Translations under genes and position numbers: made by a program | Shown here: positions 1 to 64,000 of the stretch, in pieces | Position numbering within the stretch: the first letter of the stretch is position 1 | How the letters are laid out: every line of letters starts with the position of its first letter | The notes under the pieces: generated by a model | Told to the model about the DNA's origin: nothing | The model's input: only the letters and a program-made list of their open reading frames with translations | The model's database searches: none | DNA from: Cantharellus purpuraceus | Lineage: Eukaryota > Basidiomycota > Agaricomycetes > Cantharellales > Hydnaceae | Assembly (NCBI GenBank): GCA_025174535.1 | Contig: JALBUN010000012.1 | Location: forward strand, 434,001-498,000 | Length of the DNA: 64,000 nt | Direction: 5' to 3'

Positions 1-2063
1 TTCTGTGGCCACCCTTGTAGTGGGAACTGCTCGGAGGATCACAGCTGTACAACTCGTTGTGCGAGGCCTTGCCGTCGAGCTTGCGAACATGCCAGTTGCA
101 AGCAAGCGTGCCATGTGGTTTGCGCGCCATGCGCCCAACCTTGCTCTTGGACTTGTCCGCATCAAGGAGCGTGTCCAGTACCGTGCGGTAGCATATGTGC
201 CCGACTACCTTGTGATGTTCGGTGTCTCAAAGTTTTATCTTGCGGTCACCAGTGTCCCTCATGTGAGTTCGACGCTTTCATTTGTATACGTTCTTTTTAA
301 AAGGCAGTACAAGTGTGCGGCGAACCTTGCAGCATCTGTGTCTCGTGTGCGCCCTCGGAACGCAAAGGCGACATTGTCGATCTCATTTTGCAGACAACGA
401 TGGAAGAACTTGAGCCAGGTGACACACTTAATACTCTCATATTCACCCTATCTTGCGGGCATTCGTTCACAGTAGAGACCCTCGATGGCCATTGCGAATT
501 GGATAAGTTCTACAAACGTTCGGCCAATAAGTGGCTCGGGTTTGCGATACCTGACCCTGGTTTTCGAAGTGCTCCTGTCTGTCCTACTTGTCGCTTCCCT
601 ATCAGCATACCAAGGTATGGCCGAGCTATTAAACGAAGTACGTTGGACTTGGCAGAGAAGAATGTGACGTCGGACATGTCTCATTCTCTCGAGGATGTGA
701 CGAAAATGCTCGATGCTTTCGAGCAAGTAAAAGCACAAACCGCCGTTGCGCAAGCCATTGCAAAGATCGCGCCCACCAACAAACTTCTATCCCATGCTGA
801 CATGGAAGATATACCACGACTACAAAGCAAATATCTACAGAACAATTTAGGTCGCCCCATCCCTGTCCAACTCTTCCGTCTTGCTGGTAGGAGTAAGAAG
901 AAGCCGCACTGTATCCCACGACCTCTGGGTGAGGTGTGGAAGAACATCACGAACCTTCTTTTTCAAGCATACTCCCTTGCCATTGATGTAGCATCGCAAC
1001 GTCCTCCCCATATCGTCGCATACGAGAATGCATTTGCGACCTTGTACCAACAGGAGCTTCAGGGCTTCATTAACAATCCTGAACGCGGACCTCCTCAGCC
1101 AACTGAGAACGCTATGCGTGTGGCTAGGATCAAAGTTGGCCAACCTCCGCCCCGTGCAGACAAAAGATTTAGGTGAGACGATCTCTTGGCTCTAGACGCA
1201 AATAATGCTGAACGGCGCCACTAGCGTGGAAGCTCTGTGGCTTTCCATCAGTATTCGTTTTCTTACGGCTGAGCTGGCTGAAAGTATGCTGAAAGCCTTG
1301 GAGCAGAATGCGAAGTGCCCCTCCTTGTACCGCTTTGTCTGGGCAGGTTTCGTCCGTTTCATTTATCTCTCCTGCTGCCAAGATGTCCTTTTGGCCCGAG
1401 ATACAGCCATGAAGTCAGAAAGTCACCGGCAAATTGCCTCTTCGGGCCTCCTGGAGCTCAGGGCGACCTTTGAGCTATTACGTTTCAATGTTCAAATGTG
1501 GGCGCAAAAACCACACAGTCAAGAGGAACGCAATGCTTTGCTAGAAGATGCTAGGAAAAGTGGTCTAGAAGCAAGGGAACTTGTCCAGCGCACTCGACGG
1601 AACTTTCTCTCCTCTCGGCAAGATGACACCGAGAAGGTATATCAGTGGATTGACGAAAATCTCTCAGGGCCAGCTATGAAGATCCTGGATCAATGGAGTG
1701 CGCTCGAGGCTTCCATCAGAGCAGGGGTATTTTATATCCCTGTGTCACTGGACGAGCTTACCCAAATTGTGACTGCATTCAATTTCACGAATAGAGGCCA
1801 TTGGTATTCATGCCCAAATGGACATGTATACGTTATTGGGTACGTTATTGGAATTGTGCCAACGTTATTAGCCACTCAGTAGTTTCTTCGGAAGCGACTG
1901 CGGTGGTGCTATGCAAGTAGCCACTTGTCCAGAATGTGGATCGGTTATTGGAGGGACAAACCACCAACTAAATACTTCAAACACGCGCGCCGAGATCATG
2001 GACAATGTTGAGCGTAGCCAAGGGGTCGAACCAAGTCCATGGGAATGGAATCGTGATGCGTAG
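1..2063 (+). CDS. NFX1-type zinc finger protein (ZNFX1-like), C-terminal part
   Basis: Partial gene, cut by the window start. Exons 1-262, 314-1172, 1225-1839, 1895-2063 (introns of 51, 52 and 55 nt) give 634 residues with continuous phase. The first 90 residues are Cys-rich repeats of the NFX1 finger type (CGHPCSGNC, CGHQCPSLCGEPC). A long helical region follows. The last 60 residues hold an RZ-type finger: GHWYSCPNGH, then after the third intron DCGGAMQ and CPEC. This order is that of ZNFX1-family proteins, which normally carry an SF1 helicase upstream; the fission yeast relative Hrr1 works in RNAi heterochromatin. The helicase part lies outside the window, so its presence is inferred. Role: probably RNA helicase/RNA silencing or surveillance. 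Confidence 0.85.
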
Positions 2064-2121
2064 ACATTGGCTTGATGAAGTACATCGTACATGTAACCGA
2101 CGAACGCAGCTTAGACTCAAT

Positions 2122-4428
2122 TCAGAAATCAAACCCTTCCTGCTTGAATCTATCTAAGCTTTGGCCAGGTTTTGCAGCTTCCGCCAGGTCCTCACGTTCC
2201 ATGGACACAAAACACTTCCGCAATGTGTGCCACAATTGTGCACTTTTATCGCCGCCGACCGACTCCTGCATCATGAGAGCGCTGAGGAAATGTTCCGCTG
2301 CCTCCTTGTATGCACCAATGTTCAGACCTAATATAACGAGATCAATCATACGATGCAAAATGGACGGTTGACACTCACACGCCACTCCGACGTTATAGAT
2401 TGCCCGAGTGTAAGTTGGCCTGAGCTGTAGCGCTTCACGATACACCCCTAGTGCCTCCTCGGGTTTCGATCCATTGGAAAGGCATGATCCCAGCCGATTC
2501 CATAATAGGTAATCCTATCACGGGGTCAGATATCAGCGGCATGGTGTACAAACAATTCGTACTTTTGGTCGTGCTGTCAAGGCACTGCCAAAGCAATCCT
2601 TGGCTTTATCGAACTCTGCGCTGGTATAGAACAAAACGCCGAGTCCAATTTGGACGTCAGGATCCAGAAGCTCTTGAAGATGCTGTTGGCGCGCAACCGC
2701 AAGGAATGCATTAGTGACATGGTCGCGTGAAGCCCATGGTGAACTTGGCGGAGGGCTCTTAAGTTCTTGAGGTACGAGAGATGGAAACTTCGAAAGAAGC
2801 CACCGATGAAGTGTTGTGTGCGACGCACGATCAAAAGATTCATTGGTGTAGGAGATAGCAAGTGACTGTCAGCAGTTCACATTAAAGCCTGCCAGAACAC
2901 AACAGAAGACTCCCTACTTACAAGCATACCCTCCCCGCTGTCACCTGCTTCCTGTGCCCGACGAACACCTTCCGACAATGCCCGCATAGCGGCGTCCTCT
3001 CGCTCATCCATACTGCGAGTTTCTCCAAGCAAGATCCAAGCTTCATATCCACCTTCTCCGAGATCGCCTTGCTGTATAGCAGCCTCAAGTAAAAGGGCAG
3101 CCTTTGTTAGTGAGCCATTCTGGTCCAGAAGATGCTTGGCTCTGCCAAGGTTTGAGGCATCTTCGATAAGATGTGGGTTATTGGGTTCTGGGATTCAACT
3201 TTCAGCGAATCTAAAACACCATACAACCGTAATCTCACCAAATTTGTAAGGCCCTAGAATGGGTATTCCTTCATCATCAAACTTAGCGGTTTGAAAATCT
3301 TCGTCCTGTCCAAGTCCGTTCTTCCACGCGTTCTCCATATCTTCTCCATAGTCAAACTCATCTCGCTGGGATTGCATGATCTGATTATACTCAGCCTCCC
3401 ACTTGGCAAGCTCGTCCTCCGAGGGCGGAATTTCAGAGTTTTTGAGGCGATCCCACACTCTACACATTACGTTAACTCAATGAATTATACACTATGCAAA
3501 CACTTACTTCTGAAAGTCAGATAGATAGTCAACTTCTTCTGCATCTCCCGCTTTTCCTACAAAATCCGAAATCTTTGCTCTTTCAAAGGCGGACTCCAGA
3601 GACTCTGTATCGTCCTGAACTTCTACTATTCGAGATCTTTCTTCGGTCACAGAAGCAGCAGCACGAGTAAAAGCCGCCTCAAAATCAATGTCCGCAGCTT
3701 TGCCCTTGCCTTTAGTATCCATGTGCGTAAACTCTTGGTCCCAATACATGGTAGGAGGTCCTCTGGGCATAGAAGTAAACGATGGTTGGAAGAAGGCAGG
3801 GCTTTGATGATAATCGTTGATGGAACCTGTCACCGACGTATTCACTGGTTGACCTTCGTGAAAGCCGAAAGAAAACCCACCGTTAAGAATTGACGTAGTG
3901 TCACTGAAACGGGAAGTGGAAATTCCCACCGGTTTGTTTCCGAATTCGTCAGACCACTTTGAATTGGATGGCATAGAGATAGGCATCTTCATTCCCCAGT
4001 GAGATGGATCAGCCTCTTGTGTGGGCAAGCCAGGTGGAATGGGCATATGTATACTTTCCAGTAGCCGATGACTTGCTGCAGGAACTGGTGTCTGGAAACT
4101 TGAGCCCCCAGGGCCTGAGTCAAAGAATTGTCTAGCCATGGAGAGATCAGCTGCATTGAGGTGGCCAGTCGCACTGGGGGGAAGATGGCGCAGCTAATCG
4201 GTACATGGGAAGTGAACAAAGGAAGGTCATCTTGTTAGAATAAACGTACTCGGGAAGAAGAGGGTCCCTCGACTCTGTCCTAGCAAGTAAGTTAGTCAAT
4301 GGAGGTCACACAAGACGCTAAAATATACATACTCGTTGGAGGCTCCTATCGCCCTCAGTGTGTTTCAACACCTGCGACAGAGGGTTGGACGTCGTTGCAC
4401 ATTCTGCGCCAGATATAAGAGACTGCAT
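2122..4428 (-). CDS. PEX5: Peroxisomal targeting signal 1 receptor Pex5
   Basis: Eight exons on the minus strand: 4428-4333, 4279-4250, 4193-3508, 3459-3239, 3187-2922, 2865-2563, 2514-2379, 2327-2122; 647 aa, phase consistent throughout. The N-terminus MQSLISGAEC matches fungal Pex5, with Cys10 as the conserved Cys ubiquitinated for receptor recycling. WxxxF-type motifs (WSDEF, WDQEF) in the disordered N-terminal half would bind Pex14/Pex13. The C-terminal half is TPR repeats (for example YEAWILLGET, LGVYREALQLRP, LNIGAYKEAAEHFL) that bind the PTS1 tripeptide of matrix enzymes in the cytosol. The start is fixed by the conserved Cys-containing first exon, which only splicing reveals. Its start codon is 166 bp from the divergent phosphoesterase gene, so the promoters probably overlap. 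Confidence 0.95.
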
Positions 4429-4594
4429 AGGTACTATGAAGGAGTGAGGGCGCAAAGGGTACCGGCAATTTACAAGCCCGAGGGGCTAAGGCCATCGCTG
4501 AGTCACCACGTGTTCATAATCATAGTCCCATACTTTGATTCGTACGGAGTGACTTTGCGAGTGTGATCGTGGATTAACTGCCGTTCTGCCAGAA
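4429..4594. promoter_or_regulatory. Divergent promoter region, PEX5 / phosphoesterase gene
   Basis: The 166 bp between the two start codons must hold both 5' leaders and core promoters. No factor site is named with confidence; there is a CACGTG E-box core at about 4506-4511. The extent is defined by the two gene models only. Confidence 0.5.
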
Positions 4595-5926
4595 ATGACA
4601 AGTGCTGGATCAATCACAACTCCATTTGCTACTGTTCACTTGTCTTACGATCCTAACACACCTCCATCCCATCCTGGCCCGCAGTGGACGAGGTTCGTGT
4701 GTCTGAGTGACACACATAGCCAATGTTTCGCAGTGCCACCCGGAGACGTGCTACTGCATTCCGGAGACCTTAGTTCCTATGGAAAGGTTCAGCAGTTGAA
4801 GGTCACTATGGACTGGATTAATGAGTTGCCCCATCCCATCAAGATTGTCATCGCTGGCAACCATGATGCAAGTCGTTAACATTCCCTCCTGACTTCCTGC
4901 TTAGTCTCCTCAGTTCTCTCTTGATACTGAATGGTATGAGGGCCAATGGGTCGGATTTCATAGGCCAAAGGAGGTAAGTATTGTCTGCATAATTTTTGAG
5001 ATTTATCTAGAGGCTAGGTTCGGCACGTCCAATTTAGGATACGAAAGCAGCGAAGAGTCTTATGATGGGTGATAAAGCACGTCGTAGCGGTGTCATATAC
5101 CTGGAGTATTCAAGTGTAGAAATACAAGCAAAGCGAGGTGGTCGATCGTGGAAAGTATACGGATGTCCGGTATGTTCCAATGCTCTCCATCTGGTAGACT
5201 ACATGATCAAAGACATTAGGGTTCTCCTTGGTTTGGAGGTAATCAGTTTGAGAAACATATTGTGATGCAGCATTGACAGTGAGATCGACAGGGTGGGCTT
5301 TTAACTACGAGCGCGGCGAAGAGGGAGAGAGTTAGTATCTACCAGCAGCATCGGTTCCGCAGCTGATTGTCTCCTGAAGTGATTCATCAAGATATTCCTG
5401 CAGAGACTGACATCCTGTAAATGAGCCTTAATAGCAAGGGTAGAGTTGCTCACAAATGTTCAGTCTTACACATGGACCTCCCGAAGATATCCTTGATGTA
5501 GTGCATGATGGCACACATGTCGGCTGTACAGAGCTGATGCAACGGGTCAAACAAGTCCGTCCGGCATTGCACGTCTTTGGGCACATACATGAAGGTTGTG
5601 CTCTTGCCTTCTAGATATTGACGTAGTCTTGCTGACTTGCACATTACCAGATCGCGGTGTCAGAATGCACACATGGTCCTCATTAGAGCCAGAATGGCCT
5701 GTATTATCTGGAAGGCACATGACCATTTTTGTCAATGCCGCTAATATGCCCTCTGGTAGGAAGGCCGCCGAGGCGAGGAAGCAGGGTGTACGTCTGTTTC
5801 TTAAACTGCCTCGGTGCCGCCTCACTCTGTCCTTCAACTTGACAGATTACACCTGTAGTTGGTGGCCCTGGCTTTCAACCCGTTATAGTGGATCTGTTTG
5901 ATCCTGTGGCTGGATTTGAAACCTAG
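4595..5926 (+). CDS. MPPED1/2-like metallophosphoesterase
   Basis: Nine exons: 4595-4867, 4914-4973, 5038-5169, 5220-5238, 5292-5330, 5380-5416, 5464-5594, 5651-5787, 5846-5926; 302 aa. The calcineurin-like metal site is complete: SDTH (motif I), GDLSSYG (II), GNHD (III), LTHGPP (IV) and GHIHEG (V). This order and the VYG..PW..WAFNY segment are typical of the MPPED/239FB group of cytosolic phosphodiesterases; the natural substrate is unclear. The first intron starts with GCAAGT rather than GT; no GT donor keeps the GNHD motif in phase. One junction (5169/5220) yields a doubled GCPGSPW where relatives have GSPW, so that 19-nt exon or its neighbour may be slightly off. Family assignment is firm, exon detail less so. 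Confidence 0.85.
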
Positions 5927-6047
5927 GTGCATTGTATGTTTCGTTTGCTTCTAAGAAGATTTTATTTCATTGTTTTGACGAGTAAAAAATTCAATATGTC
6001 GACTTTTATAGGCTCGGACCGGGCTCGGAGTAGACCTGGGAAAGCTC

Positions 6048-6054
6048 TGACTCA
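6048..6054. promoter_or_regulatory. Gcn4/AP-1-type site TGACTCA upstream of the dehydratase gene
   Basis: Exact TGACTCA, 232 bp before the start codon at 6286. Gcn4 (Cpc1) binds this heptamer in amino-acid biosynthesis promoters, and ILV genes are known general-control targets in other fungi. A heptamer can occur by chance, so function is inferred from context. Confidence 0.5.
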
Positions 6055-6192
6055 CGGCTTTGGTAGCTATGCTTAGCATACGTCATAGCCAGGCCTACCA
6101 ACTCAGTTGGTGTATCCACTATGGACTATTCAATCGGTGCTTGTGTGTGTCCATATTTAGACTACAAGCTCACGTGATGCTTCATACTTCCG

Positions 6193-6216
6193 GGACACTG
6201 GTCAACTGGTTAACCT
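6193..6216 (+). repeat. Short dispersed repeat, copy A
   Basis: A 24-bp block containing GGTCAACTGGTTAACC is identical to 11457-11480; similarity extends a few bases on each side (ACTTCC upstream, TTTG.AAA downstream). It lies 70-93 bp before the dehydratase start codon. Confidence 0.7.
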
Positions 6217-6285
6217 GTTTGTAAATGAGGCGAAAGGCTTTTCGGCTTCTCTCATCCCCTCTCACGAGAAACAGTAGCTTCAACC

Positions 6286-9035
6286 ATGGCTCCCGGTGTC
6301 GTGGAAATGTACTCCTCTCCTTCACATTCTCTGTACATTATAACTTGACTGTCAGTCTTTGTTTCCAGTTATTCTGTGCCTAAAGCACAAGTAGTTTCTT
6401 GTAACAATGTACAACTTAACAAATTCTCAAGCAAGATTACTCAGGACAAGGTCAGGCGGAGTACTGCCAATGGTTCGTGGAAATGACCATCTTTCACAGG
6501 CTCGCGGAGGGGCCCAAGCAATGTGTACGACCTACAGGGCGCACGTCTCGTCGTTCATTCTCATGCCCTTGTTTATTCAGTATACGCGGTAGGGATTACC
6601 GAGGAAGATATGAACAAACCGCAGATTGGAATAGTGCCCATTTGGTGGGAAGGAAACCCCTGCAATAGCCACTTGCTTGACCTAGCGCGAGAAGTGAAGG
6701 AAGGATGTAAATCCGAGGGACTCGTTGGCTTGACGTTTAACACTATAGGTTCGAAGATTCTTCTATGGTATGCCTTATTCTAACACAAATCTAGGTGTCA
6801 GGTGCTGTATTCAAGCGTGTTGAAACGCGTTTCCTGCTGACATTGCATGGAAAGTGATGCCATAACGATGGGAACTGATGGTGTGCCAGATCCACAGCTG
6901 TATATGTGTAGCTAATTAGCCATAATGTAGGCATGCGATACAGTTTACCATCAAGGGACCTCATAGCCGACAGCATTGAGTCAGTAAGTTGGCGCACCGA
7001 CGAATTTTACAGGTGCCTCTGAACGTTTGTGCGTATTCTAGGTGGTGATGGTAAGGCAGCATCATTTTCTCTGTCTTTTGCATGATTTCACGGCAATATC
7101 AGGCACAACACTATGACGGTAACATCTCGATTCCCGGTTGCGACAAGAATAGTTAGCAACAGCATGATATTTTGTGACTTTATTTGATTAAACATGGCCT
7201 TTTACAGTGCCCGGCTGTGTCATGGCTGCAGCCCGACACAATCGTCCCACAATTATTGTGTACGGCGGCACAATTTCTCCGGGCGTGCGTCGTGTTGACT
7301 GTCCAGGTATGGGGTTCAAGAAAGGCGAGATGGTCAATATTGGAGACGCTTTTGAATCTTATGGTTAATTCTCTCTTCTGCCTTCAGTATAGTTTGATTT
7401 ATCCCGACTCAGGTGCCTATTTGACTTCATCCATCACTGACGAGCAGAGATTCGATGTTGTCCGTCATGCCTGCCCCGGACCTGGGGCTTGTGGTGGGAT
7501 GTATACGTAAGTATAGTCATGTCTTCCAGATGTCCACACTCAAAGGGATACAGTGCAAATACGATGAGCTCTTGCCTGGAGGTGCTTGGAATATCGCTCC
7601 CATACTCTGCAACAATTCCGGCAACATGGCCTGGTGGGTCATCTGACTAACCAGCTTGGAATCACTAATATATTTAGTTGTTGTTCAGAGAAGAAGCAAG
7701 AATGTGTTCGGGCAGCTGCTTACATAAAGAATCTACTTGCTAGGGACATTAAGCCTCGGTCTGAAATATTTTATCAGATAGTGTGCTCATTCACCGTGCT
7801 AATATGCCTTCGAGCAGCGATATCCTCACTCGCAAAGCTTTCGAAAACGCGATTACCATTGTCAATATCACTGGTGGATCCACAAATGCCGTACTGCATT
7901 TGCTGGCTATGGCACGCGCTGCCGAAGTCCACCTAAGCATCGATGACTTCCAGATTATTGCCGACCGAACACCTTTCCTGTGTGACCTCCGTCCTTCAGG
8001 GCGGTACCTCATGGAAGATTTGCACAAAGTCGGGGGGATGCCAGCTCTACTTAAGTATTTGTTGAGCCACACGTCTCTGATCCACGGGGACCAGATGACC
8101 GTCACTGGTAAAACTTTAGCCGAGAATCTTCAAGGTGTGCAGGAATTGGAGTTCACCAACCAAGATGTGGTTCGCCCTCTGGAGAATCCAATCAAACCCA
8201 CTGGCCATTTGACTATCTTGAAGGGTAACCTTGCTCCATCGACTGCGGTGGCCAAGCTGACTGGAAAGGAAGGCTTGAGATTCGAGGTCAGTACTTGTTT
8301 TTGTGATTCGCAGTTTGATCACCGTGTCTATACTTTGCTTGTGAAGGGTGTCGCAAAATGTTTCGATGTGTATGTCCGATAGCTTTATGTCCAGTCGACG
8401 CTCTTACAAACCCACTGCAATAATAGTGTGGACGATTTCTACCCAGCTCTTGAGAGGGGTGATATTAAACCAGGTACTGTTGTCGTTTTCCGATACCAAG
8501 GTCCCAAGGGTGCCCCTGGTATGCCCGAAATGTTAGGTAGGACAAATGTAATACCTGATTTTGCTCTGGCGGCTTTGATCATCTATTCCTTAGGTCCTAC
8601 GGGCGCCATTATGGGTGCTGGATTAGGGACCAGTGTTGCATTGATTACTGACGGACGATTCAGCGGCGCATCGCGGGGATTCATCATTGGTCATGTTCGT
8701 GTAATACCTTGGTGCCAACGATTGCTGAAGTGACGGCGAGTTGGTATTAGATTACGCCGGAAGCGCAAGTCGGTGGGCCAATTGCGCTCATCAAAGACGG
8801 GGACAATATCATTATCGATGCAAAGACGAGGAATATCGAGTTGCTAGTTGATGACGCAGAACAGGCAGCTCGTCGGAAGGAGTGGGAAACGTCTGGGAAG
8901 AATGCGTTGAGAGAGCGGCGAGGAGTGCTTTACCGTTATGCGCGGGACGTGGCTGTGAGTACGACATTGGTGAGTATTGCCTAATTCTAACGTGTTGGAC
9001 AAAAGCCTGCGAGTGAAGGAGCGTACACCGATTAA
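6286..9035 (+). CDS. ILV3: Dihydroxy-acid dehydratase (valine/isoleucine biosynthesis)
   Basis: Nineteen exons: 6286-6308, 6369-6450, 6500-6524, 6581-6748, 6795-6801, 6855-6880, 6931-6983, 7042-7050, 7103-7151, 7208-7363, 7413-7506, 7554-7633, 7689-7758, 7818-8286, 8347-8369, 8427-8536, 8594-8694, 8751-8954, 9006-9035; 592 aa with every phase matching. It is an IlvD/Edd Fe-S dehydratase converting 2,3-dihydroxy-acids to branched-chain 2-oxo-acids. The cluster cysteines are in NPCN, GCDKN and [11 protein letters not shown]; other landmarks are [16 protein letters not shown] and VGGPIAL. Exons 5 (7 nt) and 8 (9 nt) are micro-exons required to restore the motifs around [12 protein letters not shown] and the residues before QHYDGN. 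No mitochondrial presequence is evident (MAPGVVEIYSVPK), so this may be a non-mitochondrial paralog. Convergent with the next gene (214 bp). Confidence 0.95.
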
Positions 9036-9249
9036 ATTCCTGGCAGTTGTGCTCATGTCAATTGTTCTTGTCATTTTAGAAGATGTACATTACGAAGGAA
9101 ACTGTTGCAATGCCTGCGCAGCAGCCACGTTGAAACAGATTGTCAGTGAGAGCGATTATGCAAAAGACCTCGTATCAACATTCAACACGAAGGAAAGCAG
9201 TCTTAAAATACATGATGGTCTACTGTTAGACGTGTCTGCTGCAGATATA

Positions 9250-10968
9250 TCATGGTGTTTCGAATTGGTCCGTAGCAGAGGAATGAGCGACCCTGTTGCT
9301 GTCTGGCTGAACCTTCAAAACAGAAGTCGAGGCTACAGCAATGAATGGTGATGTAGAAGGATCCATATGGGGATGCGACTGAGCACGCGTCGACGGGGCA
9401 ATACTGGACCATGCTGTACCCGCTGGCACAGTATCTAGTGGATGTGGTGGTAATGTGTTTGCGTCTTTTCCAAACAAGTATTTCTGATGTTCGTGTGATC
9501 CCCGGACAACGGCTGGGTCTGGGGGGAGAATGAATGGAGTTTTGCCTTTCTCTGGGTGGCCCTGATGGCGACGCCTACGACGCCGCAGGAGGAGAAAGAG
9601 AGCCACCATCCAAGCAAGGAGGACACACGCTCCTGATATCACGCCGGCAATTACGGGGATGTTCGAGGTAGAACTGTCAGGAAAGAAATGAGCCTGTTAT
9701 GAAGCACGACAAAAATGTAAGAATAGCATTTACATATGCTTTATCGAAGTCGGGGGTTCTACCGAAGTCGAGATCCAGGACGTCGAGACAAAATAGTCGA
9801 GATCCAAGTAAAACGTATCAAGAGTATTAGTTATTGTTACTGTATGTCGCTCAAAATGTAATCCGCCGGCCCAATACTAGATCAGGCATGTGCATGAAGG
9901 ATTATGCATTGACAGGGCCAAGATGACTAACCAAAAGTGTTTGTGGACGAAACGAAGGAGCTGAACCGTTCAGAGAGACAGAGGGTTGATCGTCGATTTT
10001 GACGGTGAATGTTCCATAAGCTTGGTCGGTCGCGCCATATAAAGACAGAGCGTTGCCTAGGGACGAACTTGAGTATCATCTTGTGATATGCGGCTAAATC
10101 CTGCGCACCGGTGAAGGATATCGTTGCCTGTGCTCCCTGGAGTTGCGATGCACTATATTATGAGTGTCAGGAAAATGCGGAATGTAAAAGTGGTAGACGT
10201 ACTGCAATGTTGAATTGAAGTAGGATGATGAGGAAGAACTAGAGGTTTTCCAAGCAGAAGTCGATGGAGCATATGCAATAAGGGCCGATGAATCATCAAT
10301 AATGGAACTCGCGGACTTAACACTGAAACACATGCAACACCTTCAGTGCATACTTTTGGGAAGATAAGGCAAGGAACTATGACACACCTACCATCTCCGT
10401 CTCCAGTGGTGAACGTGATAAAATCAATGTCCACAGATGTCCCATTTTCAGTGTTGGTGAGAACAAGTTCATGTGTCTCGCTTGATAGGCTGGGTACACT
10501 GAACAGGATTTGTTGAAAGCCGGCATTACCGGAGTTCATAGCACTGTGCGACGTAGTCTTCCCATCTAATGTCACATTGAACGATTCATAGCTGGGGCGT
10601 ATGGTACCGAATAAGTAGATAGCGTCCCCAAAGAATGAAATAGAAGCTGTAGTGCCCTGCAAGCCACGTCGTAGAGTGAGTAAATTGAACCAGTACGAAC
10701 GTAAATGTCAGACTTGCACTGATGCTCGTGGTGTGAAAAGTGGCTCCGAAGTAGTTGGAAAGCTGAGGATCTGAAAGGTTGGTATCCACCCATCCTGGGC
10801 TGTATATGATCTTATAAAAAGCTCAACGACCAGTTCCATAAACTGTTGAAGCGTAAATTACCATGGGGCTACTGTCATCCACTGTTGGAACGTGTTATAT
10901 GCCATAACTGACAGTACTACAAAGATAAAGGCGTGTATGCACTGACCTGTGACATTATAGATAGGCAT
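9250..10968 (-). CDS. Single-pass membrane glycoprotein with two extracellular beta-sandwich-like modules
   Basis: Nine exons: 10968-10947, 10881-10831, 10794-10697, 10656-10388, 10322-10203, 10152-10109, 10056-9932, 9876-9734, 9673-9250; 431 aa. The N-terminus MPIYNVTVDDSSP has no cleavable signal, as is common in this basidiomycete family. Two similar modules follow (FFGDAIYLFGT..FNVTLDG and ISFTGNALSLYGAT..FTVKIDD), then DYFVSTSW and one hydrophobic segment at about residues 295-317, then an Arg-rich stop-transfer (RRRRRRH) and a Pro/Ser-rich cytoplasmic tail. Several N-x-S/T sites suggest N-glycosylation. The same architecture recurs in the gene at 26081-28121. Function unknown; a cell-surface or wall-sensing role is only a guess. 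The donor after exon 4 (GTGTGT) was chosen for phase and is the least certain junction. Confidence 0.75.
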
Positions 10969-11678
10969 GCTGCGGCTGCAAGTGATGCTTCTTCGACACC
11001 TGAGAGGAGGTTAAACACAGCACGCCACCAATGCGTGTGTCTCCTGGGTAAGACAAAGGGGGTTGGGGTTTCAAGTGAGCCAAAACCTTGAACTTGAAAA
11101 GTGCAAGCGTTCTCTCTCACATATGATATGGTGATTTAGTCTTGAAACGCTGTAAGGCTTACAAAATTCCGCACCCGGACACCATGCGCTTTGACCACTG
11201 CTTACGGTAGACCGAGTAGGATTGCCTAGGGAGTGAAAGAGATACAAGTTTACAGCAATCCGCTGGCAGCCTAACAGAGAGGGAGTGGATAATGATGGTT
11301 ATCCACATTGCTAGTTTACACCTCTGCTGTACTTAAAAGCTGGGAACTAATACAGGGCTTGCGTCATGGGAAAAGAGTTGAATGAACTATGCTACTAGCG
11401 CCTACCACACACCGCGGAAGTACTTTCTCATACGGAGTACTTCCGGTGTACTTCCCGGACACTGGTCAACTGGTTAACCTTTTTGCAAACTTGCTTCGAC
11501 CCGTGGATTGTGATTACTGTACCAAGTAGTAGTTTATTTGGTCGTTCCTACTTGTAACACTGTAGAATAGCAGCCGATCTATGATTGTGCATTTGTCACA
11601 TGCCCAGATTAGAAAGGAAGATGGGAACTAGAAAGGTACGTAGTCGTCTGAGATCTAGCCAACAACCACGTATGTCTT
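10969..11678. other. Intergenic region upstream of the glycoprotein gene, 3' of hexokinase
   Basis: 710 bp without a convincing gene. It contains copy B of the short repeat at 11457-11480. Short ORFs here lack coding character. Confidence 0.6.
11457..11480 (+). repeat. Short dispersed repeat, copy B
   Basis: Identical over 24 bp to 6193-6216, same orientation, containing GGTCAACTGGTTAACC. It lies about 490 bp upstream of the divergent glycoprotein start and 200 bp from the hexokinase stop. Confidence 0.7.
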
Positions 11679-13967
11679 TCAGCACTGCGGGAAGAGGCCC
11701 GCGTCATAGCGTCTTTTAGTCATAGCTAGGGTGCGAATCAACAGAAAAATCCACAAATGAGGTGATGCCAGGCACGTACCAGCGATTATCCCACTTCCAA
11801 CACCGCTGCCATCCTCAGCGTGATGTGTTATTATGTTTCTGGCAAATCAAGATCACTATTGAGTCTCAGAGAGCCGTTGACAAGAAATACAACCCACCGC
11901 CCTTTCTCTCCGAAAATATCAATCAAGCCCTCATGCACGCGTTCTGGGAACTTCGGATATTTCTTTACACCAAAGATCAGCAAAGTGCAGATAAACACTG
12001 CGGCTAGCCAACAGCTCACGTTGTATAAGGACCCGTCAGCGCCGACTAAACAACCGTCTTCGAGATGACCCATTTTACTGACGATGGCAGCGACTCCACA
12101 AGCACTAAGCCGTGCTGCACGCCTTCCCACAAGTCGGGCGAGCGCACGGAAAAATTGACGCTCCGCCAGAGTAGTCTCGATGGCAAAGAAGTGGGTAAAG
12201 ATGCCGATGATCATCAACAACTCATCAGTCGGATCGCTGCAGGGTTGGAGTGATATCAATGCGCAGGGCGAGACGGCAACTCGGTCACGTACCTCTCCAT
12301 AAGGGATAGAAAAGCAGTGTCGAACGCATACGGCTTCTCGAGTTTATAAGTTTCTTGACCAAGGAAGAGAACACCTTCATCAATGAGTTCACAAAGGACA
12401 AGCCTCAGGATTTCCCCGAGGTAGCGACCAGCGATACATTTCTAGAAGAGATGAGCACAAAAACAGACAAAGCAGTGAGACCGCAACGAACCTCGAAGGC
12501 TTGTTCGCCAGGCTTATTGGATGTTTCGTCGACGATGATGTCGTATTTGGTGCGTGGAAGATGCTCGTGCCCAAATGAATCGAACGCACCCTAGAGAACA
12601 TGAAAAGGGTCTATGAGAGGGCACAGATGGCTAAGCAATCCCCACGAACCCACTCGCAGTTAATTGCCATCTCCTGATCGGGTGGAATACCAAGATGCTT
12701 GATTTTATCAATGTTCCCCACTTTCTCCATGTAGGCAGCATTGCAGCCAGTCCCAAAAATGACACCAATTTTCGTGCGTGGGTTGACATAGTGTGAGGCG
12801 ATAAGGGTTCCGGTTGTGTCATTTATAAGAGCAGTGAATTTGACCGGAAGATTCTGCGGGAGGAAACAGTATGAGCTATAGTAGAATATGGAAGGCAGCC
12901 TCGCACCTGCTTCGCAAGTGAGCGACGGAACATCTCAGCAACATCACGACCTTCTGTGTTAGGAGCTCCAAAGCCCTTTGTCCACCGAATGAGCCTTCCA
13001 TGATCGATACGTTCTTGCCTGAGGTCCTGCAATGTTGACATGGGTTCTGCGCCTCGAAGAACGTTTGACTCACTCAGAGGGATACGAGAACTGGCACGAA
13101 CAATAAGCAGTGGTAATGGCAGAGCATTAAACGAGCGAACGGTAAATCCAAGGGCCAATTCCTGGCCTTCTTTTATCTTTCCAATGTCCTCCTCCAGTTG
13201 GGTTGTGATGAACGTGCCCAACGATTGGGCGCAGAAGTCAAATAGCTTTTGGCCGTCCTCATGTTTCTGCTCTTCGGTGAGACGATATTTGGCTTGGGTA
13301 AGCTCAAACTGGCCGTTCCCATTTAGAGTCACGAGACAGACTCGCAAATTAGTACCGCCTAAGCAAGATGACGTCAGTAGCGATTATTCTGTAAATTATT
13401 TGCCAATTTACCGAGATCCACAGCTAGGAAATCGCCTCGCTCATCACCGGTTGGCCATCCGAAAACATACGTTGGAATCATAGGCTGTCATGGCATCGCA
13501 GATAAGACAATGAGGAACAGCGGTGGAGCCTTCCATATGCTGCGGGAAGAATATGCTCACAACAACCTGCCCATACTCCTTCAGGCCCTTTTCCAGGGTC
13601 TCTTTGAATGCCTCTACAATCATCCTCATCCTCTGAGGTGTTAGGGTGAAGCTATATGACAACTACACTTAAAGAACTCTCTCCAAGCTACAACACACTT
13701 ACAGGCTTTCATATTTCCTCAAGTAATCTGACATAGTCCTATCACCCTTATCAGATAAGTGAGTATAATGGTCACTGTTTGGATACTTCACTTCTTGGTG
13801 GCATGGGGAAGCTCCTCTTCATCGTTGGTTCTAGTATGGTACGCCAAGGTTTGCCCCGTAGCGAGCACGATGGAGCCGGACCCACGCCTAGAGCCTGGAC
13901 GAGAGCCTCGAGATCCGAGACTGGGGCGGTCGATGTTCTCCACAGTTCTGTCTTGTACGTGTGTCAT
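11679..13967 (-). CDS. Hexokinase
   Basis: Fourteen exons: 13967-13792, 13738-13703, 13651-13561, 13484-13412, 13358-13141, 13090-13074, 13018-12907, 12853-12650, 12590-12492, 12441-12293, 12236-12020, 11962-11898, 11838-11780, 11725-11679; 520 aa. Phosphorylates glucose and other hexoses with ATP in the cytosol. Family landmarks: DLGGTNLRV (phosphate-1), LGFTFSYPS with RWTKGFG (sugar contact), INDTTGTL with catalytic Asp, VIFGTGCNAAY (phosphate-2), and EDGSGVGSGI near the C-terminus (adenosine contact). The N-terminal 60 residues form a Ser/Arg-rich extension (GSRGSRPGSRRG) ahead of the usual KKTMSDYLRKYE start. Exon 6 is a 17-nt micro-exon encoding FSYPS. Intact and probably functional; which hexokinase paralog (HXK or GLK type) is not decidable here. 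Confidence 0.95.
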
Positions 13968-15382
13968 GTCTGTAGGATGGGAGTACTAGTTATAAAGTGC
14001 GAACACGGAGCGCGCTTGGATTGATCGGTTGTTTCGCGGCATCAAATTGCCACTTGGCACACGACTCCCGCACCGCTGAAGCATTTACTGCAACTACTTA
14101 GTACATCAATAAATCTTCTAGATCTATATACAATTTGTACCAACAGCAGCGCATACGTTACAAGGACTGAGGTAGAAGGCGTATAGGTTTTCAACAAAAT
14201 CACAGCTTTCAGGGGATCGAGTTCGAGCTTGCACCGTAATTTCATCCAATAGTGATCATGCTGAGTTTACAGGTACACAGCTTATGTGAATAGTCCAGCA
14301 ATAGTCAGTATTTGACCGCGACAACCACTTGCATTAGCAATGATACGACTCGACTTTGGCTCTCTAGCGCATCCAAAGGTTCATGACCATCATTTCGATT
14401 TCATGTGCATGGCGGACTACGAGGAGAGCATTTATCATGGCTTGCAAAATTGCTGATAGGTTGAGTTGTAAACTGCTATACAGCAAGACCTGAAGATAAT
14501 TGGAAAAGAGGGAACTTGGGCAGAACAACAAGCAACAACGAAAAGGGATGTTGCGACTCGTATACGCGTGCACCGACACGGATGTTCAGATGATAAGGCA
14601 CTTTTGCCTTATCTAAAAGGCCCAGTTGAGCCACTTAGCGGCCGTATGTAGTGGATAAGATCACCAAACGAGCGTACTAGTATATTGAAGCCAGCTGGGC
14701 CAACTCTCAGAATTCACTGGATAGTGGACATAAACTAATCATAGCGTTTTGATTAGAAGCGGGAGCCAAACAACAAACGGAGAGCCTTAAGACCCGCTGT
14801 AATGTTAGACTAGGTTAGGTCCTTGGCATTTCTTGCAGGTTATGTACTGGGATCTCACCTCACTAAGTTGGGAAATCCAAGAGGCAGTGGGAAGCAGTCA
14901 CAAGGCCAGAAGAACAGGCACATATTGGTTACCCGTTCGCCATCAAAGTCGCGGTTGCTTGCGTAACGTATCATTGTTGGCGCTACGGGCAGGGTATCAG
15001 GGAGCACTGTTCGGTCTAGGGCGTTTAAGACCCTACACCCTACTGGAGCTTAGGGGACCAGGCCAGTTATGTAAAGAGGCCCTCCTGTCCAGCTGTACAA
15101 CGTTCGAATTCTAGAAGCAGACCCAGAATTGGAGTCAAGATCTCGTAAACATTCTCACTGGCGAGTATAATGATATGGTTTAAGACGAATAGTGATCACT
15201 AGGGTTCTTGGCATGTTCGACCAGGTGCCTCAAGGTTTCAGGCTGTACAGTAGTACTAGTGTAGTGGGTATTTTGTCGAAGCGCCACAATCACGCCAGAG
15301 AATTTGAAGAGCCGATAAGCGAAGCGCGTCAAAGCGCTTCAGCTCTACTTCGGCCACGCCGGGTTCACTAACTTCGCCGACG
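13968..15382. other. Intergenic region, about 1.4 kb
   Basis: No gene, RNA or clear repeat recognised on either strand. ORFs of 60-93 codons here have no recognisable motif or splice context. It probably contains the hexokinase promoter (right of 13967) and that of the SPT23-like gene. Confidence 0.5.
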
Positions 15383-18300
15383 ATGAGTTGTACGCTCTCT
15401 ATCTCTTCCAGTCCTTGCAAACGCTCTCGTTCATGCTCTGTCACGGGTTCCGCATCGCCAGATTCGACGTCTTCCGATTCTCACTCATCTTCCGATCCAG
15501 ATACCCACCTCTCCTCGCTTTCTCCCCGACTGCAAACACCCAACACGACCAACTTAAAGGCGGCGTTTGGTATGGATGTCGATGCTTTGTCTAATCCGCA
15601 CATGATGGACCTAGACTCGGAAATGTCGTTTGACGGCGCTATCCACGATCTCCAGTCTATCAGTGCTTTTCAAGGCAGCAGCTTTAATGTTGACGACATA
15701 GTTCTCAGCCACGCCCCCACAATCACTAAGTCCGACATGCTTATGTTGGAGGAAATTATCGAGGATGGGGCATTCGAGTAAGTGTCATATATCCTTTCTA
15801 TAAAAGACGAGACTAACGTTGGTTTATCTACCCAGCCCGGCCACTCCTACTCTACCAACCTACCCTTCATATCCTGCACGCTCGCCTATGTTTCGAGATC
15901 ATTATATACCTTCCTCTACCCTTCAAGAATTACAGCCTCAATTACAGCCTCCTGCGATCTGTATTGACCCATCTTCTACCCAAACACGAAACCAGCAGCC
16001 TGTGCCTGCTGCCGAGCAGTCATTCACGTCTGTAAACTTACCTCCATCGTTCAAAGCGGAGTCGATGAACGTGCTTCCACTTTCAAATGCGCCATCGTCC
16101 TTGGACGACACAAGTCTGAAACATGAATTGTGTGCTGATTCACATCCAGTGCTGCCTTATGATACCTCATGTCCAGCGTTAACCTCCTCAAATGTTGTCT
16201 ATCCGCCGAAAGATGCGTGCTGCGAGTACGTCTGCTTCACTGTATGCGCTTACGATGTTTCTGATGTTTCTGCAGCCTTCCCATATTTTTTCCTAGCGTC
16301 CCTTTGGCAGGGACGAAGTCCCGTGTTGAGACTCAAATCAAGTTGGCTTTCGAGCTTTGTGTTCCCTTTTCACGCTCTTCCTCGTTATCTTTCTCGAGTT
16401 CTTCTCTCGGGATCCCAACAGTCGCTTCACCACGAGCTTCTCCGGTGTCATCTAGTGGGTCCAATTCCCCGAGTGCATCACCGCCCGTTGCTCTCAGGGG
16501 CCTTTCACCTGCGGCAGAGGACACACATCAAACGGCGACACATGATAAGGTCGGGACCTACAAGTACTTGCGGCTTCCTCACGGAACAACTACCAAACGT
16601 CGGTCAGCCAATCCCGCAAGTGTAAAGCGTGAGCCGAAAGCATGTGGTGCGCATCTTCACGGCACCTCATGTATGTAAGTTTCCATACTCATGAAGCACA
16701 GGTGCGGACGCACAAGAGACACTGCAAATGATGGCTGACGTAGTGTGCTGCTCGTCACCCAATGTATTGGTGCAAAGCTGTGCTAGTTGTCAGAGTCGTG
16801 AGGTTCGCCAATCCGATTTCTCTTGTCTACCATCATGCTCATGAGTTTATGCAATGCTAAGGCCAAACGCACTGCTCGCAAAGTCGCCGCTCGTGTGCGG
16901 CCACCGTCGAGTGCACGTCCCAAGTCAAAGTCCAAAGGTACCGGGAAAAGATCAGCTAAAAAATCAAAAAATCAGGAACCAGAATTAGCGGGACTGGAGG
17001 AGGAGGTGGACGTTGAAGAGCCGAACGTTGATGGAAGCATTCTGCAGTTTAATTGTACAGAGATAATCGATTTTTCGGGCGGCGCGGTCATATTGCCCAT
17101 GCGGATCACCTGCTATTGTCGACATCATAAGGAAAAGATCGGGTTTAAGTGAGTGACTGTGTGGTCTCTCTGCACCTCCAACGTTCACTGCACGATGAAC
17201 TCCATTTGACATCTACATACTAACACGACATATTTATCATAGTATTGTTTTCACACTACGAGACCACATGGGCCGCATAGTTGGCAGAGGAACAACACCC
17301 CCTATCCTAATTACTGATGACCATAAGTCAATGAATGCCGTATCCAAGTTACCCCCTATGCATCCTCTCCGGCAGGCACTAACACCACCTACGCCACCTC
17401 ACGTCGCGACTTCACCCACGAGTCACTCTGAAGAGGCACAGCCTACGAACGGCTCTGACCAAACGGGTCGTGCGCCAACTAAACGATACGATGTGGATAT
17501 CGGGATAAAGAAGCGTCGTCCAAAGCCGTACGACGGCCGACCCATGAATCGCACTGTAGGTGTCGGACCTGGTATTGAGGGCAGGCAGGGTGTCGTGTTG
17601 GCCTTACATCCAGCCCATGCTCGGGTACAGGTGTCAACACGGTCTGTGCTCCTCGCGGGTGTTTCCTCTCCTAGTCTGTCAAATGACACTGGTGCCTCAC
17701 CATCGAGATCTAGCTCTTCACCTGCGACACGGTCTCCAACGCCTTCGTGTCATGAAGCATCCTTAGCTCTTTCATCTGCAAATGGCATGCTAGCTCAGCA
17801 GGGGGACGCGTCCGTGTCCGCACCTCGGATGAGGGCCACTGTGTCCCGAGCTCCTTCTCCGGAGCCTGCATATCAGTCCACGGTTGTGTCGTCATCATCA
17901 TCGCTCTCTTGCATATCTCAAGATATCCACGGGACACGACAGGGCCAAGCGTCCCCTAATACTCGGTCATATTCTCAGGAGCAGATGTTAGATACTACCT
18001 CTTTCCCAATTTATCCTCCCCTTGCCTTCCCATCTGATTCCCTTCCGCCACCAAAGATCCACCGTCTGATCCCATCGTCAGGCCCCACATCAGGTGGCAT
18101 AGAGATCACTGTGTTGGGTTCAAATTTCCATGCATCCTTACCTCTTGATTGCGTGTTTGGCGGTGCCGTCGCCAGCTCGACCCATCGTTGGAGTGATAAT
18201 ACGCTTGTTTGTGTCCTTCCACCACGCGCAACCCCTGGGCTTGTCAATGTCGAGTTCAAGAGCATCAAGCAGGAAGGAGGGCAAGACGAAGGGGGCTCCT

Positions 18301-20183
18301 GCCTGTTCACCTACGTGGATGAGTCGGATCGACAGTTGTGAGTTGTTGTTTCTTGTTCCTTCTTGGTCTTGGCAGCTATGTGATGGCCATTGACACGACC
18401 ATGATAGAATGGAGCTAGCCCTTCAAGTCGTTGGCCTAAAGATGACGGGCAAGATAGAGGAGGCCCGGAACGTCGCAATGCGTATTGTTGGCAATACGGG
18501 TACCCAATCTCCCACAATAAGTGCTGGAGAACTCACACAAATGCAAACCCTGTCGGGAACTTCATTTATACATCACTCATTCCTTGGATCACTGAGCGGG
18601 ATGGATCTCGAGACTCTTATCATCAAACTGCTTACGTTACTTGATGTACCCTCGGAGGACGCTTCCAGGACGCTCACATCTTTGCGAGCCATTGATTATA
18701 AGAATGCGACTGGCCAGACACTACTTCATCTAGCTGTTCTCCTTGCCCTTCCATCCCTTGTTTCGTGTCTCATCGGACGTTCCATCGACATCGACGCGCA
18801 CAATCACAATGGACTGACAGCGTTGCACCTTGCGGCTCTCACTGGCTGGAAGGAAGGCGTCGAGATTCTACTCGCTGAGGGTGCCAATAAGGATGTGGTT
18901 GATTTAATGGGTTTGACCCCGGCCCAGCGAGCAAAGAGTGGCCGATTTGAAGAACTTGAGGCCTTGCTCCAGGTTCATCCGCCCACCGCCTTCCCTGACA
19001 GTGAGAGTGGCGATGAGGGCGATGATGAAGCACGAACCAGCGAGTCAGAAGAGTCTGATGCTGGTGCATCAAATGACCCTTCCCCATCATGGTCTGTTGG
19101 TCCTCAGTATCTCACTCGATCGCGCATTGCCTCCTCCAGCCGACCAGATTCTTCACTGGATGAGGACGAGCATTTAGAACCCGAATTGACGCCAGGGGCG
19201 CCGACTGCCCAGCTGGAGGCAACACAAATTGATGATCCACCGGCACTTGGTGAGATGATGAAAGAAAAACCCATTTTGGACGAAAAACATGACGCCTCAT
19301 TTGTTGAGCGGCTGCAACGAACTCTCCCTCAGGGCATCATACCCAATGTGCAGATTCCCGGTTTTCCACAGCTTCAACTCCCCGATATGTTAGCGGCACC
19401 TTGGGGGGTTCTTCCCCAGATTCCTGTGTTCCCCGTGCTGGTGCCTATTCCAAATTTGCCGCATCTTCCAAACTGGCCTGGATTCCCTTGGCCGGATGCT
19501 TTGAGCGGCGAGAAGAAGGACAACCGTGTCAATGATGCGGGTGGCGAGAAGCAGCAGCAGCCACCCTTAGCCATGCTTTGGACAGCATACGACAGCCTTG
19601 CCAACAGTGCTTGGCGGGCACAATGGGAAAAATGGACAGCACAGGTGACGGCGTTACAGAATGCAGACAACCGTGAGGCAGAGCTGCCTCCGTATTCTCC
19701 CCGGCGTGAAGAGCAGCCAACTCAAGAGGAATCGGCAATCTCCGCTCCAGTTCCTGATGATTCTCTTCCCTCTATGCTACGAGTTGTGGCTACGGGGGAC
19801 GTTCTGGAGACGTCCAGTTCTCAACTATCTCCATCGAAAGCCCCCCGACGTGCTGTTTACGGATCTGTCAAGGTTTCCGAGACTGAAGTCGAGTCGTATC
19901 ACTACCCACCTAAGAAAATCAACAAGCGTGAGTATTTGGTACAATCTCTGATCCTGACTCGGCCTGATCTTCGTAACCTAGAGGATCGCATGCTTGTCTT
20001 GTTTTGGCTCCCAATCTTAATCCGTGAGTAATATACAATCGATTGTTTTCATATTAATTTTAAACATTATACTCTCCGGCAGTTGGTTTGGCTTACGCTG
20101 TCTATACCACCTTACCCGTAGCCTTTGCAGGTATCGCTCGGGCTACCAAAAGGGTGCTTCCTCAACCCTTCCAGAGGGGTTAA
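15383..20183 (+). CDS. SPT23/MGA2-type membrane-anchored transcription regulator (IPT/TIG + ankyrin + TM)
   Basis: Nine exons: 15383-15777, 15836-16225, 16276-16670, 16702-16802, 16862-17148, 17243-18337, 18408-19927, 19982-20023, 20083-20183; 1441 aa. The N-terminal third is Ser/Pro-rich with a conserved block (RVETQIKLAFELCV, later YCRHHKEKIGF and IVFTLRDHMG) of the Spt23/Mga2 DNA-binding-like region. An IPT/TIG fold starts near residue 790 (LIPSSGPTSGGIEITVLG), ankyrin repeats lie near 980-1075 (GQTLLHLAVL, GLTALHLAAL), and a single hydrophobic segment near the C-terminus (MLVLFWLPILILGLAYAVY) would anchor it in the ER. In yeast such proteins are released by Rsp5/proteasome processing and activate OLE1, so a role in fatty-acid unsaturation or hypoxia is inferred. 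The 54-nt intron 19928-19981 is in frame and stop-free, so its splicing could be optional. Confidence 0.88.
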
Positions 20184-20476
20184 GCATAATATCGACGTTA
20201 CTTCTGGTCCAAATGTCTATGTTTTATGTTGTGTTTTTCAATGATGTTTATTGAAGATCAAATGTGTCATCCGAAGTTTCAGCTGTGGTTTTCTCCTCGT
20301 ATTTGTGTAGAAGTCCTTATGTTATGCTACAATATACAACTGAATGCACAGACCCAGGGATTGTTCTACAAAGCACAGCCGGCTTGAGCAAGTTGGAGAT
20401 GTGAATGTCGAGGTTCCCTGTCATATTTAGCGACCAGCCTCTCACAATTGCCTGGTACACGTACACCTATGAACGC
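20184..20476. other. Spacer between the SPT23-like gene and the transposon
   Basis: 3' region of the SPT23-like gene. No feature seen apart from the left target-site duplication at its right edge (20469-20476). Confidence 0.5.
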
Positions 20477-21300
20477 CAGTGTTGTTACCGACCCAGGTTA
20501 TTAGCTTTTGGGTCGGAGGCAGTGATTTCAAAATTGAAATGACCGTCTCCGACCCAGGGTTGGATGGGTCAAAATGTCCAAACCACTAGAAATAGAATTT
20601 TAATGGATAATATTGAGTAATGTAGTCTAGTTGGTTAGATCTAGCCTATCATGAGATGACGAACCTTCCCTAGAGCCATTCCTAATATCTCCCTGTATTG
20701 GTAGACTCATCCTGAGCATTCACCTGAGACAGTAACTCATAGAAAACCATATCATCGTGATAATGCTAGATGCGTTAGAGATGCAATGAGTATGTTTGAC
20801 ACACCTTCTGGAAGAAGCACATCCTTTGTTCGCATCTTTTCAACAGTCCCTGCATCAAAGGCTGCTTTCTCATCGCGTTCTAGAAGCTCAAGATGATATT
20901 TGGTTTCGTATCTGCAGTAGGCCTTGAAGTGGGAGGAATTGACACGTTCGCCCTTATAGAAATTGTCCCAACGCCAGGACGGAGGACGCATGTGGCAGAC
21001 TTGGAAGAGGAGCAAAAAAAAAACCATCCACCTGGAAGGGTGCATGTTGCTACCAAAATGATCTACGAGTTGCCAATTTAAGCACCACTCCCCAACTGAC
21101 CCTACTGACCCCATTCGCCTGGAAGGGTGCCTATTTGCTACCAAAATCTACGAGTTGCCAGATTAAGCATTACCCGGCTCCTCTAGACTGACCCTACTGA
21201 CCCGCCAGATTTCCGCTTTTGAAATGACTAACCGACTGACCTATTTAACCCGGGTTAGTCATTTGCGTTTTGACGGGTCGGTAACAACACTGATGAACGC
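20469..21300. mobile_element. Non-autonomous hAT-like DNA transposon with 8-bp target duplication
   Basis: The 816-bp element runs from 20477 to 21292. Its ends are perfect 18-bp inverted repeats beginning CAGTGTTGTTACCGACCC. An exact 8-bp direct repeat, ATGAACGC, flanks it at 20469-20476 and 21293-21300. An 8-bp duplication with CA(G)..(C)TG ends is the hAT signature. Sub-terminal GACCC/GGGTC motifs recur near both ends, as in hAT elements. There is no intact transposase. A minus-strand ORF (21144-20752) includes a stretch (WDNFYKGE..NSSHFKAYC) resembling part of a BED finger, which fits decay from an autonomous parent. The perfect TIRs and duplication suggest a fairly recent insertion. Confidence 0.88.
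21024..21203. repeat. Internal tandem duplication (two units of about 90 bp) in the hAT-like element
   Basis: Units at 21024-21110 and 21111-21203 share CCTGGAAGGGTGC, GCTACCAAAAT, CTACGAGTTGCCA and CTGACCCTACTGACCC, in the same order, with small indels. It lies near the right terminus and is best explained as a local duplication inside the element. Confidence 0.8.
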
Positions 21301-21335
21301 AATATCATTGGCTCGTACATATATCTAACAGGGTG

Positions 21336-22538
21336 ATGCATTTTCCTCTCCTCACAATAGCATTACTTTGTTGCTGCTTGATTGTAGCAGGGCTGACCGT
21401 TGGGCATTTCGCCTCTCTTTCTAGGCTTTATCCGCAGAATGTAAGTGCGCGTCGTCATCTTGCCAAACTTGTTCGGGTTGTACAAAGGCTTGTGAACACA
21501 GGGGCGGCTCACAATGTTCAATGAAGACCAACCAAATCGTATGTACATATTAGCTGATTCCACATTTTACTTCGAATCAATCTGGTTCTCTTCAGCAAAT
21601 GGAAGGCTTTGGGCCCAAGAACCATTGGCACAAGAAATCCATGCGATAGTTGATGACCCGCAATTTGGACCCCTGGCACGTATTGGTAAGTGTCACACAA
21701 GTTCACTTGCTTCCCAGGTTTGTCTAGGCTCCTTATCAATGCTTGTTGTGTGTGCAAGGCGACAACATTGTTATCGATGGCCACAATGCCTCTCTAGGAC
21801 AGTATTTGTGGTCTGGAAGGACCGGGTCATATTATGAGATTCCTGGGGGTTGGCCTGGATGGAAAGGTGATGTTATAGCGAAAGAGTTTTACATCTGGTT
21901 CTGGCCGCATGAGCTTGCCCGAGAGCTCAAATATCTTTCCCGAGTGCGTCACGGAGTCTTGACATTTGACCTATCTCTTTTACTAATTATAGTTGACTTG
22001 ATTAGGTTGGCCAGCTCGTGGCTAGCGACAAGTATGAAGGAATCCAATGGCTTATCATGCACAGACCTCCTGGCGTTCACTTGACCAAGACGCGAGCGTT
22101 CAAAGAAGCATACCAAAAGGGTCGCAAGGAATGCGACGACGTGAGTTCAGCGACGTGCATACGATTTTGCTTTAGGTTGACTGCTTCAACCACCCTTCCT
22201 GAATAATCAGCTTGTGGAGCATGCTTATGAACCTGCGTTCAATGCCATCATTGACTACATTCGAAGATATGGCATCTACCACCAGGTTTTAAATTCCAGG
22301 ATGCTATGGGACGACGCCGTCACCAGTGTCAGCATCTTCGATGTTGGCGACGATATAGAACATGATCCAAAAGATGCAGACAAGCAAGATTTTGTATGTG
22401 GATGACTTGTATCCTGATGTTGTTGTACTAGCCCTCACGTCTCTATAGAAAAACGAGATAGCACTAAATGTATACAAGGCGTGGCCCAACGATGGCATCT
22501 ACTACCAGGATTGGTGTGTCAATGGACAATCTCAATGA
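21336..22538 (+). CDS. Conserved-looking protein of unknown function with N-terminal signal/anchor
   Basis: Six exons: 21336-21440, 21502-21685, 21759-21943, 22006-22140, 22211-22393, 22449-22538; 293 aa, phases consistent. I do not recognise the family. The first exon encodes a strongly hydrophobic segment (FPLLTIALLCCCLIVAGLTV) that would act as signal peptide or membrane anchor. The rest is rich in aromatic residues (DGHNASLGQYLWSG, EIPGGWPGWKGD, EFYIWFWPHELA, NDGIYYQDWC) with few Cys, which suggests a folded secreted or lumenal domain. The start is 36 bp to the right of the transposon's right target duplication, so the element sits in its promoter or 5' leader and may affect its expression. 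Confidence 0.7.
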
Positions 22539-23024
22539 TCTTACAACCCAGTACTTTGTGGTTGCAATCCGAGCTCATCCTAACTCTTCGATATCCTTGA
22601 GACTGCCTTCACACAAATAGAGTTAAAACGTTTCATTTTGGATCCAGACACTCTACCTACCAGACCTAGAAAAAGAAAGCACGAATCAAGAATACCGCAA
22701 CCGTATGTGAAAGAGTCAACAAAGGAAACGGAAGATGCGTCTGTCCTAGGTAGCTTGTTAACAACCGGAAAGACTGACAATGACACAAACAACGGAGGGG
22801 ACGGGTAGGAGATGTGTGTGGAGAATGCCGAGAAACAGACAGGAGAAGAGCCGTACAAGGCACATGCTACATGTGAGTGGAGCTGCTGAGATGAGAGAAC
22901 AGACGACGCGAGCCGCAAAAATAAAATGAAGAGAAAGTATAGACGTGAACGGTGGCGGAGTATAAACGTATAGCAACATAATATGAAGGGGGTTGAACAT
23001 GATATTGACAGGGTGGGTGACTGC
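22539..23024. other. Intergenic region between convergent genes
   Basis: 486 bp between the stop codons of the unknown secreted protein and CCR4. It is purine-rich on the + strand from 22660 to 22960, producing long stop-free but low-complexity minus-strand frames. Probably both 3' UTRs; no gene seen. Confidence 0.5.
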
Positions 23025-25497
23025 TCAGTGTAGCCTTGCGCCATTTGTGGTTGGAAAGAGGGACGGTGCGCGTACAGCTGTTGTCTGGGGATCTTTGAGC
23101 TGTTTTACACGAAACTCGCTGATTATACAAATGTGACTAAAAACGACATGTCAGGTGCATCATTGGTAGAAAAGAATAACGAGATAGGCGTACTCTGACG
23201 GGAAGTGGGCATTAGGGAAACCCACAACTTTGGACAAATAACCTGTGTCCACCTCTCCGAGGAGTGACGTAACAGAGAGGTTGGCGGTTGTGTGCCAAAT
23301 GTAGTCAAGAACACCCTGGAAGCCAGGCGTATAGTTCGTCAGGGGAAGCTCTCCCACACCGGCATATGCACTCTTGAGATTCAGGCGATGTTTCAATCCA
23401 TCCGATGTGTAGTTGCCATAAACATGCGACATGAAATCGGGATGGTCCGAGGGCACTGTTCCATTAGCCAAAAAATCGTACACTCCACTGCCCGGGATTG
23501 AGTTGAAGTCACCGCACACAATAGTGGGAATCTTAGATCCGTCAGCGTAAGTAGGCAGTGGCGGAGATGTCGGATCCTCGGCTTGTAGATGGGGGGGTAG
23601 ACGTGGAGGTAGTCGGGCAAAGCGATCTGAGATCTTCTGCAGTTCATCCATCAGAAGCGCGGCCTGCACAAGCTTAACATCCCGATATTCAGGATCCGAA
23701 AGCATGTGCACGTTAGCAACAATGAGCCGGGAACCAGTTGCTCGGCTTTCGAAGAGAGCCACAACCGCGATATGGTCCTTGGTGAGAACGCGGTTGAACA
23801 TATCATCCGTCTTCTTGAAGTCAGGACGTTGTAGCGCGACCTGGTTGAACTCGATTAATTGTTTCTCGACTAGTTGATACCTAGAGCAAGGTAGATAAAT
23901 ACTCATGATACTAGTAAAAAACAATGCTCACTTGGAGGCTTTGAAGAACGTTGCACAACCATCCACTCGCCGCCGCTCTGCATCACCCATTGTCCGTGCG
24001 CGAGACTTAGGCCAATACACTCCTTCGTAATCTTGCGACGACAGGTGTTGCGTGAAGTAATCTTCATATTGAGCGATATCCACTTCCTATAGAAGACATC
24101 AGTGCATGTATAGGTATCATTACACATCCACATAGTGGACCCACCTGTAAGCACAAGAAATCTGCATCGTAGTTCATCACCTCGGTAAGAATGAGCTCTT
24201 TCCGATATTCCCACGACAGTGCCCAGCTCGGAGTGTATCCGTACATGTGAGGCGTTGCATATTTCTCGCATAGTATGTTATAAGACAACAAGCTAAACGC
24301 CTCAGAGCTCGGGTCTGCGTCCTGTGCTTTGCGCTCCGCCTCGGTTTGCAAAAACCGCCATAAGCGCTCAGGAGGAGGTGAAGGCACAGGACACGAATCT
24401 CGGAGGTAGGAGATGAGGGCAGAAGTGCCATCCTTCTGTATAATTGAGCGAAGAGAGTTCTCCATGGGATTACCTTCGATTCCGAGCATCTCCAGCTGAT
24501 GGAGGCTACCCAGTTCATGAGGGAGGTTGGTAATGTGATTATCGAAAAGGTAGAGTTCACGTAGAGACGCGAGCATTCCAAGCTCAGGAGGAACGGCACT
24601 AAGATCATTGCCCGAAAGATCAAGTACCACAAGGTTGCGGAGCTGTGCGATCTCAGTGGGAATCGCTGAAAGAGCATTATGGTTGAGATAGAGTGTGGTG
24701 AGGTAGGTGAAACGGAAGAGGCCTTGAGATAAGTTCTTCAGGCGGATACCGCCCAAGTCGAGTGTTGTCCAAGTCGACTCAAGTTTCCGCGTTGCTGTGA
24801 GCCGTGCAGAAGCAATCGGCGCTGTAGTGGAAGAGGGACGACCGTTAGCACGCTCTGGAGAAGAAGTGTCATCCCGAGAGGGATCTGTCTGTTCAAGATT
24901 TGATTCATCGGAATAGGATGTGCCGTTGGGGAGAGATTCTGGCAAAGGTGGATGCTTCCCGTTGGGATTAGTGATTGGAATAGCGGCTTTGGCAGAGTTT
25001 CGAGTTGCCATTGCCGATGCACGAGCGCGGTGGTGAGGAGAGTTTGATTGACGACACAGCTGGGGCGTCGGGTATGAGGCTGAGAGCGACATGAGGTAAG
25101 AAGAGAAACATACCTCAGCCTTGATCATTTGCGACTGCCAATGTGGATTCCCTACGATCTGTGAATTTGATGTTGGAGAACCCTGACGTAAGGATGTCTG
25201 CTGGGCATTCTGACTTGGTGGGGTGGGAGGGGGAAAGATTTGATGCAGGGAGTTGTGATGCTGGTGATGCGGGTGGGGAGGGGGATGCGCGAGCTGCGCA
25301 GGGTGGTGTATAGCGGTGGTGCCATTGGCGTATACACTGTAGCCGGGAGACTGTGGTCCCTGTGGCTGACTTGGGGAGGATGTGGTGTTGGAGAGGACGG
25401 GATGATGAGCTCTTGACCAGATGGATTGCTCATGTGGGTTGGAAAGTTTGTGTTGTAGACCAGGTGAGTTTGCGGGGGGAGGAGCGTTGTAGTACAT
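23025..25497 (-). CDS. CCR4: CCR4-type poly(A) deadenylase (LRR + EEP nuclease)
   Basis: Five exons: 25497-25114, 25059-24145, 24086-23932, 23880-23194, 23136-23025; 750 aa. The N-terminal 210 residues are Pro/His/Gln/Ser-rich. Leucine-rich repeats follow (LTTLYLNHNALSAIP, LVVLDLSGNDLSAVP, LRELYLFDNHITNLP), which in yeast Ccr4 contact Caf1/Pop2 in the CCR4-NOT complex. The C-terminal half is an exonuclease-endonuclease-phosphatase domain: LSYNILCEKYA, catalytic CLQEVD (split by an intron), VCGDFNS, LDYIWH and the final FPSDHICIISEF. All catalytic residues of the Mg-dependent nuclease are present. It shortens mRNA poly(A) tails in the cytoplasm. The final exon is needed to supply the DH catalytic pair. 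Confidence 0.95.
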
Positions 25498-26080
25498 GGG
25501 GACTGGTCAAGGCTCATCTGAAAGTCACGGCGGTGCTAGTGTAGTGGCTAGCGGCAGTGAACTTCGAGTTGAATGCCCACTCTGAGAAAAGGCACGGGAC
25601 GGTGTGGCAAGAGCTACGGCAAAGCGCGTTTGCCGTTGTTGGAGACGAAGACAAGGACGAACGCAATTCACGCAAAGCAGAGTTGAGAAGCAGTGACCCT
25701 ACATTCAACCTCCGCTCCTCCGATACTTCTCATTATTAGGTCCACTCGATCCCCCTATAGCTTTGAACAAGGACAATGAATGCTCAAGATCTCTATTCAC
25801 GCTAGTAGAGCAGGGCTCGGAGCCACAGTGTATGTGTCGAGTTTTCTGTTTAGATCCATCAGTCGCCCGACTATAGGCTTTAAGCGTGTGATAACACTAC
25901 AGAGATGGTTTCAATCTTGGTCATTTCGTTAGGGAAATCGTTCAGGAGTATCCCAAGTGACATAATGTATGGTCTAGCAAAAACGAATGGATGACCTTGA
26001 AAGTCGTGGTGTGACGTGGTAACAGGGTATGCGAAGACGTGGAATGATTGGAAGACAAGACACGATGACTGATGGGGACT
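25498..26080. other. Intergenic region upstream of CCR4
   Basis: 583 bp; CCR4 5' leader and promoter plus the 3' region of the next gene. No motif recognised with confidence. Confidence 0.5.
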
Positions 26081-28121
26081 TCACCATGGCGGCTTCCAAT
26101 TTGATGGCTTTATGGGCGCAGGAGGAGGTCTGAATGCTGTCTGCAGCCTCCATTGCCCTACCGAGGTTCCTGTACCCCCTTCGTTCGAGAGAGACGATTC
26201 TGCATATGATGTGCCTTCACTGTCACCACTGCGTCGGGGGGGACGCCCAAATTGCATCGTACTTAAAGACATTGGAGTGTCAGGAATAGTGCTGAACCTC
26301 TGACTGGTGCCGAATGAGCTACGGCGAGATCTGTGACGTGCACCACGTATGATAGGAGAAAATAGGAGCGAACTGCGCTCTTGCCTAGTTGACGTTGGAG
26401 TCGCCGACAAGACATTCGACGGGTCGTTTTCATAATTTGGACTCGGCATGTCAATGTGAAAGTGTTGCGCTGGATCCAGACTCACACTGCGTTTGCCAGT
26501 TCTATGCGCGCGGACATGTCTTTCTGGAATTGAATTGCTTGACGAGCAGTTTGGGGAAAAGGGAGTTGCTGCCACCTCCTCCATGACCATGCCAACCCCG
26601 TCCCTTACACTTTCATCCAGGGTGTCTCGTCGACGTCCGCGTCTACCTTGTCCTGGTTGACTGTTTCTTCTATATCCCTTGTTGTTTACTTGCCTGTCGT
26701 GTGTGTTCAACTCCTTTTGCGTATGGTTTGGTATCCTTAGATATGGCGAAGGGCTTGCAGGATCGACCGTAATAGAGCGGTTATTGGATGCTATGAGCAC
26801 TTCTGAGTCCTGTTCTGTTACCAGACCTCCCCTATCTCGCTCGGCTTGACGTGCGAGTGTGGATAATTCATGCTTGTTGGTCTGGAACTGACGATGCCTT
26901 GGTGATGATGATCCCATTGCTTTGGTAAAGTCTTTAAGGTACGAGCTTGTGGTCAAGCCTGGCTCGTCAGTGAAGCCAGGCCTACGATCACCTATCCGGT
27001 GGCGCCGGCAGTAAATGCACATGAGCAACGAAGAGAAGCCGACAATGGCGATAAGGCCCGCAAGTATAAGGGCGGCAGTGGTGCCAGCTGGGAGGCCATG
27101 AGAGGAGCCATCGTTGAAACTTAGGGAACGGCAAATGAGATACGAAAACATGGTGTGGTTGAAGGATACTCACAGGGCTCCTCCTTCGACGTGTGTTACA
27201 TTCACTCCCGCAATAGCTACAGATGCGCCATCCACATTCGTGACAGTCAGACTGTGTCTCGACATCTCATCAAGACCTGCTTGAAGGAAGAGGGTAGAGG
27301 ATTCGAGCCAGTCCGATCGTCCATCAAAGGTACTGGTTGTTCCATCCAGAGTAATATTATAATGCCCCATTGTTGTATTGCGTATTCCCGTGACGGCAAT
27401 GGCAGAGCCTGTGAAGGATAACGATACTTTGTCACCTTGGGTGGCTGTTAGGAAATATTCCTGGAATGGTGCCGAGTCAAGGACTGGGTCTGAAACATGA
27501 GTCCAGTTGCCAGAAAACAGCCAACGACTACTTCCGGCGTCGACAAACTCGGACGACACAGTCGCGCTACAAGAAACAGCTAAGAATTCATGTAAGGTAG
27601 GAAAAAATTAGGACGTACCCAGTGAGCACCGTGGAAATATTCAGGGCGGCGTAATCAAAGGCGACATACGATGATGGGTCGTTCGCATTGCTGGGCGAGG
27701 GATGTGCAACAAGGGCAATAATGTGCTGCGTTGCCTCGAGACCTTGAACTTCAGCGAGTAGATCTCCTTTTGGAACACCTATAGTTTGACCCCCACCATC
27801 GATAGATATGCTATAGGCAGCTTGAAAGATCATGCCATATAGGGAGATGCCAGTGCCTGTGTTGAGACAGATTAACGATAAACCATGTGCTCGAGCAGCG
27901 TACACACCGAACCATTGAATGACCAAGTTTGCACCGTCGAGACTAGTTACATGCAGGGACGTGCCCTCGCCTGCTTGGCCCAACTCAGACAAGAAACCGG
28001 ACTGGGTAAAATATGAATTCCATCCAGCTGCGAGATTTGGGGCGCCCAGCGTCTCAGCAAAAGGGAAGTAGTTGACAACAGGAGAAGTATCATCAAGAAT
28101 GAGCTCAAACGAAGTTTGCAT
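26081..28121 (-). CDS. Single-pass membrane glycoprotein, second member of the family
   Basis: Four exons: 28121-27908, 27856-27619, 27566-27174, 27119-26081; 627 aa. Same plan as the gene at 9250-10968. The N-terminus MQTSFELILDDTSP corresponds to NVTVDDSSP there, two extracellular modules carry GTGISLYGMIF..YSISIDG and FTGSAIAVTGIR..YNITLDG, and a Gly-free spacer precedes one hydrophobic helix at about residues 293-316 (AALILAGLIAIVGFSSLLM). A 310-residue cytoplasmic tail follows, rich in Ser/Arg and unlike the short tail of the first member. N-x-S/T sites are frequent in the extracellular part. Function unknown. The long basic tail with many Ser suggests phosphorylation-dependent partners, but nothing in the sequence names them. 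Confidence 0.78.
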
Positions 28122-29254
28122 GAGATTTAAATGTGATTAGTATACAAGGGCGGAGAAAGAAGATGAAGGAGAGGCAGAAAACGGCACCTAAGAGCGAAAC
28201 TAATAAAAGCTCATGCTCGAGGGGTTAAGCCCGTTCAGGGTCACGGACGACGGTAAAGCAGCATCATGCAAGCCGTCGTGTCCCTTGCATCCGGGCATGA
28301 GCCACTCACATCAAACTAGCAGGCTTTCATCGCAACCAGTAGGGTGCCAAAGGGGAAATACGCACGATTTACGCTAGATCCGTCAAATAACATTTCATAG
28401 GAAGGATTGAAGATTTTGATGCATTCTCGGCGTAATCAAAAGAAAGCGCTAGCCGCGAGATCGAGAGTGTTTCAGTAGCTTTTAAGCTCTTTGAAGTGAT
28501 CTTGGCAGGGTATTCAGCGATGCCACATGTGATACAAGATCTATGCGTCAGCTTTGTACGTCACTAATATAGTAAAAGAAAGTCAGGAAAGACTATACAA
28601 AGAATGACTAGCATACGGGATATTCTTCTGATCACTTAGCATTGCCACACAGCGAATTGATATACATCCCGAAAGATGAATACTGCTTAATTTCAATATG
28701 ACACTGCGACCTTTGACAGGTCTCCGGCCATGTCAGCATCACCGACTTTTGATATCATTCCTGAAACTAGTCGCAACAAAAGGTCAAGGAGGCATTGGAG
28801 AGGCATAATAGAAACATTTCACAGAGCAAATGGATAGCTCGCTGTTGAGCACAAGTATTGAACGTACCCATCTCGATCCCCGTTACGCAATGCAGACTTC
28901 AATGATCTCGCTTCCAACTCAGATTAGAGAAATCCCAGATATTCAAGTCCAAAGTCGAGGAGAGGAAGACAAGTTGCCTCTGGCGACCGTTGACGTCATG
29001 TCTAATTGAATCGCTTGTTCGTTCCTTTACTGCCAACCTACTGAAGCCAAAGTAAAAAGCAAACTTTCTTAGGTCATCACCGCGTCTATTAGCTCTCCGC
29101 GCAGATTGCATTCCGAGAATACGATCAGTCCCGAAGTACCCGTTGGCGGACAGGCCAACAGCGTGCCCAACAAGTCCTACAATACAGGTTTATCAATCAT
29201 CTGGACTTCCTTCTGGGCTACAAGACATTGCGTAAACGTGTTTCGAGTTTGGAA
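28122..29254. other. Intergenic / uncertain 5' region of the AAA+ gene
   Basis: No gene recognised from 28122 to 29092. From 29093 to 29254 the frame of the downstream gene stays open without ATG and reads like protein (QQVLQYRFINHLDFLLGYK), so an upstream exon carrying the true start may exist. AG acceptors at 29092 and 29104 would fit in phase. Confidence 0.4.
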
Positions 29255-30552
29255 ATGAGCTCGCATGATGTTTTAGATGGGATGCTACAGTCTATCCATG
29301 AGGCATACCCCAACTTACTTGACCCTCAAGTCCTAAAGGCACTCTTCCCGCCTCTCTTTCTGGCATTAGTCGCTCGAGATACCAATATTATAGTCCATAC
29401 TCCCCAACCTGCAGAAATTCAAAAATCGACGGTGAAGGTAAGTTGTCAACCGTGACTGGGAAAACAATGTTATAAAAAGCGTTGCATAGATTCTGTCGAC
29501 CGTATTTGGATTGCAAACCAAGCGTATCAAAGTTCGTTCTCAATCACCTAGTGAATTAATGGAGTCTCTCTTGGTATCCAATTCACGGAATTCGTCCTCG
29601 GCTTCGTCTAGACGAAAGCCATCTCGCACCAGCTTGCCACGCTCAAAATCTGCCCCTCGGCCACCCTCCAGTCACTTCACAGAAGGTTCAGATAGCACTG
29701 TCCCTCCTTCAAGTGCCTTACGCCTTCCACGCTATAAGACTGAGCCCCTGCCGCAGAGTGCTGATAACCAATCTTTGTACCTTCCCCAGGCCGTCATCAT
29801 CACCAATCTTGAACGCGCCAGTAAAGCTGTTCAGCTGGCTCTCGCTGAAGTCTTACGCACGCATCGGATCGCCCTCGACACAGTAGTTTGGAACCTTCCA
29901 GAAAGTTTCTTCATTGTAAATGTGTCGCTTGTCGGCGATGGGTACGAGAGACCCGCCATACATACTTCATTAGTAAGTTCATGCATACCAACTTGTATAT
30001 CAAGTCTGATGATAGCAGCTGGACCACTTTGCATTTAGCATTACGCTTGCTCAAGTTGGCACTCAGGCTTCTACTCCTGTACCTACTTCGTCCCCTTCTC
30101 CACGGCTCTTGCCGCTACCTATGCCTCCCCCAGCTCGGAAGCCCCCACTGTTTCCTTATGAACATCTCCCATCCCCTGAGTCAACCTACATCTCCCCGCT
30201 TGTCTCGCATTATATCAACGCTCTGCTCACCGCAGCACGACACCACCCCGAGCTGGATGGGACATTTCTCACCGTGCGGTGCGTCAAGGACGCGGAAAAG
30301 CTGGTCCGCGCATCTGGTCTTGTTTTTAGAGAAGACGAGCATGATTTGCTGATATCTGAGGCGCATGTTCGCCGCGTTGTGCCACCTATGTTGGCGCACC
30401 GATTGCGTGTTAGGGATGGCCCAAGAGACCAAATAATGGGTATCCTTTGGGAAGGGGCAGGAGTTCAGAAGTGGGGGAAGCGTACTGTGGAACTGCAGCG
30501 AAGTCGAAGGACAATCAAGGCGATTCTAGCCGAGATCTTAGCGGAGGTGTGA
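29255..30552 (+). CDS. Mg-chelatase ChlI-like AAA+ family protein with degenerate P-loop
   Basis: Exons 29255-29437, 29490-29972, 30019-30552 give 399 aa from the first in-frame ATG. The frame is open 162 nt further upstream, so the N-terminus may be longer. The middle holds a Walker-B-like strand and helix (LPQAVIITNLERASKAVQLALAEVLRTHR is the region, with AVIITNLERA central), then LPESFFIV and GYERPAIHTSLLDHF, the layout of the fungal Mg-chelatase-like proteins. A canonical P-loop GxxxxGKS/T is not visible; NIIVHTPQPAEIQKS occupies its place. The C-terminus HRLRVRDGPRDQ..RTIKAILAEILAEV fits the same group. The biochemical role in fungi is unknown; the family name is from memory of homology, not a search. 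Confidence 0.6.
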
Positions 30553-30595
30553 TCTTCGGCACTATTGCAAGGCTTTTACACCATCCGAGGTTTTA

Positions 30596-31363
30596 TTACT
30601 CTTCCCGTAACACCTGATTTCCTCGAAAGATAACATGTCCCGCATCCAGCCTTGCGAATAGTGGTAAACAGCGTGGTTTCCGTTTCGGCTTTGCTGGTAG
30701 GACGACCGAAACGTGAGCTTGGGAAGAGGAGCCCGCTGTAGGTGCCTCGAGCTCTTCGGGCGCTGTTTGGAGTGATAAGGTAGGTGGGTTTGAAGTAGCT
30801 AACGAAGGGACAGGCGCAGGGGATGGTGCAGATGGTGGTGCAGGAATTATACGTCGGGTATGGCAAGCCATACAAGTATACACTACTTCTTGTGCTTTGT
30901 TAGTCGAACCTGCATGACTACTACATGAACATATCCACGAACAATTGATGAATACGCACCCTTGACTCGCACTGAGGCCGTCGTGCCAGGTAAAAGGACC
31001 GTATCACAGCCCCTGCACAGGGTCCTCTTTACATTTGGATCTCTAGAAAATACATGGAGATGAGATGTCGCATGTGTAAATGCGATGGACAAACATGCGA
31101 ATAACACTCCTGTTACCAATGGTCCGCATGCATTGCACATAGCTGCTTCCTAGTTCACCCAAGGTAGCTCGCCGTCTCTTCCCGCCTTTTTTCCGGCTGC
31201 TTGAAGGTTCTACCTCCACTGGAGCAGGCACCGATGTCTCAAGCCCCTTAAGATACGCGCTGGCCTGGTAAAGAAAGTTGAGCCGCTGAAATGTCTCCCT
31301 GTTTGCTACGCTGTTCGGGTTGGGCGCATCGTCTTTCGGTTGCTTGCCATTCTTGGGGGCCAT
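30596..31363 (-). CDS. RPR2: RNase P subunit Rpr2/Rpp21 family
   Basis: Three exons: 31363-31095, 31042-30960, 30909-30596; 221 aa. The Rpr2/Rpp21/Snm1 fold shows as an N-terminal helical part (NRETFQRLNFLYQASAYL, then SYVQCMRTIG) and a zinc ribbon with two CxxC pairs: TLCRGCDTVLLPG and YTCMACHTRR. This subunit binds pre-tRNA as part of nuclear RNase P, or MRP if it is the Snm1 version. The basic linker RKKGGKRRR and the C-terminal KPKRKPR are typical RNA-binding additions. The first intron donor (GTTTGT) was chosen because it alone yields the conserved VIRIDPNVKRTLC. Divergent start to the next gene, only 67 bp apart. Confidence 0.85.
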
Positions 31364-31430
31364 CGTCAAACCTCAATCTTATTACCCTGATTATGTAATC
31401 ATCCGCTTCGGGACTCGGAATGTTCGACTG
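31364..31430. promoter_or_regulatory. 67-bp divergent promoter, RPR2 / zinc-knuckle gene
   Basis: Only 67 bp separate the two start codons. Transcripts of the two genes must start very close together or overlap. No factor site named. Confidence 0.5.
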
Positions 31431-32507
31431 ATGACGCGCGTAACGAACATTGGTCGCAAGAGATCGTATCTAGAGGCGGGTTTTGGCACTGTGGATGTTG
31501 GTGAGCCAGAGAAAGAGTCACGGGCTGATGTCGATTCAAAGCCTGAAGACGAGGGGGAGAGCGCAACCAAGAAGCCACGGAAACGGAGGCGCAAGAAAGC
31601 AAAGGCTGCTGCTCATGACGAGGAAGGCGTAGATGCAGGCGGAGGTAAAGCCATTGTGAAACGGGACAACCGAGGGGCAATGAAAGTGGCAGAGAAGTGC
31701 AAACGAAAGGACCAAGTCACTAAAGGTAACTGTTATCCCGTCTATAGGTTTTCATGTACAAATCATTATTTATTCCACAGATACTACTTCCGAACGCAGA
31801 AGACTAAAGCGCGTCGCAGAAAGGCACGCCTCTACGACATGTCTTGCGTGTCGCAAGAAAGGACATGCCGTTAAAGACTGCCCTGAGGCGCAAACTGCCA
31901 TGCACGAAGATGATGCAGGCAATCCTGGTGCGCCTGCGAAAAGTACTGTAGGAATATGCTACCGGTATGTCTCAGCCATACACCAGCCCAGCTCATCTTC
32001 CCATTCGGATTTTTGATGTCTCGCGGCCAGTTGTGGGAGTCATAGACATAATCTCTCGCGGTGCAAGAAGCCCGTGAATCCAAAGAACCCGCTTCCATTT
32101 GCGTCGTGCTTCGTGTGCTCCGGAAAAGGTCATCTCGCGTCCTCGTGTACACAAAACCAAGGCAAGGGCATATATCCCAACGGCGGCTCGTGCAAGCTTT
32201 GCGGGAAGACGAGCCACCTCGCCAAGGACTGTGAGCTGCGATCACAAGGCAAGTAGAGAGTCTTCTTCTCACATATCATTGTGTAGCTTTTATTGATTAT
32301 TACATAGAAGCCGCATCGAGGAGCGCCGTGTTGCTTGCTGGCACGCTTAGTCGCGGTGAAGGTGGTGCCGATGAGGATGACTTTCATGTCCTGAAACGGA
32401 GACGCGACGCGGTGCAGAAGGAGGATGCGATTATACAAAAGGTTGTGAATACGTCTACTGTACGAACGGCTGCGAGACCGAAGCCAAAAGTCGTTACCTT
32501 CAAGTAA
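31431..32507 (+). CDS. CCHC zinc-knuckle protein, ZCCHC9-like
   Basis: Exons 31431-31725, 31781-31964, 32031-32248, 32308-32507; 298 aa. Four CCHC knuckles: CLACRKKGHAVKDC, CYRCGSHRHNLSRC, CFVCSGKGHLASSC and CKLCGKTSHLAKDC, with the GIYPNGGSC spacer found in ZCCHC9 relatives. The N-terminal third is highly basic (KKPRKRRRKKAK), consistent with nuclear or nucleolar location and RNA binding. The last intron has a GCAAGT donor instead of GT; phase and the downstream EAASRSAVLLAG support it. Human ZCCHC9 is nucleolar/nuclear and linked to RNA metabolism; the same is inferred here, which fits its pairing with an RNase P subunit gene. Confidence 0.85.
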
Positions 32508-32987
32508 TTGAAATACAATGATATTGATCTGAGACCCCAAATGGCTTCATTTCGCTTTGGGAGCGTGCATTCCGTGAGCGGATCATCTCTAAATTTAAGT
32601 CCCAAGGTCTGTATTCTTGTATAAGAGTTGGTCTAGTCACCCTGACTCTCCATACCTGTCTCCTAGTTTTAAAAAGTTCGCAAAGCAATGTATATGAATT
32701 TCAAACGGGTACATGTATCACGGAATGCGACTGCACGAATATATCCTAAAAATATGCGCGCTGCCGCCAAGGTATAGACGGTGTGCTACATCAGTTAGCA
32801 AGCATGCCTGATGCAGCCAACTAACGCCTGCAAGATTCATGTGCATGTATTCCGTGCTCGAATGTACCCCCCTCTCTTCTCAGCGTCGCTCTCTCACCCC
32901 TGTTCGCTTCTGACATCTTGTTTTCTCTGTTCCCGCCTCAAAGTTCGAGAAAGTAGCCCAAGAGAACGGAAAAAAAAAGAGGAGACT
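32508..32987. other. Intergenic region between convergent genes
   Basis: 480 bp, 3' sides of the zinc-knuckle and MFS genes. No feature recognised. Confidence 0.5.
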
Positions 32988-35800
32988 TTACGACCCATCC
33001 AAAGGTGAACGGCGCATATAGTGTTTCCCCTCGACTCTCTCAATCTGGACCACAGTCCCCTTCTCAACCCCCTTCCCTGTCCCCTTCCCAGCTCCCTTCC
33101 CTGTCCCCATCTCAACTCCCCTCCCTACCCCCCTCCCTGTTCCCTTCCCTGTTCCCTTCCCTATCCCTGCCTCCATCTCCATCTCCATCGAAGCCCCCTT
33201 CTCAATCTGGGACACAGTTGGTCCCCCCTTTACTCGCTTCGCCAGTTCCTCCTGCACCCGTGCCGCCCTTCGCCTCTCCGCATCATCCTCCCTCACCAAC
33301 TCCTTATGCTCAATCATAACATATGCAATCACCGCTGCCGCCGCCGCCATCAGGGCATTCATTATGAACATCAGACGGAAGCCGTGGATGTACCCCGCTA
33401 GAATGTCCGCACGTTCCGTTGCTGTGATGTTCAGCTCCAACGATTGCGTGAGTAGCGTTGGGTTTTGGGTGATGTGGCGCAGGACCGATTCGGAGACCGT
33501 CGTCGCGCGCGCGGCAGAGAGGAGCGAGTTGTTACTGGGATGGTGGGTTCAATCATGAGACTGCCGATCGGTAGATTTGGACATACATGATAGACGACCC
33601 AACGGCAAGGGCCAACGTTCCCCCCACAAACCGAATAAACTTTACAACGATTCGTGAGCCACGAGATGCAATACACAAACCTATGCCGCATACGTTACGC
33701 ATTGCCGTCACTACCGACATCTCAGAGCGCGGCACACTCGCCTGCGCTGCGACAGTCGTAGTTTGCTGTGTCTGATAATGATAATTGTTAAATCAATAAA
33801 TAAGGTATGATGTTGCCCTGGACGAAAGAACGGACCTGTCCCGCTCCGAATCCGGAAAGGATCATAAATACGACATGCAGCAGTTTTGGCTTGGTGGAGT
33901 TCAATGTCGATATACATCCACAACTGATTGACCAGATAGTAAATCCGCAGTAAACGATGGCCTTTATAATACAAACCAATTAAAATATAGTTTTTAATTA
34001 CGGCGAGGACCACGGATGCGATAAGAGGAATATACGTACTCTATACCGTCCCGTCTTGCTCACAGCCAGGCCCTATAACCGTGTCACATTAGATACAACA
34101 TTCCACTCGAATGTTTAAGACATACCGCAAAATAACTTGTCACCGTATGTGTCACCATGAGAGGGAGAAGGAACACGCCTGAGTGAATGGGGGAGAATCC
34201 GAGTGCGACCTGGAAGAACTGGGGAATATAAAAAAGTGACTGCCAAAAAATGAATCCACTTCAATGAAAACGACATAGTTCATAATTAGTGGAGGACGTG
34301 GGAACAGCAAGCAAGATGACACACTTGATGAACATGGTAAGGTACACGCCCGAGACAGTACGGACGCGGAATATGTGCACTGTGGAACAAGCAACGTCAG
34401 CCTGGCTAGTAGATCTGTCTGCATGGTACGTACTCGGAACGAGCGGAAGCTTTGCTCCTTTCCACTCCCAAAGACAAAAAAACGATAACACGTAGACACC
34501 ACTCAACAGCGTCGCAACCACCTGCGCTGACGTCCACGGGAACGTCACGCCACCCTGGATCCAAGCATATTTGTCAGTCCATGAAGGAAGAGACCTCCCC
34601 GTTGTACGCACCCAGATGAGGGGGAGTTGCAAGAGTGTGACACCAAGGAGTGTAAGGGCGGAGCCGATGTAGTCCACCATGACTAGCTTTCCCTTGATGT
34701 CTCCACCTACGGGCTTGAGGGGGAGGACGAAAATCACCAGGCATGTCGCAGTGGCTGCCATGGGCATCGTCAGAAAGAAGCACCACTAAGTGGGGTTCGA
34801 GAGGATGAATAAAAATATGGATGGAAAGGAAGGAAGGACAAGGAAACCCACTCTCCAGGAGACTTTCTGTGCCATGAAGCCGCCCATGAGGGGGCCAACT
34901 GCGTATCCGAATGCGACGATGGCGCCGATGATGCCTTGGTATTTACCCCTGAAACGAAATCGTGAATACTTATCCTGATGCTCTGACCCCATGCGACGTA
35001 CCTCTCTCGTAGACTGACCACGTCAGACATAATGACCTATAAGATGGTATCGGTGAGCGAGAGAGAAGTGGGTTATATGAAACCGAACCTGAACGAGAGT
35101 TATGATGCCCCCTCCTCCAGCACCAGAAATGCCTAGTGAAAAGACACGTTAGATCAGTTGCCAGGCGAAGGTGGTGGACATGCACCTCTGCAAATGATGA
35201 GTCCTAGAATGGAACGGGAGAGACCGGCCCCCAAACTTCCGATAATAAAAAGCCCCATGGCTACGCACAGTGTAACCTTCCGCCCAAAGATGCTGGAGAA
35301 GATATTAGTGTGACATAGGACCTGGCGTCGAGGGATGCTTACTCGGAAAATCTGCCGTAAAGAGGCTGGAATGCTGTAGAAGTAAGCAGGGTCGCAGAGG
35401 GGACCCAAGATGAGATGGCTCCAGCATTGAAGTAGGCAGATATAGTGGGGAGTGCGGTGGCGACAATAGTAGAGTCGAGGGTAGTGACGACCATACAACA
35501 GGCTAGACCAATGAAGACGACGATGAGTCTTTTGAAGGGAAGGAGATTTGTCTGGTCAGTGAGCCGAATGTTGGATTTGGTGCTATTATTGGAAGGTGAT
35601 TGGAAGGTGTGGTCCTCCACGCTGGAATGGTGAGAAATGACGGTCTCTGAGCCGATACCATCGTGGAGTTGAGTGATGGTGGCGTTGGATGCAATGGCCC
35701 GGCCGGTGTGGTGGGCGAGGGAGATATCAGAAACAGAGTCATTCGTGGTATAGTAAGAGAGGATGGACTGGTCATCACTGTCAATTTGGGTGGTCAACAT
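32988..35800 (-). CDS. MFS drug:H+ antiporter, DHA2 (14-TM) type
   Basis: Fourteen exons: 35800-35343, 35292-35186, 35132-35089, 35036-35002, 34948-34852, 34785-34612, 34554-34434, 34379-34325, 34258-34126, 34072-34040, 33961-33836, 33771-33694, 33639-33587, 33534-32988; 686 aa. The cytosolic N-terminus (about 95 aa) is Ser/Thr-rich. TM1 ends in the DHA2-typical LDSTIVATALPTI; motif A appears as GRFSDIFGRKV and motif C as GAGGGGIITL; WQSLFYIPQFFQ and SGVFLLPLM mark TM9-10. It would export drugs or metabolites from the plasma membrane or into the vacuole; the substrate is not predictable. The cytosolic C-terminal tail is a Gly/Lys/Glu low-complexity run (GKGTGKGTGRGVGRG) encoded by a minisatellite. 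The start is the first in-frame ATG; no in-frame ATG lies just upstream. Confidence 0.9.
33058..33195. repeat. Minisatellite within the MFS transporter tail
   Basis: About 140 bp of imperfect 12-24-bp units based on CCCTTCCCTGTCCC and CCCTTCCC on the + strand. On the coding strand it specifies the G-K-G-(T/V/A) run of the transporter's C-terminal tail. Units differ mostly by multiples of three or six bases, so the frame is kept. Confidence 0.8.
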
Positions 35801-37830
35801 GGTGCGCTGCGTGGCATGCAATCTTCAAGACTTTGCCCACCTTTTATAAAAACCATTCACGGTCCATATTTTAGGGCATTTCCGGTCAATATATGTGCGG
35901 CAGATCCCGTAGAAACCAAAGCTGGATGAGCATGTCGCATTTCTGCTGGCTCCTTGTGCACTGGCACCAGTTTCCCGGTATACGGTGTTCGTCAGGGCTG
36001 CCGCCTGAACACCTTCATTTCATAATCCAACCACATCCACAACCCACTCCAACAGCACCACCGCCTCTCAACATCCCATCGTACAGAAATTCACACCCAA
36101 CAGTGTCTGCTGGAGGCGAAAATCCCCTGTCGTGTGACCCAAAATACAGTTGCATGATAGGCGCCTGAGATCTGCATGCAGACCGACACGTGACGCGTGA
36201 TTTCTGATAGAATTGCCGTGCTGAAGTAAATTGCCGGTCGCAATGGGCAAGAAAACCCAGAGGACGAGCAAAAAGGTCATTTGCATGCATGTCGAAATGT
36301 AGGGCGATTCCGGCAGATTCGTCGGCGGTTACTTCCGTGGTTACGGAACGCGCAAATTCATGTTCTCCACATACGCCGAGTTCCTGGTCCACGTCCTCCG
36401 TCAAGGCGACCCCTCTACCATTTTTCACCCACCATACCATAGATTTATATCTATACTAAAGTACCTGGAAATATAACTTAAAACACGCTAACAACCTATC
36501 AAATATAAAGCTTGAAGACGTCACATGTGTTGAAGTTATCACGCGACTAAAGCGAAACTCAGTGAATGGTAAGTTCACCGAGGTGTTACATAAACGCGAA
36601 TATGCCTAAGTAGCGACGAACAAGTCGCGTGCGCCCCCGCTTACTAGAGCTGCCTCCGTAACAATATGTCTCCCCTCACATCGCAAGTACAACTCCATAC
36701 CTGTGTCTCCTATGAAACTTTCCGGGCTGGGCAGCACCTCGTCTGGAAGTTATATATACCCCACATTTTAACCCTATACCTTTGAGTGATATCATCCCTC
36801 TGAAAGGTGTCCTAGCATTTGCACCTTTTTGCTTTTCCTAAATATGTCGAGCATATATTGTACATGCGCCGAAGGTCGGAAGCATGAAACTAGCCGAGAA
36901 TCGTCATGTAATTGTTTTGACGCTGCGACACATCACATACTCTGTCAAAATGGTTCTCAGCCATTTTACATAGTTTACTCACTCTACATTGCTGCATCCC
37001 AGCATGCGCAACCATTTCCGAAACGAAACTTCCAAGCGACGTCTTGAATGCATATCACAAAGTAAAAACTTGAAAACGCTTTGTAGGAAATGATTGCTTC
37101 CGGAGAAGGAACACTCCATACACACAAGGGTTATCCACTAGTGCATTACAGCCCAAAATGACTGACTTTTTTGTGGTCTCACTCTCACATGTTTCATCTT
37201 CGTTAACGTGCCGGCTAGTGAGGCTCGTCACTGTTCATTAGCCTCTCCAGGTTTTAAAGCACTGCTAGTAGGATACCTTAGGGTTAAGAGACACAGGATA
37301 ACTGGGCTTTAGATACGGAGCACTAGCAGGGGAGCCCGGGTATCAGATCTTCGAAACATTATAGAGCACCGTCAGGAGAGCTAGCTACCATGATACGTTC
37401 CAATCTAAGTAGGTGGCTCTTCCGTATAGATATGTTTCCGTGTTGTATTTCCTCGTCTCGGATCCAAGAGCACCTGGACCTGGCAACGCCAAGGCAAGGA
37501 GGGACAAGAGCAATTGAAATTTCAACTCCAGCGTTTCGCGGCTGCGCCGGCTTTTATCCCTGCCCATTAGCGGCTTTGCCTATATATACAGATCTGAGGC
37601 GTCTGTGCATCAGAGTCAGAGGTCGCAGGACGTCCCGCTCTGCGTAGGTTGGTCTAAGTTGAGGACACAAACAACACAGCTGCAATTATCAATATTGATG
37701 ACGTCTGCCGTCGTGTATATCGTCCATATACATCCACTCTCTTAACTCTCTTCTCACGGTATCAAACAAGTTGGATTTGCATTCTTCGTCTACATTATAA
37801 AAAAACGGCAGTTGCATATAAATAATCGCA
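35801..37830. other. Gene-poor intergenic region, about 2 kb
   Basis: The longest spacer in the window. ORFs at 36015-36440 (-), 36829-37047 (+) and 37385-37567 (-) show no domain, splice context or codon pattern like the neighbouring genes. I see no repeat or RNA gene. Confidence 0.5.
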
Positions 37831-40810
37831 TCATCGCTTCCCCTTCTTGCGGCTCGGTCTCGCATTCCTCGCTTTTTTTCGTGCAAGCACCTCCCTCGCT
37901 CTCCTAATCTGTTCCGCCGTCTTCAATTCGCTTTTAACTTGCCGAAGGGGTTTGGAGCCGTAACGTCCACTCTGCTTCCCCTTCTGGCCTTTACCATCCG
38001 CACTTGACGGGTCAGACTCGCCGTCCTTTTGTCTTCGTCGTACCTTGCGCTCGTAGCCAATAGTAAACTTGTCCATGGGCTTCGCCTCAGTCATCTTCGT
38101 GTGCTTGAACTTTCTCCCCCCCTTGACAAAGGCGAGATTGTTCGTTCCCTCGGGTTCTGCCTCACCCACTCTCGGTAAACTTGTCCGGGAGTTAGCTTTC
38201 CATTCGTCGAATCGTCCACTTCTGTACGTTGCGGGAAGTCGTGTGCCGCTCTCCGTACGGACAAGCTTCACATTGTCTGCGCCCACACCATCACCTTTGA
38301 TGAACTTTTTCTTTTTCTTGTCCCAGGTTAGCTGAGAACTTCGTCGTTGTCGGCTCGCAACGCCATCGTCCGTCGTCAAGTCAAAAGTGGCCCTACTGGC
38401 CTGCTCAGCAAACGATGCACCATCTTTCAAGGAGTATCTGTTGCGATAACTCAGTGACATGAATAAAAAAAACCACTTGTACTTGCCCCTTTTCGGTCAT
38501 TGCATCCTTTTGATGATGCGACATGTAAAACTCAGCATCTCTGAAATCCATGCGACGCTTTTTACGAGAAGTTTCAAATACAGCCTATGCTTCGACGTGA
38601 ACGCTTATAAACTGATGTGAAGTCATGACACCTACCTCTATGTCCGCTTCGTCGGCCATCTCCACGCCATTTGTTACAGGGTGTGGTTGATCGTCTTGAC
38701 TAGTTTTGGAGACCGCTGCTGCCTGTACTCTATTGGCAGCCTTCCCGAGGGCTTTCCTCCGGCTCTGCATCAATGCAGCAGCGTCATTGTGACCACGACT
38801 TCCTACTTCGAATACCGTCTCGATCGGTGTAAACGAGTTCACCGCTCGAAGTAGTGCATCACGAGCTTCGTCTTGTTGCTTCTTCGCGCCCTGTTTGGAG
38901 AGGAAAACAGGATGGACAGTGGCTTCTTGCCCGCCATCCAAGATCCATTTTCCACCCCTGATCATCTCTTTCGCTCGCTTGTAACTCGCCTGGCTTGCTT
39001 TACCTTGGCTCCGTTCGTACATGCTCTGGCCCTTTCTCATCACTTCTCGCAACGCGGGCAATGCCCCATTCGAATTGTGCAGGGTACGCACGTACTCCGC
39101 CTCCTCGTCCAGCTTGTCACGAACAAAGGTACCCAGGACCAATGTCTCAGTGTAAGCCGCCTCGCCACCTTCCACTTGTGCCTTAATGGGTCGAGCAAGG
39201 AATAACTGTAGATCCAGCATGTGAGGCAGCTCAGTATGTGTGACAAATGTCCATGCCCAGCCCTTTCGTCCGGCACGAGCTGTTCGTCCAACGCGATGTA
39301 CAAACACCCTCGCACCCTGCGGAAAGTCGTAATTGACGACATTTTCGAGAACAGGAATGTCAATACCACGCGCGGCGACATCGGTGACAACAAGGACGCT
39401 CGTGAGACCACGGCGGAATCGGTCCATTTGTATTACACGCGCAGCCTGGTCCAGCGCCCCGTAAATGTGAGACACAGCGTAACCTGCAGTAGTCAAGAGG
39501 TTGGATATATATTCTACGTGATGCTTTGTAGCCACAAAAATTAGCGTTTGATGCGGCGCCACTTCTACGTTTGCCTTGGTTTTACCCTTCCGTTGTTTGC
39601 TGTCGTCGTCGGCTTCCCTCGTCGGACCCAGTGGAACCCCAATGACATCCCGCAGGAGGAGGAGGAGGCACGCGTCTTTTTCAGCTTGTTTCACCGAGAA
39701 AAAGGCCATTCTGAGGTCGGTACTGATCTTGCTCTCAGCATCTAAGCGCACAAGTTTCGGGTTTTGCAATCCCGCCTTTGCAAATTCCACCAATGTCTTT
39801 GGCAGAGTGGCAGAGAAAAGCAAAGTTTGGCGGGTGGTAGAGAGACGACTGAGAGTCTCGTCCAATGCCGTGGCAAAGCCCATCTCAAAGAGTCGGTCAG
39901 CTTCGTCGAACACCACATATTGAATGGACTTCAAGTCCAGGTTCATCTCAACGGCAAGGTGTAACAAACGACCAGGGGTGGCAATAATACTACACTCCCA
40001 CGTCAGAGAAGAGAAACCAATTTTCAATTACAAATACACTCACACGTCAGGATTGGAGGTGATCATCTCAAACTGCTCGTCCAAGCCCTCTCCGCCAACC
40101 ACCAAGCCCCAACGAAGACCCTGCCCACGGGGTCCCTCGGAGCTCTCTGCATCTCCCGCATGTTCACCACCAGTGCTCCACCCCCTGGCGAGCTCTTTTC
40201 CCACTTTCAGAACCTGCAAAGCAAGTTCTCGAGCCGGCAGCATGATCAGCGCGCGAGCTCCGAAGGTAGTGGCATGTCGGCCTCCCAGTCTCTGGATGAG
40301 CGGTATCATATAGGCGAGGGTCTTTCCGGATCCTGTACGTGCCATGCCGACCACGTCGCGAGGTGGTGTTGCGAGGAGGCTTGGGATCGTGAGGCGTTGG
40401 ATGGGAGTTGGGACACGGTAGCCACGCAGCGTGAGCGATCTAAGAAGTGCCGGATGAAGACCTGGGCAGCATCAACAACATATGAAAACATGTTAGCATC
40501 GAGCATATGATATAGACACACCCATGCTCTGAAAGCTTCCTCCTCCCACCTCGCCCTTAGCTATTTTGTTCTTTCCCTTTGTCTTTTTTATGACATCCGT
40601 TCCACTCTTCACATTATGCTTTGCCATGGTCTCCCGAATGAAGTCCTCATCATCGTCTTCGCCCTCCACCTGTGGACGGCTCCTGCCCGCGAGCGTCGAG
40701 GAAATATCTACCTCACCGTCTGACAATGGGACTTCCGAGAATACAGATCTCTCTGAGGATACTTCTTCGCTTGTACCCGTCGTCCTTTTTTTGCGCTTCA
40801 GCAGTGCCAT
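37831..40810 (-). CDS. DBP10: DEAD-box RNA helicase Dbp10 (60S ribosome biogenesis)
   Basis: Five exons: 40810-40522, 40461-40044, 39989-38636, 38584-38487, 38437-37831; 921 aa. The helicase core has GLHPALLRSL and PTPIQ (Q motif), ARTGSGKT (I, about residue 137), ATPGR (Ib), VFDEAD (II, about 265), FSATLP (III), TDVAARGIDIP (V) and HRVGRTARAGR (VI). After the core comes the Dbp10 C-terminal domain: KRRMDFRDAEFYMSH, GYSLKDGASFAEQA, LTWDKKKKKFIKG, then a basic tail ending RKKGKR. This layout is specific for Dbp10, a nucleolar factor in 25S rRNA maturation. The fourth intron (38486-38438) uses a GCAAGT donor; no GT alternative gives the conserved GYSLKDGASF. Intact. Confidence 0.95.
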
Positions 40811-40972
40811 GAAGCGTTCACTACAGCGATGGAACTAATTTCGAAACTATACTATAGGCGCTCGCGCACCTCCGAATTTTAATGTCCATCTATATACTGG
40901 TGAACGTCTCGTGACAATTCGTTTGTCTATGTACCATACAGATTAAATATAAATAGCATGAACTTTCATCTA

Positions 40973-43459
40973 TCATTCCGTGTCGTTCTCGCCTACAGTC
41001 TCCTGGCTTCTTTCTTTCCGTGAAATGTTCAGCACCTCAGGCAATGTCCGCTCCTGACCTTCTCCCACATGCCCCTCCCATCCATTGTCAGAGAGATACT
41101 GCACAAACTTCTCATCTTCAGAAGAAAGGTCCTTGCCCTTCATATCGGGGACGAAAAAATACGTCACTACGATCCCAAATACTCCACAAATCGCCGCAAT
41201 GATGAATGTCCATCTATTCTCACCATATGTGAATATCAACATCTAAACGCAGACAGATTACACGTACCGCATGCCCAAGCTATTCTGAATTGGTACGAAT
41301 GCTTGCGTACCGATGACCGCCCCCACTTTGCCACATGCTGGAATTCGCGATGACCATCAAGCACCAGAATTTCCACGCATTCTACTCACCTGCACTGAGC
41401 CCAAATAGTGTCCCGCGTACGGGGGTCGCGTAAGATCTAGTATGACATGTTACAGTAAGCCGTATATCCACTCTTCGTTGTTCCCCATACTTACTCGGCG
41501 CTAACAACTATGGTCATGTCTCCAGGACCCTGCCCATGAAATCTCTCAATTTCAAACCATTAATCACAAAGTGTGAGTGCCTACCATGTTTCCAAATGAC
41601 ACCATGAGACCATAGCTAACCCAACACGTTCAGCAAAATGTTCGCTTGTGACCAAAGTTGGGACAAAGTACACACAGTATAACGAATAAAGGCGTTATTG
41701 TTGCAATTTCATTGTACGCGACGCTGTGTAATGGATTTTCAGAATCGACGACAACAGGATACTTTCAGCAATAGGCGCGTACCCGATGATTAAGCCAAAG
41801 ATGATATATCCCGCAAAACCCAGAATCATCTGCATCAAGAAACGTCGGCTACGTGGGAGTGAGTGGAATGCACAACGCACAGTGTTACGCCTGCCCAAGG
41901 GATTGCATAACATGACTCCTACAATGGCGCCTTTGAGATAAATCTAAATGAGCGATCTAATAACCAGTCCGTTGATGAGACAATATGCACCGGGTAAGGC
42001 AACGGCTCCAAGAAGCAACTGCCACTCTGCTGTGCGTTTGATATCCCCTTTGGGTATGACACTCGAAATAATCGTCGCGGAGAAAATCTGCGCAAGCATG
42101 CATCGTGAGTATGCATATAGAGTGTATTCTCCGTTCATTTACATTATTTGGGTATGTCACCTAGTCTTGAAGTGAGCAAAGGATGACATGAATTGTGGAA
42201 ACAAACTGACAAAGTCGTAGATAAACCATGATCCACATGTCCCAATCAGCGGCCGCCAGTATCGCTTTATGGTTAGCCAGTAAGGGACTCCTCCTAATGA
42301 ATACGGTTTATATCACCATATAAGACAACGTATGAACAGAGACTCGCCTTTGATCGCGCCTCGCTTGTACAGTTTTGAACTGGGCGTGCGCATACGAAAG
42401 TAGAGGACAGTGAGGGGAAGTATGATTCCAATCCCGAAGCATACCCTCCAAACTGTTGAGAGATTTTCCTCCCCAGCAGCGGAGAGTACGATGAGGAAAA
42501 CGGTCACAGCCAGGGGACCTCCAATACTAAGTACAACGTACGTAACCGTGACAAGCACTGAAATAATGTTGGAAAAGCATATAGCTTGGCAGAATCAAGT
42601 ATACCTGGTCCCCGGGTAGCTCTCATGTTCTCGTCTGCTGCTTCCGATGCGCTGGTGGAAGAAGCGGGGTATTCTCCACCTACGCCAACACCAGTGACAC
42701 CCCGCGCGATCGCAAGGAACCAGAATAGACCAGTTAAGCTGCCGTGTGCGCCGTGCGCAGCGGTGGCTAACGTCGTCCCGATGATAACGACGAGCGTTGT
42801 GCCCACGAGCGCAGTTTTTCGGTCTACTCGATCGCATATAAGACCAACCACGATCATACCTACAATGTCTCCAACCAACAGGGAATTGGAGACACGAGTG
42901 GACACCGTCGCAGTGTATGTAGCGGGATATAACTTCTTGAATATTACCTGGATGAACGACACCAAGATCAGTCTTTGGTTCAGGGACTAGGTGTACCGGA
43001 CATGCATTTGACATGGTCATGAGGTTGTTTTGATCTGCACAGTTGGCGTTGTTCACTATCGGATGGCACGCATTATAGCTGACACCTACATCCAACGCTT
43101 GTCAAGCCAAAGGCGGACATGAGAATTGCAAAGTAGGTGCCAAATCGCTGCCTGTAGGTCATGACCTGTGCCTCAAGCCGTCCACCCATCGTATACTCGT
43201 TAGGTAAACTGTCCTCGCTGGGCCCATATGCTTGATCGTCTCGCTCCTTGGTGTCATACTGTGGTGGAGACATGGCGGGTCGCAGGCTCAAAGGTAGTGG
43301 CAGCGTCGATGAACCTACGGACACGGTTCGACTACTGAAGGGGCTGGCAGCGCCCGTGAACTCCGAGCCATAAGCCAAGTTCGAACTCGCAACGCAGAAG
43401 GTATGTGGACGGGGCGGGCCATTTGAGCTAGGGTCGGGGGTCATGACCGTGAACCGCAT
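40973..43459 (-). CDS. MFS phosphate/glycerophosphoinositol-type permease (GIT1/PHO84 group), paralog A
   Basis: Fifteen exons: 43459-43090, 43034-42997, 42947-42605, 42557-42348, 42293-42211, 42160-42143, 42087-41991, 41930-41881, 41829-41783, 41723-41676, 41615-41585, 41529-41495, 41436-41390, 41337-41268, 41213-40973; 575 aa. Landmarks: GLICDRVDRKTALVG (MFS motif A form), GVGVGGEYPASSTSASE, RRTAEW-like IKRTAEWQLLL, LCNPLGRRNT, WTFIIAAICGVFGI. Such proton symporters import phosphate or glycerophosphodiesters. Compared with paralog B it has TSVGYQNN where B has VSDGYQNN, a probable GC donor at 42347, and a shorter segment before YGLM because the homologous donor is lost. Start uncertain: a second in-frame ATG at 43273 would give a 50-aa leader like paralog B. 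Confidence 0.82.
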
Positions 43460-44046
43460 CTCATCTGAACTGAGGAAACAAGAGCAGAGTGATCATACTA
43501 CAAAAGCTACCCTTCAAAAACATCTCGAGATGGCATGGAAGCCGGTACAAATTGTCCGCCACAAGTTGCCGATCGGTCTGGAAGGCTGTGTCCATCGAGA
43601 ACAGCTTCTGCAAACACATTAAGGAAGCATCCCACAGTAAAGGCTGAGTATATATAGACGTGAGCGAGAGCTGCTTGTTGCACAATGACACATCTGATGA
43701 GCACAGAAGTCGTGTCAAGTTGATAGAAGTGAAACCCACGACTGCTAGATCAACATGAACATTTGGTCCCATGTCCGGTTCATAGCACCAAGATGGCATT
43801 CTTGCGCCGTGCAGCAAATTGTACCTTGCAACTGAATAGGAGCGAAACAAAAGGGTCAACGCTCCCGAGATTTTAGACGTGGTTTGATCTCTAAAGAATC
43901 GATCAAGATCATAAAGTATGCTTCTGGGCGCCAACGGGTTCCACACATCACGCGAGCACAGTTCTCCTGACATGGAAGTGATGCTTGTCACCAACTCCGC
44001 ATTCGGTATTCTCGGTCCCAGTGATCTTCAACAATACATCGTGATA
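43460..44046. other. Spacer between the two transporter paralogs
   Basis: 587 bp. It contains a 177-codon stop-free minus-strand frame (43994-43461) with no recognisable domain, ending just before paralog A. More likely 5' leader/promoter of A than a gene. Confidence 0.4.
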
Positions 44047-46314
44047 TCATTCCTTATTATTTGACTGCCCCTTTTCATCCTCCAACTTCTCATCGCTCCC
44101 GGAAGACACCGTCACAAGGTGACTCCCATCTTCTCCGACGTGGCCTTCCCATCCGTTATCAGCAAGATACTTCAAAAACTTGGCATCCTCATCCGCAAGA
44201 TCTATGCCTGTCATGTCGGGTACGCAGAAGTAGGTGATCAATATACCCGTCACGCCACAGATGGCTGCAATGATGAATGTCCATCTGGATGCCAGTTCAA
44301 AAAGGAAAGCGTTATGAAAGATACCGATATACGCACCGCTTGCCAAGGTTATTCTGAATAGGCGTGAAGGCTTGCGTGCCGACGGCTGCGCCGGTCTTCC
44401 CGAGTGCTGCAAGGACACAGCTACAGACACGTACATCATTATCACGAAAACACTTACCCGCACTAAGCCCGTATAGTGAGCCGCGCACCGGCGTGGCAAA
44501 TGACCTTTGGGATTCACAGAGTTGTCAGCTGATGCATCACAGCGTCACTGGTTACTAACTCGGCGCTGACCAGACCAAGCATGTCTCCGGGGCCCTGTCA
44601 CGCAAGTTAGCACACTGACAATCGCATGAGAGCAGTTGTTTACCAGATTCCCAGATGACTGCATGAGACCATAGCTGTGCAACCCAGTGGTTCATTTGAA
44701 ATCCCAACAAGCCATAGCCGAGGAAGAGTGCCCACAATATAACAAATAACGGGATTATTTTGACAATCTTATCGTACGCCAACCTTGACTCTTGTCAGCT
44801 CAGTCGAATGACACACAGACACCAACTCACCCGATGATCAAGCCAAAAATCAAATATCCACTGAAACCCAGCATCATCTACGATTCACACGTCAGCCAAG
44901 AAGAAATTTGACAGTGATCTTACGCACAGTATTACGTCGTCCAAAAGGATTGCAAAGAGCCGCTCCAATGAAGACACCTAGAAGGCATGGAGTGAACTGA
45001 GAAGAAACTGTCAACAGACCACGTGTGCCCACCTGGTAAAGCGATAGTGGCAAGTAACAGCTGCCACTCCGCTGTACGTTTGATGTTGCCGTCGGGAATC
45101 ACACTCGAAATGATCGTTCCAGAAAAGACCTTCAAAAACCGGAATCAATAGGAAGCAGAAAGTGAAATCAAAGCACACACCCCATTTGGGAACGTGACCT
45201 GCATGCTTCGATGAATAATATGACGACATAACAGGGGGCGGTACAAACGAAATCATAGAGGAACCAAGCTCCACATGTGCCAATAAGCGATCTCCAATAT
45301 CTCTTGATGGTGAGCCAGTATGGGACTCGGTCTGTAATATGTATAGTCAGCAGTCGAGCTGCTGCAGCATATGAAGTTATCTCACGCTTGATGGCACCAC
45401 GTCGATACAACTTGGAGCTGAGCATCCGCAGACGGAAATAGAAAACCGTGATCGGAAGGACTATCCCGATGCCGAAGCAGACTCGCCATACTGTCTGAAG
45501 GTGGTTCTCGCCCGCCGCCGAAAGCACAATGAGAAAAATGGTCACGGATAAGAGCCCACCAAAGACCAACACAAAGTTGGTGACCATGATGAACACTGGA
45601 AGGAGTACATCTTCAATGTGGAGTATCCATGCCTAGGAGACGGACATACCGGGGCCACGCCTACCGATCATTTTTTCATTAGCGGCCTCGGAAGCGCTGG
45701 TGGACGAGGCGGGATACTCTCCTCCGACGCCAACTCCGGTGATACCCCGAGCGAAGGTAAGAAACCAGAAAAGCCCATCCAGGCTCCCGTGGGCACCGTG
45801 TGCAGCGGTGCCAAGTATGGCTCCGATAACAATGAGTAGGGTAGTTGCGACGAGAGCAGTCTTGCGTCCCACCCGGTCACATATCAAGCCCACAAACACT
45901 TGGCCTATGATAGCGCCGATAAGGAGGGCATTGGAGACCCGCGTTGATACGTCTGCGGTATAGGATTTGGGGTATAGTTTCTTGAATGCAACCTGGAGGC
46001 AGGACACGTCAATGTAGGTGAAGGGCCAATATGATATCTCCCGAGTGATACACACATTGGCCATGGTCATAAGATTGTTCTGGTCTGTGCAAAGTTCAGG
46101 CATGCTCTATAAAAAAAAGGAGAGAAGACGGACATCCATCACTGACCAGCCCAAATGCTGCTGCTGCGATCGTAAAGTATGCACTGAGATGCTCCTTGCG
46201 CGCTTCCTGTTTGGTTTCAGCTGCACGAGTGTCTGCAGAGATCATCGCAGCGGCGCTGCCTTTGACGCGGCCCTCCTCTAGGTCGTCGTTCTTGCTAGAG
46301 ATCGACGTGGCCAT
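44047..46314 (-). CDS. MFS phosphate/glycerophosphoinositol-type permease (GIT1/PHO84 group), paralog B
   Basis: Fifteen exons: 46314-46134, 46084-46056, 45992-45650, 45595-45386, 45331-45249, 45198-45181, 45129-45033, 44977-44928, 44877-44831, 44783-44709, 44674-44644, 44594-44560, 44504-44458, 44406-44337, 44284-44047; 517 aa. It has GLVSDGYQNNLMTMANV at TM1, GLICDRVGRKTALVA, GVGVGGEYPASSTSASE, the IKRTAEWQLLL and PFGRRNT segments, GYGFYGLMQSSGNLGPGD, and WTFIIAAICGVTGI in the last TM. Intron positions match paralog A almost one for one, including the 18-nt sixth exon, so the pair arose by tandem duplication. All donors are GT. Expected at the plasma membrane as a proton-coupled importer of phosphate or glycerophosphodiesters; substrate not resolved. 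Confidence 0.88.
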
Positions 46315-46746
46315 GGCGGGCAAGTGATGGAAGAGAAGATCAGCTTTGTACAGTCGGATATGCCATTGCCTGGTAAGGCAGGTGTGGATTGATGGAACCA
46401 AGTGTGAGCACAGTTTCCCAGGGGGCTGTCAAGTGCGTAATAGGTCGTCGTCGCCGAGCATGCTTGCTCTCCAGGTGCGTCTTCGCCTCTGGAAGCCGCA
46501 GCATGGTCATACACGCGGCTGGACCGCGAGTGTGGCTGAAGCGCTGGTGGTCTATCTCCCTTTGAGATCTTGAGTCAAACTTGACCTGTCATCACATTTC
46601 GCTCTCCGCTAGTGGCGACTCTTTAGGCGCTACTCTTGCCACAACTGGCTCTGTCACGAAACGCTGCTATTCCTCATGACGTTCAAAGAAATGTCTACAC
46701 ATATTCAACAGCACCCTTCTCCTCTCACCGTCACTGCGCTCCAGTC
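46315..46746. other. Divergent intergenic region
   Basis: 432 bp between paralog B and the membrane-protein gene, which diverge; it presumably holds both promoters. No specific site recognised. Confidence 0.5.
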
Positions 46747-48447
46747 ATGGTCAGCTTGCTCGAGGCCGCTCCGCCTTTCCTGCTCCTCGTGCCTGGTATT
46801 CTTCCTCTCTTATTTTTGGTCCACAGCCGCCTCGTAGGCTCTTCCCCACTCGCCAAACCGGCATCTATAGTCTGTATATTTGTCTCTTTCCTCGGCCCTC
46901 TCGCTGCTGTCGCCGCCGCACTTGGTCTTGCCGTCCTGGCATTCAGCCAACATAGCCAGTCTATTCAAGTAGCACAGTCCATTATGCAGAGCTTCGTAGA
47001 GTTTGGATGTACGTCCAGTGTTCCAAGCCGTTTCTCCACCCTCCTAACGCGCCAATAAGACCGTGGAGCCATTCTTTACCTAATTACGCCACGCTCTTTT
47101 GCTGTACTTGCGTCCCACATCTCGCTGTCTCAAAGGGAGATATCTTGGCACAACTCAATCCTTGCCGCCATTCTTTTCTCCAGTCAGTTCTTGTCCTTGC
47201 GGAACGCAGTCTTGATCGACCCTTAACGCACTTATAGCATTCCTGATTTCAGTAATCCAAGCTTCATTGGCCCCTTTTGTTATCCCTGTCCCAGTTCCGT
47301 TCGCTCTTGGGATTCTCGCCGCTCTATTTCCTATTCCTCTTACGGTCCATCTAATTCTCGCAGCACACTCTGCGCGTGTGCGTGAAATATGGGCATTTAT
47401 CTCCTTGCTTCAGACTTTCTCCGCCGTGGCAATGACGCTGCGTATACCCCAGGGACCTGTATATTCACTCTGCAGTGCATTTTTCACTGTGCTTTGGGGC
47501 GGGGGCGTCATCACACTGTTTTATAGTGCGTCAACCTCTTTCAATTTAAGTGTTTGTTATCGATGCTTCGACTAGCCCTCTCCTCTGCCCCGCTCCCATC
47601 TACCACCCCGCAAACAATCCGCCTTCCTAAATTCTCATACATATCGTCCACATCTTCTACTAGTGCTCCAATCCGCGTACAGTACGAAACGCCCCAGGCT
47701 CGCCAACTTTCGGGGGGTGCTCTCCATTCCGAAGATTTTACCGCCCTTCGCGATCCCTTCGCATCGCCACCTCCGGTCTCGCCCGTCTCTATCACTACGC
47801 CCGCCCCTCGCTTTCCCTCTCCCATTCCCACATCCACGCCGCGCATCATCCTGAGCCCGCCCCCCACGCCCATCAACAAGCCTTCGAGGCCACCCGTACC
47901 TAAAGCGAGAGAAATCAAACCTCAACGCCGCGGGATCACAAAGCAATCATCGTTGCTCGGAATTGACAAGCGAAGCTCTTCGCAAAGTCTCCAGCCCCTT
48001 TCGTGCGAGATGACACATGAAGAGAATTGGCGAGCCAGTGAGAGCGGGAGCGATGATGCATTGTTCTTGAGCGAGGAAGCGCTCCTCAGTCAGATTCTAC
48101 TCCATTCGCTCATTAAGGAAACTACACCTTCGTCTTTGCCCCCTCAGCATCTCCTGCAGAAGCGCGATGAGGCAGGATCGTTCTATAGCGAGGTATCAAT
48201 GGCTACCATAAGGACGAGACGTGATGAGAACGGGCGGAGATATGGTTCGGAGGAGGTTAGATATTCTTCTAATTCAGGCAATTTGCAGAACGCTGTTGGC
48301 GGGGAGTCGTCTAACGGCTATCGTGATGACGCAAAGCAGGCTCGGGTAGTGCTAGCTCCACAGGAAGGCAGTAGTGAGGTTGACGATGGTGGGCTGCAGT
48401 CAGCAAAGGAAGGTGGGGTGGCGACTGCGTGGTGGGCAAAACGATGA
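46747..48447 (+). CDS. Multi-pass membrane protein of unknown function with long Ser/Pro-rich tail
   Basis: Exons 46747-47008, 47253-47525, 47576-48447; 468 aa. Family not recognised. The first 180 residues contain about five hydrophobic segments (FLLLVPGILPLLFLV, IVCIFVSFLGPLAAVAAALG, PFALGILAALFPIPLTVHLI, WAFISLLQTFSAVAM, FFTVLWGGGVITLF). The remaining 290 residues are hydrophilic, Ser/Pro/Thr-rich and likely cytosolic (SPPPVSPVSITTPAP, RRDENGRRYGSEEV). The first intron is 244 nt, long for this window; part of it (around 47140-47190) could hide another membrane-coding exon, but no phase-consistent acceptor was found. Location and function unknown. Confidence 0.65.
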
Positions 48448-49239
48448 ATGGGGAACATACCATAATTGCTGCGCTTGATTTCGTTGATTCTTACCTATCT
48501 GCTCTGCGTGGATCATGCAGTGGCGTTCTTCTGTATGCGTTCTTGGAACTTGCGCAGCACTGTACAATTTTCTTATGTTTTAATAATTTCAATGATGTTT
48601 TATAATTGGAGATCGTTGGTGACTCCCTTATGCGAAAACTACTGCGTGGTGATTCCTACTTTCAGGGTCGGGCATATGAATCAATGCAAAGACTAATAAA
48701 TCGTGACCACAGCCTATCTTGTTCTCTAGTGATTACCTAGCTTGTGCGAAGAGGCCGCAGCCGCTGAGCGGCATTTGCTGTTTCCGTTCAAATACTGCTT
48801 CATGAAGAGGGTTGCAAGGTTGCCCTGTAGCCCGCCTTAGGCGCAGGCATGCATCATTCGATGTGAGGACACCGAATTCACAGATTGAAAGTTAGTCGTG
48901 GCGTGTTAGTACCGTACCGGTGTGGGCAGAGCGTACGGATTCAAACCACCAACCTCAAGGCCTTACGGTCCGTCAAATCAATCACAGGTATCAGGGCAAA
49001 TTAATCAGTCATGCAACAGAATCCCCCCGGTTAACTGAGTTTCTCAAAGAAGCAAACCGCGTGGTATGAGTGAGGCAAAGTAATGCTCTATTAAATACAA
49101 CTTGGCACCCTTACCACGCTGCAGCCACGACGTAGGCTCCACTTTAAAAGGAATCTGTTGCAAGGTAGTCGACGCACCGTCGGTCTCGCCTCCCAAAATT
49201 GGACGGAAGTACCAGCACTCTTCTCGACTAGTTTTACAA
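48448..49239. other. Intergenic region
   Basis: 792 bp before the F-box gene. Contains an isolated GGATTCAAACC (48937-48947) resembling a tRNA B-box complement but without a foldable tRNA. The coding frame of the next gene is open back to 49102 without ATG. Confidence 0.5.
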
Positions 49240-50886
49240 ATGGACCACATAACTGCAACACTACTTGACGACGACATTTCGATCCTCGCAACGACTTACA
49301 TACCCAGTATCGAGGAGGCCAACGGCATCAGGTCACGCAACATGATGCGGCGAGACAAGATCAGCATCATAGACAGCCAGATTGATGCTCTTCACGAACC
49401 CAGAGTCACTGAGGCGGCCTTTGATACCAGGTCCCGCGATACGGCACAGGGAGAGGAGGATGTCGGACAAACAGACGAGATTGCTGCTCTTCACGCACTT
49501 CGTCACAGGCTCGTCAAGGCCTGCGACATTGGTGACGCCACCCTGGCTCCAATTCGCCGCCTGCCTGTGGAAATATTAGCAGAGATATTTGTTCTATGCA
49601 TCCCGCCACCACCTTCCTTTCGGAAGCCAGTGTACGGACAGCGGTGGAACGACATGCCACACCGTCCCTTCATGAGCCATGAACGCCCTGCTTGGGAGCT
49701 GGGTCCATATAAAATGACCTTACAAGACAGGATTCGTGAACATCTCCGGAAGGTCTGCCGTTTGTGGCGCACTATTTTGAACGATGAGCCCCGTGTTTGG
49801 TCGACGCTTGTTCTTGACTGTCCTCTCCCGTCTCCAGAGGTTGCCATCCGATTACTCGAGAGTTCGAACCCTCACCCCTTGGACATATATATTCGACCTT
49901 GTGATTGGTTCCAACCTGACGCGTGGCCAGGTGCAGTACAAACTGTTCTTGCTGCACTTCATAGACAACTCTGGCGGGTTCGGTTCCTCTTTGCCGAGAT
50001 GATGTCTCACGACGAGACAAAGGTTCTGTTTCCCCCAGGACTCTCCATGGATCTTTCCATGATGCAGGAAATCGTTTACTCCCAAGAGGGTGGAGCTCCC
50101 GTGGAGAGACCTGACTTGGGTGCTTTTCGCTGTTCTGAACTTCTTTCGATCACGGTGATACTGTCAGAGAGAATGGTTAATTCTTTGATCGTCAACCCAT
50201 TGCCTAGGGTTTGCTACCTCGAGATTACCTTCGTCGCTGGTCAATCGGAGACCTCGTCCCTGGAACTGCTTCGAGCCTTGCCTAACCTGGTTTATCTGAT
50301 CTGGAATACCCCCGATCTCGTCCAGGCAGTCCCACAGGAGCTCCCAAAGGTGACATTACGCTCCCTCAAGTCTCTTTGCTACGTTACAGGCGAAAGAGGC
50401 TCGATGATGCGTTTCCTTTCGTCTATACATGTTCCGTCGCTCGAGACTCTTGACCTTGAATTTCCGGACAAGCATGATCCCACTCATATGCTACAAGACG
50501 CCATTGGTATCATCTGTGGAGATGGTACCGTCAACCTACGTCATCTCCACGTATACGGCGGGTCTCTGAACGAGCCCGACATTGGAACCATATTGGGCTA
50601 TCTCAATTATCTCGAGACTCTCTCTTTGCGGCTTCCGAGAGGTGGGGCCATTGATAGACTGCTCAAGGCTCTGGCCCCGGATAACGCAGATATTAGCCGT
50701 GCATGCCCCCAACTAACAACATTTCTATTGGCGCCTAATGAAGACTTTACAGATGATGATCTGTATAGAATGGATGCGTTGATCAGTCCACGGACAATAC
50801 GAGACGGCGATGCCGAAGAGGGATTTGATACAAAGCCAACCATACCTGGCAGTTGCCTTAAGGACATCATAATCGAGTTGTCTTGA
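49240..50886 (+). CDS. F-box / LRR-like protein, intronless
   Basis: One exon, 548 aa from the ATG at 49240. The frame is open upstream to 49102 but has no earlier ATG. After a coiled region (IDSQIDALHE, DEIAALHALRHRLVKACD) comes a degenerate F-box, APIRRLPVEILAEIFVLCIPP, followed by the VCRLWRTILNDEPRVWSTL segment that is standard in Agaricomycete F-box proteins. The rest is irregular leucine-rich repeats (LLRALPNLVYLIW, VPSLETLDLEF, LGYLNYLETLSLRLP). These proteins are predicted SCF ubiquitin-ligase adaptors and are heavily expanded in mushrooms. The substrate is unknown. Lack of introns contrasts with all other long genes here and is usual for this expanded family. Confidence 0.85.
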   Translation: MDHITATLLDDDISILATTYIPSIEEANGIRSRNMMRRDKISIIDSQIDALHEPRVTEAAFDTRSRDTAQGEEDVGQTDEIAALHALRHRLVKACDIGDATLAPIRRLPVEILAEIFVLCIPPPPSFRKPVYGQRWNDMPHRPFMSHERPAWELGPYKMTLQDRIREHLRKVCRLWRTILNDEPRVWSTLVLDCPLPSPEVAIRLLESSNPHPLDIYIRPCDWFQPDAWPGAVQTVLAALHRQLWRVRFLFAEMMSHDETKVLFPPGLSMDLSMMQEIVYSQEGGAPVERPDLGAFRCSELLSITVILSERMVNSLIVNPLPRVCYLEITFVAGQSETSSLELLRALPNLVYLIWNTPDLVQAVPQELPKVTLRSLKSLCYVTGERGSMMRFLSSIHVPSLETLDLEFPDKHDPTHMLQDAIGIICGDGTVNLRHLHVYGGSLNEPDIGTILGYLNYLETLSLRLPRGGAIDRLLKALAPDNADISRACPQLTTFLLAPNEDFTDDDLYRMDALISPRTIRDGDAEEGFDTKPTIPGSCLKDIIIELS

Positions 50887-51657
50887 ACATTAGCAAACCT
50901 GATTTTTTTCCAATAATTACAGTACAATCAGTTTTCACAAGTGCCTCCAGCTCTTAGAGGACGTGTCGGCATGAGTCTGAATTAAGCCGCCTTCTGATAG
51001 CGCGAGTTCTCCACTGGCAGAGACCCTCTGACCGGTGATTGGCTGTACAACTAGATGCGACAGCCCATTCCACATCTCACAACGTTATATCTACAGGGGA
51101 TTAAAATCCTGTTCTGCAAAGCACAGCGCTCAAAGTATAAGCCAGGGTATGAGGAATGGAACCCGGCTGGTAGCGCATAATACCACTGCAGGCCTAAGAC
51201 AAGCTTCAGCCTGACCCAGTATCATTCAGTGTGAAAACTGTCCATCCGCATGCAGCCTCGCGTGTATACTTTCCCAATATTGGAACCTTAAGTACCTAAC
51301 ATCACGAATGGCTGGCTAGCTCGTTACGACAGGTTACATGCCATCTTCCTAAGTTCGTACTGAATTTGCACGTCGGGTTTTCGGACTTGGTGCACTGCGG
51401 AATAAATATCTTGTAACGACAACCAGGCTGAAATAGTCGGTCAAGCCTCGGGGAAAACATCTGACCTGCTGGCAAAATTACAGAATCAATAGTCAAATAA
51501 TTGGCCATGGGTGTGGTCGAGAAACGATAAGCCCCGATCTTAGGGCAGTAGATTCATGACAATTTAAGGCGGTGTACTTTACATTGCTTTTAATCTTTAA
51601 GGCCCATATATTTTGTCCCCTTGGTGATGCTAGATATCATGGAGGACTTAATGTTGT
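50887..51657. other. Intergenic region between convergent genes
   Basis: 771 bp between the F-box gene and the TGT gene, both 3' ends. Short ORFs only; nothing recognised. Confidence 0.5.
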
Positions 51658-53552
51658 TCATTGAGCGTAATCCCATTTAGTGCCGTCGTCATCTGTGACC
51701 TTAAAACCCTGATCGCCTTTAAGGAGGTCCACCCCGACGCTTTGAAGTGCATCCACTATCCAGCGAGGATAGCCTGTTTCACCGTAATATGTCTTGAAAA
51801 AGCTACAAAGATATCGAGGGAAATTGTCTTCCAAGATAGCATCACGGGCAGCACCCATTAACCTCGCTTGAAACACGATATTGTGCTGCGTCACCGCTTA
51901 AAGAGAGAATTTGTTGAGTTTGTCGTTACTAGACCAAACCAAGACAAACCGTGGGCTGTTGAGGTGTCCATGCTGATATTGTGATTTAAAAGAGCCCGTG
52001 ACGTTCCACTCTGGCAAGTGGGACATGGACAAGTAGGATCTATTGGACCCATATCCCGGGAATATCTGCTAAGACCTATTGTCTGTATCGGTCCGTGCAG
52101 CATGAACGAGGCATGATCATCTCACGGAGGTTTAAAGGGCCGTTGAAGGTTAGTGCGACACCGAAACGCGCAGTCCTAGTTGGGAACACACAATCGGCCT
52201 GTGGTGGTAGATAATTGGACTTGTCTCGAAAAAAAAGTGAGCTGATACGGACCATATCGACACCCAGTGCCACACAAACTAGTAAATCTTGGTACCGGCC
52301 ATTAGATTCACAGTGGAGAGCATCTGATGGCAATTCATACCTTCAGCAAAGCCAATGCCCATAGCATAGCGGGGCCCTGATGCCATATAAGTATGAATCA
52401 GAAGTAGAAGTTAGGAAGCACTTGCTATCCTCGGGCAAATTTGATGCGCACTGAGCAATCCTGGCAACAGAATCAATGCCATCAAGGAAGTAGTAAGGTA
52501 TGGACTCACATCTTCCAAAACGTGTCTGTCGGATGGATGAGAAGAGTTGGAAAGACAATGAAATCAAATATTTACCTTTAGCTTCTCCACCGCTGAGACC
52601 TAGAACGCCGACCGTTAGCGTCATATGGTAGATAGAAAATGGTGCTCGTGCCTCCAATTGCATACCCAGAGATATAATCCTTTCTTTTGATCATTTCATC
52701 CAAGCAGATATCGCGTAGCTTACTGTCCAGTCCACCCTGGATGATAGCGAATAGATTCTGGTTTGATTTAGCCTTAGACCTATGTTGGGTTATGCACCGG
52801 TCGAGCCAGCGAATGGAACGTTGCATTGCCTCTTCCACTCTTGGTCCCGTGGTGAGGCTGGGTACTATCGCCATGATAAATAGGTTTTCATGTGATTATG
52901 TGGAGTACGACATGAGGGGCACACCTACCTACATCATCAAGTTGCATGATAATGTCAGCTCCAATGGTATGTTGTATGGAGATGGATTCTTCAGGCGTAA
53001 GAAGGGTGGACTCCCCTGTAAACGGACTCGAAAACAAGGCTCCTTCTTCAGTTATTTTTGTGAATTGACTCAGACTGACGAGCTGGAAACCTCCGCTGTC
53101 CTGGGACAAATAAGTCCATGATGTTGCATAAGAGACGGCGAGAAATACATTCGTACAGTGAGCAAATTCTTTCGCCACCCTTGAAATAGATGGGCGCCAC
53201 CAGCTTCAGCCAAAATTTTGAGCCCAGGCCGAAGGTTGAGGTGGTACGTATTGTTGAGAATGAGCGTGACTCCTAAATCCTCCATCTGTTGGTATGTCAG
53301 GCCTTTAATAGCAGCTTGAGTTGCCACAGGCATGAAGGTGGGAAGAAATGTACTGGTACGGACAGAACATTGAATGCTCTGTTAACGACATGCAGAACAG
53401 GGATTAGTAAAAGGCACGCACGCGCCATCTGCAAACTAACGTGAGAGACGAGTTCATAGATATTACCAATGCCGAGACGTCTTACGGGCCATAACCATGC
53501 GAGAAACCCTCGCTTTGGTCGTCGAGCATTGAGCAAGAATTTCGAATTGCAT
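51658..53552 (-). CDS. QTRT1: Queuine tRNA-ribosyltransferase catalytic subunit (TGT)
   Basis: Twelve exons: 53552-53467, 53352-53157, 53100-52929, 52864-52652, 52599-52576, 52525-52510, 52460-52426, 52376-52341, 52287-52253, 52198-52126, 52075-51950, 51896-51658; 416 aa. Exchanges G34 for queuine in tRNAs with GUN anticodons (Tyr, His, Asp, Asn). Markers: [15 protein letters not shown], catalytic Asp in [36 protein letters not shown], second Asp in CVALGVDM followed by [12 protein letters not shown], and zinc ligands CPCPTCQ with a later HN. Exon 6 is only 16 nt. Two introns appear to be GC-AG (donors at 52651, GCACGA, and 52425, GCAAGT). The first junction (53467/53352) is the least secure. 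Shares a divergent promoter with mitochondrial TyrRS. Confidence 0.93.
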
Positions 53553-53725
53553 TTGATGGGGATATGATTGAGCTCTGAGACCAGAGGATCTGGACAGTCG
53601 GTTGGCCACTAGTGCTATTCTTGTAACTTTCTAGATGTCCAAGGATTTGTAATCCTGTTGGGGATGTGCTGTGCCACTGATCCGTGGTGACTCCACTTGA
53701 AACCTTATAACTCCGATTGAGACTG
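53553..53725. promoter_or_regulatory. Divergent promoter, TGT / mitochondrial TyrRS
   Basis: 173 bp between start codons of two genes whose products both act on tRNA-Tyr. Joint control is inferred from spacing; no factor site was identified. Confidence 0.55.
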
Positions 53726-55533
53726 ATGTTACGATGTCTACCATCTTTTCGACATTTGGAATATTTAGCGCGACAGACTCCAACCGCAAGAGCACAACGG
53801 TTATCTTTCTCGACAGATGGATTTATCACGGATTTAGGGCGTCGTGGCTTACTAACTGACCACACAGGAAGGTCGGAATGTCACGGTCATCCTCTTTCGG
53901 CTTCGTCTAAATCTTGATGCCATTGTAGTCACACTGCATTAACAAACTTTCTCGAACTGCCTCGTGTCATTTATTGTGGAGTTGATCCAACGGCAGAATC
54001 TCTGCATGTTGGAAATCTTCTTCCCCTTCTGATGCTTTTGCACTTCCAGTTGAGAGGACATCAGGCCATTGCCCTGGTATGAACCTCATGTCAATGCAGT
54101 AGAGCATACCCTTACGCTCCTCTCATTCTGATAGCTCGGCGGTGCGACGGCCCTTATAGGCGACCCATCTGGACGAGATGAAGAACGACCAGTGCAGGCA
54201 GCTGAACGCGTACAGGACAACTCTAGCAAGATTGAGACCCAGCTTGTCCGTTTTTTTTCCAGTGCCCATACATACGCGCAGAAGCGTTTCTCGCCTGTCG
54301 CACACCTACAACACCCTGTAAAGATCCTTAACAACTTGCTCTGGTGGCGTGACCTCACGCTTATCGACTTTTTACGCTCAACCGGGAAGTTAATGAGGCT
54401 TAGTAGCATGCTTTCTAAAGAAAGGTCGGTTTTCCGTTAGGTGGATACGTGGCAAATTCAGATCTCGTGTTTCTAGCGTCAAAACCCGTATGACAGCCTC
54501 CAGCGGGATCTCATTCGCAGAATTTTCCTATCAGCTATTACAGGCACACGATTTTTGGCATTTATATAAGCACTACGGGTGCAGCATTCAAGTTGGGGGT
54601 TCAGATCAATGGGGAAACATCGTCGCAGGTATGGACGTGATAGCCCGACGGGAAAGCGATGTCCAAACGTCCGATGTTGAAAGAGCCTACGGAATCACCA
54701 CCCCACTACTTGTCAGTTCCTCTGGACAAAAGTTCGGGAAAAGCGCAGGTAATGCCATATGGCTTGATCGGGAGAAGACGAGCGTATTCGATTTTTATCA
54801 AGCAAGTTACCGTCGTACCTCTGTTATTACTCTATTAACACATGAATGGCTCCTCCACTAGTTTTTCCTGCGAACCGCTGATGCGGACGTGGAGAAATAT
54901 CTCAGCCTTTTTACGCTGCTGGATCCCCGAGAAGTCGAAAATATAATGCTGGCCCACAAGGTACTTTTCGTTTATGTTTGACTTCGGGTGGGTAATAACA
55001 TGCAAGGGCAGTCACAACCCGAACGCCGTTCGGCTCAACGTTTACTAGCAAGGGAAATCACAGAGATGATCCACGGAGGTGCATCTGCTTTCTGTGTTGC
55101 CCTGAAGCTTTCAATAACTGGGTATTTTACTCCAGAGACTGGTGTTACTCAGGCCCAAGCAGCCACAAGTCTCCTGTTTGACACAGAACTAACAAATATC
55201 CGAGCGGCTGATGCCGCTGAGGCACTGAAACATGATCCTCGTTATCATACCCTGCAAGATGGCGAGCTGTTAGGCATCCCGCTGACAAAACTTGCCTCTT
55301 TGTTAGGGTTGACCCGTTCTCGTTGTGAGTGAAGATTACATTCCTGCTACGAAATGACGACAACGAGCATACCAGCGGAAGCTATACGCCTAATCGAAGC
55401 TGGCGGTCTATACTTAAATAATGTCGCTGTAAGTGGACCAGACCGAAGGTTGCAAGCCGAAGATCTACTTGAGCAACGGATGGCCATCCTTCGTGCCGGT
55501 AAAGACAAGCACGTTATAGTGGCTCGTAAATAA
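53726..55533 (+). CDS. MSY1: Mitochondrial tyrosyl-tRNA synthetase
   Basis: Seven exons: 53726-53871, 53929-54076, 54135-54424, 54477-54801, 54862-54960, 55012-55324, 55376-55533; 492 aa. Class I synthetase: ATP-binding HIGH motif as [20 protein letters not shown], tyrosine-pocket QLLQAHDF and [13 protein letters not shown] loop as [11 protein letters not shown], and a C-terminal S4-like segment ([12 protein letters not shown]). The bacterial-type layout and the Arg-rich, acid-poor N-terminus ([17 protein letters not shown]) point to mitochondrial import. The intron at 54802-54861 has a GCAAGT donor. Read-through of that donor would end in a stop after about 20 codons, so it must be spliced. 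Intact and expected to be essential for mitochondrial translation. Confidence 0.95.
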
Positions 55534-55608
55534 TATGGAGTCGAAGTCTTCGTCGCATGCAGCTCACTAGCTTCCTCGTTATATACATACACCCGCTTCG
55601 TGCGTCAT

Positions 55609-58459
55609 TCAGTCTACGCGAATGGCACCATACAACTTGAGCATTGCCCAGTAGGTCGCCAAGAACCCGATGGTCCCTGTACAAAATCAGCAATATGTCC
55701 GAAGAAACACGTGAGCCAGTTACCGGTCACTAGAAACTGGAGGAAGGCGAGCAGGAACAGATATCCTAGATACAAAACAACACTGGTGAACGAGTCGAGG
55801 GAAAGCCGTGATGCCCAGTAGAAAAGGCCGTATAATAATAGCCAGAACGCGCTCCCACCTCCAGCCTCAAGTGCCGGGGTCAGTATAGTAGATATCATGT
55901 ATACATCACTGTCAAGGGACTTACCAGGAAGGCACGCCAGTGCCAACGGTACTCCTCCGCGCACAAGATGAAGTAAGTACACAAGATTGTTATGGTGGCC
56001 GTCGTTAGGCAGACGACACCTGTGCGACATTTCCAGTAAGACGAAGCAGTGCTAATTCAGAAGCATGATAATTACCCGCTGTCAAGGCGAGGAAGCCAAA
56101 GGCATAATATGCCCGTGAGGCAAATATGCTCGAAAGGACGAAGTATAGCTCGACAAATGCAGCACCTGCACACAAGATTATCGAGGTTAGGTCACATACG
56201 CATTTGATGAACAACGGACAGACCAAACGGAAGCATACCACTAAGAAAGGCTGCAGGCTGATCAACAAAATTTAATGAAAGAACCTCGGGAGATGTATAT
56301 ATGTAATACATACCCAAGGCCGGAGATACTTCGGGCTCGGAGGGATTTGTCGTGGAATTTGGTTGACCCGCACAGGATGACGGACACCCTATGGCATTCT
56401 TGTCCTCAGTATACACGGAAAGACGTATTCAAACATATCCTCACGCCGTGCTTCTTCCCTATAATTCCACCTATGACCGTCAACGGTGCGTTGATTAGGA
56501 ACCATAGCAGAACCACGAAGAGCATAGTCCCAAAAGGGACAGCTCCCGAGGAATCCGCCGAGATAAGGAAGAGATTCAGTAGGAATATAATAATGAAAAT
56601 AAACCTGCCTCCGCCCATCATTGACGTGAGTGAAGAGAAACTTGGAGGGAACTAACGTTGGAACTAAAGTAGCCGCGAAGAAAATAGCTTTGCGGTGTTC
56701 AGTCCCACCAAGCGATGTATATACGCGACTTGATATATAGCCATTGACACTGGATGGAGAGACACTTCAGGATAAACCAAAAAATATACACAGAGACCCA
56801 CAATCCAAATAGGGTCCAGCATACGAGCATGACCGTGGCAAGAGATCCACGATTTGATGGCGAAAGGAAACCCATCAACGCAAACACTACGGGATGGCTT
56901 AGAGGCAACTTTGCGGCGGATAATCATTATCATATACCTAGAGTGACCCCCACCATTGTGATTAATTGGGCGCCATTGCCAATCAAGACAGACAGAGCCA
57001 TTGAATTTCTAGGTGGTCGGAAAACTTCACCCCAGACGAGCTTCCAACCGTAGTCTTCTTGCACATCTTCCTAGTGTAGACGTCAACATGTTCTCCTGGC
57101 ATTGCTGAAAATTTGTGACGCACGCTAAGATCCATCGCATTGTACCTGCTGATCTACGAGAAAGTTAATTACGCGAATGACACCATCTAGAGGCCAACTT
57201 ACATCTCGTGAAACACTTCGATACAGTACCATACTGACCATGCCGCAGAGGAAGACGACTATGACGATAGCATTGATCAAACTGAACCAATGAATCTTTG
57301 GATCAAAAATATGGAGATAGTTATCGTATCTAGTAGCCTAAGCAAGTGTCAGAGAGTGATTCAAAAATATGTGTCGTGATCTCATACCCACGGCGTCGAT
57401 GATTCCTAGTTCAACGGTACGTCAATGAGCAGATAGACAGAGACAATCACATACAGTCCAAGTGACACTGTATGTAAATGGAACGGTGGTCTCTCCGGTC
57501 TCGCTGAGAAACAGTGCAGGTTTTGACTCGCCAGTACAAATGAGACTTCCGTCGGACTGTGGCGCAAAGCTGTATAACGGGTCAATGTTTGTGCACCATA
57601 GCAGCATCGCATCCTACCTCATGGGCCATACAAGGACACCGACTACACGATACTTGTCGTTGGGGCGTGGGTGGTACCTAAATAAACACTTAATTGACCT
57701 TCATGACCGCTAGCAGCTACTGGCGAACCGCATGACGATCTCATAGTGATTGTGCAGAGCAGGTGCGAGGAGGAAGCGCTCTTCGTCGTCGTTTCCTAGC
57801 TCAAAACCCATGTCATAGAAAATCTGGCCCGTTTTTGTGTCGTTTTTCATTTCCGCGGCGGGGAGTCCATCAACAAGCCAGTTTAGAGCGTAGTCCTCTC
57901 GTATACGATCATTTATGAACTTCCCATCCTCTGCGGGGACTTTTCCGGTGCACAGTTCTTGACAAGTTGCGTTTTGTAACATTTTGATCTGAGCCATGCC
58001 ATAGTCAACATTACCCAATCAGTCTGGCTGAAACCAACTACTAGGAACATACGTCATAGGGAGAGTTGAATATACGATCTCCAAATAGGATAGATCCAAG
58101 CGATTCTGACTGTTTTTGCACCCCTTCTTCTGGTTCACAGAAATGAAATGATGGGTAGTAGTAATCGTCTAAAACAGAACAAAGCATCAGGCGGCTGCGA
58201 GGGCTTGCAATTCACAATTGATTCTACAGTTTATCATGGATTTCTAGACAAAACCCCAAGTTGTTAGGTGATCGCACCAGGTATGCATGCCACGTACCAG
58301 CTTGGCCTGTGGCCCAATGACAGGGGTTAAAGCGTTAACGAACACATCAACCTTCTCGTTTAAGGAATAATCGCGTGGTGCGGAGCCTGGTAAGTAGAAT
58401 GCTCGCGCCCATGGAGCAGCGAGGAGGATTATACCCGCCAGACGCGTTGCGGAAGACAT
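55609..58459 (-). CDS. Transmembrane 9 superfamily (nonaspanin, EMP70) protein
   Basis: Nineteen exons: 58459-58298, 58243-58228, 58168-58053, 57988-57729, 57677-57618, 57569-57455, 57405-57388, 57337-57203, 57153-57124, 57070-56938, 56886-56802, 56749-56657, 56604-56445, 56388-56314, 56257-56224, 56165-56076, 56019-55925, 55865-55724, 55676-55609; 628 aa. Signal peptide (GIILLAAPWARAFYLPG), large lumenal domain with FHFCEP, LGSILFGDRIFNSPYDI and KYRVVGVLVWPMS, then nine hydrophobic segments with VFRPPRN, GAQLITMVG, HPVRVNQIPRQIP and the C-terminal AMLKLYGAIRVD. Family members reside in Golgi/endosomes and act in protein sorting and adhesion. Exons 2 (16 nt) and 7 (18 nt) are micro-exons needed for the conserved sequence. 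Every phase matches. Confidence 0.95.
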
Positions 58460-58901
58460 GTTGCGCGGGACTAGCTAGCTGTCAATGCCGCTGACAAATG
58501 TGTGTATCCACTGCTTCTGTGGCGACCGACCCAGACTGTGTCCCGTAGAATCGCTAGTACTCTCAAAACTTCTTGTTCTTATTATTCAGTATCGATTGCA
58601 GATGGCTGGTTATCTACGTGGCTCTGTACACGTCATTTTCTCTGAAAAAACGGCCATTTCGGCTTGCGGGACCCTTGCTACCAATATTGTCTCGTGTAGC
58701 AACGTGAAATGTTCAGGGTATGTCTTTACGCGCTATATGACTGATTGTGCTGTACCTAGATAATATCCCGAACCGACAAACCAAAGGAACGGAGGAGAGA
58801 CATAACGCACTGGCCCCCTTGGTATAAATACAATTATTGCTCTTAGATTGGGCGGTAAACCACTTTTCCTCAGACAGTTTGTCGGGAATTTTTGCTCTGT
58901 A
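58460..58901. other. Divergent intergenic region
   Basis: 442 bp between the TM9SF and F-box genes, which diverge; presumably both promoters. No specific site recognised. Confidence 0.5.
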
Positions 58902-59928
58902 ATGTTCCTCCTACCTTCAGAACTATTAGAAAAGGTATTCGCACAACTACCCAGGCGAGATCTTGTGTCTGTTGCATTGACAAGTCGATTATGCTATCAC
59001 CTCTCTATCACTTTCCTTTACCGGACAATCCGTGATATTCAGCTATCTGGACGGAATGACCAGGACGACCCACCCTCACTCAAATGCCTCGACACCATCT
59101 CTTCGCCTCGGAATGCCTCACAGACAGTACGTCATCTTGCAGTACGCGGACACCCTTGGCTTCAAGAGAGCACCATGAACCTACTTCTCAGAGCTCTTTT
59201 CCAAGTGAAGGACCTAATTTCGTTGGAACTGGAGCTAGGATCTTATCCAGAGGAACGAATTTTGACAGAGTCCCAATGCTCGGATGCTTCCTTTCTTCCC
59301 CGCCTCCAGGCTTTCAGCGTTCACCGCCACACATCTGCGGTCCATCTCCTGAAGAATCGGCCTGTGGAAAATGCACGGATAAGATCCAATCTCGATTTTG
59401 CTACGTTCTTGGAGCTGTTGCCACCTTTGCGACGTCACGCCACATCGCTCACAAGTCTGCAACTTTCGATATTAGTTCGTGATGTGGTCTCCGCTGTCAG
59501 TATCATGGTCCATCTCACCCGGGAATTCCCTACATTGAGGACTCTTGGTATTACATTCACTTTTCCGACCCCGCACTGGACGGAGCGCCTCTCAGTGAGT
59601 GTGTATATCAGGACGGTAGTGTACTCCAATTACTAAATAAACTTGACAGATGGTAATCGATGAAGTTATCAAGCCACTCATGCGGATGAGGAATATCACT
59701 GAGATTGGATTGGCGTTTGTTCCGGATTTGCAATACACCAGAAACGCCAACCCGGATCCAGATTTGGAGGCAATTTTTGATGTCATACATCAACATATAC
59801 CCCAGTTGCAGTTCGTCGAGGTGCAATGGGAAGCGCGGGAGCTTCGCGGCGACAGTCTAGAACGGCTTCCAAGCTACTATCCCTTGATGCGTCGGATGTG
59901 GCGATATACTTACGCCAACCGACCCTGA
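58902..59928 (+). CDS. F-box protein
   Basis: Exons 58902-59594 and 59650-59928; 323 aa. The F-box sits at the extreme N-terminus: FLLPSELLEKVFAQLPRRDLVSVALTSR region, with LPRRDLVSVALTSR diagnostic, followed by CYHLSITFLYRTI, the usual F-box-to-linker sequence of mushroom proteins. The rest is leucine-rich without canonical repeats (LLLRALFQVKDLISLELEL, TSLTSLQLSILVRD, FPTLRTLGITF). Predicted SCF adaptor; substrate unknown. The start at 58902 is the Met directly before the F-box. Confidence 0.85.
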
Positions 59929-61361
59929 CTGTTAAGCCAGGTGCATGTATATTTTCGGGCGGACTGGTGGGATGAGGGATTTGTCAGGGGCGAGGCCAGT
60001 TCGACCTGTATTCACTCCATAGTATGAGATCTACCATATTCATCACGCATCCCCCGCAGTGTTTGAACCACTCGGATCTAATTGTGTCCCAAAAGAGTCC
60101 TCTGGCGCTATCCGACGACGTCTGGCACAGTCTAACGACATCGAGCACAGGCCTTGACCCCCGAATGCGTACAACTTGACGCTCCAGATTGATTCTACCA
60201 CGGCGCCTAGATGTGTCGACCTTCCTGCTTGCGGATAATGATCCCTTGCGCCGTCGATTGCGAAGAAACAAAGTCGAAGTTATTGTGATCTGATAGTGGT
60301 ACTACATGCGCCCATTACTCATGAAATCACTGTCTTAATGCGAGTATTGCCTTACAAACCATTGCCATTGTGAATTCTTATGCCTGCATATAATGTCTTC
60401 TACCCCCGACTCACATCTTCTTTCATTCTGACCTACACTGCGAAGGGCTGGCTGACGGGAAGTGGTTGGGGCGAAACCAGTTTTAATGACAGGCTGTGCA
60501 TAACTCCTTTTGTCTGAGGACGTTACCAATCCTAGTGCAGGAAAAGGTGTGTAATTACAATCTCGATAGGCTTCTATAACTACCGTTGTGACATTCTCGA
60601 TCATGTAACATCAACGTCTACCCCCTAGGTGAGCGCTATAACCGTGTAATGCATCTGTTTCCTTTCGTTGGGTCTCATTTTACTGTAGAATATGAGACGT
60701 ACTCTTCCAACCGTGATATGGAATCTTCCGAAGAAGTTGATCACAGTGATATTCATGTTTCTTGTATGGCAGGGGCAAGGGGGATTTTGACTGGTTGTTA
60801 GTATTGGGACCCGACTTGTTCATATTTCATGGTGTACTTGTGCCCACCTATAGCCTGACTTGATGTGGGACACAGGGAGTGCACTGCGCCCAAATGTGCT
60901 GTGGGTCAGAGTCTCCTGGGAAGGGATCAAGGTGTTCATTACTATGGCCAAATTACAGCCAGGAATGCTATTCGGAGCACTTGATCTGCAAACGCGCTCT
61001 ACGGTGCTTAGGTGTGGATGGAAGGGGTCAGTCTGTAAGAAGCCGGTCGGAGAAGGAGGCACAGTACTATCTCCGACGAAACACTAAGACAAAGGTTGGA
61101 CCCTCGTATGTCATATAAGTAGATAGGGCAGATACATGTACGGTAGAGAATACTTGTGGACCTCAATACGAGTTGGTGGTTGGCTGGCCCGCTGGTTCCA
61201 AGTCTATTCGAAGTCCGAACTCGTACAGTCACGTGCTGAGAGGCGCCCGTAATACGTGCGGCCACGTCAGCACCAGGTAACTGCCACGACATCCTTCTCG
61301 CCTCTCAAGTGCATACAATTGTCATTCTTTTCCTTCCCTCCCAGCTCTTACCTGTACCATC
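59929..61361. other. Intergenic region, about 1.4 kb, upstream of the HAC1-like gene
   Basis: No gene recognised on either strand. The right end is the bZIP promoter and contains the UPRE-like site at 61262-61269 and a CACGTG core at about 61231-61236. Confidence 0.5.
61262..61269 (-). promoter_or_regulatory. UPRE-like element TGACGTGG in the HAC1-like promoter
   Basis: CCACGTCA on the + strand (TGACGTGG on the minus strand) 92 bp before the start codon. TGACGTG(G/A) is the core bound by XBP1-class factors in animals. Its place in the promoter of an XBP1/HAC1-type gene suggests positive autoregulation, as known for HAC1/XBP1. An 8-mer alone is weak evidence. Confidence 0.5.
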
Positions 61362-62588
61362 ATGAGGCACACCTCTGCACCTTCTCCCTCTTTTGTCGAC
61401 CCTTCTTCTTTATCTCTGCCATCTCCGCCCTCTGAGGCATCCACCCCGCCTCAGTCGAGTGTTATTGACCCGTCCTTGGCATCATCAGGCTCAACGTCTC
61501 ATAGCACCTTTCCTTCCCGCAAGCGGGCACGGACTGATGCCACTCCCGAGGAGAAACGTGAGGCCCGGGCTCATCGCAATCGCATCGCCGCGCAGAATTC
61601 ACGCGATAAACGAAAGGCGCAATTCTGTCAACTTGAAGAAAAGGTTCGCGCTCTTCAGCAAGAGAACGATCAACTTCGTGCGCAATTACAACAGGAACGG
61701 TTACGTCGAGATGGTGCCGAGAAGGATAGAGAAAATGCAGAACTAAAAGAGAGGTGTACCTCCTCTCACTTCTCCAATCGCACCAAACTCATGTCAATTC
61801 AGGGTGAAATCTCTCGAAGAAGGCTGGGGGGCTGTTTTGAAGGCATTACAAAGTCAAGGCTTCCCATCGTCAACTATTACCAACACATCAAAGAAGGAAG
61901 ACACGTCCTCACCTTCTACATCTCCCGTAATTGATCCCACGCTTCAACCATCTCCATCTACGACATTTCCTGTGTTCATCAATCCTTCTCCAGTCCTACT
62001 TCCTTTGTCATCTCCCTCATCAACTGCACCCACCGTCCCTCCTCAGTCGACATATCAACTAAATGACGAACCCACTCGCCACCTAGCACGGGTGGCGACC
62101 GCCGCTCCTGCAGCGGCGTCCCTGCAGCGGGTGGGTTCGTCCAGCGGTCTCCGATATCCTTCGACATCGACCTTGGATTGTTGTCTTCCACAGTCGCCGC
62201 GCCGTCGGCGCAGGACTTCTCTAAGACTTCGACGGATGAAGATGGACGCATTGAGGACTGGTGCCATGAAGTCTTGGCATCGAGCGACAGTCATACCATC
62301 AACGACTCCATCGCCGGTACAGCGTCGCCGGCTTCTGGCATATCTTCTACTGGCCTTTGTTCAGAGCCGGAAGCCGCCGCCTCCATTGTGAATCTTTCTA
62401 GCTTCCCCCCAGGGTCCATGGGGGCAGATGGGGACGACATGGAATTGGAGCGGCTTCTGAATTCGTTACCTGACCCTGGGGACGATTTCCAGAGCCTGCT
62501 AGCATCCGTGATGGATGACGGGAAAGTGTCTGAAGCCGTGGAAGGCTGGAATTGGGAGCTTACCCAACCATCGGCGGCTGTAGTGTGA
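61362..62588 (+). CDS. HAC1: bZIP transcription factor of the HAC1/XBP1 unfolded-protein-response type, with predicted Ire1-type intron
   Basis: Exon 1 61362-61753, conventional intron, exon 2 from 61803. The bZIP has basic region HRNRIAAQNSRDKRK, the NRxAAQxSRxRK form of HAC1/XBP1, then a heptad zipper (LEEKVRALQQENDQL). Read straight through, the second exon ends at 62391 (326 aa) with an Arg-rich tail. In the +2 frame a long acidic, hydrophobic ORF ends at 62588 (DEDGRIEDWCHEVL, DDMELERLLNSLPDPGDDF), a typical activation domain. Joining them requires removal of 2 mod 3 nt at 62065-62141; cutting CTG|CAG at both CTGCAGCGG copies removes 62111-62124 (14 nt) and gives 387 aa. A conventional GT-AG intron here (62131-62193, 63 nt) keeps the wrong frame. 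Nuclear regulator of ER stress genes, inferred. Confidence 0.8.
62065..62141 (+). other. Predicted structured Ire1-type splice region in the HAC1-like mRNA
   Basis: A perfect 11-bp stem (62065-62075 with 62131-62141) encloses a perfect 8-bp hairpin with a 7-nt loop (62076-62083 with 62091-62098) and a 7-bp hairpin (62100-62106 with 62112-62118). Two direct copies of CTGCAGCGG lie at 62108-62116 and 62122-62130. CTGCAGC fits the CNG|CNGN loop cut by Ire1. A further CCGCCGC at 62099-62105 also fits; cutting there with the second CTG would remove 23 nt, also 2 mod 3. The cleavage pair is inferred. Confidence 0.65.
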
Positions 62589-63427
62589 TTCCTCGATGGT
62601 GTTCGATTCCGTTTCTCGTTCCTTGGCTTTTCTTTTTTTTCCGGATATCTATCTATGTTCCATTTCATATCTCCCCTAACACTTAACGCTTTTGGACCAC
62701 ACCCTTGCCCAATATCTTGCACATTTATTCCACCACCTTACTCATCCATTCCTTTCCCTTTTGAATGACTCTGCGACTATCACTCTGCATCTCGCCGCCC
62801 GTTCCCCCAATGCGTTCCTGCCGAGCTTGTCTCCTGTATCTGCATCGATGCGCGCATGCTCTCCCTACGGGTTGTAGGGCTGCTTGTCTTGGTGTAGATC
62901 GGTGAGCGCTTGGCTAGGTTGCTCTCTCAAATTGACAGTGCACTTGTGTACGGTCCTTTTTTTTCCCTTGGCGTGTTGTACGTGTGGTTGTGGTTTCAGC
63001 AGACGGGCTTTGCGTATGTTTGGCGGCTAGATGGTGGACGGGGTTGTACATGATAGACAACTAGGGGGTGAATGGAAAATTCCGAGCGTCGAGATCAATC
63101 GAGTGTGATGAGCTCGGTTTGAAACTTAACGCGTCCTGAGTATACCAAAAGAGGCCGAAAGGAGAATTATGTCCATACATAGACTGAATATAGGAAGCCA
63201 GCGATGACCAAATCTCTGTGCTGTCGAAGTGATGTGCTAGTTAATGTGTGCCGTATCCAATGAGTAGGTTGCAATTAATGAGAGTATAACAGAATAACAG
63301 CTACTAGTTAGAGCATACGTTTGGTTTCGTGAGGAATAATTCCTCTGGCCGCTCCATGCTGTTCTCTTATATAACTTATGTACCACACGAGACTACTTAA
63401 TGCTACATACTTGAAGCTTCTCGGTGT
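62589..63427. other. 3' region of the HAC1-like gene and intergenic sequence
   Basis: 839 bp between convergent genes. Pyrimidine-rich tracts follow the bZIP stop (62620-62770). A long 3' UTR is possible. No gene recognised. Confidence 0.5.
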
Positions 63428-64000
63428 TCAAGCGAACACGTCAGTGGCCATTCTGTTACTCTGAATGCGTTCAAAGCCAGCTCGGACTTGTTCATCGGTC
63501 CACGATGGCTGCGCGTTTTTGATTAACTTGAGGATTGATTCTTTGATGCCATTGGCGACACCAGGAGAGCCACAAGTAAAGAACTATTGAGAAGTAACTG
63601 GTAAAAAAGGCACAACAATACGGAAATGGAATGGTAGCTAACCTTGGCACCTCCCTCGTAAGCCACTGAAATAGCATCACGGTCATTCCACACGCGACTT
63701 AGAACAGTGAACTTGTCAGCCAAGAAGGAAATCGTGCAGCAAATTATCGGATATCTTACTCTTGAACGTACTTGCAGCCACCCGACTGTTCTATCGCGCG
63801 GCTGAAGGCGGGTCTGATCTCTAAAAAGCCCAACTTCAACCATTCCTTAAAATCATCATTCGCATAGAGGTAATCTTCTTCGGGAGAGCGGCATCCAAAA
63901 AAGAGAGTGGTTTTTCCAATCTTGCGGCCAGATGAGAACTGGATGGCGCGTTCCTGGATGAATCCTCGCATTGGGGCGATACCTGATCCAGCGGCAAACA
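63428..64000 (-). CDS. C-terminus of an NADPH-P450 reductase / CYP505-type flavoprotein
   Basis: Partial, cut by the window end. Exons 63583-63428, 63697-63643 and the part of an exon from 64000 to 63760. The encoded 150 residues cover the NADP-binding end of an FNR-type reductase: AAGSGIAPMRGFIQER (GxGxxP-type loop), TLFFGCRSPEEDYLYANDD, KYVQDRVWNDRDAI, then FFTCGSP and ATDVFA at the C-terminus. The spacing FGCR..DYLY..VQ and the ending ATDVF resemble cytochrome P450 reductases and the reductase half of fused P450s (BM3/CYP505). Whether a haem domain is fused upstream cannot be seen. Confidence 0.85.

What the first reader, a model, noticed from the sequence alone, without database searches (positions are those of the whole stretch)
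61803..62588. HAC1/XBP1-type bZIP whose activation domain is out of frame: predicted Ire1 (non-spliceosomal) intron
Sequence shows a bZIP with a HAC1/XBP1 basic region, then two overlapping frames: the bZIP frame continues to a basic tail (stop 62391), and the +2 frame carries an acidic C-terminus (stop 62588). A removal of 2 mod 3 nt is needed, as in XBP1 (26 nt) and Aspergillus hacA (20 nt). The only GT-AG candidate nearby (62131-62193) is 63 nt and does not change frame. Two CTGCAGCGG copies 14 nt apart, each holding a CTG|CAGC cut site, would give exactly the needed shift. If both are used the intron is 14 nt, shorter than the HAC1-type introns I know of; a 23-nt alternative exists.
Basis: partly seen in the sequence, partly recalled or inferred. 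Interest (0 to 1): 0.88.

Follow-up and report, generated by a model that had tools for sequence, protein, structure and literature searches.

The report
Mushroom stress-switch gene with Ire1 intron
This fungal gene looks like the XBP1/HAC1 stress switch, whose messenger RNA must lose 38 letters (not 14) to make the active protein, and its first cut site departs from the known rule in the same way in many related mushrooms.

Summary
The two overlapping frames are real. The gene starts at 61362, has a GT-AG intron at 61754-61802 and codes for a bZIP that runs unspliced to 62391 with a basic tail; an acidic frame ends at 62588. Homologs place the 5' cut in a hairpin upstream of both CTGCAG copies (CCACC-UAG|CACG-GGUGG, 62079-62095) and the 3' cut at the second CTG|CAGC: 38 nt (62087-62124), junction RHLA|AGG. 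Of 240 listed homologs, 14 read this junction directly. Among 96 contig ORFs, all 4 with an acidic tail have it and the other 92 keep the hairpin peptide. Against it, 53 acidic gene models, including the nearest relative's, keep that peptide and join elsewhere. The genome holds IRE1 and a Trl1-type ligase. The 3' loop fits CNG|CNGN; the 5' loop (YNG|CNCG) does not: residue 5 is Arg in 188 of 188 intact motifs, which rules out G at +3. The claim that only one GT-AG candidate exists is wrong: 28 would join the frames. Splicing in this species was not observed.

The parts
61261..61269 (-). TGACGTGGC, resembles a UPR element (UPRE core recalled from general knowledge), 93 nt upstream of the ATG
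   Evidence: 1 match in the window, 0.54 expected; the 8-base core has 4 matches, 2.05 expected: weak
61362..61753 (+). exon 1: start codon, basic region, first part of the leucine zipper
61754..61802 (+). conventional 49-nt GT-AG intron
   Evidence: joins the two bZIP frames; homologs read ELKERVKSLE across it
61803..62086 (+). exon 2 up to the proposed 5' Ire1 cut, kept in both forms
62065..62075 (+). 5' arm of the 11-bp exon-exon stem
   Evidence: perfect inverted repeat with 62131-62141, pair probabilities 0.93-1.00
62076..62098 (+). 5' hairpin: 8 bp and a 7-nt loop UAG|CACG (62084-62090), encodes RHLARVA; proposed cut after 62086
62087..62124 (+). proposed 38-nt Ire1 intron
   Evidence: homologs joined as RHLA|AGG: 14 of 240, all 4 of 4 acidic contig ORFs
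   Evidence: not conserved
62122..62128 (+). 3' site CUG|CAGC, fits CNG|CNGN; proposed cut after 62124
62131..62141 (+). 3' arm of the 11-bp exon-exon stem
62125..62588 (+). acidic C-terminal region in the spliced frame, with stop
62125..62391 (+). basic tail of the unspliced frame, overlapping the acidic frame, with stop

Best explanation
This is the HAC1/XBP1-type unfolded-protein-response switch of an agaricomycete fungus (nearest listed relatives Ramaria and Gautieria, so probably Gomphales). The mRNA, after ordinary removal of a 49-nt intron, codes for a bZIP with a basic tail. Under ER stress Ire1 cuts it at UAG|CACG (after 62086), in an 8-bp hairpin with a 7-nt loop, and at CUG|CAGC (after 62124). 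A Trl1-type tRNA ligase joins the ends, which an 11-bp exon-exon stem holds together. The 38-nt loss moves translation into the acidic frame and gives a 379-aa protein. Shown here: both frames, the predicted hairpins, conservation of the peptide that encodes the 5' hairpin, homologs in both forms with the predicted junction, and IRE1 and ligase genes in the genome. Inferred: cleavage by Ire1, induction by stress, ligation by Trl1, and the activator role of the acidic tail.
For: Of 240 listed homologs 202 keep the hairpin peptide, 14 read the predicted junction, 24 show neither. Among the 96 homologs from jgi, lgn or ena contigs alone, the 4 acidic-tailed ORFs all have the junction and 91 basic and 1 neutral keep the hairpin peptide; all 92 could form the seven stem pairs. 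RQLARLA in 3 sequences is a double change that keeps a pair which RQLARVA or RHLARLA would break, and neither of these occurs. Variable codons at the 3' site are L, Q or R, as CNG allows. The region folds better than 200 of 200 shuffles. The four equivalent placements of the 38-nt cut have no GT-AG or GC-AG ends. IRE1 RNase domain (matches IRE1 chains in the PDB) and RNA-ligase and CPD domains side by side.
Against: No RNA data from this species. The nearest relative's model, P0001 of Ramaria rubella, keeps RHLARVA...LQR and enters the acidic frame further on. Among 96 acidic gene models outside the contig set, only 10 have the junction, 53 keep the hairpin peptide and 33 show neither; 13 models read ..APPGG..APPAGG or ..ESAGG, another join at the same 3' site. 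28 GT-AG pairs in the window could join the frames. The 3' stem has a pair probability of only 0.04 and the full three-hairpin form lies about 4 kcal/mol above the minimum. The 5' loop is off the known consensus, and a Candida glabrata HAC1 that lacks consensus sites is reported unspliced (passage of PMC6116095). That the four junction contigs are cDNA is inferred.
Confidence: 0.87

Rival explanations
1. A conventional spliceosomal intron joins the frames, for example 62135-62193 (59 nt, GTTCGT...TTCCACAG) or 62131-62213 (83 nt, GTGGGT...GCAG).
For: 28 GT-AG pairs of 40-150 nt join the frames. The model of Ramaria rubella and 52 others keep the hairpin peptide and still end in an acidic tail.
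Against: None of the 4 acidic contig ORFs is joined that way. The models disagree among themselves on the join, as expected of predictions. The structure and the RHLARVA conservation would be unexplained.
Confidence: 0.06
2. Ire1 removes 14 nt (62111-62124) or 23 nt (62102-62124).
For: Two CTGCAGCGG copies and a correct frame shift; P-A-A, which goes with the upstream copy, also occurs in Ramaria, Hysterangium, P0005 and P0045.
Against: P-A-A in only 6 of 155 homologs; no homolog of 240 keeps the hairpin peptide and then reads AAGG; the upstream copy lies in a 6-bp hairpin whose 7-nt loop is UCCUGCA, with the cut out of register.
Confidence: 0.03
3. No excision: the acidic frame is reached by ribosomal frameshifting at the hairpin, or the overlap is a chance open frame.
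For: A very stable structure lies at the frame change.
Against: The acidic frame is conserved as protein, with the motifs I/M-E-D-L/W-F-R-E and RLL..LP (alignment), and 4 contig ORFs pass from RHLA to AG(G/A) in one frame.
Confidence: 0.02

Closest known systems
Cryptococcus neoformans HXL1 and Ustilago maydis cib1 (basidiomycete HAC1/XBP1 counterparts)
   Same: bZIP, basidiomycete, unconventional intron removed in an Ire1-dependent way, 56 nt and 65 nt, both 2 mod 3 (passages of PMC3154848, and PMC8071499).
   Different: Intron here 38 nt; the HXL1 paper names CAG at both borders, whereas the 5' border here is G|CAC. Their sequences were not compared here.
Filamentous-ascomycete hacA/HAC1 and metazoan XBP1
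   Same: Short intron between two hairpins, frame change to another C-terminus, 20-26 nt in filamentous ascomycetes (passage of PMC8071499) and 26 nt in XBP1 (abstract in a search listing).
   Different: Longer intron; 5' loop YNG|CNCG in place of CNG|CNGN; no Rfam match, RF04247 being described for Metazoa (passage of PMC11701678).
Agaricomycete records named X-box-binding protein 1 or hypothetical protein
   Same: Homologs; 10 gene models already carry the exact junction.
   Different: Other acidic models (86 of 96) are joined elsewhere or lack the motif. In Pycnoporus cinnabarinus no clear ortholog was found (passage of PMC4101180); P0135, listed as Trametes cinnabarina (taken as the same species, recalled), is a homolog.

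Membership tests
HAC1/XBP1-type switch | bZIP of this kind at the N-terminal side | tested here: met
   Pfam bZIP_1 and bZIP_2; homologs named X-box-binding protein 1 by UniRef
HAC1/XBP1-type switch | second C-terminus out of frame, joined by removal of a segment that is not GT-AG | tested here: met
   by homologs only: 14 of 240 with the junction, 4 of 4 acidic contig ORFs; ends not GT-AG; not seen in RNA of this species
HAC1/XBP1-type switch | 3' cut site CNG|CNGN in a 7-nt loop | tested here: met
   CUG|CAGC; a 5-bp stem is possible, but its inner pairs have probability 0.04
HAC1/XBP1-type switch | 5' cut site CNG|CNGN in a 7-nt loop | tested here: not met
   UAG|CACG: 7-nt loop and G|C met, -3 and +3 not; Arg at motif residue 5 in 188 of 188, so +3 is C or A
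HAC1/XBP1-type switch | Ire1 and tRNA ligase present | tested here: met
   PF06479, PF08302, PF09511
HAC1/XBP1-type switch | cleavage by Ire1, induced by ER stress | not testable with these tools
   needs RNA or enzyme
Yeast-type HAC1 translational block | intron pairs with the 5' leader | tested here: not met
   duplex energy equalled or beaten by 29 of 200 shuffles
Rfam RF04247 (metazoan Hac1/Xbp1 intron) | covariance-model match | tested here: not met
   0 Rfam matches at E <= 1 in 61200-62800

The most novel reading that the evidence does not exclude
Agaricomycetes as a class use an Ire1 substrate with two unlike loops: a consensus 3' loop CNG|CNGN and a 5' loop YNG|CNCG in which the G that would pair with -3 has moved from +3 to +4. 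Their Ire1 must then read the 5' site by another rule than the one measured for yeast Ire1, while still pairing two cuts for ligation.
Probability: 0.65. Interest if true: 0.6.

Novelty: new variant of a known kind. Interest (0 to 1): 0.5.

Why it matters
It proposes exact cut sites for the main ER-stress switch of mushrooms, fungi that secrete large amounts of enzyme, and gives a simple peptide signature (RHLARVA then L/Q-Q-R-V unspliced; RHLA-AGG spliced) for finding both forms in sequence data. Many listed gene models of this factor appear to be misjoined (86 of 96 acidic models lack the junction). The conserved departure of the 5' loop from CNG|CNGN makes agaricomycete Ire1 a natural test of how Ire1 recognises RNA.

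Tried and rejected
Rejected: 14-nt and 23-nt introns. An Rfam search gave nothing. Feasibility of seven stem pairs is weak evidence alone: 32 of 56 single-residue neighbours of RHLARVA would keep them. The 14 of 202 peptides that cannot form all seven are all gene models, none a contig ORF; one of them, P0107, is a false match in the coiled coil. Pairing of the intron with the 5' leader is not better than chance. A hydrophobic segment in the unspliced tail is not a general feature (19 of 133 tails at p < 0.05). No structure was predicted, since it would not bear on the cut sites.

Full report
What is there. The gene starts at ATG 61362. A 49-nt GT-AG intron (61754-61802) splits the leucine zipper. 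Exon 2 continues the bZIP frame to a stop at 62391: 326 aa, with a last part of 89 aa of net charge +17. A second frame, open from 62067 to 62588, gives an acidic tail of charge -21. Above its cut-offs Pfam finds only the bZIP.

Who carries it. The 38-nt-spliced product finds 285 proteins at E <= 0.001 among the 7994 candidates scored; 120 are listed. The best is Ramaria rubella, 62% identity over the whole query, then Gautieria, Clathrus and Hysterangium. The window is therefore probably from Gomphales or near it (inference). Two more searches bring the distinct listed homologs to 240; the unlisted ones were not examined.

Where the cuts are. In the unspliced frame two peptides stand out: RHLARVA, in the window encoded by the hairpin CGCCACC-UAGCACG-GGUGGCG, and L/Q-Q-R-V, encoded by CTG|CAGCGGGTG. 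In one search, 202 of 240 homologs keep the first (at least 4 of 7 residues, Ala at 4 and R, K, Q, H or G at 5), 14 read straight from R/C-H/Q-L/S/P-A into AG(G/A), and 24 show neither. The direct reading is what removal of 62087-62124 gives in the window (RHLA|AGGFVQRS). Because bases repeat at the two ends, four placements of the 38-nt cut give the same product; that Ire1 cuts at G|C, and the 3' consensus, select 62086|62087 and 62124|62125 (inference). In 102 of the first 183 homologs both motifs can be read; there the implied intron is 35-53 nt, most often 47 (38 of 102), and 38 in 10 of 102 (the formula makes every length 2 mod 3).

Control without gene models. Annotated models may hold invented introns, so I set apart the 96 homologs whose source is jgi, lgn or ena alone. 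There the 4 acidic-tailed ORFs (P0042, P0082, P0117, P0152) all have the junction, and 91 basic and 1 neutral ORF keep the hairpin peptide. I do not know how those sources call genes; P0045, which runs through the conventional intron in a wrong frame, suggests no intron modelling for at least that one. Of the 144 others, 96 have acidic tails: 10 with the junction, 53 with the hairpin peptide and 33 with neither. Thirteen of the models keep the hairpin peptide and read ..APPGG..APPAGG or ..ESAGG, a different join at the same 3' site; I take these for predicted short GT-AG introns, but their DNA was not seen and a real second join is not excluded. The nearest relative's model (P0001) is also joined elsewhere. 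That the four contigs (1.2-1.6 kb) are cDNA is an inference.

RNA constraint seen through proteins. All 92 unspliced contig ORFs keep a peptide whose codons can form all seven stem pairs. That alone is weak, since 32 of 56 single-residue neighbours would too. Stronger is RQLARLA in three sequences (P0105, P0120, P0207, probably one clade and one event): either change alone would break a pair, and neither single change occurs among 240. P0152, related to P0105 by sequence, reads RQLAAGG. At the 3' site the variable codon is L (81) or Q (21), and R in three more, all possible as CNG.

Structure in the window. The region 62060-62150 folds at -48.8 kcal/mol against -34.4 (sd 3.5) for shuffles, z -4.1, 0 of 200 as low. 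An 11-bp stem joins the exon flanks with pair probabilities of 0.93-1.00; the 5' hairpin has 0.37-0.69; the two inner pairs of the 3' stem have 0.04. The form with all three hairpins lies about 4 kcal/mol above the minimum. How the 3' loop is presented is the weakest point of the structural argument.

Machinery. The genome holds an IRE1 RNase domain whose pieces match IRE1 chains in the PDB; luminal, membrane and kinase parts upstream were recognised by eye in the open frames. RNA-ligase and CPD domains as in Trl1 lie side by side; the kinase domain of Trl1 was not sought.

How unusual. Yeast Ire1 prefers CNG|(C/A)NGN in a 7-nt loop (passages of PMC8104961), and CNG|CNGN is given as the consensus (passage of PMC8071499). 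The 3' site fits. The 5' site does not: residue 5 of the motif is Arg in 188 of 188 intact motifs, so +3 is C or A, never G; and residue 3 is Leu in 176 of 188, which makes -3 a U. Loop size and G|C are kept. A pair of -3 with G+4 would make it a shifted form of the consensus (inference). Fission-yeast Ire1 accepts varied loops around G|C, so cleavage is plausible; a Candida glabrata HAC1 without consensus sites, however, is reported unspliced (passage of PMC6116095). By protein features and layout the gene works like HAC1/XBP1; because the 5' consensus was tested and not met, I call it a variant, not a plain member.

What is in print. Searches showed no listed paper that maps this intron in a mushroom; only best hits are listed and subscription journals are mostly missing. 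PMC3154848 (passages) names Coprinopsis and Laccaria homologs of HXL1 and calls for study of them; PMC4101180 (passages) found no clear ortholog in Pycnoporus. Hooks and Griffiths-Jones 2011, which may cover basidiomycetes, is not held, so priority cannot be claimed.

Noticed in passing
62332-62364, unspliced frame: Hydrophobic stretch LLAYLLLAFVQ near the end of the unspliced tail, kept almost unchanged in Gautieria (P0002), Hysterangium (P0004), P0005 and P0045, and a similar one in some Boletales (P0239, P0111, P0073). It recalls the HR2 segment of unspliced XBP1 that brings its mRNA to the ER (passages of PMC9217131). Not general: 19 of 133 tails at p < 0.05.
   Followed up: partly
61261-61269: TGACGTGGC on the minus strand 93 nt upstream of the ATG, like a UPR element; possible self-regulation, weak statistics.
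   Followed up: partly
P0032, P0040, P0043, P0046, P0049, P0062, P0121, P0122, P0131-P0134, P0139: Thirteen gene models keep the hairpin peptide and rejoin just before GG of the 3' site; by inferred codons this would be a GT...CTGCAG removal of about 23-29 nt, too short for an ordinary intron. Prediction artefact or a second real join.
   Followed up: no
63428-64000: Minus-strand open frames resembling the end of a cytochrome P450 or flavin reductase (FAAGSGIAPMRGFIQER...), by eye only.
   Followed up: no
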